The position numbers and the translations under genes were made by a program. The notes under the pieces were generated by a model. That model ran no database searches. It was not told the origin of the DNA and saw only the letters and a list, made by a program, of their open reading frames with translations. Shown piece by piece: positions 1 through 40,264 of a stretch of 40,264 nt of DNA. This stretch comes from Bacteroidaceae bacterium (GTDB lineage: Bacteria > Bacteroidota > Bacteroidia > Bacteroidales > Bacteroidaceae): assembly GCA_017536765.1 (NCBI GenBank), contig JAFXGV010000039.1:1-40264 (forward strand), given 5' to 3'. How positions within the stretch are numbered: the stretch's first letter is position 1; every line of letters begins with the position of its first letter.

Positions 1-58
1 CAACAACAACCAGGCTGGCGGAAGAAACTTCAAACGTAAGAAAAACAACAATCGCTAA
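1..58 (+). CDS. rpsC: 30S ribosomal protein S3, C-terminal end (partial)
   Basis: An open frame enters from the left edge (first whole codon at 2) and stops at TAA 56-58. The visible 18 residues are rich in Asn, Lys and Arg, like the basic low-complexity tails of Bacteroidota S3. Position immediately before rplP is the usual place of rpsC in the S10 operon. The assignment rests on position and composition because the conserved KH domain lies outside the window. Confidence 0.75.
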   Translation, partial: NNNQAGGRNFKRKKNNNR

Positions 59-78
59 CGAATTGAATTTCAAGAATT

Positions 79-507
79 ATGTTACAGCCTAAAAAGACAA
101 AATATAGAAGAGTGCAGCACGGTGTGCAGAAGGGTTTCGCTCAGAGAGGAAACCAGCTTGCATTCGGTTCTTTCGGAATCAAGTGTTTGCAGTATAAATG
201 GTTAAACGGTCGTCAGATTGAGGCAGCTCGTATCGCAGTAACACGTTACATGCAGCGTCAGGGCCAAATCTGGATCCGTATTTTCCCCGATAAACCTATC
301 ACTCGTAAACCTGCCGATGTACGTATGGGTAAGGGTAAAGGTGATCCCGAAGGTTTTGTATTCCCCGTTACACCGGGCCGTATATTGATTGAGGTAGAGG
401 GAGTTTCTTACGATATCGCTAAAGAGGCTTTGCGTCTTGCAGCACAAAAACTTCCTGTTACAACTAAGTTTATTGTTAGACGCGATTACGATTTTAATCA
501 GGCATAA
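79..507 (+). CDS. rplP: 50S ribosomal protein L16
   Basis: 142 residues, full length for L16, which binds 23S rRNA near the A site and the base of the central protuberance and is a late assembly protein. The N-terminus [15 protein letters not shown] and the segments RVGKG-like VRMGKGKG and [14 protein letters not shown] are family hallmarks. The start is the only ATG before the conserved N-terminus, 20 nt after rpsC. No Shine-Dalgarno is seen, as is usual in Bacteroidota. Confidence 0.98.
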
Positions 508-512
508 TAATT

Positions 513-707
513 ATGAAAATAGCAGAAATCAAAGAGCTCGCAACTAAAGAGCTGCAAGAGAGAATTGAGGCTGATGTTACTCGTTATGCCCAAATGAAAC
601 TTAATCACGCAATCTCACCCCTGGAGAACCCCGTGCAGTTGAAGAATCTGCGTCGCGACATCGCGCGTATGAAAGGTGAGTTGCGCTCTCGCGAATTAAA
701 TAAATAA
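513..707 (+). CDS. rpmC: 50S ribosomal protein L29
   Basis: 64 residues, mostly two predicted helices, with the conserved C-terminal block [20 protein letters not shown]29 lies at the exit of the nascent-chain tunnel, where trigger factor and SRP dock. It starts 5 nt after rplP and is followed by rpsQ, the standard L16-L29-S17 order. Length and motif agree with the family. Confidence 0.97.
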
Positions 708-718
708 TAAAGAGACTT

Positions 719-976
719 ATGGAAGTAAGAAATTTGAGAAAAGAGCGTACCGGTGTAGTTATCAGCATCAAGATGGAGAAGACTATCACTGTTGCCGCTA
801 AATTTAAGGAGAAGCACCCCATCTACGGTAAATTCGTGAGCAGAACCAAAAAGTATCACGTGCACGATGAGAAGAATGAGTGCTCTGTAGGCGATACAGT
901 ACGCATAATGGAGACTCGTCCTTTGAGCAAGACAAAGAGATGGAGATTAGTAGAAATCATCGAAAAAGTTAAGTAA
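719..976 (+). CDS. rpsQ: 30S ribosomal protein S17
   Basis: 85 residues with an OB-fold. The conserved pattern [16 protein letters not shown], then [14 protein letters not shown] and [19 protein letters not shown], identifies S17, a primary 16S rRNA binder of the small-subunit body. It is spaced 11 nt from rpmC and 2 nt from rplN, so it is co-transcribed. Confidence 0.98.
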
Positions 977-978
977 TT

Positions 979-1347
979 ATGATACAGGTTGAATCGAGAC
1001 TTACAGTATGTGATAATAGCGGCGCAAAGGAGGCTTTGTGCATCCGTGTACTCGGTGGTACACGCCGTCGCTATGCTTCTGTGGGTGACGTCATTGTAGT
1101 TGCAGTGAAGAGCGTTATCCCCTCAAGCGATATGAAGAAAGGAGCTGTATCAAAAGCTCTGATTGTTCGTACTAAGAAAGAGGTGCGTCGTCAGGATGGT
1201 TCTTATATCCGTTTCGATGACAACGCTTGCATTCTGCTTAATAATGCCGGCGAAATGCGCGGTAGCCGTATTTTCGGCCCCGTAGCACGTGAGCTCCGTG
1301 CAACCGACTATACAAAGGTTGTATCACTGGCACCCGAGGTACTTTAA
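979..1347 (+). CDS. rplN: 50S ribosomal protein L14
   Basis: 122 residues, the canonical length. [19 protein letters not shown] and the C-terminal [14 protein letters not shown] are diagnostic. L14 sits at the subunit interface, contacts 16S rRNA in the bridge and is the docking site of the silencing factor RsfS. It begins 2 nt after the rpsQ stop. Confidence 0.99.
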
Positions 1348-1366
1348 TATTAAAATTTTTGAAGTA

Positions 1367-1684
1367 ATGAAGAAATTACATATCAAGAAAGGTGATACGG
1401 TAATCGTAAACTCCGGCGAGGACAAAGGCAAGACCGGTAAGGTTTTGAAGGTAATCGTTGAGAAGGACCGTGCCATCGTAGAAGGCGTTAATATGGTTTC
1501 AAAGAGCACGAAACCCAGCGCAAAGAACCCCCATGGAGGTATTGTAAAACAAGAGGCTTCAATCCACGTGTCTAACCTCAACTTGGTTGATCCCAAGAGC
1601 GGTAAGGCAACACGCATCGGCCGCAAGGTTAATGAAGAGGGTAAGAAGGTTCGTTATGCTAAAAAATCAGGAGAGGAGATTTAA
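1367..1684 (+). CDS. rplX: 50S ribosomal protein L24
   Basis: 105 residues with an N-terminal KOW motif ([20 protein letters not shown]). L24 is an early assembly initiator of the large subunit near the exit tunnel. The frame is open further upstream, to 1289 inside rplN, but the family N-terminus [10 protein letters not shown] begins at ATG 1367. That gives a 19-nt gap from rplN, so I take 1367 as the start. Confidence 0.97.
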
Positions 1685-1686
1685 CA

Positions 1687-2244
1687 ATGAGTAATACAGC
1701 CAGCCTTAAAAAAGAATATGCCGAGCGTGTTGCTCCGGCATTGATGAAGCAGTTCAACTATTCATCACCTATGCAGGTACCTGTACTCAAGAAAATCGTT
1801 ATCAACGAGGGCCTTGGTGCAGCTACTCAGGACAAGAAGATCATCGATGTTGCTATCAACGAGATTACAGCCATCACAGGTCAGAAGGCCGTTGCCACTG
1901 TTTCTCGTAAGGATATCTCAAACTTCAAGTTGCGTAAGAAGATGCCTATCGGCGTTATGGTAACTTTGCGTCGCGAGCGTATGTACGAGTTCCTTGAGCG
2001 TTTGATTCGTGTGGCTCTTCCCCGTATCCGCGACTTCAAGGGTATTGAGAGCAAGTTCGACGGTAACGGTAACTACTCTTTGGGTATCAAGGAGCAGATT
2101 ATCTTCCCCGAGATTAACATCGATAACATCATGCGTCTCACAGGTATGAACATTACATTTGTTACTACCGCCAAGACAGACGAAGAGGGTTATGCTCTGT
2201 TGAAAGAGTTTGGTCTTCCTTTTAAGAACGCTAAAAATTCATAA
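1687..2244 (+). CDS. rplE: 50S ribosomal protein L5
   Basis: 185 residues, full length. Conserved blocks [33 protein letters not shown] and [11 protein letters not shown] are those of L5, which binds 5S rRNA and forms an inter-subunit bridge to S13. It starts 2 nt after the rplX stop. An AG-rich run (1669-1679) precedes the ATG but is not a clear Shine-Dalgarno. Confidence 0.99.
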
Positions 2245-2249
2245 GAACT

Positions 2250-2549
2250 ATGGCAAAAGAATCAATGAAGGCTCGCGAGGTAAAGCGTGCAAAATTGACA
2301 AAGAAATATGCTGCTAAGCGTGAGGCATTGAAGAAGATTATCAATACCGGTACTCCCGAGGAGGCTTATGAGGCTTCACGCAAGTTGCAGGAGCTGCCTT
2401 TGAACTCAAACCCTATCCGTATGCACAACCGTTGCAAGCTGACAGGTCGTCCCAAAGGTTATATCCGCACTTTCGGTATCTCACGTATCCAGTTCCGCGA
2501 GATGGCATCACAGGGCCTTATCCCTGGTGTTAAGAAAGCAAGTTGGTAA
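2250..2549 (+). CDS. rpsN: 30S ribosomal protein S14 (zinc-independent form)
   Basis: 99 residues. The C-terminal block [18 protein letters not shown] and [21 protein letters not shown] identify S14 of the small-subunit head. Only one cysteine is present, so the CxxC...CxxC zinc ribbon is absent and this is the long C-minus type usual in Bacteroidota. It follows rplE by 5 nt. The next gene is 63 nt away, the widest gap in the spc block. Confidence 0.98.
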
Positions 2550-2577
2550 AATTTTTGAGTGTTTAATATAAATATTG

Positions 2578-2592
2578 TCAGGGAAGTCCTGA
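2578..2592 (+). promoter_or_regulatory. Stem-loop in the rpsN-rpsH gap
   Basis: TCAGG (2578-2582) pairs with CCTGA (2588-2592) around a GAAGT loop. TTG (2575-2577) can extend the stem to CAA (2594-2596) over one bulged T. It lies in an unusually wide gap 21 nt before the rpsH start. S8 autoregulates the spc operon by binding its own mRNA in E. coli; whether this hairpin does so here is inference. Confidence 0.35.
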
Positions 2593-2612
2593 TCAATTTA
2601 AAATTAATTTTT

Positions 2613-3008
2613 ATGACAGATCCTATTGCAGATTATTTGACGAGGTTGAGAAATGCCATTCAAGCAAAGCACAGAGTGGTTGAAGTTCCTGCCTCGAACA
2701 TCAAGAAGGAGATTACAAAGATCCTTTTTGAGAAGGGTTACATCTTGAACTACAAGTTTGTTGAGGATGGCCCTCAAGGCACAATCAAGATTGCCTTGAA
2801 GTACGACGCTGTAAACAAAGTGAACGCTATCAAGAACCTGGTTCGCGTTTCATCACCCGGTTTGCGTCGTTATACGGGATACAAAGATATGCCCAGAGTG
2901 ATAAATGGATTGGGTATCGCAATTTTGTCGACATCCAAAGGTGTAATGACAGACAAAGAGGCTGCTGCCGAGAAGATTGGTGGCGAGGTACTCTGCTTTG
3001 TCTACTAA
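2613..3008 (+). CDS. rpsH: 30S ribosomal protein S8
   Basis: 131 residues, canonical length. The N-terminus TDPIADYLTRLRNA and the C-terminal block LGIAILSTSKGVMTDKEA followed by GGEVLC are S8 signatures. S8 binds helix 21 of 16S rRNA and is a central-domain assembly protein and known translational repressor of its own operon. The open frame extends upstream to 2559, but the conserved start MTDPIADYLT maps to ATG 2613. Confidence 0.98.
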   Translation: MTDPIADYLTRLRNAIQAKHRVVEVPASNIKKEITKILFEKGYILNYKFVEDGPQGTIKIALKYDAVNKVNAIKNLVRVSSPGLRRYTGYKDMPRVINGLGIAILSTSKGVMTDKEAAAEKIGGEVLCFVY

Positions 3009-3011
3009 TAG

Positions 3012-3017
3012 AGGAGG
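3012..3017 (+). promoter_or_regulatory. Perfect Shine-Dalgarno before rplF
   Basis: AGGAGG with an 8-nt spacer (3018-3025) to the rplF ATG, an optimal geometry. Most genes in this window have none, in line with the phylum's general neglect of this signal, so the site stands out. Confidence 0.7.
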
Positions 3018-3025
3018 ATTGAGCA

Positions 3026-3604
3026 ATGTCTAGAATTGGTAAATTACCTATTAGTATTCCCGCTGGCGTTTCAGTTGCAGTGAGCAACGATAACGTAGTT
3101 ACTGTAAAAGGTCCTAAAGGTGAGCTTTCACAGAAGATAGATGCTTCTATCGCAGTAAAGGTTGAGGACGGTGTTGTCACAGTAAAGTATGCCGATGTTG
3201 AAACATACGCCGAGGCTACAAAACAGCAGCACGCTTTCCACGGCTTGTACAGAGCGCTCATCAACAATATGGTTATCGGTGTTTCAACCGGTTTCAGAAA
3301 AGAGCTTGAGCTTGTTGGTGTAGGTTACCGTGTAAACGACAAACCCAACAACGCAATTGAGTTGTTACTTGGTTTTACTCACCCTATCTATATGCAGTTC
3401 CCTGCAGAGGTTAAGATAGAGACAAAATCTGAGAGAAATAAGAACCCTCTTATCATTTTGGAGTCTTGCAACAAAGAGTTGCTTGGTATGATTTGTGCAA
3501 AAATCCGCTCATTCCGCAAGCCCGAGCCTTACAAGGGTAAAGGTGTTAAGTTTGTTGGCGAGATTATTCGTCGCAAGTCTGGTAAGTCGGCCGGTGCAAA
3601 ATAA
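3026..3604 (+). CDS. rplF: 50S ribosomal protein L6
   Basis: 192 residues, slightly longer than the usual 177-185. MSRIGKLPISIPAGV and the C-terminal KPEPYKGKGVKFVGEIIRRKSGKS are diagnostic. L6 forms two alpha/beta domains near the sarcin-ricin loop and the factor-binding region. The start is set by the conserved N-terminus and by a perfect AGGAGG eight bases upstream. Confidence 0.98.
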   Translation: MSRIGKLPISIPAGVSVAVSNDNVVTVKGPKGELSQKIDASIAVKVEDGVVTVKYADVETYAEATKQQHAFHGLYRALINNMVIGVSTGFRKELELVGVGYRVNDKPNNAIELLLGFTHPIYMQFPAEVKIETKSERNKNPLIILESCNKELLGMICAKIRSFRKPEPYKGKGVKFVGEIIRRKSGKSAGAK

Positions 3605-3624
3605 TTTAGTAAAATCGTAAGTAT

Positions 3625-3966
3625 ATGACAACAAAAATAGAAAGACGTACCAAGATTAAATATAGAGTGCGCAACAAGATTTCCGGTGTTGCAGAGCGCC
3701 CTCGTATGAGCGTTTTCCGCAGCAACAAGCAAATCTATGTTCAGATAATTGATGACCAGAAAGGCCAGACATTGGCTGCTGCATCTTCGCTCGGTCTCGA
3801 GGCTATGCCTAAGAAGGAGCAGGCTGCAAAGGTTGGTGAGATGATCGCTAAGAAGGCATTGGAGGCTGGTATCACAACCGTAGTCTTCGACCGTAACGGT
3901 TATCTTTACCACGGTAGAGTTAAGGAAGTAGCTGATGCTGCACGTAATGGTGGTCTTAAATTCTAA
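3625..3966 (+). CDS. rplR: 50S ribosomal protein L18
   Basis: 113 residues. [10 protein letters not shown]-like [24 protein letters not shown] and the end [22 protein letters not shown] match L18, which binds 5S rRNA with L5 and L25 in the central protuberance. It lies 20 nt after rplF and 6 nt before rpsE in standard order. Confidence 0.98.
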
Positions 3967-3972
3967 TTAAGT

Positions 3973-4488
3973 ATGGCAATTAATAATAGAGTAAAAGTCG
4001 CAAGCGACGTTGAATTGAAAGATAGATTGGTTGCTATCAACCGTGTAACCAAGGTTACCAAGGGAGGTCGTACATTCAGCTTTGCAGCAATCGTTGTTGT
4101 AGGTAACGAGAATGGTATCATCGGTTATGGTCTTGGCAAGGCAAGCGAGGTTACTGCTGCCATCGCCAAGGGCGTAGAGGCCGCTAAGAAGAACCTGGTT
4201 CGCGTACCCGTTCTCAAAGGTACAGTTCCCCACGAGCAGGCAGCTCGTTTTGGCGGTGCCGAGGTATTCATAAAGCCCGCATCTCACGGTACCGGTGTTG
4301 TAGCCGGTGGTGCTATGCGTGCTGTGTTGGAGAGTGTAGGTATTACCGACGTTCTTGCTAAGTCTAAGGGCTCTTCTAACCCCCACAACTTGGTTAAGGC
4401 TACCATCGCTGCATTGAGCGAGATGCGTGATGCACGTATGGTTGCACAGAACAGAGGTGTAAGTATGAGTAAAGTATTTAACGGATAA
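3973..4488 (+). CDS. rpsE: 30S ribosomal protein S5
   Basis: 171 residues. The dsRBD-like N-terminal domain holds [18 protein letters not shown], followed by [10 protein letters not shown] and, in the C-terminal domain, [15 protein letters not shown] and [12 protein letters not shown]. All are S5 hallmarks. S5 lines the mRNA entry channel and affects decoding accuracy. The stop codon (4486-4488) overlaps the Shine-Dalgarno of the next gene, which may couple the two. Confidence 0.99.
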
Positions 4489-4493
4489 GGAGG
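4487..4493 (+). promoter_or_regulatory. Perfect Shine-Dalgarno before rpmD
   Basis: AAGGAGG begins inside the rpsE stop codon and leaves an 8-nt spacer to ATG 4502. It decides the rpmD start over the in-frame TTG at 4499, which would leave only 5 nt. Confidence 0.7.
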
Positions 4494-4501
4494 AATTATT
4501 G

Positions 4502-4681
4502 ATGGCTACAATTAAAATCAAACAAGTAAAGAGCCGCATTGGTGCTCCTAAGACTCAGAAGCTGACACTCGATGCTCTTGGCCTTACAAAGATGAATAAG
4601 GTTGTTGAGCGTCCCGATAACGCATCAATTCGTGGAATGGTAAAGAAAGTTCAGCATTTGGTTGCCATTGTTGAAGAGTAA
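4502..4681 (+). CDS. rpmD: 50S ribosomal protein L30
   Basis: 59 residues, typical. ATIKIKQVKSRIGAPKTQKL and LGLTKMNKVVERPDNASIRGMV are characteristic of L30, a small protein bound to domain II/V rRNA. A TTG three bases upstream is in frame, but ATG 4502 fits the ribosome-binding site and the family start. L30 is lost in some bacteria but is present here in the normal S5-L30-L15 order. Confidence 0.97.
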   Translation: MATIKIKQVKSRIGAPKTQKLTLDALGLTKMNKVVERPDNASIRGMVKKVQHLVAIVEE

Positions 4682-4704
4682 TAAATTAAAAAAAAGATTT
4701 GGCT

Positions 4705-5151
4705 ATGAAATTAAATAATCTTAAGCCTGCCGAAGGCTCTGTCAAGGCTCGCAAAAGAATTGGACGTGGAACCGGTTCGGGTAGAGGTGGTACCTCAACT
4801 CGCGGTCATAAGGGTGCCAAGTCACGTTCCGGCTACAGCAAGAAAATCGGTTTCGAGGGTGGTCAGATGCCTTTGCAGCGTCGCGTGCCCAAGTACGGTT
4901 TCAAGAATATCAATCGTGTAGAGTACAAGGCTATCAACCTCTCAACTCTTCAGGCTCTTGCCGAGAGCAAGTCTTTGGAGACTATCAATATTGAGGTATT
5001 GGTGGCAGCAGGTTTCATCGCACCCGCTCAGTTGGTGAAGATTCTTGCTAACGGTACTTTGACAGCAAAATTGACCGTAGAGGCTCACGCTTTCTCACAG
5101 AAGGCAGTTGAGGCTATCGAGGCAGTAGGTGGAACAGTAGTAAAGCTTTAA
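4705..5151 (+). CDS. rplO: 50S ribosomal protein L15
   Basis: 148 residues. The Gly/Arg-rich N-terminal extension KRIGRGTGSGRGGTSTRGHKGAKSR-type segment threads into 23S rRNA, and GFEGGQMPLQRRVPKYGF follows. L15 is a late large-subunit assembly protein. A TTG at 4699 is in frame, but MKLNNLKPAEG from ATG 4705 is the family start. The gene ends 3 nt before secY. Confidence 0.98.
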   Translation: MKLNNLKPAEGSVKARKRIGRGTGSGRGGTSTRGHKGAKSRSGYSKKIGFEGGQMPLQRRVPKYGFKNINRVEYKAINLSTLQALAESKSLETINIEVLVAAGFIAPAQLVKILANGTLTAKLTVEAHAFSQKAVEAIEAVGGTVVKL

Positions 5152-5154
5152 GAC

Positions 5155-6504
5155 ATGGCAAACAAACAATCAAGCCCTAAATTTATCCAGACTATTAAAA
5201 ACATCTGGAAGATTGAAGATCTGAGAGTGCGCATCGGCATCACATTGCTCTTTGTCGCAATCTATAGATTCGGTTCTTACGTGGTGCTTCCCGGTATCGA
5301 TCCCGCGATGCTTACACGTTTGCAAGAGCAGACAAGTGGTGGTTTGATGTCTCTGTTGGATATGTTCTCGGGTGGTGCGTTCTCTAACGCATCTATCTTT
5401 GCACTGGGTATTATGCCGTACATCTCGGCTTCAATCGTTATTCAGCTCCTTGCAATCGCTGTACCTTATTTCCAGAAGTTGCAGCGTGAGGGCGAGAGCG
5501 GCCGTCGCAAGATTAACCAGTACACACGTTATTTGACCGTGCTGATTCTTCTTGTTCAGGCTCCCTCATATCTCCTCAACCTGCGTTACACTGCAGGTGC
5601 AGCATTGAGCGAGTCGATTAACTGGAATGTATTTATGATAACCTCTACCATTATCCTTGCAGCAGGTAGTATGTTCATCCTTTGGTTGGGTGAGCGCATT
5701 ACCGACAAGGGTATCGGCAACGGTGTGTCGCTTATCATTATGATAGGTATCATCGCACGTCTGCCTCAGGCTTTCATTCAGGAGTTCACTTCTCGTATGT
5801 CGGCCGCTACAGGTGGAGGTATCATTATGTTCCTTTTCGAGATCGTATTCTTGTTCTTGGTAATCTGTGCCGGTGTTGCATTGTTGCGTGGTACTCGCAA
5901 GGTGCCCGTGCAGTATGCAAAGCAGTCGGCAGGTGGTGCTTCATACAACGGAGCACGTCAGTATTTGCCCCTCAAAGTGAATGCTGCCAACGTGATGCCT
6001 ATCATCTTTGCTCAGGCAATTATGTTCATCCCTTTGGCATTTATGAGCTACGGTGCAACATCTGAGCCCTCTGCATTTGTGCAACAGCTGTCAGATACCA
6101 CAGGTTGGTTGTATAACCTTATTTTTGCGTTGCTCATCATATTGTTTACATATTTCTACACAGCCATCACCATCAACCCGATGCAGATGGCCGACGATAT
6201 GAAACGCAACAACGGTTTCATACCCGGTGTTAAACCCGGCAAACCCACCGCTGAATATATTGATACGATTATGTCACGCATAACCCTTCCCGGTTCGTTG
6301 TTCTTGGCAGCAATCGCCATCTTCCCCGCATTTGCAGGTGTCTTTGGAGTGCAGCAGGAATTTGCTTCATTCTTCGGAGGTACATCATTGCTCATCCTTG
6401 TAGGTGTTGTTCTCGACACTCTGCAGCAGGTTGAGAGCTATCTCTTGATGAGACACTATGATGGTTTGCTCAGCTCGGGCCGCATTAAAGGTCGCGTAGG
6501 TTAA
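5155..6504 (+). CDS. secY: Protein translocase subunit SecY
   Basis: 449 residues with about ten membrane segments, full length. SecY is the channel of the SecYEG translocon in the inner membrane. Recognisable parts are the first segment RIGITLLFVAIYRFGSYV, the plug region with SGGAFSNASIFALGIMPYI, QREGESGRRKINQYTRYLT, GERITDKGIGNGVSLII, and the cytoplasmic loop FIPGVKPGKPTAEYID that contacts SecA or the ribosome. It starts 3 nt after rplO, its usual partner. adk, which follows secY in many other phyla, is absent and map comes next. Confidence 0.99.
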   Translation: MANKQSSPKFIQTIKNIWKIEDLRVRIGITLLFVAIYRFGSYVVLPGIDPAMLTRLQEQTSGGLMSLLDMFSGGAFSNASIFALGIMPYISASIVIQLLAIAVPYFQKLQREGESGRRKINQYTRYLTVLILLVQAPSYLLNLRYTAGAALSESINWNVFMITSTIILAAGSMFILWLGERITDKGIGNGVSLIIMIGIIARLPQAFIQEFTSRMSAATGGGIIMFLFEIVFLFLVICAGVALLRGTRKVPVQYAKQSAGGASYNGARQYLPLKVNAANVMPIIFAQAIMFIPLAFMSYGATSEPSAFVQQLSDTTGWLYNLIFALLIILFTYFYTAITINPMQMADDMKRNNGFIPGVKPGKPTAEYIDTIMSRITLPGSLFLAAIAIFPAFAGVFGVQQEFASFFGGTSLLILVGVVLDTLQQVESYLLMRHYDGLLSSGRIKGRVG

Positions 6505-6519
6505 TTTGTAGAGCTAAGA

Positions 6520-7317
6520 ATGGTATTTCTTAAGACATCAGACGAAATAGAATTACTTCGGCAGGCCAATCTGCTGGTAGGTAGAACGCTTGCCGAAGTA
6601 GCTAAAATAATAGAGCCGGGTGTAACTACAAGGCAGCTCGACAGGGTGGCCGAAGAGTTTATCAGGGACAACGGGGCAATCCCCACGTTCAAGGGTTATC
6701 CCAACCACGAGGGTGTTCCTTTTCCGGGCTCCATTTGTGCATCGGTAAACGATGTTGTGGTTCACGGAATCCCCAACGATGTTCCCTTGAAAGAGGGCGA
6801 TATCATATCGGTCGATTGTGGAACATTGTTGAACGGTTTCTGTGGAGACTCCTGCTACACATTTTGTGTGGGCGAGGTTGACGAGGCAACTAAAAAGTTG
6901 TTGCAGGTGACCAAGGAGTCACTCTATAAAGGTATTGAGCAGGCAGTTCACGGCAAGCGCCTTGGCGATGTGGGCAGTGCGATACAAACGCACTGCGAAC
7001 AGAACGGTTTTGGTGTGGTACGTGAATTTGTAGGGCACGGAATAGGCCGCGATATGCACGAAGCCCCTGAGGTTCCCAATTATGGTCGCAGAGGCAACGG
7101 CTTGCAGTTACGCGAGGGTATGTGCATTGCCATTGAGCCAATGATTACTCTGGGCAAACGCCAGATATTTATGGAACGCGATGGTTGGACAGTGCGCACC
7201 CGCGACCGCAAGAATGCAGCCCATTTCGAGCATACCATAGCAGTGGGCAGACACGGAGCCGATATTTTATCATCGTTCGAGTTTGTCGAAGAGGTTTTAA
7301 GAAACAAAGGATATTAG
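6520..7317 (+). CDS. map: Methionine aminopeptidase, type I
   Basis: 265 residues; removes the initiator Met from nascent cytosolic proteins. All five metal ligands of type I enzymes can be placed: D99 (SVDCGT), D110 (GFCGDSCYT), H173 (GHGIG), E206 (IAIEPM) and E237 (FEHTI), each two residues later than in E. coli Map. The catalytic-site histidine in VVHGIP is also present. The gene sits between secY and infA, as in most Bacteroidota, with gaps of 15 and 1 nt. Confidence 0.98.
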
Positions 7318-7318
7318 T

Positions 7319-7537
7319 ATGGCTAAACAAAGCGCTATTGAGCAAGACGGTACAATCGTAGAGGCATTGTCAAATGCAATGTTCCGAGTGGAATTACAGA
7401 ATGGTCACGAAGTGATTGCGCATATCTCAGGTAAGATGAGAATGCACTACATTAAAATTCTCCCCGGTGACAAAGTGAGAATAGAGATGTCCCCCTATGA
7501 TTTAACCAAAGGAAGAATCGTATTCCGATATAAATAA
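7319..7537 (+). CDS. infA: Translation initiation factor IF-1
   Basis: 72 residues, the standard length, forming one S1-type OB fold. [37 protein letters not shown] and [15 protein letters not shown] are the family blocks. IF-1 occupies the 30S A site during initiation. It starts one base after the map stop. Confidence 0.98.
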
Positions 7538-7550
7538 AAAACAATATAAT

Positions 7551-7667
7551 ATGAAAGTTAAAGCATCTATTAAGAAACGCACTCCCGACTGCAAAATCGT
7601 TCGCAGAAACGGACGTTTGTATTTGATTAACAAGAAGAATCCCAAGTTCAAACTGCGTCAGGGGTAA
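7551..7667 (+). CDS. rpmJ: 50S ribosomal protein L36
   Basis: 38 residues, ATG 7551 to TAA 7665-7667. [20 protein letters not shown] and [18 protein letters not shown] are L36. Only one cysteine (C14) remains of the C-x2-C...C-x4-H zinc ribbon, so this is the zinc-independent form. It sits between infA and rpsM, its normal place. Confidence 0.96.
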
Positions 7668-7697
7668 TTAAAGTAGTAATTAATAATATATTCGTAT

Positions 7698-8078
7698 ATG
7701 GCTATAAGAATAGTTGGTGTAGATATTCCTCAGAACAAAAGAGGAGAGATTGCGTTGACATACATCTATGGTATCGGACGCAGCAGTGCAGCCAAAATCC
7801 TCGACAAAGCCGGTGTTGACCGCAACATCAAGGTTCAGGACTGGACCGATGATATGGCAGCCAAGGTTCGTGAGATTATTGGTGCAGAGTTTAAGGTAGA
7901 GGGTGACCTCCGTTCAGAGATTCAGTTGAACATCAAACGACTGATGGACATTGGTTGCTATCGTGGCATTCGTCATCGTAACGGTTTGCCGGTTCGTGGC
8001 CAGAGCACAAAGAACAACGCTCGTACACGCAAGGGACGTAAGAAGACAGTTGCTAACAAGAAAAAAGCTACAAAATAA
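7698..8078 (+). CDS. rpsM: 30S ribosomal protein S13
   Basis: 126 residues. [35 protein letters not shown] and [22 protein letters not shown] are S13 hallmarks. S13 is a head protein that contacts the P-site tRNA through its basic C-terminal tail and bridges to L5. It begins the alpha-operon set S13-S11-S4-alpha-L17. Confidence 0.99.
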
Positions 8079-8090
8079 TAAGTAAGTAAT

Positions 8091-8480
8091 ATGGCAAAGA
8101 AAACAGTTGCAACAAAGAAAAGAAATGTAAAGGTAGGAGCCAACGGACAGCTTCACGTTCATTCGTCATTCAACAATATCATTGTTTGCCTTACTAATGA
8201 CGAAGGTCAGGTTATCTCTTGGTCATCTGCAGGAAAGATGGGTTTCAGAGGTTCAAAGAAGAACACTCCTTATGCTGCCCAAATGGCTGCCGAGGCTTGC
8301 TCAAAAATCGCTTACGATTTGGGTTTGCGCAAGGTAAAGGCATATGTTAAGGGACCCGGTAACGGTCGTGAGTCGGCTATCCGCACTGTACACGGTGCCG
8401 GTATAGAGGTTACTGAGATTATCGACGTAACACCGCTGCCATTCAATGGTTGCCGTCCTCCTAAGAGAAGAAGAGTATAA
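8091..8480 (+). CDS. rpsK: 30S ribosomal protein S11
   Basis: 129 residues. [40 protein letters not shown] and the end [10 protein letters not shown] identify S11, a platform protein of the small subunit near the mRNA exit and the anti-Shine-Dalgarno region. It lies 12 nt after rpsM. Confidence 0.99.
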
Positions 8481-8501
8481 TCAAATTTAATCAGAATTAA
8501 A

Positions 8502-9110
8502 ATGGCTAGATATACAGGACCAAAAAGCAAGATTGCACGTCGTTTCGGTGAGCCCATCTTTGGTGCCGACAAAGTGCTTTCTAAGAAAAATTATGCTCCC
8601 GGTATGCACGGTAACAACCGTCGTCGCAAGACATCAGAGTATGGTGTGATGCTTGCCGAGAAGCAGAAAGCTAAATACACATACGGAGTTTTGGAGCGTC
8701 AGTTCCGTAACACATTCAACAAGGCCGATTCAGCTCCCGGTATCACAGGTGAGGTGCTCTTGCAGTTGTTGGAGTCTCGTTTGGACAATATCGTTTACCG
8801 TTTGGGTATTGCTCCCACCCGTGCAGCTGCACGTCAGTTGGTAAGCCACTGCCACATTGTTGTTGACGGTAAGGTGTGCAACGTTGCTTCACGCATCATC
8901 AAGGCAGGTCAGATTGTAGGTGTTCGCGAGCGTTCAAAGTCGCTTGAGGTTATTCAGAACTCTTTGGCCGGTCTTAACCACAGCAAATATCCTTGGTTGG
9001 AGTGGGACAACTCTTCAATGGCCGGTAAGTTCTTGAATATGCCTGAGCGTTCGGAGATCCCCGAGAACATTAAGGAGCAGTTAATCGTTGAGTTGTATAG
9101 CAAAAATTAA
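8502..9110 (+). CDS. rpsD: 30S ribosomal protein S4
   Basis: 202 residues. [21 protein letters not shown] is a zinc-free N-terminus. The S4 RNA-binding domain (about 95-155) includes [31 protein letters not shown]-type sequence, quoted here only by its ends. S4 nucleates body assembly on 16S rRNA and in E. coli represses the alpha operon translationally. It is followed 9 nt later by rpoA. Confidence 0.99.
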
Positions 9111-9119
9111 TATTTAATA

Positions 9120-10112
9120 ATGGCGATATTAACATTTCAAAAACCTGATAAAGTAGTAATGTTGGAGGCGAACGATTTCTACGGAAAGTTCGAGTTTCGT
9201 CCTCTGGAGCCCGGTTTTGCTACTACTATTGGTAACGCACTGCGTCGTATCTTGTTGTCTTCGTTGGAAGGCTTTGCAATAAACTGCATCAAGATTGCCG
9301 GCGTTGAGCACGAGTTTGCCACAGTACCCGGTGTGAAGGAAGATGTTACCAACATTATATTGAATCTTAAGAAGGTTCGATTCAAAAGAATCGTTGAGGA
9401 ATTCGAAACCGAAAAAGTCTCAATCAACGTGGAGAATACCGAGGTATTCACTGCAGGCGAGATTGGTAAGTATTTAACCGGATTTGAAGTGTTAAATCCC
9501 GAGTTAGTCATTTGCCACCTCGACTCATCGGCTAAAATGCAGATTGAAATCAGCATCAACAAGGGCCGTGGATACGTTCCTTCTGATGAGAACCGTGAGT
9601 ACTGCACAGAACCCACGATGATTCCAATCGACTCGATATACACTCCTATTCGTAATGTGAATTACCAGCGTGAGCCCTTCCGCGTAGAGCAGAAGACCGA
9701 CTATGACCGCTTGGTGATTGAGATTACAACCGATGGTTCCATACATCCGAAGGAGGCACTTAAGGAGGCTGCTAAAATCCTCATCCATCACTTTATGTTG
9801 TTCTCTGATGAGAAGATTGCCATAGAGGCATCGGACATTGATGGCAACGAAGAGTTCAATGAGGAAATATTGCGTATGCGTCAGTTGCTCAAGACAAAGT
9901 TGGTTGATTTGAACCTTTCGGTTCGCGCTCTCAACTGTTTGAAGGCAGCCGATGTAGAGACACTTGGTCAGCTTGTGCAATATAATAAAACCGATCTTCT
10001 TAAATTCCGCAACTTCGGCAAGAAATCACTCACTGAGCTTGATGATTTGCTCGAGAGACAGAATCTTACGTTCGGAACCGATATCTCAAAATATAAATTA
10101 GATAAAGAATAA
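9120..10112 (+). CDS. rpoA: DNA-directed RNA polymerase subunit alpha
   Basis: 330 residues. The N-terminal dimerisation domain (to about 230) holds [20 protein letters not shown] and SSLEGFAI, the core-assembly surface. After an acidic linker the C-terminal domain (about 255-330) shows [20 protein letters not shown] and [16 protein letters not shown], the helices that bind upstream DNA and activators. Length and order are normal. Confidence 0.99.
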
Positions 10113-10114
10113 TT

Positions 10115-10603
10115 ATGAGACATAAAAAATCTTTTAACCATTTGGGCCGTACTGCATCTCACAGAAAAGCTATGCTTTCAAATATGGCTATCTCTTTGAT
10201 TATGCACAAAAGAATCACTACGACCCTCGCAAAGGCAAAGGAACTGAAGAAATTCGTTGAGCCTTTGATCACAAAATCTAAAGACGATACTACCAATTCT
10301 CGTCGCGTTGTATTCAGCTACCTCCAGAGCAAGGAGGCCGTTACAGAACTCTTCAAGGAGATTTCAGTAAAGGTTGCCGAGCGTCCCGGTGGTTACACAC
10401 GCATCATCAAGTTGGGTACACGTCCCGGTGACGCAGCCGAGATGTGCTTCATCGAGCTTGTTGACTACAACGAGAATATGGCTAAGGCTCCTGCAAAGAA
10501 GACTCGCCGCCGTCGCTCTACAAAGAAGGCTGCAGATGCACCCGCAGTAGAAGAGGCAGCAGTAGCAACTGAAGAGCCAACTACTACAGCCGCTGCTGAA
10601 TAA
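10115..10603 (+). CDS. rplQ: 50S ribosomal protein L17 with Ala/Glu-rich tail
   Basis: 162 residues. The core (1-about 122) begins [20 protein letters not shown] and includes [20 protein letters not shown], typical of L17 at the tunnel exit. A 40-residue tail follows, first a basic patch ([11 protein letters not shown]) and then an Ala/Glu/Thr stretch ending in TTTAAAE. Such tails are common on Bacteroidota L17 and lengthen it from the usual 115-130. It starts 2 nt after rpoA and is the last gene of the superoperon. Confidence 0.97.
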
Positions 10604-10626
10604 TAAAATTACTTACTTAATAGATG

Positions 10627-10661
10627 TGAGAGGATACCGTGAGGTATCCTCTCATTTTTTT
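10627..10661 (+). terminator. Intrinsic terminator of the ribosomal superoperon
   Basis: A perfect 12-bp stem (TGAGAGGATACC, 10627-10638, against GGTATCCTCTCA, 10643-10654) with a GTGA loop is followed by seven T. It lies 23 nt after rplQ. Confidence 0.95.
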
Positions 10662-10746
10662 GCCTTTTGGCATCCTTGTTTACCCTCTCCTGCGGGCGTA
10701 ACGCAATTTTTTTCTCTTAAACACAGTTATTTATGTTAAAAAAGTT

Positions 10747-10777
10747 TTAGAAATACGGAAAAATATCTTTAATTTTG
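10747..10777 (+). promoter_or_regulatory. Promoter of the nqr operon
   Basis: TAATTTTG (10770-10777) matches the Bacteroidota -7 consensus TAnnTTTG. TTAG (10747-10750), one mismatch from TTTG, lies 19 nt upstream. Initiation near 10784 would leave a leader of about 27 nt before nqrA. The rest of 10662-10746 shows nothing else I can name. Confidence 0.7.
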
Positions 10778-10810
10778 CGGCATATAATGTACTAACGTAA
10801 CTCAATTTAT

Positions 10811-12160
10811 ATGCACAGAGTTGTAAAAATTTCTAAGGGATTGGATATCAATCTGAAAGGCGCTCCTGTTGCTGAAACAACAACCATCGATGCAGCCAAG
10901 CTTTATGCTTTGATGCCTGCCGATTTCACACGCGTAACTCCCAAAGTGGTAGTTAAGCCCCAGGATGTTGTAAAGGCCGGTGAGCCCTTGTTTGTTGATA
11001 AGAACTGTCCCGAAATACAATTCGTTTCGCCCGTGAGCGGAACAGTTGTAGCGGTTAACCGCGGAGAGAGAAGACGCGTGTTGAGCGTCGTAGTAGAGTC
11101 GGACGGTAAGTTCGAGTCTGTGGAGTACAAGGCAAAGGATGTGCTTTCTCTGTCGGCAGAGGAGGTGAAGGCCGATTTGCTCAAGTCGGGCCTCTTTGCT
11201 TTTATGCGCCAAAGACCATACGATGTTATCGCCACTCCCAGTGATTCACCCCGAGCAATCTTCGTTTCGGCATTCGACTCGAAGCCCCTGGCTGTTGATT
11301 TCGAGGTAGCCCTCAAAGGCAACGAGGACGATTTCCAGATTGGTCTCGATGCGCTTTCGCGCATTGCACCTGTATATCTGGGTGTGAGCGCAAGCCAGAA
11401 GGCTGCTGCGTTGAGCGTTGCCAAGAACGTGACAACCACCATTTTCAAGGGACCTCACCCCGCAGGTAATGTGGGTGTGCAAATCAACCACGTGGCTCCC
11501 GTGAACAAGGGCGAGATTGTTTGGACTATCGGTGCCGAGGAGGTAATCTTCATCGGTCGCCTCTTCAACAAGGGCAAGGTCGATTTCACCCGCACCGTGG
11601 CACTTGCAGGTAGCGAGGTTAAGAACCCCTCATACAGCAAGGTTGTTCTTGGTGCGCAAATAAGCACACTTGTTGCAGGCCGCTTGAAGGATGAGAATCC
11701 CCTGCGCATCATCGATGGCAACGTGCTCACAGGCAAGCCCACCACAGCGGACGGCTTCCTTGGTGCATTCTCTACCGAGGTGACCGTTATCCCCGAGATT
11801 ATGGGCGGCGACGAGGCTTTCGGTTGGATAGCACCCCGTTTCTCTATGTTCAGTACAAGCCGCAGCTACTTCAGCTGGCTTATGCCCAAACGCAGCTACA
11901 CCATCGATGCGCGCATCAAGGGTGGCGAGCGTCATATGATTATGTCAAACGAGTACGACAAGGTGTTCCCTATGGACATCTACCCCGAGTACCTCATCAA
12001 GGCCATCATCACCGGTAACATCGACAAGATGGAGGAACTTGGTATCTACGAGGTGGCTCCCGAGGACTTTGCGCTGTGCGAGTTTGTCGATTCGTCTAAA
12101 CTGGAATTGCAACGCATAGTACGTGAGGGCTTGGACAAGCTCCGTGCCGAAATGTGCTGA
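10811..12160 (+). CDS. nqrA: Na+-translocating NADH:quinone reductase subunit A
   Basis: 449 residues, the normal length. NqrA is the peripheral cytoplasmic subunit of the NQR complex, binds quinone and is related to RnfC. MHRVVKISKGLDINLKGAP, the barrel-sandwich-like VSPVSGTVVAVNRGERRRVLS, and HPAGNVGVQINHVAPVNKGE are family blocks. No TM segments or cysteine clusters are expected or seen. It is first in the six-gene operon, 60 nt before nqrB. The complex couples NADH oxidation to Na+ export and is the main respiratory entry enzyme in many Bacteroidales. Confidence 0.97.
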   Translation: MHRVVKISKGLDINLKGAPVAETTTIDAAKLYALMPADFTRVTPKVVVKPQDVVKAGEPLFVDKNCPEIQFVSPVSGTVVAVNRGERRRVLSVVVESDGKFESVEYKAKDVLSLSAEEVKADLLKSGLFAFMRQRPYDVIATPSDSPRAIFVSAFDSKPLAVDFEVALKGNEDDFQIGLDALSRIAPVYLGVSASQKAAALSVAKNVTTTIFKGPHPAGNVGVQINHVAPVNKGEIVWTIGAEEVIFIGRLFNKGKVDFTRTVALAGSEVKNPSYSKVVLGAQISTLVAGRLKDENPLRIIDGNVLTGKPTTADGFLGAFSTEVTVIPEIMGGDEAFGWIAPRFSMFSTSRSYFSWLMPKRSYTIDARIKGGERHMIMSNEYDKVFPMDIYPEYLIKAIITGNIDKMEELGIYEVAPEDFALCEFVDSSKLELQRIVREGLDKLRAEMC

Positions 12161-12168
12161 TGCCGATA

Positions 12169-12188
12169 GCCACCCCTTGCAGGGTGGT
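12169..12188 (+). promoter_or_regulatory. Stem-loop between nqrA and nqrB
   Basis: CCACCC (12170-12175) pairs with GGGTGG (12182-12187), with a flanking G-T wobble. No T tract follows, so it is unlikely to terminate. It may protect or cut the polycistronic RNA; that is inference. Confidence 0.4.
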
Positions 12189-12220
12189 GCATTTATAAAG
12201 CAAAATAAAAAATATATCAT

Positions 12221-13414
12221 ATGAAATTTTTGAGAAATTATCTGAATAAAATTAAACCCAACTTCGAGGAGGGTGGCAAGCTGCACGCTTTCCGCTCTGT
12301 GTTCGATGGAATGGAAACCTTCCTTTTCGTTCCCAACGACACCTCGAAAAGCGGTGTGAATATTCACGATGCAATAGACAGCAAGCGCATTATGTCGCTC
12401 GTTGTAATTGCCCTTTTGCCCGCGATGTTGTTCGGTATGTACAACCTCGGCTACCAGAATGCTCTTGCAGCAGGTGCCGTAGCCACAACATCTTGCTGGG
12501 AGATGTTCCTCTTCGGCCTTATGGTTATGTTGCCCAAGATTGCGGTAACCTACATCGTAGGTCTGGGAATAGAGTTCATAGTAGCACAGTGGAAGAACGA
12601 AGAGATACACGAGGGCTTCCTCGTGTCGGGTGTACTTATCCCTATGATTGTGCCTGCCGGCTGCCCCCTGTGGGTGTTGGCCGTAGCCACAGCCTTCTCG
12701 GTAATCTTTGCCAAAGAGGTGTTTGGTGGCACAGGTATGAACATTGTGAACGTGGCACTCATTGCCCGTGCATTTATCTTCTTCGCCTATCCCTCTGTAA
12801 TCTCAGGTGAGTCTGTATGGGTAGCTACCGAGTCAATCTTCGGCATCGGTCACGACCTCCCCGACGGCTACACCTGCGCAACTGCACTGCAGTTTGTTAA
12901 CGGTGGTCAGGTGGCTGCCGGTGCCGCAGGTGCAGAGCTCTCGGTGTGCGATATGATTTGCGGCTTTATGCCCGGCTCCATCGGCGAGACAAGCGTTATT
13001 GCAATAGCACTCGGTGCAGCACTCCTCTTGTGGACAGGTGTTGCCAGCTGGAAGGTTATGGTCTCTGTATTCGTTGGTGGTATCGCTATGATACTCCTCT
13101 TCACAGGTCTTATGCCCGAGAATCCCGCTCTGCAGCAGCCTCTCTACACACACCTGTTGCTTGGTGGTTTCTGCTTCGGTGCCGTGTTTATGGCAACCGA
13201 CCCTGTTACAGCAGCCCGCACCGAGACAGGTAAATACATCTATGGCTTCGGCATTGGAGCAATGGCAATCCTCATCCGTGTATTCAACCCCGGTTACCCC
13301 GAGGGTATGATGCTTGCCATCCTGCTTATGAACGTAACCGCTCCCTTCATCGATTACTGCGTGGTTCAGTCAAATGTCAAGGCTCGTGCTAAACGTCTAA
13401 CCAAAAAGAACTAA
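12221..13414 (+). CDS. nqrB: Na+-translocating NADH:quinone reductase subunit B
   Basis: 397 residues, an integral membrane subunit with about ten helices. NqrB carries a covalent FMN and riboflavin and forms the Na+ path and quinone site. The flavinylation motif GSIGETS is present, with Thr257 as the likely phosphoester-linked residue (T236 in the shorter Vibrio protein). Other landmarks are KEVFGGTGMNIVNVAL and FMATDPVTAARTETGKYIYG. Attachment of FMN needs ApbE, which is not in this window. Confidence 0.97.
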   Translation: MKFLRNYLNKIKPNFEEGGKLHAFRSVFDGMETFLFVPNDTSKSGVNIHDAIDSKRIMSLVVIALLPAMLFGMYNLGYQNALAAGAVATTSCWEMFLFGLMVMLPKIAVTYIVGLGIEFIVAQWKNEEIHEGFLVSGVLIPMIVPAGCPLWVLAVATAFSVIFAKEVFGGTGMNIVNVALIARAFIFFAYPSVISGESVWVATESIFGIGHDLPDGYTCATALQFVNGGQVAAGAAGAELSVCDMICGFMPGSIGETSVIAIALGAALLLWTGVASWKVMVSVFVGGIAMILLFTGLMPENPALQQPLYTHLLLGGFCFGAVFMATDPVTAARTETGKYIYGFGIGAMAILIRVFNPGYPEGMMLAILLMNVTAPFIDYCVVQSNVKARAKRLTKKN

Positions 13415-13419
13415 CAGAT

Positions 13420-14307
13420 ATGGCTAAATATGTATGTAAAGTGTGCGGTTACACGCACGAAGGCACAGAGGCACCCTCTGTATGCCCCCTTTGTAAAGCC
13501 CCTGCATCGGAGTTCGAGCTTGTTGGTGGTGGCGAGGCACAGGGCGATGCCAAGAAGGCAAAGAAAGGCTTCAACACAAGCAGCGATGCATACGCTATCA
13601 TCTATGCATCAATCGTGGTTGTCATCGTGGCATTCTTGCTTGCAGGTGTATCATCTATACTTCGTCCTAAACAGGAAGAGAATATCCGCCTCGACAAGAA
13701 AAAGCAGATACTCTCATCGCTCAACATCAAGAACCAGCCCGATGCCGCTGCAACCTATGCAGCCGTTGTTAAGCAGGAGGCTATCATCAACAGCGCCGGC
13801 GAGGTGGTAGCCACCGAGGGCGGTTTCGATGTAGCCAACGACGCAATCAACGACAGCAACCTGCCCATTTACATCTGCGATGTGGATGGCGCTACCAAGT
13901 ATGTTATCCCTATGACCGGTAACGGCCTTTGGGGTGGTATTTGGGGCTATGTGGCAGTGAACAGCGACGGCAACACCATCTATGGCGTATATTTCTCACA
14001 CGCCAGCGAGACTCCCGGTCTTGGTGCCGAGATTGCAGGCGACAAGTTCCAGACACGCTTCCCCGGCAAGCACATCATTGCCGATGGCGCTGTGGCACTC
14101 GGTGTTACCAAGAAGGTAGCCAACGAGGATTGTGAGGTAAATGCCATTTCGGGTGCAACCATCACCTGTAACGGTGTGAACGATATGCTCAAGAACACAA
14201 TGGAGGGCTACAAAGCCTACCTTGTTGCTCTGCAGCAGCCCGCCGCACCTATTGTAGAACCCGCGCCTGCTCCCGCCGAGGAGGCACAAGTAACAGAGGA
14301 GGAATAA
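13420..14307 (+). CDS. nqrC: NQR subunit C with an N-terminal rubredoxin-like domain
   Basis: 295 residues against about 230-260 in the family. Residues 1-35 form a rubredoxin-type knuckle pair, YVCKVCGYTHEG then SVCPLCKAP (C6, C9, C22, C25), like the C-terminal domain of rubrerythrins. A Lys-rich linker (44-50) leads to one membrane helix (about 57-80) and the periplasmic FMN domain. That domain has the SGATIT flavinylation motif (244-249, probable FMN residue T247) and TPGLGAEI. A Pro/Ala/Glu tail ends the protein. The first Met after residue 1 is M165, so the rubredoxin part cannot be skipped by an internal ATG. With the N-terminus inside, the Fe(Cys)4 site would face the cytoplasm. NqrC itself is certain; the role of the extra iron site is unknown. 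Confidence 0.95.
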   Translation: MAKYVCKVCGYTHEGTEAPSVCPLCKAPASEFELVGGGEAQGDAKKAKKGFNTSSDAYAIIYASIVVVIVAFLLAGVSSILRPKQEENIRLDKKKQILSSLNIKNQPDAAATYAAVVKQEAIINSAGEVVATEGGFDVANDAINDSNLPIYICDVDGATKYVIPMTGNGLWGGIWGYVAVNSDGNTIYGVYFSHASETPGLGAEIAGDKFQTRFPGKHIIADGAVALGVTKKVANEDCEVNAISGATITCNGVNDMLKNTMEGYKAYLVALQQPAAPIVEPAPAPAEEAQVTEEE

Positions 14308-14311
14308 TACT

Positions 14312-14938
14312 ATGGCACTATTTTCAAAGAAAAATATGGAGGCACTCAACACGCCTCTGCTCAAAGAGAACCCTGTAACAGTTCAGGTGCTTGGTATCTG
14401 CTCGGCATTGGCTGTTACAAGCAAATTGGCTCCCGCCATCGTAATGGGCCTCTCGGTAACCATCATCGTGGCTATGGCCAACGTAATTATCTCACTTATC
14501 CGCAACACCATCCCTATGCGCATTCGCATCATCATACAGCTGGTGGTTGTGGCTGCCCTTGTAACACTCGTGAGCGAGGTGCTCAAAGCCTTTGCCTATG
14601 ACGTGAGCGTGCAGCTGTCGGTATATGTGGGCCTTATCATCACCAACTGTATCCTTATGGGCCGTCTGGAGGCATTTGCAATGCAGAACAAGCCCTGGGC
14701 CTCGTTCCTCGACGGTATTGGTAACGGTTTGGGATATGCAATGATTCTTGTGGTTGTTGCCATTGTGCGCGAGATTTTCGGTTCGGGTACCTTGCTCGAT
14801 TTCCCCGTAATTCCCCAGTGCGTTTACGAGGCAGGCTACATAAACAACGGTCTTATGCTTATGGCACCTATGGCATTCTTCCTCATTGCCATTGTGATAT
14901 GGGTGCAGCGTGCAAAAGACAAGAGCTTACAAGAGTAA
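14312..14938 (+). CDS. nqrD: Na+-translocating NADH:quinone reductase subunit D
   Basis: 208 residues, six membrane helices with the inverted topology shared with NqrE. The two cysteines that hold the intramembrane iron-sulfur centre, C30 (VLGICSAL) and C113 (ITNCILMGR), match Vibrio C29 and C112. It starts 4 nt after nqrC. Confidence 0.97.
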   Translation: MALFSKKNMEALNTPLLKENPVTVQVLGICSALAVTSKLAPAIVMGLSVTIIVAMANVIISLIRNTIPMRIRIIIQLVVVAALVTLVSEVLKAFAYDVSVQLSVYVGLIITNCILMGRLEAFAMQNKPWASFLDGIGNGLGYAMILVVVAIVREIFGSGTLLDFPVIPQCVYEAGYINNGLMLMAPMAFFLIAIVIWVQRAKDKSLQE

Positions 14939-14962
14939 TAACTTAGATACAGAAGAAAAATT

Positions 14963-15589
14963 ATGGAACATTTTATTAGTTTAATTGTCCGTTCAATCTT
15001 TGTGGACAATATGGTATTTGCCTTCTTCTTGGGTATGTGTTCATATTTGGCTGTATCTAAGAGCGTAAAGACAGCAATAGGTTTGGGTTTCGCTGTTATC
15101 TTCGTAGAGGTAATAACCCTTCCTGTGAACTATCTGTTGCAGACAGCAGTGCTTGCCAACGGTGCACTCATTGAGGGCGTCGATTTGACATTCCTTGCAT
15201 TCATCCTCTTCATTGCCGTTATCGCAGGTATCGTGCAGTTGGTCGAGATGATTGTAGAGCGTTTTGCTCCCGCACTCTATAGCCAGCTTGGTATCTTCCT
15301 TCCCCTTATCGCTGTGAACTGTGCCATTATGGGTGGTTCGCTCTTTATGCAGCAGCGCATAGGTATGGAGGCCAACAACCCCCAGGCAATCCTCAATTTC
15401 TGGGATTCGGTAGCCTACGCCTTAGGTTCGGGTATCGGCTGGATGGTGGCAATCGTGCTCTTCGCAGCAGTTCGTGAGAAAATGGAGTACTGTAACATTC
15501 CCAAGCCCTTGCGTGGTTTAGGTATCGCCTTCATCACCGTAGGTCTTATGGCTATGGCATTTATGTGCTTCTCGGGTATTAAAATGTAA
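14963..15589 (+). CDS. nqrE: Na+-translocating NADH:quinone reductase subunit E
   Basis: 208 residues, six membrane helices. C26 (LGMCSYLA) and C120 ([10 protein letters not shown]) fall at exactly the positions of the Vibrio NqrE cluster ligands, facing those of Nqr[21 protein letters not shown] is a typical start. It follows nqrD by 24 nt. Confidence 0.97.
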
Positions 15590-15603
15590 TAAATGAAAGA
15601 GCT

Positions 15604-16872
15604 ATGGATATACAATTAGTATTAGCAAGTATAGCAGTATTCCTTGTAATCATCCTTCTGTTGGTGATTATCCTGTTGGTGGCGAAGAAATATTTGCTCC
15701 CCTCGGGAAATGTCAAGGTTAAGATTAACGACGAGAACGAGGTAGAGGTTGCAGCCGGCGGTACTCTCCTGGGTACAATGGCCGAGAACGGCATCTTCCT
15801 TCCCTCGGCTTGTGGTGGAAAGGGCTCTTGCGGCCAGTGCAAAGTGCAGGTATTAGAGGGTGGTGGCGAAATCCTCCCCTCGGAGACAGGTCACTTCTCA
15901 CGCAAGGAGCAGCAGGCACACTGGCGTCTGGGTTGCCAGGTGAAGGTTAAGAACGACCTCTCTATCAAGGTGCCCGAGTCTGTAATGGGTGTCAAGGAGT
16001 GGGAGTGCGAGGTTATCTCAAACAAGAACGTTGCAACCTTCATCAAGGAGTTCATCGTGGCTCTTCCTCCTGGGGAGCATATGGACTTTGTGCCCGGTTC
16101 TTATGCACAGATTAAGATTCCTACATACGATATGACCTACGACAAGGATATCGACAAGAGCCTCATAGGCGAGGAGTATCTGCCCGCTTGGGAAAAATTC
16201 GGTTTGCTTGGTCTCAAGTGCAAGAACACCGAGGAGACAATCCGTGCATACTCTATGGCCAACTATCCCGCCGAGGGCGACCGCATTATGCTCACCGTGC
16301 GTATTGCAACACCTCCCTTCAAGGCCGACCGTTCCGGCTTTATGGATGTACCCTGCGGTATAGCATCGTCATACATCTTCACTTTGAAGCCCGGCGACAA
16401 GGTAATAATGAGTGGCCCTTACGGCGATTTCCACCCCATCTTCGACTCAAAGAAAGAGATGATGTGGGTAGGTGGTGGTGCCGGTATGGCTCCTTTGCGT
16501 GCGCAGATTATGCATATGACAAAGACACTGAAGACCACCGACCGCACAATGACCTACTTCTACGGTGCGCGTGCGCTTAACGAGGTATTCTACCTCGAGG
16601 ATTTCCTGCAGTTGGAGAAGGATTTCCCCAACTTCACTTTCCACTTGGCGCTCGACCGTCCCGACCCCGCTGCCGACGCAGCAGGCGTAAAATATACCCC
16701 GGGCTTTGTGCACCAGGTAATCTACGAGACCTACCTCAAAGACCACGAGGCACCCGAGGACATCGAGTACTATATGTGTGGTCCCGGCCCTATGTCAAAG
16801 GCAGTTGTAAATATGCTTGTTGATTTGGGTGTAGAGGAGAAATCTATTATGTACGACAACTTCGGCGCATAA
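15604..16872 (+). CDS. nqrF: NADH:quinone reductase subunit F, the NADH-oxidising subunit
   Basis: 422 residues. One N-terminal anchor helix (about 5-27) is followed by a plant-type 2Fe-2S domain with C70, C76, C79 and C111, the same numbers as in Vibrio NqrF. Next is a ferredoxin-reductase module with the FAD motif RAYSMANYP and the NADH-binding GGGAGMAPLR, then YMCGPGPM. It takes hydride from NADH and passes electrons to the NqrD/E centre. As the last gene of the operon it ends 7 nt before a strong terminator. Confidence 0.98.
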   Translation: MDIQLVLASIAVFLVIILLLVIILLVAKKYLLPSGNVKVKINDENEVEVAAGGTLLGTMAENGIFLPSACGGKGSCGQCKVQVLEGGGEILPSETGHFSRKEQQAHWRLGCQVKVKNDLSIKVPESVMGVKEWECEVISNKNVATFIKEFIVALPPGEHMDFVPGSYAQIKIPTYDMTYDKDIDKSLIGEEYLPAWEKFGLLGLKCKNTEETIRAYSMANYPAEGDRIMLTVRIATPPFKADRSGFMDVPCGIASSYIFTLKPGDKVIMSGPYGDFHPIFDSKKEMMWVGGGAGMAPLRAQIMHMTKTLKTTDRTMTYFYGARALNEVFYLEDFLQLEKDFPNFTFHLALDRPDPAADAAGVKYTPGFVHQVIYETYLKDHEAPEDIEYYMCGPGPMSKAVVNMLVDLGVEEKSIMYDNFGA

Positions 16873-16879
16873 GCAACCG

Positions 16880-16940
16880 AGCAAAGTATAGCAAAAAACC
16901 ACAGTGCACACCGCACTGTGGTTTTTTGCTATACTTTGCT
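16880..16940 (+). terminator. Terminator with a 28-bp perfect stem after nqrF
   Basis: The arms 16880-16907 and 16913-16940 are perfectly complementary around the loop ACACC. The inner 9 bp (CCACAGTGC/GCACTGTGG) followed by TTTTTT form an ordinary intrinsic terminator. The opposite strand reads the same way, so it can act in both directions. The pairing continues 13 bp beyond the T tract. Confidence 0.9.
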
Positions 16941-16946
16941 TTATGT

Positions 16947-16977
16947 TTTGTGGAAATTCAAATATTCGTTATCTTCG
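16947..16977 (+). promoter_or_regulatory. Promoter of the glycosyltransferase gene
   Basis: TTTG (16947-16950), 19 nt, then TATCTTCG (16970-16977): a near-consensus Bacteroidota promoter. The start codon at 16996 would follow a leader of only about a dozen bases. Confidence 0.75.
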
Positions 16978-16995
16978 CAGGAAGAACCTGAAGCT

Positions 16996-17901
16996 ATGTA
17001 CCTCTCTATCCTCATACCCACATATAACTATAACTGCACGCCCCTTGTCACTGAGCTTGCCGCACAGGCAAAGCGCATAGTGGGGTTGCAGTGGGAAATC
17101 ATTGTGGGCGACGACGGCTCCACCTGCAGCGAAGCTGTGGCGGCCAACCGCGCAATAAACAGCCTGCCCTGTTGTGAGTATTGGGAACGTGGCTTCAACA
17201 GCGGGCGCGCAGCCATACGAAACCGCCTCTATGAGCGCAGCCGCGGGCGTTGGCTGCTCTTCCTCGACAGCGACGGTATGCCCGTGAACAGTAATTTCCT
17301 TGCGGCCTATCTTGCAGCGGTGCAGGGGCTCTCTGCGGGTGTCGTGTGCGGCGGTGTGGCACATCCTGCAACCCTTCCCTCGCCCGCGGTATCACTCCGT
17401 TGGCTGCACGAAACAACCTATGCACGGCGCGCTACGGTGGAGTGGCGCAACGCACACCCCTATGCCAATTTTCGCACCTTCAATTTCCTTATACACCGCG
17501 AATGCTTTGCCCGCGTGATGTTCGACGAACAGGTGCACAGCTATGGCTATGAGGATAATCTCTTTGGCCGTGCCCTGCAAGATGCAGGCGTGCAGGTAAA
17601 GCACATAGCCAACCCTATGATGAATGTGGATATAGAGAACAACGCCACCTACCTTGCCAAGAACGAGGAGGCCCTGCGCACCCTTGCTGCGCACTACGAA
17701 ACTATGGGGCCGCTAATTACCATTGCGCAAAGGGTTGAAAAGATAGAGCGTTGCTATTTAGGGTGGTTGCTGTCGCTTGTTTACAGAGTGTTACGCCCGC
17801 TCTTCTTGCGCAATCTCAAGGGCTTCTCACCGCGTATGTGGGTGTTCAATCTCTACCGCGCAGGTTATCTGCGCAGTCTGTTGCGCAAGCGGGTGGGGTA
17901 G
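16996..17901 (+). CDS. Family 2 glycosyltransferase
   Basis: 301 residues from ATG 16996. The frame is open upstream to 16918, but that part overlaps the terminator and promoter, and the GT-A fold starts at MYLSILIPTYNYN. The nucleotide-binding DDGS is at 39-42, the metal-binding DxD variant DSDG at 91-94, and the catalytic-base type motif YEDNLFGRAL follows further on. It probably transfers a sugar from a nucleotide donor to a cell-surface glycan or lipid. The C-terminal part (about 250-301) is basic and hydrophobic and may touch the membrane. It is a single-gene unit converging on the next gene with a 5-nt gap. The substrate cannot be told. Confidence 0.88.
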   Translation: MYLSILIPTYNYNCTPLVTELAAQAKRIVGLQWEIIVGDDGSTCSEAVAANRAINSLPCCEYWERGFNSGRAAIRNRLYERSRGRWLLFLDSDGMPVNSNFLAAYLAAVQGLSAGVVCGGVAHPATLPSPAVSLRWLHETTYARRATVEWRNAHPYANFRTFNFLIHRECFARVMFDEQVHSYGYEDNLFGRALQDAGVQVKHIANPMMNVDIENNATYLAKNEEALRTLAAHYETMGPLITIAQRVEKIERCYLGWLLSLVYRVLRPLFLRNLKGFSPRMWVFNLYRAGYLRSLLRKRVG

Positions 17902-17906
17902 TGCCG

Positions 17907-19991
17907 CTACATCCCTGTTGCCTCTATAAACTCGTTGTGCACGGCGTTACCCTCTTGCGCCCTCTTGCGCCACTGTTCGCTGCCATAAACACCCGCCTTG
18001 CTGTAGTCGAAAGGCTTGAAACCAATCTTCCGTGCAGCCCTTTTTTTCTTGAATGAGAAATCGTCGGCAAGCGGGTTCTTCATCTGCGGGTTTATGAAGC
18101 GGGCGCTCTTTTCGCGCAGTTGTTCCCACTCCTTGCTGCTCTTGCCGCAGAACGACAGAGTGTCGCCGTAGCTCCAATAAATATTGTCGGCAATTTCCAT
18201 ATTAGCAGTAAACCACTTACCCGTGGCTGTTCTGCCACTGTTTTGCAAAATAATATTGTGCTTGAATGTGAACGAGCTGTGCTCCTCGGCTTTTGTCAGT
18301 TGCAGTTGGTAATTCTTTCCAAATGCAAAAATGTTATTCTCCACCCTGTTCTCCTTGCCGTAGTGTTGGTGAAAGGCGCCGTCGTTGCAGCGATAAACAA
18401 GGTTGTTGCTTATCTCTATGTAGCTGCTCCCCTCGTCGGTGTATATGCCCCACGCACCGTAGCTGTCGGCTGCAATGTCGTGTATCACGTTACCTGTTAT
18501 GCAGTTGCCTGTGGCTGCACCCAGTGTGTATATGCCACCCATATCAGACAACTCGCCCCAGCCTATGTGGTGAATATGGTTGTGGGCAATGATGTTGCCC
18601 GCAGCCACGCTTGCACCATATCCCCAGCGCCAGCCCACCGATATGCCCGTGTAGCGCAGGTCCGAAATGTCGTTGTGTGTCACCCTGTTGTCGGCAGCGT
18701 GCATTATGTGTACTCCCACACCTGTGGCAATCTCCCTTCCGCCACCGCGTATTATGTTGTTGTCTATGATATTGCCTCTTGCAACCGATGCGGTGTCGTC
18801 GGGCGCCACGGGGCTGCCTATCTTTATGCCGCCTGCTCCGGCATCGCCTATGTAGCACCCCTGCACCTTGCAGTTGCTACTGCCCCTGTCAATCCAAATG
18901 GCATATGTGCCGCAATGCTCAATCTCACAACCTGTCAAGGAGATATTCTTTGCGTAGTGCAGTTCAATGGCGGCCCCAATGTCTGCTGCCGCCTGAAACG
19001 GGTATAGCCCTGCACGTGGCACGTTGAACTTGCTCACAATGAAGCAAATGTTCTCGAAAGATATATTCTCAATCTCCCTCCCGGGATGCCCGGTGAGGTT
19101 TATAAACTGCTTTATGGTGGGCACAATGCACTGCGCGTTGCTCATATCCTCGTAAGGCAGGCGTATGTAGTACAGCCTGCCGTTGGTGTAGTCCATATAC
19201 CACTCCCCCACGCTGTCGAGCGCCTGCCTGAAGTCGTACAAGAAATAGCGCGAACCGCTTTGCAGCATATAGTGGTCGCCCCATTTGCGGCCCGCAATAT
19301 TGAAAGTGTTACTGTCTTTATTTATGATGTCTATGTGCATCTTGGCATTGTTCCACTTGTGGTACAGCGATACCTTGGGTTGTCCGTTTTCCCCCGCCCA
19401 CACATCTTTTAGTATGGCAAGGTGGGCGCTATCGCCCTCAATGCGCATAGTGGCAAAGCTCTCTTTGGTGCTGTTGCCGTTGTCCGTAACGCTCTCTTTT
19501 ATGCTCTTTATTCTGTAAAAACCTTTGTTGGGCGTGCGTGCAAGCGTGGCTCGCCGGCCGTTTACGAAAAACTGCTCAAATGTGTAATCGCCCCACACCG
19601 CCTCGGGGATATATGCGCTGTAGAGACTGTTGTTCAACTGCTGCCAGTCGGTTATCCTGTGCCCGCCTATGAAACGGGGCTTCTCCGGCCCCGCCGCCCT
19701 CACCACAATGGGGCGCGTGGTGGGGGTTGTTATGCAGGCCCCGCTTGTGAGGTAATAGTCGCCCGCTGCCACCTCAATGTATGCAGTGTCGCCGGCGGTG
19801 GTTGATATAGCTTTGTCAAGTGCCTTTTGCAGCGAGAACAGGGGCGCCTCGGGGGAACCGCTGTTGCTGTCGCTACCTTGCGGCGACATATATATGTGGC
19901 TTTGTGCCGTGGCAACAATTGCGGCAATGGCTGCTATTGCCACGCATAGTATTTTTTGGCAGTTGTATATAATATCACGCCTTATTGTCAT
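17907..19991 (-). CDS. Exported right-handed parallel beta-helix protein, GH141-like
   Basis: 694 residues from the ATG at 19991. A signal peptide spans about 1-30 (hydrophobic CVAIAAIAAIVATA, cleavage near ATAQ). Residues 32-60 (IYMSPQGSDSNSGS, PLFSLQKALDKA) are the usual opening of carbohydrate-active beta-helix enzymes. The region about 300-560 is a ladder of N-x-I-x-x-N turns, with SDMGGIYTLG, YTDEGSSYIEISNNLVYR and HQHYGKENRVENNIF. This pattern recalls GH141-type glycosidases and related lyases; the substrate is not evident. The frame is open upstream to 20108 and there overlaps the pgeF stop. Residues coded there are translated palindromic repeat and would bury the signal peptide, so I prefer 19991, whose ATG lies inside the repeat. 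Confidence 0.8.
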   Translation of the reverse strand: MTIRRDIIYNCQKILCVAIAAIAAIVATAQSHIYMSPQGSDSNSGSPEAPLFSLQKALDKAISTTAGDTAYIEVAAGDYYLTSGACITTPTTRPIVVRAAGPEKPRFIGGHRITDWQQLNNSLYSAYIPEAVWGDYTFEQFFVNGRRATLARTPNKGFYRIKSIKESVTDNGNSTKESFATMRIEGDSAHLAILKDVWAGENGQPKVSLYHKWNNAKMHIDIINKDSNTFNIAGRKWGDHYMLQSGSRYFLYDFRQALDSVGEWYMDYTNGRLYYIRLPYEDMSNAQCIVPTIKQFINLTGHPGREIENISFENICFIVSKFNVPRAGLYPFQAAADIGAAIELHYAKNISLTGCEIEHCGTYAIWIDRGSSNCKVQGCYIGDAGAGGIKIGSPVAPDDTASVARGNIIDNNIIRGGGREIATGVGVHIMHAADNRVTHNDISDLRYTGISVGWRWGYGASVAAGNIIAHNHIHHIGWGELSDMGGIYTLGAATGNCITGNVIHDIAADSYGAWGIYTDEGSSYIEISNNLVYRCNDGAFHQHYGKENRVENNIFAFGKNYQLQLTKAEEHSSFTFKHNIILQNSGRTATGKWFTANMEIADNIYWSYGDTLSFCGKSSKEWEQLREKSARFINPQMKNPLADDFSFKKKRAARKIGFKPFDYSKAGVYGSEQWRKRAQEGNAVHNEFIEATGM

Positions 19992-20052
19992 TTCGAGAGA
20001 GCGTAGCGACGAGAAATCTAAAATAGATTCCTCACGCAAGGTTCGGAATGAC
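19987..20052 (-). repeat. Interspersed palindromic repeat with GTCAT...ATGAC ends
   Basis: A 66-bp imperfect palindrome: GTCATTTCGAGAGAGCGTAG... on one side, and on the other strand GTCATTCCGAACCTTGCG..., both running to AGAAATCTA or GGAATCTA around a central AAA. It is related to the units in 35534-35815. It provides the ATG of the beta-helix gene. Confidence 0.85.
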
Positions 20053-20104
20053 AGATTCCTGTAATTGGTGTGGAAACGTAATTGATTGCCTAAACTTTTA
20101 TTCA

Positions 20105-20866
20105 TCATTCTATCATTATGCCGTTAAAAATCCTCCCCGATTCTATCCCCAACCTGCGTGCCGAGAACCACTCGCCGTGTTGGGTGTGGGTACACACGCC
20201 CGCTACCTCTATGTTGGCAGCAGGCACACCGCAGGCAAGCAGTTGCAGGCGGTTGGCCTCCCACAGGTCTATGTGCCATTTGGCTTGCCGTGTGGCTATC
20301 TCCTTCATAGGAAAACCCGCCTCCTCAAAGGCTGCATACACCTCGTCGCCCACCTCAAAAGCGTCGCACCCTATGCTTGGGGCTATTACGGCTTTTATAT
20401 CTTGTGGCTTGCTGCCGTAAAGCTCGCTCATCCTCTCAATGCAACGCGCCGTTATGCGTACTACAGTGCCTCGCCAGCCTGCGTGCACGGCGGCTACCAC
20501 CATCCTTTGTGTGTCGCACAGCAGCAGGGGCACGCAATCGGCTGTCGATACCCCTATGCAGGTGTGTGGCAGGGTGGTTATCACGGCATCTATGCCGTGC
20601 AGCCTTTCCGCTTGCCGCTCCTTGCTGTCGTTCATAAATGCGGCATCTATGTTCAGCACCTCGCAGCCGTGTGTCTGGCGGGGCAGCACAAGCCTGTCGT
20701 CGGTTATGCCAAGTTCGCGGCATAGCTCGGTGCGGCAGTGTGCCACGTGCTGTGCCGTGTCGCCGCAGTAGTGGGTTATGTTGAATCCGCCGTATTTCCC
20801 CGCGCCGCTCCGCTTTGTGGAGAAGGCTGTAACGCCGGGGTGTATGTTGTATTTCAGTTGTTCCAT
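20105..20866 (-). CDS. pgeF: PgeF/YfiH-type multicopper-oxidase-fold protein (purine nucleoside phosphorylase family)
   Basis: 253 residues, typical for the YfiH/LACC1 family, whose members act on purine nucleosides and limit misincorporation of Ser into peptidoglycan precursors in E. coli. The metal-binding triad is present: H66 (RQTHG), C111 (TADCVP) and H128 (HAGWRG). IAPSIGCDAFEVGDEV and VCTHTQHGEWFSAR complete the family pattern. A TATATTTG -7 box lies at 20892-20899 on the same strand. Its stop overlaps an ATG (20106-20108) that opens the frame of the next gene. Confidence 0.93.
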   Translation of the reverse strand: MEQLKYNIHPGVTAFSTKRSGAGKYGGFNITHYCGDTAQHVAHCRTELCRELGITDDRLVLPRQTHGCEVLNIDAAFMNDSKERQAERLHGIDAVITTLPHTCIGVSTADCVPLLLCDTQRMVVAAVHAGWRGTVVRITARCIERMSELYGSKPQDIKAVIAPSIGCDAFEVGDEVYAAFEEAGFPMKEIATRQAKWHIDLWEANRLQLLACGVPAANIEVAGVCTHTQHGEWFSARRLGIESGRIFNGIMIE

Positions 20867-20891
20867 TGTCTGTTTGCAATCATCATATTCG

Positions 20892-20899
20892 CAAATATA
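20892..20899 (-). promoter_or_regulatory. -7 element before pgeF
   Basis: On the minus strand TATATTTG matches TAnnTTTG, 26 nt before the pgeF ATG. No clear TTTG lies 19-20 nt further upstream. Confidence 0.5.
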
Positions 20900-20972
20900 A
20901 TGATTTTCTTAATATAAATATTCCCCTTTGCGGGTGCCCTCGCCGAAAACGAAATGTGGGGCAGGCACAAAA

Positions 20973-21022
20973 CCTCCTCAGGCTTGCGATGAATCGCAAT
21001 CCGGCTCCTCCTGATGAGGAGC
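20973..21022. other. Nested and competing hairpins between metY and pgeF
   Basis: TTGCGA (20984-20989) pairs with TCGCAA (20994-20999). Around it CCTCCTCAGG (20973-20982) pairs 9 of 10 with CCTGATGAGG (21010-21019). The latter is also used by a competing stem, GCTCCTC (21004-21010) with GAGGAGC (21016-21022). Function unknown. This is the main content of the 232-bp gap. Confidence 0.4.
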
Positions 21023-21037
21023 AGTTTAATGTACCAA

Positions 21038-21077
21038 AAAGACGAAATGGTGTGCCGCGGCACACCATTTCGTCTTT
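21038..21077 (-). terminator. 40-bp perfect palindrome after metY
   Basis: AAAGACGAAATGGTGTGCCG and its exact complement meet at CCGCGG. On the minus strand it is followed by TT and starts 22 nt after the metY stop, so it most likely ends that transcript. Both strands could form it. Confidence 0.8.
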
Positions 21078-21098
21078 ATTTTATAATACTTAAAATGT

Positions 21099-22382
21099 TT
21101 AGAATACGTTCAAAGCCTGCTCAAGGTCGGCAATGATATCCTCGGCATCCTCTATGCCCACCGAAAGACGAATGAGGTCGGGGTCTATGCCGCTCTCCTT
21201 CAACTGCTCGTCGCTTAGCTGGCGGTGTGTGTGGCTGGCGGGGTGCAGCACGCACGAGCGGGCGTCGGCCACGTGGGTAACAATTGAAATGAAGTTGAGG
21301 CTGTCCATAAAACGTATGGCATCCTCCTTGTCGCCCTCAACGGCAAAAGCCATCACACCGCAACCTCCGTTGGGCAGATATTTTTGTGCAAGGCTGTGGT
21401 ATTTGTCACCCTGTAATCCGCTGAAGTTCACCCATTTAACCTTGGGGTGAGCCTGCAAAAACTCGGCCACCTTCTGCGCGTTCTCGCAGTGGCGGGGCAT
21501 ACGCAGGTGCATTGTCTCCAAACCCAAGTTTAGCAAGAAGGCGTTCTGCGGGGCCATCATAGCACCTAAGTCGCGCATCACCTGCGACACCACCTTTGTA
21601 ATGTAGGCAGCCTTGCCAAAGTTCTTTGTGTAAACAAGACCGTGGTAGCTTTCGTCGGGCTCGGTGAGGCAGGTGAATTTGTCGTGGTGAGCCTCCCAGT
21701 CGAAGTTGCCGCTGTCAATCACGGCACCACCCACTGCAACGGCGTGGCCGTCCATATACTTGGTGGTGGAGTGTGTCACAATGTCGGCACCCCACTCGAT
21801 GGGGCGGCAGTTGATGGGTGTGGCAAATGTGTTATCAACTATAAAGGGCACGCCGTTTTTGTGTGCTATTGAGGCAAATTTCTCAAGGTCCAGCACGGCG
21901 GCACCGGGGTTCGAAATGGTTTCGCCAAAGAGCGCCTTGGTGTTGGGGCGGAACGCCTTCTCAATCTCCTCGGCAGGGGCATCGGCATCTACAAAAGTAA
22001 CCTCAATGCCCATCTTCTTCATAGTAACCGAGAATAGGTTGTATGTGCCACCGTAAATGGTAGTTGCCGACACAAAGTGGTCGCCAGCTTGGCAGATGTT
22101 CAAAATTGCGTAGAAGTTGGCTGCCTGGCCCGACGAAGTGAGCACAGCGCCCACGCCGCCCTCGAGGGCCGCAATCTTGGCGCCCACTGCATCTACCGTG
22201 GGGTTCTGCAAGCGCGAATAGAAGTAACCCGAATCCTCGAGGTCGAATAGCCTTGCCATCTGCTCGCTTGTTTCGTATTTGAATGTTGTGCTTTGGAAAA
22301 TGGGCAGCACGCGCGACTCGCCCTTCTTGGGCTGCCAGCCACCCTGAACGCATATTGTTCCTTTGTTTAGTTTCTTGTCCAT
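21099..22382 (-). CDS. metY: O-acetylhomoserine sulfhydrylase (aminocarboxypropyltransferase)
   Basis: 427 residues; a PLP enzyme that makes homocysteine from O-acetylhomoserine and sulfide, the direct sulfhydrylation route to methionine. The Schiff-base lysine is K208 in HSTTKYMDGH. D183 in VDNTFATP should bind the pyridine nitrogen, and SSGQAANFYAILN is the phosphate-side loop. The length and the opening GTICVQGGWQPKKGESRVLP fit MetY rather than the shorter MetB/MetC. It is a single-gene unit with a short leader. No SAM-type riboswitch is seen in the roughly 35-nt leader. Confidence 0.95.
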   Translation of the reverse strand: MDKKLNKGTICVQGGWQPKKGESRVLPIFQSTTFKYETSEQMARLFDLEDSGYFYSRLQNPTVDAVGAKIAALEGGVGAVLTSSGQAANFYAILNICQAGDHFVSATTIYGGTYNLFSVTMKKMGIEVTFVDADAPAEEIEKAFRPNTKALFGETISNPGAAVLDLEKFASIAHKNGVPFIVDNTFATPINCRPIEWGADIVTHSTTKYMDGHAVAVGGAVIDSGNFDWEAHHDKFTCLTEPDESYHGLVYTKNFGKAAYITKVVSQVMRDLGAMMAPQNAFLLNLGLETMHLRMPRHCENAQKVAEFLQAHPKVKWVNFSGLQGDKYHSLAQKYLPNGGCGVMAFAVEGDKEDAIRFMDSLNFISIVTHVADARSCVLHPASHTHRQLSDEQLKESGIDPDLIRLSVGIEDAEDIIADLEQALNVF

Positions 22383-22418
22383 ATTAGGTGTGTTTTTTAA
22401 TTATAATTCAATTTTTGG

Positions 22419-22426
22419 CGAAGATA
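22419..22426 (-). promoter_or_regulatory. -7 element before metY
   Basis: TATCTTCG on the minus strand, 36 nt before the metY ATG, matches the variant used at 16970 and 36126. No TTTG is found at the right distance upstream. Confidence 0.5.
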
Positions 22427-22523
22427 ATACTAATCGTTGTGAATTTATTTTAATTACCCCACTTTTTTATACAAAATTTGCTCACCATTTGAACCAAGGT
22501 GTGGGTACACAAGAGTGATAAGC

Positions 22524-22586
22524 CCATTTTTCTATAGTAACGATATAAATCCGATGAAAAATGGCAAAGTAGCGAAATCGCTTTGC
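22524..22586 (-). terminator. Inverted repeats and probable terminator after abiEii
   Basis: On the minus strand GCAAAG and CTTTGC (+ coordinates 22564-22569 and 22581-22586), with an inner CG/CG pair, form a hairpin followed by CATTTTTC. A second inverted repeat, CCATTTTTC/GAAAAATGG (22524-22532 and 22556-22564), adjoins it. The rest of the 254-bp gap holds nothing I recognise. Confidence 0.45.
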
Positions 22587-22636
22587 TTTATTATGAAAAT
22601 GTGCTACAGACCGTTGAGCCAAGGCTGAAATAGCAA

Positions 22637-23644
22637 TTACTCCCTAAATCTATCTTGCAAAACTTGCATCTTCTCTATAATCTGCTTAAATGTCGGTTTG
22701 TCGGAACCATAAATCATATTCACCAACATTTCTGCATAGTCCTTTTCCCATATGGCAATAATATCCTCGCGAGGAACAAGCATAATTCTCTTGCGAACAT
22801 CAGGCGTGTAGTCCACATCTTTAACAGATGTAAAAATCTCTCTATGGTGCCTGATGTTTTCCCACAACTCATCATCCTTTACAGCTGCTATTGCAAAATC
22901 ATTATCCATCATCAAATAAAGGTCGTACAAATGGCGAGATTTCCTATTCGCGTTAGCGCCCTGCCCTGCAACAGAGAATAACTCGTGTAACAAGAAAACT
23001 TTTTCTAAGAATGTTTTTCCTGCAACTGCAGTCGCAATATCCGAATCAACAACGCTCGTTTGAATAGCTGGAAAGTTCTCTTCTACAAGGCTCTTGACCT
23101 TATTCATTGCATATGGCTCTGACAAGGAGCGAGCACCAATCTCTAACATAACAACAGGCTTCAAGTAGTCCAACTCACCCGGAATTACACTCTTGTATGT
23201 TATCCATATTTTTCTTGGCTCGGGATATGTGTTATCTCCCTCACCATCTTGCTCGGCTTCAATCGTACATAATGCGTATAATCCATATTGCTTAATGGCA
23301 TCGAGCAAAGCATTATAAAATTCTTCGCGAACAAATATTGATGATTCTTTGCGGAGTTTCTTAATTTGTTTCTTCGTCAAATCGCCCCCTAATTCAAGTT
23401 GTGAGCGGTCAATCGCAAGGTCTATATCCTCCGAAAATCTGCTGATATGTTTTCCGACTTTACTCAACGAAGTACCACCTTTGAATATCAGTTTATCCGC
23501 AAAAGGCAGAGTGAAAACTATCTGCAAGATGGTTGTAACCCACAAGTCTTTTTCAATGGCTTGTGCCGGTAAGCCAATGCGTCCTTCTGCTGCTTGTAAT
23601 ACTTGCCTCTGTTCCTCTATAGTAAGTAAAAAGTAGTTATTCAT
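22637..23644 (-). CDS. abiEii: AbiEii-type nucleotidyltransferase toxin
   Basis: 335 residues of the AbiEii/AbiGii family, the toxin half of a type IV toxin-antitoxin pair that in other hosts aborts phage infection. The polymerase-beta-like active site is clear: KGGTSLSKVG (55-64) then RFSEDIDLAI (69-78), with D73 and D75 as metal ligands. Characterised relatives transfer nucleotides, GTP or pyrimidines, to cellular RNA including tRNA. Its ATG overlaps the last 8 bases of the antitoxin gene, so the two are translationally coupled. Codon use is more AT-rich than in neighbouring housekeeping genes, consistent with transfer. Confidence 0.92.
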   Translation of the reverse strand: MNNYFLLTIEEQRQVLQAAEGRIGLPAQAIEKDLWVTTILQIVFTLPFADKLIFKGGTSLSKVGKHISRFSEDIDLAIDRSQLELGGDLTKKQIKKLRKESSIFVREEFYNALLDAIKQYGLYALCTIEAEQDGEGDNTYPEPRKIWITYKSVIPGELDYLKPVVMLEIGARSLSEPYAMNKVKSLVEENFPAIQTSVVDSDIATAVAGKTFLEKVFLLHELFSVAGQGANANRKSRHLYDLYLMMDNDFAIAAVKDDELWENIRHHREIFTSVKDVDYTPDVRKRIMLVPREDIIAIWEKDYAEMLVNMIYGSDKPTFKQIIEKMQVLQDRFRE

Positions 23645-24242
23645 ACGCTTGTTTAATTATGTTTCTAATCCATACAGGCATTAACTTCAAGTCTGCCATA
23701 ACAGACTCTTTTGGCTCGTTTTGCAATAGTTTCTTAATACGCTTTATCTGCCAGTCTTCAATGTGTTCTTTCTTTAATGATTTAAGAGCAAATGTTATGA
23801 GCATTGCCAATCTGCTTTGAAATGCCAAATTTTTGGGTGCTGTATTCTTGAATGTGATGCCCCTGCCATTGGAGATTTCAACGTGCCTCTTTGTACCATC
23901 AGTTAAATAAACATAGTTCATTGGTACTTGAGTAGAAAGACCTAGTACATTCAACGCATAAGCACCTGTCGGAACTATTCGAGCGTGGTCTCGTTTTGCC
24001 ATAGCTTCTGCTATATGTTCAAACGATGGTTGTAATACGCCTAAGCCTAATTTTTCTTCAATCTCTGGATAACAATATATGCCGTGAGCAACCCTTATTA
24101 TCAATCCTTCTTTGCAGAGCCGAGTGAGAGTTTGCCTTACTGCATCAGATGTTCCCAGGTCAATAAAATCATCTGGGAAAAAGATGCTTCCTTTCTTCAA
24201 CGACAAAATTTGTTGCTCTATTTTCGATGCTACGCTGTTCAT
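23637..24242 (-). CDS. abiEi: AbiEi-type antitoxin / transcriptional autorepressor
   Basis: 201 residues from ATG 24242. The frame is open upstream to 24290, but that part covers the operator and -7 box. An N-terminal winged helix (about 1-60) contains FFPDDFIDLGTSDAVRQTL and LIIRVAHGIYCYPE. The C-terminal domain has the MNYVYLTDGTKRHVEI and FKNTAPKN blocks of the AbiEi/DUF6088 group. In the type IV pair the antitoxin does not bind the toxin but counteracts its effect and represses the operon through inverted repeats. A matching inverted repeat lies directly upstream. Confidence 0.88.
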   Translation of the reverse strand: MNSVASKIEQQILSLKKGSIFFPDDFIDLGTSDAVRQTLTRLCKEGLIIRVAHGIYCYPEIEEKLGLGVLQPSFEHIAEAMAKRDHARIVPTGAYALNVLGLSTQVPMNYVYLTDGTKRHVEISNGRGITFKNTAPKNLAFQSRLAMLITFALKSLKKEHIEDWQIKRIKKLLQNEPKESVMADLKLMPVWIRNIIKQAYE

Positions 24243-24254
24243 ACAATCTGTGTT

Positions 24255-24291
24255 TGTCACAAAAATATAGTAAAATTGTGACAATTGCAAA
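24255..24291 (-). promoter_or_regulatory. Promoter and probable operator of the abiE pair
   Basis: On the minus strand TTTG (24288-24291), a 20-nt spacer and TATTTTTG (24260-24267) form the promoter. The inverted repeat TGTCACAA (24255-24262) / TTGTGACA (24276-24283) straddles the -7 box, where a bound repressor would block polymerase. The leader to ATG 24242 is about a dozen bases. Direct repeats of ATTGCAAA follow at 24284 and 24298. Confidence 0.65.
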
Positions 24292-24589
24292 TGTAAAATT
24301 GCAAAACTCTATATAGTTATCGGCGAGTATTACCGCAATGGTTGTGTCTGCTAATAGTTTTTAACATATTTATGGCGTTTGAAATTTTGATTTTAACGCA
24401 TTTATGGCGTTTAATATTCCCTTAAGTTCCGGTAAAATTAATTGTGCCCTGCCTGAATATGTAATACAGGCGGGGGTTTTTATAAAAAATGATATGGAGT
24501 GCGGGTGGGGCAAAATCGCGCTTTTGTGCTTAAAAAACGGCGGTTGGTATAAAATACACTGTTGTGGTGTGTTAAAAATGGTTCTTTGT
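24292..24589. other. AT-rich intergenic stretch before the M60 gene
   Basis: No convincing gene. It holds a fragment (24316-24346) related to the unit tail at 35653-35683. There is also a 13-bp direct repeat ATTTATGGCGTTT (24368-24380 and 24400-24412), and an intrinsic terminator (24447-24484) listed separately. A 70-codon open frame (24404-24616) runs through that terminator and is not credible. Confidence 0.7.
24447..24484 (+). terminator. Orphan intrinsic terminator
   Basis: CCCTGCCTG pairs over 9 positions (one G-T) with CAGGCGGGG around AATATGTAATA, followed by GTTTTTA. No plus-strand gene ends here, since the abiE pair is on the other strand, so it would end a small RNA or an early transcript. 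Confidence 0.6.
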
Positions 24590-24621
24590 TTTGAAAATTT
24601 CGGTAAAATTAACTAATTTTG
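24590..24621 (+). promoter_or_regulatory. Promoter of the M60-like peptidase gene
   Basis: TTTG (24590-24593), 20 nt, TAATTTTG (24614-24621). Initiation near 24628 gives a leader of about 140 nt ending in a purine-rich run (24750-24767) just before the ATG. Confidence 0.7.
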
Positions 24622-24767
24622 AACGATTTATGCATACTATGGCTTTGTGTGCTTGCTCCAATGCCCAATGTGTGCAAAATGATGATTTTTACACCGGGAA
24701 ATAATAAAATAATAATAACTGCTTGCGTGGCGGCATAGTACGTTTGCGCAAAAAAAGAAAAAAGAAA

Positions 24768-27700
24768 ATGAGAAACATTTTTACTCGTTTACTGGTTGTG
24801 TCGCTGCTACTGCTGACGACGGCAACCTTGAGTGCACAAACAATTGAGAATGGTAGAGTTTACCGGTTTGTAACCCCGGGCAATAGCAATCTTGCATTAG
24901 GGTTAAATGATAGTAATCAGCCGTGTGGCGTTACCCAATTAACAGCCGATGACGCCGATTACTACAAGCAGTTGTGGTATGTCGAAGTTGTAGGTGACGT
25001 TTATAGATTGGTAAATCTATCGACTGCTAAGTATCTTGCCGGAAATACAAAGTCCTCAGTCTGGTCTTTGAATGTTGGTGTCGATGCGTGTAATTTTGAA
25101 ATTCATACATCTGGCAACAATGTAACGTTTCGCAGTATAGCACATCAAAGTGTAAATGATGCCGATTATTGCTATATGCACTCTGCGAGTACTCGTGACA
25201 ACTTAATCGTTGGATGGAATAATTCAAGCGCTGCATCTTTGTGGAGCGTAAGTGAAGTGACCATAGACGAAGCAGAACTCAAAACCGCATTAGGCTTTAT
25301 AGCACTTGAGGAGGGCGCCGTATATCGTTTCGAGAATGTAGAGAATACCGGTCGTGCTTTGTGCTCAAATGGTACAAACGATGTCCTTGCAGCTGAAATA
25401 TCTGCCGATGCTTTAACACAGCAATGGCTTGTTACAAAGCAGAATGGCAACTTTGTGTTGCGCAACCTTGTCACCGGTCGCTATCTTTGTGGACATAATA
25501 CAAGGTCGAACAGCTGGACACTTACCGAGGAACCCAACGAGTTTGCTGCTGTTAAAAACTCTTTGAGGCAATATGGGCATAGCGATACCCACGCATTTAT
25601 GCACAAAGACGGTAGCAATAATATCGTTAGCTGGACTGTTGATGGTAGTACAGGCAGCCAATGGACTGCTGTGAGAATAGACTACCCCGCCGAGGATTTG
25701 AAAGCGATTCTCGACGCACACCCCACCGTGGCCGAGGTAGCTGCTTGGGCAACTAATTTCCGTTCTTTCTTTAATGATGATGCTTGTACCACTCCCTTTT
25801 ATGCCACATTGGAATTGGCAAAAGCCGCTGCTGAGTATAGCTTGTTGTCAGCCGATTTGCAAGCGCTTGTTGATGAAATATATACAAAAGTATTAAGTGA
25901 CAACTGGGAAGAGGATAACGCTGTCGATGAAAAAGATTCTTGGGGTAGTGAGTATGCCAAAAAGTTCCGTGTGCAGATGTATGAGCCATATAGTATTGCG
26001 GGCGACATTACATCGTGGTTGGGAATAAACGCACACGCCAATAACGACAACCCCACAGGTATATATATGCCCGAGGCCGGAACTCTTTATGTAATGGTGG
26101 AGGGTACTATAAAAGATGGTGCAAGCCTGCGCATTGTTGATGGCGGGCACAACTTGCGAGTAACCAATGCCACAAGCGGTGGATATGCGCTACAGCCTGG
26201 TTTGAACGTGATAAACTACACCGGAACAGCCGGCCAGCTATATATCTGCTACAATGTAGATACATACAACCCCGACGGAGCAACAACAGCCGAAAAATTC
26301 CCTCATAAACTATCGGAATATCCTCCCTTGAAAATTCACATCGAGGGTGGTGCCATAGCCGGTTACTACAATGCTTGTGGCGACTTCCTTGCAGGCAAAA
26401 CCTACGAGGGCATTAGCTATAACGAAGATTTGTGGAAAACCATTACCGGTGCAAGTGTCGATAACGATGCCGATTGGGAATATATGGAAACACGTGCCAA
26501 TTTGAACGTTATTCCTCTGCTTGCCCATCGTCAGATACTGCTTTTCCATCTGAACGATTACACTCACGAGGATGGTGGTGTAAGCAACGGTATGGCATAC
26601 TATCTGCCTGACCAGCTTAATGTTCCTGCCACTCCATATAATAACACAAAGGATTGGGCCGATTATGGAATGGAATGCCACCCTTCGACAGGTAAAATAA
26701 ACATTATGCTCGAGGCTTGGGACCGCATTATGTATTCCGAGCTTGCAACAATGGGCCTTGTGAGCCAATCGACAATGGCGCAGATGAATAATTTCTATCC
26801 ACGTTGGAAGAGCGACCACACGACTAAGTACGAGATGTACGACTACACAGAAGAATCTCCTATAGATAATAAAACCTATCAAGAGTTCTGTAACGGCTTG
26901 GACTACAGCGAATACTTCAATCACCACGGTGTTGCATTGGGTACCGAAAGTGGTTATATGTATGGTGGCTGGGACCACTGCGGTTATAGCATAACAACAT
27001 ATAACGGCATTGTACGGGATATGGCCAACAGCGCAGGTTCCACTTGGGGGCCTGCCCACGAGATTGGCCACCAGCACCAAGCACCGCTCACATTGAACGG
27101 TCTTACCGAGGTTACCAATAACCTCTTCTCGAACATTGCACTTTGGTACAAGGGTATGTCCACATCGCGTTACAATGGTGACAATGGTTCATTGGAGAGC
27201 GTGCTCAATGCATACAATACCGAGGGTAGCGATATTTACACAAACAATATTTGGGCCCTTACTCATTTGTACTATCGTTTGTGGCTCTACTATCACCTTG
27301 CCGGTAACAACACACAGTTCTGGCCTCGCTTGTACGAACTTTTGCGCCAGCAACCTATGCAAAAGGGCTACAACGTGTCGGGTGATGAATCTACGCTGCA
27401 TTTTTATAAACTTGCCTGCCAGGCTGCGGGCGAGGACCTCACTGAGTTCTTCCGTGCTCACGGTTACTTCTCTATAATGGACGACCGCTTGGTGGGCGAC
27501 TATAGCAACTCGGTATACGAGGTTTCGCAAGAGATGATAGACGAGGCTATTGCCGAGGTAAAAGAGATGGGCTACGAAGAGAACCTTGCCATCCTTTTTA
27601 TTAACGATGACGACGAAACTGCCAAATATGTTCAACACGATGGAACAACAGCGCGAGAGATTTATGGCGAAACCACTCCTGACTCCGACTTTGGCTCTGT

Positions 27701-30700
27701 TTCCGACTTTATCAACGGCAATGTATCTGTTGAAACAACCTACACAGCCACACTTAATAGCGATGGTACACTTACTATGAGTGGTGGTGAAGGTGGTGTT
27801 GGTTTCCTTGTGCTCAATGAAGATCGCGAAATTGTTTCATTCAGCAATAAATCTACCTTCGCAATATCCGACGAGGCTGCATACCTGCTTGCCACAGGCA
27901 AGGCTTCTGTAGTTGCAGTAGATACAGAAAGCACCACCACCGAGGCCGAGGTTGATGTAACCGCAATGCGTTTTGCACTATTGCAGGAACTTATTGAGAA
28001 TGCAATAGCTCTCACCCAGAATACCAGTGAGAGTCGCGTGGGCTTCTACAAGCCATCGGCAGTAACAAATTTGCAAGGATATGTGACAACGGCGCAGGGG
28101 GTTATCGCCAACGGCGACCTTGCCAACTTGCAGGCTGTTTACGAGTTGCTCTATGCCGAGTATAACGCAGTTGTTGCCAATGAGTACTCGCGCGTAACAT
28201 TTGTTCCCGGCAGCAAGTATGCAATTATAAACGTAAAGAGCAACGACCGTATCTTGACATACTCCGATTCTAATGTAACTACGGTTTCCGGCGATGCCGA
28301 TGACTATAGCTCTACCGATGCTAATCAATGGTACATAGAAAGAGATGGAGCCTACTATATAAAGAATGCCGGAACAAGTAAATACATACAAGATGTAACC
28401 GACCAAAACGGAGTACTATACACAGTGGGCGACAATAAGGTTAATATGAACATAAACGAGGTTGCGCTTGGCTGTTATACAATAGCCACTTCCAACGTGC
28501 CGGGTAGGTATATGAATATGGATGGTTCAAATGCGGCAAGTATTATAACTTGGGGCGATGCTTATAGCGAAAACTCACAGTGGCAATTCATTCTTTTGGA
28601 GGCTGATGACACAAATACAGCCAAGGAGGAACTCCTTGAGTTGTCAAAGAAAACGCTTGCCCTTGTAAACGAGGTAGCCACAGTAAGCTATAACGAAGGT
28701 AGCAAAATATCATTGCAATCGTCAAGCTCAACAGCCGCCAACTATATATGGTCGAACGCGGCAGTGTCGGGCAACGATGTGGATAAACTCATCGACGGCA
28801 ATAAAGGCACCTACTTCCACTCGCAATGGAACAATTCAACAGCTCCCGCCGATGGTTGGGGCCACCACATAAGCGTGGATTTGGGTACAAGCAGCACACT
28901 CACATCCTTCAAGTTCAAATTTACCACTCGTAACGCAAGCGGCCTATCAAACTACCCCAAAACCATAGAGGTTTATGGTAGCAACGTAGGTGGCGACGAT
29001 GTTGCCAATTACACAAGACTGCAAGTGGCATCGGGCTTTGCAACAGGTGCAGGTGTAGATAATGAGGCCGTTGTTATGGGCAACGGCACTGCCTACCGCT
29101 ACTTGCGTTTCCTTGTGACAGATGCCACCGGCAGCAATGGCGGCACTAACACCGGTAGCGATGGTATGGTGTTCTTCCATATGTCGGAGTTCTCTATCTA
29201 TCCCGTTACGGTATCGGCCACAGTGAAGAGCGATTACACATCGAGTGTAACCGAAGCTGCCGTGCTGGCTGCATACAACGATGCCGAGCAGGGCAAGACG
29301 GTATATAACAACACCGAAGCAACGCTTAATGACATAAATGCAAAGAAAACAGCACTTGGCGATGGTACTGCTGTCGGTTCATACACCACATTGCTTACAC
29401 AATACAACAATGTGCTGAGCAGCGTGCTCAATGCAAAGAAAGAGGAATTGCTAACATTGATAGGTGAAACAAATGATTTGATAAGTACGGTAGGTTCGGT
29501 CACTATTAATCCGCCTACTGAAAATGAGTTGTTGTTGCAGGTCGATAATGCAAGTGCTTCTTATTATCTTTCGACGAACTCGCAAGAGAGTGGTGTAAAT
29601 AGAAATATTAAGAATTTGTTAGACGGTGTAACCAATGAAGCAGATGATTATTTCCACACCAATTGGCAGACATCTGTGGGTGCCGATCATCACCTGTTGC
29701 TCGATATGGGAGATGGCAAATCTTTAGGTACATTTACTTTCGAATATACAACCCGCAATAATAGTGCAGGTATCGATGCTCCCACTTCAATTGTGGTTGA
29801 GGGTAGCAACGACAACTCTTCGTTTACTACAATTGCAACATTGACGGGCTTGCCCACAGGTCAGCACAAGACATATACATCGGAAACACTTGGTACAAAC
29901 CAGAACAAGTATCGTTATGTACGCTTTAGAGTGACCGGTGGAGCAGGCAATGTAGGTGGTTATTATTATTTTGCAATGTCGGAGTTCGACGTCACAGAAG
30001 TGACTGAAACAGAGATTACGGTTACAAATAACAGTTCTGTTGTAGAAGATGATTTGTTGATTGATACTTATCTTGCAACAACAAAATCTCAGAAGTTGCA
30101 CGATGCCGCAACAACGGTTGCCTTGCTCGATGCTGCAATAGCCGACCTTCAGGTTGCATACGACAAACTGGATGAGGCGATAAACAACACCACGGCCCTC
30201 AAAGAGTCTCTTCTTGAACTTATCAATGATACACAAGCATTGTATGATGAAATGGCTGCCGATGGTGGCACTGTAAACGACTATTACAGTACATCGGCAC
30301 TCACCGATGAGAATCTTTCCGCGGCTTCGACCGAGATAGCAGAAGCAACAGTGGTTTGCAATAACCCATCGGCTACGGTAAATGATATCAGCACTGCATA
30401 TAATGAACTTAATGAGGTATATACTATATTGGAAGGTATAAAAGCAAACGACTATTCGGGCAGCAGAGAGATAATAGGCACTGAAATTACAAATGCCGCA
30501 ACCTTGCTTGCCGAGGTTATGACTGCGGCAGAAACCCCCGGTGATGTACCCTTGCAGGCGAGTGCTGCTACCGCTCCTTATTATATATGGAGTAATAAAC
30601 CGGCCGACGATAGTAACGGAATTGAAGGAGGTCTCATAGATAAGAACGATGACGGAACAGCCAAGACAAACACATTCTTTGGAACAAACTGGAGAAATGG

Positions 30701-33700
30701 CAACGTAGAGCCATATACTCACTATCTGGAGGTGGATTTAGGCAGTGTTAAGTCTATAAAGGAGCTTCTCTTTAACTATACTACACGTGATTCTTATGCC
30801 AACCAGCGCCCCAACGGAATAAAGGTGCTTGCAAGCAACGATAAGAAGATTTATAAAGAGGTGTTCTCGGTTACAGATGGTCTCCCCACAGGTGGCACTG
30901 AAAAATGGGAATTGGAAGAACCTTTGAATTTTGTTGGTCGTTATATCCGTTTTGCTGTATCGACCGAGGTCGGATATTTCAATATGGCCGATTTTAATCT
31001 AAGCATTGCGGAAACATACACGCTTGACGAGTTCTATACAACGTCGGACATAGATGCATCACTCATTGCAGCGTTGAACGTTGCAGTGCAGCAGGCGTCT
31101 GCGGCCAAGGATTGCTTTGTCCTCGAAGATGACTACAACACTGCACTTGCCAACTTGCAAAATGCATACAATGCTCTTAATGCTTTCAAGAATGCACACG
31201 TTGCAGATGTAAACGACCTCGAAGAGCTTGCCACTACTACAGATGGCCTTGTGACCGAGATTGCAACCTTTACCGAAGAAGAAAAGGAGATTACAATGCA
31301 GTGTACCGATGAGAATAACCCATACTACCTCTATTGCAATGCCGATGGTACAGCAACAAATGGCAACGGTGATAATGTGGGTGTTGCTGCGCTGGTAGGT
31401 GATAATGCTACCAATGATACTCACTTGCACACTACATATGGTAGCAATGCACAGGACGATGACCTTGACCACTATTTGCGTCTCGATATGGGTGAGAAAG
31501 AAGCTATGGTGTCGTTTAAGTTCAGATATAGAGGCCGTGTCAATAATAACAGCAATGCTCCCAAAACTATGGTTATCGAGGGCTCCAACGACCTTAATAA
31601 TTTTGAGGAGATAGCAACGCTTACCGACTTGCCTGTAGGTGATGCAACCGTGACATATACAACACCCACTGCACTTGGCAACGGAAAGGCATATCGTTAC
31701 ATTCGCTTTATGGTTACTGCAACCAATAACGGCGCTGCAAATAACGGGCACCCCTTCTTTGTGCTGAGCCAATTTGCAGTTACAGCCTGCAAGACAATAA
31801 AGGTGAGTGACGGCTATGTGTCGCCCAACCTCCCATTGACAACACTTGTTACAGCCAATAACGAAATGGTAGAGGCCAATGCCATTGTGGACGATACCGA
31901 GCATTATTTGACAGAAACTGCATACAATGCTGCAATCGACGAATTGCAGGCTGCATATAACCAACTGCTCGAGGCAAAAGGGCTTGTGAATCTCCCTGTG
32001 AGATTGACAACTGATGCTGCAAATCCCGTATTGTATAACATATATATAAATCGCGGTAACAACAACGAACTGACAAAAGCACTTGCCTATGATGTATTAT
32101 CATCTGCTATGGTGGCTGTTGAAGATTTCACATTGGGTAGAAAGGCGCAAGGCTGGTATTTTATGAAGGGTACTGATGCCGACAGTGCCGAGGATATTTT
32201 GATATTCCCCTATTGGAATAGCGATGCTGCCAACACTACATTGCGTTTGGCTTCTAATGATATATCTTCCGGCAATAGCAAGGTGAAGGCTGTTGATGGC
32301 AGCGATGATGCTTACAAGCAGAATTGGTACATTACCTTTGTTGAAGGCCAAACAGAAACCGGATGGTCGAACTTGCAGATTCAAGACAACACCACCCTCT
32401 ATTTCAGTAATCACGGCGGTGTGTCAAAAAAGATGGGCTTCCACGACTCTGCAAGTTACGGCGGTTCAGAGTTCAAATTCGTACTTGCCGATTTCAGCAG
32501 GTCTGAGGCGTACTATCAGTTGTATAATCTGTATGCCGATTGTGGAGAGGCCAAGGTTAGTGGTACTGCAATAGGTTGCTACACCGAAAGTTCTGTTGAG
32601 GCATATAACAATGCATATAATGTAGCCGCAGATAAACTTGCTAAAGTTGAAGCTGAAGATGATGAGTATAACGAAGCCCGTATCGCTCTCGAAGAGGCTT
32701 ATAATGCGCTTACACGCAATATGCCCGTTAAAGATGGTTTTTACAAGATACGTTCTGCATTCAAAACCGAAGCCAGTGCCGATGGCTATAGCTACGATGG
32801 AGTTGTTTATGCCGATGATAAAAATGATGTTTATTGGGCAAAAGACTACGACAATACATCGGCCCGTGCAATATGGTACATTGAGCCGGTGAGCGGTGGC
32901 TATAATATAAAGAATATGCACACAGGTTGTAGTTTTACTACACTTGGTTGGGGAGGACACTCAACCCTCTCTACCACCCCCGCTACATTTACCATAGATG
33001 TACTTGATGATGCAACAGGTATTTTGAAACTTATTGCCGGCCAGCCAATGCACGCACAGGAATCAGGAAATAAAATTGTAGGTTATCCGGGTGGCTTAAA
33101 TTCTGCATCTGCTTGGGTAATAGAGGAGGTTGCAATAGATGATGTTGTTGCGAATGTTAAGTACTCCGTCACACTTGGAAACAACACCGTGGGCGAGGCA
33201 ACAGCATATTCATCGCTCTGCCTGGGTTATCCCGTGACTTTGCCTGCAGAGAGCGAAAGTGATGTTAAGGCATATATAGCAACAGATGTGAATGAAGATA
33301 ATGTAATTAATCTCGAACTTGTTGGCGGTGATGGTAAAACAATACCGGCAAATACTCCTGTTATTTTGAAGAGCGACGGCGGTGTAACATCGGTTGAAGC
33401 ATCTTACTCGGTCGATGCTGTTGCTACAGTTGATGGAGCAGACAACTTGTTGCATGGCTCGAATTATACAACATACATTAAGTGTCTCGCCGATGATGGC
33501 ATTAATAATGTATATAATGTATATATGCTCACAAGAAAGAACGGCATAATGGCTATGCGTTGGATGTACGAGAACTATCAGTATGTCGATGGCGTGTATT
33601 CAAAACATCCAAATGCTTCGAGCGATGAAGGCGGTTATGTTCAGTGCCCTGCAAACAAGGCCTATCTGAAGTTTGACGAAACTGCAACAAGCAACCTCTC

Positions 33701-33887
33701 AACCGAGTATTACTTTGGCTTCTTCGGTGGCACTACCGATATTGACAAAGTCAATACAGGGGAGGAGAACCCCTTGAACGGTACGGTTTACGACTTGCAA
33801 GGTCGCAAGATTGAAGAGGTTACTGTTCCGGGCTTCTACATAGTGAATGGTAAAAAGATGTATATTGGCTCTGAGTTGTTGAAGTAA
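24768..33887 (+). CDS. Giant secreted M60-like (mucinase-type) metallopeptidase with F5/8C and ricin-like modules
   Basis: 3039 residues from ATG 24768; the in-frame TTG at 24723 would add 15 basic residues before the signal peptide. The signal peptide is about 1-23 (RLLVVSLLLLTTATLSAQ). Two ricin-like beta-trefoils (about 24-170, 186-330) precede the peptidase, whose HEIGH zinc motif is at 764-768 and third ligand probably E781. This is the gluzincin HExxH...E of M60/enhancin proteases that cleave mucin-type O-glycoproteins. A third trefoil follows (about 1140-1280), then four F5/8C (CBM32-like) domains at about 1311-1479, 1587-1744, 1926-2081 and 2174-2341, joined by helical linkers. Two more lectin-like regions are at about 2410-2560 and 2650-2787. 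A C-terminal tail with VYDLQGRKI and FYIVNGKKMYI resembles sorting tails of Bacteroidales surface proteins. It likely degrades host mucins. Confidence 0.9.
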   Translation: MRNIFTRLLVVSLLLLTTATLSAQTIENGRVYRFVTPGNSNLALGLNDSNQPCGVTQLTADDADYYKQLWYVEVVGDVYRLVNLSTAKYLAGNTKSSVWSLNVGVDACNFEIHTSGNNVTFRSIAHQSVNDADYCYMHSASTRDNLIVGWNNSSAASLWSVSEVTIDEAELKTALGFIALEEGAVYRFENVENTGRALCSNGTNDVLAAEISADALTQQWLVTKQNGNFVLRNLVTGRYLCGHNTRSNSWTLTEEPNEFAAVKNSLRQYGHSDTHAFMHKDGSNNIVSWTVDGSTGSQWTAVRIDYPAEDLKAILDAHPTVAEVAAWATNFRSFFNDDACTTPFYATLELAKAAAEYSLLSADLQALVDEIYTKVLSDNWEEDNAVDEKDSWGSEYAKKFRVQMYEPYSIAGDITSWLGINAHANNDNPTGIYMPEAGTLYVMVEGTIKDGASLRIVDGGHNLRVTNATSGGYALQPGLNVINYTGTAGQLYICYNVDTYNPDGATTAEKFPHKLSEYPPLKIHIEGGAIAGYYNACGDFLAGKTYEGISYNEDLWKTITGASVDNDADWEYMETRANLNVIPLLAHRQILLFHLNDYTHEDGGVSNGMAYYLPDQLNVPATPYNNTKDWADYGMECHPSTGKINIMLEAWDRIMYSELATMGLVSQSTMAQMNNFYPRWKSDHTTKYEMYDYTEESPIDNKTYQEFCNGLDYSEYFNHHGVALGTESGYMYGGWDHCGYSITTYNGIVRDMANSAGSTWGPAHEIGHQHQAPLTLNGLTEVTNNLFSNIALWYKGMSTSRYNGDNGSLESVLNAYNTEGSDIYTNNIWALTHLYYRLWLYYHLAGNNTQFWPRLYELLRQQPMQKGYNVSGDESTLHFYKLACQAAGEDLTEFFRAHGYFSIMDDRLVGDYSNSVYEVSQEMIDEAIAEVKEMGYEENLAILFINDDDETAKYVQHDGTTAREIYGETTPDSDFGSVSDFINGNVSVETTYTATLNSDGTLTMSGGEGGVGFLVLNEDREIVSFSNKSTFAISDEAAYLLATGKASVVAVDTESTTTEAEVDVTAMRFALLQELIENAIALTQNTSESRVGFYKPSAVTNLQGYVTTAQGVIANGDLANLQAVYELLYAEYNAVVANEYSRVTFVPGSKYAIINVKSNDRILTYSDSNVTTVSGDADDYSSTDANQWYIERDGAYYIKNAGTSKYIQDVTDQNGVLYTVGDNKVNMNINEVALGCYTIATSNVPGRYMNMDGSNAASIITWGDAYSENSQWQFILLEADDTNTAKEELLELSKKTLALVNEVATVSYNEGSKISLQSSSSTAANYIWSNAAVSGNDVDKLIDGNKGTYFHSQWNNSTAPADGWGHHISVDLGTSSTLTSFKFKFTTRNASGLSNYPKTIEVYGSNVGGDDVANYTRLQVASGFATGAGVDNEAVVMGNGTAYRYLRFLVTDATGSNGGTNTGSDGMVFFHMSEFSIYPVTVSATVKSDYTSSVTEAAVLAAYNDAEQGKTVYNNTEATLNDINAKKTALGDGTAVGSYTTLLTQYNNVLSSVLNAKKEELLTLIGETNDLISTVGSVTINPPTENELLLQVDNASASYYLSTNSQESGVNRNIKNLLDGVTNEADDYFHTNWQTSVGADHHLLLDMGDGKSLGTFTFEYTTRNNSAGIDAPTSIVVEGSNDNSSFTTIATLTGLPTGQHKTYTSETLGTNQNKYRYVRFRVTGGAGNVGGYYYFAMSEFDVTEVTETEITVTNNSSVVEDDLLIDTYLATTKSQKLHDAATTVALLDAAIADLQVAYDKLDEAINNTTALKESLLELINDTQALYDEMAADGGTVNDYYSTSALTDENLSAASTEIAEATVVCNNPSATVNDISTAYNELNEVYTILEGIKANDYSGSREIIGTEITNAATLLAEVMTAAETPGDVPLQASAATAPYYIWSNKPADDSNGIEGGLIDKNDDGTAKTNTFFGTNWRNGNVEPYTHYLEVDLGSVKSIKELLFNYTTRDSYANQRPNGIKVLASNDKKIYKEVFSVTDGLPTGGTEKWELEEPLNFVGRYIRFAVSTEVGYFNMADFNLSIAETYTLDEFYTTSDIDASLIAALNVAVQQASAAKDCFVLEDDYNTALANLQNAYNALNAFKNAHVADVNDLEELATTTDGLVTEIATFTEEEKEITMQCTDENNPYYLYCNADGTATNGNGDNVGVAALVGDNATNDTHLHTTYGSNAQDDDLDHYLRLDMGEKEAMVSFKFRYRGRVNNNSNAPKTMVIEGSNDLNNFEEIATLTDLPVGDATVTYTTPTALGNGKAYRYIRFMVTATNNGAANNGHPFFVLSQFAVTACKTIKVSDGYVSPNLPLTTLVTANNEMVEANAIVDDTEHYLTETAYNAAIDELQAAYNQLLEAKGLVNLPVRLTTDAANPVLYNIYINRGNNNELTKALAYDVLSSAMVAVEDFTLGRKAQGWYFMKGTDADSAEDILIFPYWNSDAANTTLRLASNDISSGNSKVKAVDGSDDAYKQNWYITFVEGQTETGWSNLQIQDNTTLYFSNHGGVSKKMGFHDSASYGGSEFKFVLADFSRSEAYYQLYNLYADCGEAKVSGTAIGCYTESSVEAYNNAYNVAADKLAKVEAEDDEYNEARIALEEAYNALTRNMPVKDGFYKIRSAFKTEASADGYSYDGVVYADDKNDVYWAKDYDNTSARAIWYIEPVSGGYNIKNMHTGCSFTTLGWGGHSTLSTTPATFTIDVLDDATGILKLIAGQPMHAQESGNKIVGYPGGLNSASAWVIEEVAIDDVVANVKYSVTLGNNTVGEATAYSSLCLGYPVTLPAESESDVKAYIATDVNEDNVINLELVGGDGKTIPANTPVILKSDGGVTSVEASYSVDAVATVDGADNLLHGSNYTTYIKCLADDGINNVYNVYMLTRKNGIMAMRWMYENYQYVDGVYSKHPNASSDEGGYVQCPANKAYLKFDETATSNLSTEYYFGFFGGTTDIDKVNTGEENPLNGTVYDLQGRKIEEVTVPGFYIVNGKKMYIGSELLK

Positions 33888-33896
33888 TGTAAAATT

Positions 33897-33918
33897 CCCA
33901 AGCCCTTTTGGGCTTGGG
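33897..33918 (+). terminator. Hairpin after the M60 gene, without T tract
   Basis: CCCAAGCCC-TTTT-GGGCTTGGG, a perfect 9-bp stem 9 nt after the stop. It is followed by GGTATATAATAA and not by a T run, so it may protect the 3' end or only partly terminate, letting some transcription reach the small gene at 33942. Confidence 0.5.
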
Positions 33919-33941
33919 GGTATATAATAAATAATATTAAG

Positions 33942-34124
33942 ATGAAAAAGATAGATTACACAAGTCCTGTTACCGAGTTTGTGGCGTTAAATCCCATATA
34001 TGAGATTATGGATTTAAATCTTACCGGATCAAAATATGGCAGTGGAGGCCCTGGTGAAGAGGGAATCTTTGTAAATAAGGATGAGCACGGTGGCTCCTGG
34101 GAAGGAATCTGGGAGGCCGAGTGA
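33942..34124 (+). CDS. Small 60-residue protein downstream of the M60 gene, function unknown
   Basis: 60 residues: MKKIDYTSPVTEFVALNP, then EIMDLNLTGS, a Gly-rich stretch KYGSGGPGEEG, and an acidic Trp-containing end (GGSWEGIWEAE). There is no signal peptide, membrane helix or cysteine. The layout (K-rich start, Y-x-x-P, hydrophobic L/M-S segment, Gly turn, acidic Trp tail) resembles small unannotated Bacteroidales proteins I have seen near large exported proteins; that comparison is from memory. It lies between the M60 gene and a strong terminator, so it is probably co-transcribed. I cannot assign a function. Confidence 0.65.
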   Translation: MKKIDYTSPVTEFVALNPIYEIMDLNLTGSKYGSGGPGEEGIFVNKDEHGGSWEGIWEAE

Positions 34125-34148
34125 TTTTGGGTAAATAGTGTTTATAGC

Positions 34149-34191
34149 ATCATCGGCAGCAAGGAACCCCTTGCTGCCGATGATGTGTTTT
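34149..34191 (+). terminator. Intrinsic terminator of the M60 transcription unit
   Basis: A perfect 16-bp stem (ATCATCGGCAGCAAGG, 34149-34164, with 34169-34184), loop AACC, then GTGTTTT. It lies between convergent genes, 24 nt after the small gene. Confidence 0.85.
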
Positions 34192-34217
34192 GTCTATTGT
34201 TCTTTACGTGTTTGTGG

Positions 34218-35372
34218 TTAAATCTCCTCTGTAGCCTTCATATAGTTGATGAGCGGGTTGGCATACATCTCTAATATTTTGGTGCGCAGGAAGGCTTCGT
34301 CTTTGTCGGGGAGGTCCACTTTGCTTATGCGGTCGGCCATATATGCATCTAACTTGGCGGCCTCTTCGGCGGTGTATTTGCTTGCAAAGCGGGTGTCGCC
34401 TGTGAGCTGCTCGTAATAGTAGTAGTTGATGGGCCAGAAGCGGTAGTTGCTGTGTATGTGCTTGTCTATGATGCGTGCCACGGCGCTTGTTATCTCGTTC
34501 TTGCCCAGTGTGCGGTCTATTTGGTCTATCTCGTCGTTTATGCACTCTGCAACGTGGTAGTGAATGGCTCCCTTGTAACCCATAAGGCCCTGCTGCATAT
34601 TGGCAAGGTCGTCGAAGGGCGATTTCTTGTGCTCGGGGTTGTCGCGCTTCTGCTGGAACTCCTTTGCCTTCAAATAGTCGCAGGGGTCATACTCATATGA
34701 TATTGCGGTGGGGGCTATGTTCAATTCCTTGAGTGCATCTACCATATTGCCGCTTGTGTACATTGTGAGCATCTTGATGAGGCCCTCCTGGGTGCGGTCG
34801 TTGCTGTCCTTGGCACGGCCTTCGCGCTGCGCCAGCCATATTGGTTGCTTGCGTTCGGCTATGGTGTGGTGCATATACGACGACAGGCGCTTCGACGATG
34901 CCAACATCTCGCGTATGGATGCCGAGCGCTGCACTATGAAACTGCGGTTTACCCTCACAAGTTTCTTTATCCAGGGGCGTATGAGCAGGTTGTCGCCTAT
35001 GGCTATCTCCACCGTGTTGCCTATGTGCTCCACAAACAGAACGCACAGGAAGGCGGAATCCAAGATTATGTCTCGGTGGTTGGATATGCATAGGGCGTTG
35101 TGCAGGCTCTCCTTGTTTTCGTAGCTCATTGTGATGCCACTGCTCAGCTTGGCAAGCAGCCCTTTTAGGAAGGGGGCAACAAGTGCCTTTTGAAAATCGA
35201 GATTGGTCTTTGAGGCACGCATAGCGCCGGCTATCTGTTCGAATGGTGTGCCGGGGAAAGCGTATCCCATTGCGGCTTGGAATTCGGGGTCGGCAATGAG
35301 TTCTTCAAATACTTGGGGGAGTTCCTCGGGCACATACGGACGAATCTCGTCATATTCTGCAGGTATATTCAT
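34218..35372 (-). CDS. Lysophospholipid / glycerolipid acyltransferase (PlsC-like)
   Basis: 384 residues from ATG 35372. The frame is open upstream to 35504, but the extra part is not conserved-looking and covers the promoter side. The acyltransferase motif I is SNHRDIILD (H99, D105) and a later WLAQREGRAKDSND is motif III, the glycerol-phosphate binding block. FLCVLFVEHIGNTVEIAIGDNLL and RPWIKKLVRVNRSFIV fit between them. The family transfers acyl chains to lysophosphatidic acid or related lipids at the inner membrane; the exact acceptor is not clear. The length (usual PlsC is about 240) reflects a long C-terminal domain seen in Bacteroidales homologues. It stands alone and converges on the M60 unit. 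Confidence 0.82.
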   Translation of the reverse strand: MNIPAEYDEIRPYVPEELPQVFEELIADPEFQAAMGYAFPGTPFEQIAGAMRASKTNLDFQKALVAPFLKGLLAKLSSGITMSYENKESLHNALCISNHRDIILDSAFLCVLFVEHIGNTVEIAIGDNLLIRPWIKKLVRVNRSFIVQRSASIREMLASSKRLSSYMHHTIAERKQPIWLAQREGRAKDSNDRTQEGLIKMLTMYTSGNMVDALKELNIAPTAISYEYDPCDYLKAKEFQQKRDNPEHKKSPFDDLANMQQGLMGYKGAIHYHVAECINDEIDQIDRTLGKNEITSAVARIIDKHIHSNYRFWPINYYYYEQLTGDTRFASKYTAEEAAKLDAYMADRISKVDLPDKDEAFLRTKILEMYANPLINYMKATEEI

Positions 35373-35521
35373 AATTATATGGTTTTGGTTTTGTCTATGG
35401 TTGACGGTGACGCGTGGTGCGCCTCTTTTGCAAAATACGGCAAAAAAAATTAAAAAAGCAACGGGCTGTTGTTTATTTGTTATTAATTCTTTTTCTTTAT
35501 TCAAATATTGGACAACTTATG

Positions 35522-35873
35522 GTGGCGCAGTGTGTCATACCGAACGTATGTGAGGTGTCTAAATTGTCATACTGAACGCAGTGAAGTATCTCGGCACCGC
35601 CTGCATAGATTTCTCGTCGCTTCGCTCTGTCGAAATGACAAAACAAAGTTTTGTTATCGGTGAGTTTTGCGGTAATGGTTGTGCATAGTGCGGCAAAGTG
35701 GCACAGTGTGTCATACCGAACGTATGTGAGGTATCTAAATTGTCACACTGAACGCAGTGAAGTATCTCGGTAACGCCTGCATAGATTTCTCGTCGCTTCG
35801 CTCTGTCGAAATGACAAAACAAAGTTTTGTTATCGGTGAGTTTTGCGGTAATGGTTGTGCATAGTGCGGCAAA
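35522..35873. repeat. 176-bp tandem duplication with palindromic units
   Basis: Copy 1 is 35522-35697 and copy 2 is 35698-35873, with only about half a dozen differences. About 10 bp of a third copy starts at 35874. Each copy holds a truncated head beginning GTCATACCGAACG (35534-35565; 35710-35741). A full 74-bp element from GTCATACTGAACGCAG to CGAAATGAC follows (35566-35639; 35742-35815). Each then has a hairpin ACAAAAC-AAA-GTTTTGT and a G-rich tail. The full element is related to the repeat at 19987-20052. No gene is present. Confidence 0.9.
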
Positions 35874-35883
35874 GTGGCACAGT

Positions 35884-36075
35884 GCTGTTCTCACAAGCAT
35901 AGGTAATTCTAAAAATAAAACCGGCACCGATAAAATAACAGCAACCCTCACTAAACAAAAAAGCAAAAACCACGTTAATACAATGCGGCCTGTGGTGGTT
36001 GAAGTGTATGTGTGGTGATGAGCGGGCCGATAAGGAGATGGCAACTAAAAACGTTTTTAGTCGCCCTATCCCCCG
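35884..36075 (+). ncRNA. Possible small RNA or leader upstream of 36076 terminator
   Basis: Non-coding stretch with stacked pairing. AACCAC (about 35976) can pair with GTGGTT (about 35995). A near-perfect palindrome at 36040-36065 (18-bp core ACTAAAAACGTTTTTAGT) follows, then the terminator below. GGCCGATAA occurs at 36025 and again inside the terminator at 36081. No clear TAnnTTTG box is found, so transcription is unproven. Confidence 0.3.
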
Positions 36076-36113
36076 AGAGAGGCCGATAAAATGGGCCTCT
36101 CTTTTGTTTTTTT
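36076..36113 (+). terminator. Intrinsic terminator upstream of the cupin gene
   Basis: AGAGAGGCC (36076-36084) pairs with GGCCTCTCT (36094-36102), then TTTGTTTTTTT. No plus-strand gene precedes it for over 1.9 kb, so it ends a non-coding transcript. Its T tract contains the TTTG of the next promoter. Confidence 0.8.
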
Positions 36114-36133
36114 ATACTTAATTATTATCTTCG
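36103..36133 (+). promoter_or_regulatory. Promoter of the cupin-transferase-porin cluster
   Basis: TTTG (36103-36106), exactly 19 nt, TATCTTCG (36126-36133). Initiation 5-8 nt later falls on or beside the ATG at 36141, giving a leaderless or nearly leaderless mRNA. Confidence 0.75.
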
Positions 36134-36140
36134 CAACATA

Positions 36141-36527
36141 ATGGATAAAATAAAAACATATACCGACGAACGCGGCTCGCTCACCATAGCCGAGTCTATG
36201 GCCAATGTGCCCTTTCCCATCACCCGCATATATTGGATTTACGATGTTCCGCAGGGGGTGAAGAGGGGGTTCCACGCCAATAAACTATCCTACCAATATT
36301 TAGTGGCGGTGAACGGCAGTGTGGATATATGCCTCGAGGACAAGAACGGTCGCAGGCCCTACCACCTGACTTCGCGCAGCGAGGGGTTGCTTGTGCCGCC
36401 CGAAACGTGGAACGAACTCACCAATTTCTCACCCGATGCGGTGCTGCTGGTGTTTGCTTCGCACACATACGATCCCACGACATACATTAACTCCTATAGC
36501 GAGTTTTTGGAATATATAAAAAAGTGA
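36141..36527 (+). CDS. FdtA/WxcM-like cupin (nucleotide-sugar 3,4-ketoisomerase family)
   Basis: 128 residues, one cupin barrel. DERGSLTIAES near the start, the pattern RGFHANKLSYQYLVAVNGSV (His and Tyr/Gln of the active site) and VPPETWNELTNFSPDAVLLV are those of FdtA/QdtA/WxcM proteins. These isomerise dTDP-4-keto-6-deoxyhexoses before amination for surface polysaccharides. The canonical second histidine of RGxHAH is Asn here (HAN), so catalysis should be checked. The usual aminotransferase partner is not next to it. The following gene starts 4 nt later. Confidence 0.83.
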   Translation: MDKIKTYTDERGSLTIAESMANVPFPITRIYWIYDVPQGVKRGFHANKLSYQYLVAVNGSVDICLEDKNGRRPYHLTSRSEGLLVPPETWNELTNFSPDAVLLVFASHTYDPTTYINSYSEFLEYIKK

Positions 36528-36531
36528 AAAT

Positions 36532-37506
36532 ATGATACCCTCTTGCAAAGAGCCCATAATCGTAGTGCGCTACACCCCATCGCTGCAAGCCGTGTGGGAT
36601 GGTTTTGTGGCAGGTTGCAAGAATGCTACATTCCTTTTTGAACGCGGGTACATCGATTACAACCCCCGTTTCACCGATCATTCCCTGCTCTTTTACAAGG
36701 GCAGCGAGCTTGTGGCTCTGCTGCCTGCCTGCATAAGCGGCGATGTACTTGCATCGCACGCGGGGCTCACCTATGGCGGCCTGCTCTATGCCTGCAATTT
36801 GGGTGCGCAACAGGTGCTTGATATCTTTGATGCACTGTTTGCTCATTTGCGGCAAAATACTTCGGTTAAAAAACTTGTTTACCGCCCTGTGCCGCATATA
36901 TATGCCACATACCCGGCCGAGGAGGATTTATATGCCCTCTACCGCTGCAATGCGGTGCTTGCGGGCAGGCGTGTGTCGTCGGTGGTGTGGCAGCCGCGGG
37001 CATTGCCCTTCAGCACCCTGCGCCGACGCAAGGTGAAGCGTGCTGCAGGCTGTGGCTTTACAATACAGGAGGATTGCAATTACGCAGCCTTTTGGGCGGT
37101 GCTTGCCGAGAATCTGCACAAGGAACACGCAGCGGTGCCGGTGCACTCGCTTGCCGAGATTGAGTTGTTGGCAGGCCGTTTCCCGCATAATATTAAGCTG
37201 TATCGTGTGGCCGATGCCGCGGGCAATACCGTTGCCGGCACCGTGCTTTATGTAACCGAGCGGGTGGTGCGCGTGCAGTACATAGGTTCGGTGCAGGCGG
37301 GGCGCGATGCGGGTGCCGTGGACCTTCTTTTCCACCACCTGGTGCACACGCGCTATGCCCATAAGGAGTTCTTCGACTTCGGCACCTCGGTGGAGCAGGG
37401 CGGGCGGGTGCTCAACTGCGGCCTTATATTCCAAAAGGAGGGCTTTGGCGGGCGTGCGGTGGTGTATGACAGCTACGAGGTAGATGTTTCGACGGCTTTG
37501 CTTTAG
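36532..37506 (+). CDS. FemAB/GNAT-like acyltransferase
   Basis: 324 residues with the two-lobed look of FemAB-related GNAT proteins. The first lobe has NATFLFERGYIDYNPRFTDHSLL and LPACISGDVLASHAGLTYGG. The second has a basic SPTLRRRKVKRA-like patch (FSTLRRRKVKRAAG), VAGTVLYVTERVVRVQYIGS and FDFGTSVEQGGRVLNCGLIFQKE. Homologues are often found with FdtA-type cupins, where they may N-acylate an amino sugar; here the acceptor is unknown. It is coupled to the cupin gene with a 4-nt gap and followed 21 nt later by the porin. Confidence 0.75.
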   Translation: MIPSCKEPIIVVRYTPSLQAVWDGFVAGCKNATFLFERGYIDYNPRFTDHSLLFYKGSELVALLPACISGDVLASHAGLTYGGLLYACNLGAQQVLDIFDALFAHLRQNTSVKKLVYRPVPHIYATYPAEEDLYALYRCNAVLAGRRVSSVVWQPRALPFSTLRRRKVKRAAGCGFTIQEDCNYAAFWAVLAENLHKEHAAVPVHSLAEIELLAGRFPHNIKLYRVADAAGNTVAGTVLYVTERVVRVQYIGSVQAGRDAGAVDLLFHHLVHTRYAHKEFFDFGTSVEQGGRVLNCGLIFQKEGFGGRAVVYDSYEVDVSTALL

Positions 37507-37527
37507 ATTGAAATAACACAATATACT

Positions 37528-38559
37528 ATGAAAAACGCTATGAAAAAAGTATTGCTTTTTGGGCTTGCAGCCCTGTTCGGTGCAACAATGTATGCACAGG
37601 GACAAGAACTGCTTAATTTGAGATTTGAGGCGCGTGGCGATTACCAGCGCGAGTATGTCGATGGCAGCGCCGTAGATGCCAATTCCGGCTTCAAGGGGCA
37701 GTATTTTAATGTGCGTGCCGATGGTAACATAGGCGGCGGTTTCTCCTATTCTTTGCGCCATCGCCTGAACAAGCAGCACAACGATGCATCGTTCTTCGAT
37801 GCCACCGACTGGGTTTACCTTGCCTATCGTAAGGATAATTGGGAACTGTCGGCCGGTAAACAGGTGGTGGCCATTGGTGGCTATGAGTATGATGCCGCTC
37901 CCATAGACCTCTATTTCTGCTCGGAGTGGTGGAATAATATACCTTGCTATCGCTGGGGTGGTACAGTGGCCTATGTGTTGAACGATGGCAAGGATAAATT
38001 CTCGTTGCAGATTTGTGAAAGCCCCTTCCGTGGCGAGTTGCAGGAGGATATGCTTGCCTACAACCTTATGTGGACAGGTACGCACGATTGGTTCAGTACC
38101 CTCTATTCGGTGAACTTTGTTGAGTATCTCCCGGGTAAATTCATAAACTATATTTCACTTGGCAGCAAATTTGCAGTGGGCGATGTCTCTATGGAGCTCG
38201 ACCTTATGAACCGCGCCGCAAGCGGCCAAGCCTTCATAGGCAAGGATTTCTCGGTTATCGGCAAGGTGGCTTGGGCGCCCTGCGATAAATTGAATATGTT
38301 TGCCAAGGCGAGCTACGACGTGAACAATGCCGACGCGGGAAAGGATTTCCTTATAAGCCCCGACACCGAGATTACCCGCGTGGGTGCAGGCGTGGAGTAT
38401 TTCCCATTGCAGGATGGCCGTAACGATGTGCGCATACACCTTGCGGGCTCATACTCTTTTGGCGATAACACCAACCCCGCAGGCGTGTTGCTCGACAAGC
38501 AGACATACCTCACTATGGGTATTACCTGGAGAATGAATTTGCTCAACATCAAACAATAA
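37528..38559 (+). CDS. Outer-membrane beta-barrel, phosphate-selective porin (OprO/OprP)-like
   Basis: 343 residues. A signal peptide covers about 1-24 (KVLLFGLAALFGATMYAQ); ATG 37540 (M5) is an equally good start. Alternating polar and aromatic beta strands fill the rest, for example FNVRADGNIGGGFSYSLRHR and WELSAGKQVVAIGGYE. The last strand TYLTMGITWRMNLLNIKQ ends in a way compatible with BAM recognition. ITRVGAGVEYFPLQDGRNDVR is like OprP-type porins. It would form a diffusion channel; the substrate is unknown. The next gene begins 6 nt later. Confidence 0.72.
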   Translation: MKNAMKKVLLFGLAALFGATMYAQGQELLNLRFEARGDYQREYVDGSAVDANSGFKGQYFNVRADGNIGGGFSYSLRHRLNKQHNDASFFDATDWVYLAYRKDNWELSAGKQVVAIGGYEYDAAPIDLYFCSEWWNNIPCYRWGGTVAYVLNDGKDKFSLQICESPFRGELQEDMLAYNLMWTGTHDWFSTLYSVNFVEYLPGKFINYISLGSKFAVGDVSMELDLMNRAASGQAFIGKDFSVIGKVAWAPCDKLNMFAKASYDVNNADAGKDFLISPDTEITRVGAGVEYFPLQDGRNDVRIHLAGSYSFGDNTNPAGVLLDKQTYLTMGITWRMNLLNIKQ

Positions 38560-38565
38560 TTCCCT

Positions 38566-39699
38566 ATGAAAAGGATAAAGAAATTCATCCCCTCGGGGAT
38601 AGTTTGCTTGGTGGTGTTCTTCCTGCTGTTCGGCTACCTGGCATTGCAGATGGGTACAGCCAATATGCTTAACACCATTATGCGCACTGCGCACGACCTG
38701 TTGCTCAACACTGTGTTCTATCTTATGGCCATTTGTGTCATCACGGGTGCCATAGGCCGCGTGTTTGTGGAGTTCGGCGTGGTGTCGTTGCTCGAAAAAC
38801 TCTTGCGCCCGCTTATGAAGCCGCTCTTCAACCTGCCGGGTGTGGCGTCGTTGGGTGCCGTGCTCACTTTTTTGAGCGACAACCCTGCCATTATATCGCT
38901 TGCACAGGATAAACGCTTCAGTGCCTACTTCAAGAAGTTTCAGTATATATCGCTCACCAACTTTGGTACGGCCTTTGGTATGGGCCTCTTGGTTATTGTG
39001 TTTATGGTGGGGCAGGGGTATTTTGTGGAGCCCTTCATAGGCCTGTTTGGCGCTGTGTGCGGCTGCATCGTCTCCACCCGCATAATGCAGTACTTTGTGG
39101 TGAAGGCCTACCCGCAATACAAGTACGAGGATGCCTGCCGTGCCGACGAGGTTGAGGAGATAGAGGCGCAGGAGAACGAGAAACCGCTCTTCCAGCGTAT
39201 CCTCGACTCTCTGCTCGACGGTGGCCGCACCGGTGTGGATGTGGGTATTGCCATCATCCCCGGCGTGCTCATAATATCTACGTTGGTTATGCTGTTTACC
39301 TTCGGCCCCTCGGCTTCGGGCGAGTTCTCGGGCGCGGCATACGAGGGCGTGCAGCTGCTCCCCTGGATAGGCGGCAAGCTCAGCTTTATATTTGATTTCC
39401 TCTTTGGCTTCCACGATCCGCACCTCATAGCCTTCCCCATCACAGCGCTTGGTGCCGTGGGTGCAGCGCTTGGCCTCATCCCTAATTTTGCTGCTGCGGG
39501 TTGGATTGATGGCAATGCCATTGCCGTGTTCACAGCTATAGGTATGTGCTGGAGCGGCTATTTGAGCACCCACACAGCAATGCTCGATGCCATTGGCTAC
39601 CGCGAGCTCACCTCAAAGGCTATTGTTGCCCACACCATTGGTGGTGTTGTGGCTGCTATGGTGGCGCACTGGGTTATGTTGCTTTATGGGTTGATTTGA
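38566..39699 (+). CDS. Nucleoside-recognition (Gate) domain membrane protein, CD0519/CD1768-like
   Basis: 377 residues, about nine membrane helices. The first is at 8-28. Two Gate-like halves each carry a conserved helix-breaking segment: FNLPGVASLGAVLTFLSDNPAII in the first and FGFHDPHLIAFPITALGAVG in the second, with GMCWSGYLSTHTAMLDAIGYR near the end. A cytoplasmic acidic loop (about 185-205) separates them. Gate proteins include nucleoside transporters and spore-maturation channels; the function of this subgroup is not established. Close linkage to the porin suggests a shared transport route. Confidence 0.78.
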   Translation: MKRIKKFIPSGIVCLVVFFLLFGYLALQMGTANMLNTIMRTAHDLLLNTVFYLMAICVITGAIGRVFVEFGVVSLLEKLLRPLMKPLFNLPGVASLGAVLTFLSDNPAIISLAQDKRFSAYFKKFQYISLTNFGTAFGMGLLVIVFMVGQGYFVEPFIGLFGAVCGCIVSTRIMQYFVVKAYPQYKYEDACRADEVEEIEAQENEKPLFQRILDSLLDGGRTGVDVGIAIIPGVLIISTLVMLFTFGPSASGEFSGAAYEGVQLLPWIGGKLSFIFDFLFGFHDPHLIAFPITALGAVGAALGLIPNFAAAGWIDGNAIAVFTAIGMCWSGYLSTHTAMLDAIGYRELTSKAIVAHTIGGVVAAMVAHWVMLLYGLI

Positions 39700-39715
39700 G
39701 AATAGCGCTTATATA

Positions 39716-39755
39716 ACACGAGAAACGGTCGGAATATTCCGACCGTTTCTCGTGT
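39716..39755. terminator. 40-bp perfect palindrome shared by a gene and a tRNA
   Basis: ACACGAGAAACGGTCGGAAT and its exact complement meet at AATATT. It lies 16 nt after the membrane-protein stop (+) and 1 nt after the tRNA-Gln 3' end (-). Neither strand has a good T tract, so it may act as a transcription block or a stable 3' end. Confidence 0.7.
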
Positions 39756-39756
39756 G

Positions 39757-39827
39757 TTGTCCTACCTGGATTCGAACCAAGACAAACAGAACCAAAACCT
39801 GTTGTGCTACCATTACACCATAGGACA
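39757..39827 (-). tRNA. tRNA-Gln (anticodon TTG)
   Basis: 71 nt on the minus strand. The acceptor arms TGTCCTA/TAGGACA pair over 7 bp. The anticodon stem ACAGG/TCTGT encloses loop TTTTGGT, giving anticodon TTG for CAA/CAG. The T arm contains GGTTCGAATCC. The discriminator base is A and CCA is not encoded, as is usual in Bacteroidota. Confidence 0.93.
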
Positions 39828-39863
39828 ATCCTTATTTGCTTATGCTTTTGGCTTAAAGCGATG

Positions 39864-39895
39864 CAAAGATATAACTCTTTGGCGAAAATGCCAAA
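39864..39895 (-). promoter_or_regulatory. Promoter of tRNA-Gln
   Basis: On the minus strand TTTG (39892-39895), 20 nt, TATCTTTG (39864-39871), a full consensus promoter. Initiation near 39857 gives a 30-nt 5' leader for RNase P. Confidence 0.8.
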
Positions 39896-39959
39896 TTTTT
39901 ATTCTGCTTTTTGTGACGCGCCCTGCAAGGCTTTTGTAACTTGCTTTATAATCCTCAGT

Positions 39960-40264
39960 GTTGATTATCGTGTATTCTCTCAATTAAATCCATTTCTTTC
40001 TCTCCTTTTGTACCGACAAAAGGAGCAAAAGCTCTGCACCTGGTGCAATTATTCGTTGTCGCAGTCGCTGCGGTAACAGCAAGCTGTTAGTTCTCGCTTT
40101 GTGCGCCAACTTCGCCACGCAGTGTTACGGCCTTCGCCTGCGGGCGCTGCGAAACTCGCTTGTTGAAAAACGGCATAGCATAACTGTTTACAAGTGATGC
40201 TCTGCTATTCGTTTTTCAACTACACTCAGACATCCTCGCGCTATTTCCGCATTCAAAGGCCACC
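39960..40264. other. Hairpin-dense non-coding edge
   Basis: No credible gene. Successive self-complementary units: CTCCTTTTGT/ACAAAAGGAG (40002-40025), GAGC-AAAA-GCTC (40023-40034), TGCACC-T-GGTGCA (40035-40047), CGCAG/CTGCG (40060-40072), TAACAGC-AA-GCTGTTA (40074-40089) and CGCC/GGCG (40135-40146). A larger inverted repeat, GTTGAAAAACG (40162-40172) / CGTTTTTCAAC (40210-40220), has an inner ATAGCA/TGCTAT. The stretch runs off the window. Confidence 0.6.

Follow-up and report, generated by a model that had tools for sequence, protein, structure and literature searches.

A rubredoxin-like N-terminal domain under purifying selection on the NqrC subunit of NQR in sampled Bacteroidales

The NQR complex of gut Bacteroidales is an NADH-oxidising sodium pump, through which electrons are described as following one unbranched path to the quinone. 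The NqrC subunits of Vibrio cholerae and Prevotella bryantii have a single helix, a periplasmic FMN domain, a threonine flavin site and the usual partner subunits, and the NqrC protein studied here is like them in all these respects. It differs in carrying an additional N-terminal domain (below called the head): the P. bryantii protein, at 210 aa, is too short for one (PMC6560451), and alignments of the V. cholerae NqrC chains to our protein cover only its helix and FMN regions. RnfB of RNF, which belongs to the same pump superfamily, likewise has a variable cytoplasmic redox domain (PMC12174285), but that domain carries a ferredoxin-type cluster and sits on a subunit other than NqrC. The nearest parallels to the head itself are the short rubredoxin (Rd) domains, in which two CxxC pairs lie about 12 residues apart (PMC7482061). 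The Rd domain of reverse rubrerythrins shares with the head its N-terminal position, its two CxxC pairs and its short spacer, but it precedes a diiron domain in the same chain, whereas the NqrC head is followed by a membrane helix and then the FMN domain. Rd domains of the short type also sit on flavoenzymes in FdpF and the Rd-fused butyryl-CoA reductase, where they move electrons toward O2 reduction (PMC7482061, PMC12288474), and Rd domains that form part of flavodiiron proteins or of a butyryl-CoA reductase act in the service of oxygen reductases (PMC12288474); unlike NQR, FdpF and the Rd-fused butyryl-CoA reductase are not membrane ion pumps.

The window (the whole stretch of DNA analysed, 40,264 nucleotides of a Bacteroidaceae bacterium contig) contains a complete nqrABCDEF operon, in that order, at 10811-16872, with the following features:

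10811..12160, + strand: nqrA, identified by curated family models
12221..13414, + strand: nqrB, identified by curated family models
13420..14307, + strand: nqrC with N-terminal rubredoxin-like domain, 295 aa, an open ORF
13429..13518, + strand: rubredoxin-like domain RUBY_RBDX of NqrC, residues 4-33, with Cys 6, 9, 22 and 25 and a 12-residue spacer
13525..13584, + strand: NqrC linker, residues 36-55, with pLDDT below 50 at 38-52 and KKAKKG ahead of the helix
13594..13650, + strand: NqrC membrane helix core, residues 59-77, the sole hydrophobic helix (56-100 in the AlphaFold model)
13924..14202, + strand: FMN-binding domain, residues 169-261 (PF04205 FMN_bind), periplasmic by homology
14149..14166, + strand: SGATIT, residues 244-249, the predicted covalent FMN site
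14236..14304, + strand: Pro/Glu-rich, fast-evolving C-terminal tail of NqrC, residues 273-295
14312..14938, + strand: nqrD, identified by curated family models, Cys 30 and 113 kept
14963..15589, + strand: nqrE, identified by curated family models, Cys 26 and 120 kept
15604..16872, + strand: nqrF, with 2Fe-2S Cys 70, 76, 79 and 111 and FAD and NAD domains

The cofactor ligands checked were SGATIT of NqrC, whose covalent-FMN role is based on Thr225 of V. cholerae NqrC (PMC10739449), and the cluster cysteines of NqrD, NqrE and NqrF, with the NqrB flavin sites left out; all of those checked are intact, and the head is thus an addition to the pump rather than part of a degraded one. Elsewhere in the window, a 3054-aa ORF at 24723-33887 (+ strand) combines a Peptidase_M60 domain with several copies of the F5/8 type C domain and matches a ricin-type lectin; its product may be a large surface protease that acts on glycans or mucins. 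An AbiEii-type nucleotidyltransferase gene (22637-23644, within 22637-24290 on the - strand) overlaps a 217-aa ORF that lies upstream in the same direction, with which it may form a type IV toxin-antitoxin pair.

An initial annotation of this DNA had proposed that a rubredoxin-like domain, opened by two CxxC knuckles, is fused to an NqrC protein with a single membrane helix and an SGATIT-bearing FMN domain, and each of these elements is present at the positions listed above. Pfam model PF21349 matches residues 4-33 with an E-value of 2.6e-14 and 52.8 bits (cut-off 26.5), a match that by its E-value is far beyond chance, and the TIGR01938 nqrC model scores the same protein at 196.7 bits against a curated cut-off of 144; the flavin-site motif, the helix ahead of the FMN domain and the position of the gene between nqrB and nqrD also fit its identity as NqrC. 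The protein is neither a classical rubredoxin (its spacer is 12 residues rather than about 30, and no classical rubredoxin family was found in the Pfam search at E 0.01) nor a rubrerythrin (no diiron domain was found in the same search at the same threshold, whereas the reverse rubrerythrin of this genome has one). In an AlphaFold model built from a 24-row alignment (PF21349 matches 7 of its 24 members, fused and unfused together, at E 0.01) residues 1-30 have a mean pLDDT of 90-93 and residues 38-52 fall below 50. A Foldseek search with this model finds NqrC structures and, over 36-39 columns and with weak E-values (0.034 for 1b71), rubrerythrins. By sequence, the best solved relative of residues 81-269 is 3lwx, the NqrC of Parabacteroides distasonis, and that of residues 3-36 is the C-terminal domain of the rubrerythrins 1ryt and 1b71.

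The reading frame leaves little room for a shorter protein. The ORF starts with an ATG 5 bases 3′ of the nqrB stop, and the next methionine is residue 165, in agreement with the earlier remark that no ATG lies between residues 1 and 165. GTG or TTG codons occur at residues 8, 66, 70, 73, 129 and 155; translation begun at 66-73, inside the helix, or at 129 or 155, past it, would yield a protein with a truncated membrane anchor or none. A frameshift or stop between residues 35 and 55, named at the outset as an observation that would speak against the fusion, was seen in none of the 70 distinct fused sequences described below, each of which is one open frame, and we rejected an artefact or frameshift on the ground that the open fusion is common to all 70. 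The linker had also been called Lys-rich, which is true of the window protein but not in general, as the net charge is positive in only 42 of the 70 linkers.

The annotation had suggested searching NqrC homologues for the domain and mapping its taxonomic spread, and this search found the head in 70 of 137 distinct NqrC proteins and in four coded families. Fused and unfused loci were chosen on purpose rather than sampled at random, so this fraction gives no prevalence. Fused status was assigned by a pattern that requires the cysteines, one Gly and, behind the third Cys, either Pro or Glu, and that allows a spacer of 12-14 residues. Although the pattern allowed this range, all 70 heads have C2C-12-C2C spacing; although it accepted Pro or Glu, the residue after the third Cys is Pro in every head; and a Pro three residues ahead of the third Cys, outside the demands of the pattern, is invariant. 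No CxxC occurs in the first 60 residues of any of the 67 headless NqrC proteins. Some NqrC proteins are long (L046, L051, L052, L054, L057, L161, L163 and L166, with whole-protein lengths of 349-437 aa); L057 is long without having a head.

In wider genome searches, in which a fusion was marked by a match starting at residue 1-3 of the window NqrC used as query, three related assemblies (G014, G031 and G036) have the same architecture at 96%, 96% and 84% identity. In the sample of the window's family 262 of 301 genomes match and at least 73 rows are fused among the matches listed, and in-frame stops interrupt the match in two of these. The order sample gave matches in 317 of 393 genomes, at least seven of them fused among the matches listed (that of the window and six others, from coded families f19, f42 and f105), and in the phylum sample 55 of 395 match (all rows listed), of which two are fused, both from Bacteroidales. 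Fused NqrC thus occurs in at least four coded families in the samples searched; phyla beyond Bacteroidota were covered only through a plasmid collection and a pattern scan of genome contigs. The named records with fused NqrC are Bacteroidaceae and other Bacteroidales metagenome-assembled genomes (MAGs), a Paludibacteraceae MAG (L050) and one MAG labelled Clostridium. The fused nqrC of this last MAG (L036, named Clostridium sp.) groups on the tree (below) with the window's family f1, and the MAG is probably mislabelled or a mixed bin. The head is therefore frequent in the sampled Bacteroidales and not special to the window genome.

In the plasmid collection 881 records match; coverage of the query reaches 80% or more in a single one, a P. 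distasonis strain record (NZ_OY725779.1, L206) in which the gene is annotated simply as nqrC and the protein, WP_005856889.1, has the head. This nqr operon lies on a 375-kb non-mobilizable record labelled as a plasmid, which may be a piece of chromosome. WP_005856889.1 has the same architecture as the window protein, head included, at 43.6% identity. The crystallised 3LWX chain corresponds to its residues 73-270 with one difference, so the head lies outside the solved chain, and it appears in no structure that we found. The source strain of 3LWX is P. distasonis ATCC 8503 (PMC4767422), which differs from the strain of WP_005856889.1, and we infer the head in ATCC 8503. The word rubredoxin is missing from the main texts of PMC4767422 and of another paper that uses 3LWX. 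The initial remark that the head is undescribed agrees with the open-access literature searched, in which the one paper that names both NqrC and rubredoxin treats them separately; the fusion is not described in the retrieved portions of PMC10739449, PMC6560451, PMC12174285, PMC8516057, PMC10643135, PMC5210497, PMC12288474, PMC7482061, PMC4348036, PMC4767422 or PMC5924567.

Substitution rates were compared along the protein in three groups, one of which is the window's clade. There the dN/dS values are 0.039 for the head, 0.293 for the linker, 0.080 for the helix plus FMN part and 0.418 for the tail. In the other two groups they are 0.084 and 0.089 for the head, 0.119 and 0.064 for the helix plus FMN part, and 0.545 and 0.562 for the tail. 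Because the linkers of these two groups are saturated (raw pN/pS of 0.160 and 0.374, versus 0.241 and 0.157 for helix plus FMN), the contrast shown by the linker comes from one group, the window's clade, and one group runs in the opposite direction, with a linker pN/pS of 0.160 below the 0.241 of the FMN part at saturated synonymous sites. The head is a selected part of NqrC, under purifying selection comparable to that on the FMN domain. NqrC tails evolve fast in the window's genus.

The history of the head was examined on a tree of 133 NqrC cores from which head and linker had been removed (69 fused and 64 unfused; four short or truncated rows, L028, L071, L170 and L180, were left out). The fused label requires 15 changes on this tree, at least 10 of which are forced by starred branches, compared to a mean of 44.7 for shuffled labels. 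A single clade of fused NqrC was rejected with a p-AU of 1e-48, on a quick tree and for a group named after the tree had been inspected. The head has thus been gained or lost many times, and the tree does not separate gain from loss. Close relatives differ in its presence: L050 is fused and L058 unfused, and L141, L144 and L145 are fused and L169 unfused. L169 shares the opening MATKK with these last three and then resumes at the helix, which looks like an in-frame loss of the head.

As to its source, all 70 heads are closer to the Rd domain of reverse rubrerythrins than to that of classical rubrerythrins, in a comparison whose reverse rubrerythrins were mostly found with a pattern from the window protein; when the window genome's own two rubrerythrins were the sole references, all 70 were again of the reverse type. 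The window head and the reverse rubrerythrin of the same genome are 58% identical over 36 residues. When gapless identity was compared with that to 31 reverse rubrerythrins, NqrC rows at or above 86% identity being left out, the nearest relative was another NqrC head for 68 of the 70, with one tie and one head nearer to a reverse rubrerythrin. This argues that the capture is old, and the same count does not support the idea that genomes captured the head anew, time after time, each from its own reverse rubrerythrin. The simplest reading of these sequences would be that the head was captured long ago and was later lost many times and perhaps also transferred.

The initial annotation had suggested that the head might let the pump exchange electrons with a soluble partner, naming rubrerythrin, ferredoxin and peroxide or oxygen defence; for a link to rubrerythrin, genome content gives weak evidence. 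Possible partners of the head are present in the window genome, which encodes two rubredoxins, a classical rubrerythrin and a reverse rubrerythrin; the gene of the last (L002, 990-2049 of G000:C7) lies immediately 3′ of that of a FUR-family regulator. The window proteins scanned include none recognised as serving peroxide defence. Gene content was compared between 39 fused and 41 unfused genomes. Reverse rubrerythrin occurs in 36 of the 39 versus 30 of the 41 (Fisher p 0.038, within-genus permutation p 0.055), a weak association that is open to MAG incompleteness. Cytochrome bd has no association with the head in this comparison (19/39 versus 26/41, p 0.26); within genus g33 it is present in 5 of 5 fused versus 0 of 4 unfused genomes. 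The Rbx_binding model PF18113 has no match in 31 genomes, and among 14 controls it matches only Escherichia coli, so the lack of matches is no sign that these genomes are without an NADH:rubredoxin reductase.

Five genomes, G024, G028, G020, G002 and G012, encode rubrerythrins of some 220 aa that carry Rd domains at both termini (L182-L186). The first four of these genomes belong to the window's genus and have a headless NqrC, and G012 has no NqrC match among the matches listed. In the 80 other genomes compared, such double-Rd rubrerythrins occur in 0 of 39 fused versus 4 of 41 unfused genomes (Fisher p 0.12), the sequences of two of these four, G169 and G083, having been inspected, and an N-terminal Rd is absent from nine other long-frame rubrerythrin rows, five of them from fused genomes. 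A trade-off between the head and double-Rd rubrerythrin is suggestive at most. In G169, whose NqrC has no head, a single chain (L246, G169:C5:77900-79500, - strand) joins flavin reductase, Rd, rubrerythrin and second Rd domains; this order of flavoenzyme, Rd and rubrerythrin would, by analogy, be the one proposed below for NQR across separate proteins.

What might the head do? Fe(Cys)4 sites usually have a higher potential than the NqrF centres and menaquinone, so that an exit of electrons through such a site is favoured over an entry. In NqrC the helix is N-terminal and the FMN domain periplasmic (PMC10643135, PMC12174285), and with one helix this topology would place the head in the cytoplasm, as the initial annotation had supposed. 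The ferredoxin domain of NqrF docks at the NqrD/E side, and the position of the NqrC helix changes in the course of the redox cycle (PMC10643135). Reverse rubrerythrins of Clostridioides difficile reduce O2 and H2O2 with NADH electrons in vitro, where the electrons were supplied by an oxidoreductase plus the Rd domain of the E. coli flavorubredoxin (PMC7482061). From this electron route, the partner genes in the genome and the order of domains in the G169 chain, we infer an exit of electrons from NqrF to partners of the rubrerythrin type, with iron as the presumed metal of the head. We tentatively propose, as a reading that falls somewhat short of an even chance, that a cytoplasmic Fe(Cys)4 site accepts electrons from NqrF for delivery to soluble partners, rubrerythrins among them. 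In this view, a module of the one-iron Fe(Cys)4 type, kin to that of reverse rubrerythrins, would have been added to the cytoplasmic end of the NqrC helix of a canonical Na+-NQR, and the linker would hold it near the membrane on the side at which NqrF brings its ferredoxin domain to NqrD/E. There it could take single electrons from the FAD or 2Fe-2S centre of NqrF and hand them on, with rubrerythrins or the two small rubredoxins of the cell as the likeliest soluble acceptors, and NQR would gain a second, non-pumping electron exit under oxygen or peroxide or when menaquinone is over-reduced. A more far-reaching version, which we regard as doubtful, would make the NQR of many gut Bacteroidales a branch point at which the NqrC head, on the cytoplasmic side, draws NADH electrons from NqrF to rubrerythrins; the pump would then also be a membrane-bound rubrerythrin reductase that couples energy conservation to O2 and peroxide removal.

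The distance from the end of the domain to the helix core (11-33 residues, median 19.5, in 70 linkers) bears on a second explanation, in which the head, rather than passing electrons to a soluble partner, controls electron entry or the switching of NqrC by binding to the ferredoxin domain of NqrF or to the cytoplasmic face of NqrD/E, and might serve as a redox sensor that falls apart under oxygen. With 11 residues, the shortest linkers would hold the head at the membrane; depending on the redox state of the NqrD/E cluster, the NqrC helix tilts by 12 degrees and is displaced by about 4 Å in the direction of the cytoplasm (PMC10643135); and many gains or losses would suit a tuning module. However, the domain is of an electron-transfer class, and its kept redox-type site exceeds what docking needs; such a gating role is possible, but we think it rather unlikely.

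A CxxC-CxxC knuckle can bind zinc as well, and Cys4 knuckles commonly do. The head could thus be a structural zinc ribbon or an assembly element with a part in insertion, flavinylation or the loading of the NqrD/E cluster. Behind CG, 9 of the 70 heads have Gln or Lys, and the stretch that follows is altered too; the other 61 have the rubredoxin-type Tyr there, and the models that match the head are rubrerythrin Rd models. Moreover, 67 of the 137 NqrC proteins have no head, so NQR can be built without one. We consider this quite unlikely.

An electron entry port, through which reduced soluble carriers would feed NQR by way of the head, is opposed by Fe(Cys)4 potentials, which are usually too high for reduction of the clusters of NqrF or NqrD/E or of menaquinone. 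Such a port would be in keeping with the descent of NQR from the ferredoxin-using RNF, whose RnfB has a variable C-terminal cytoplasmic domain (PMC12174285), but NqrF is complete with its NADH domain, and an entry port appears very unlikely. Finally, a neutral or artefactual fusion, which the many gains or losses and the dispensability implied by the absence of the head from many relatives might suggest, is hardly credible given the purifying selection, the constant Cys spacing across families, and its occurrence in many separate assemblies and an annotated isolate record.

A selected rubredoxin-type head on NqrC that has been gained or lost repeatedly suggests that NQR has a second redox function. 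The FMN domain of P. distasonis NqrC was crystallised without the head, though the annotated protein of a strain of this species has one. If electrons do leave NqrF by the route proposed above, the NqrC head would be a concrete and directly testable candidate for the electron donor of rubrerythrins in the anaerobic gut Bacteroidales.
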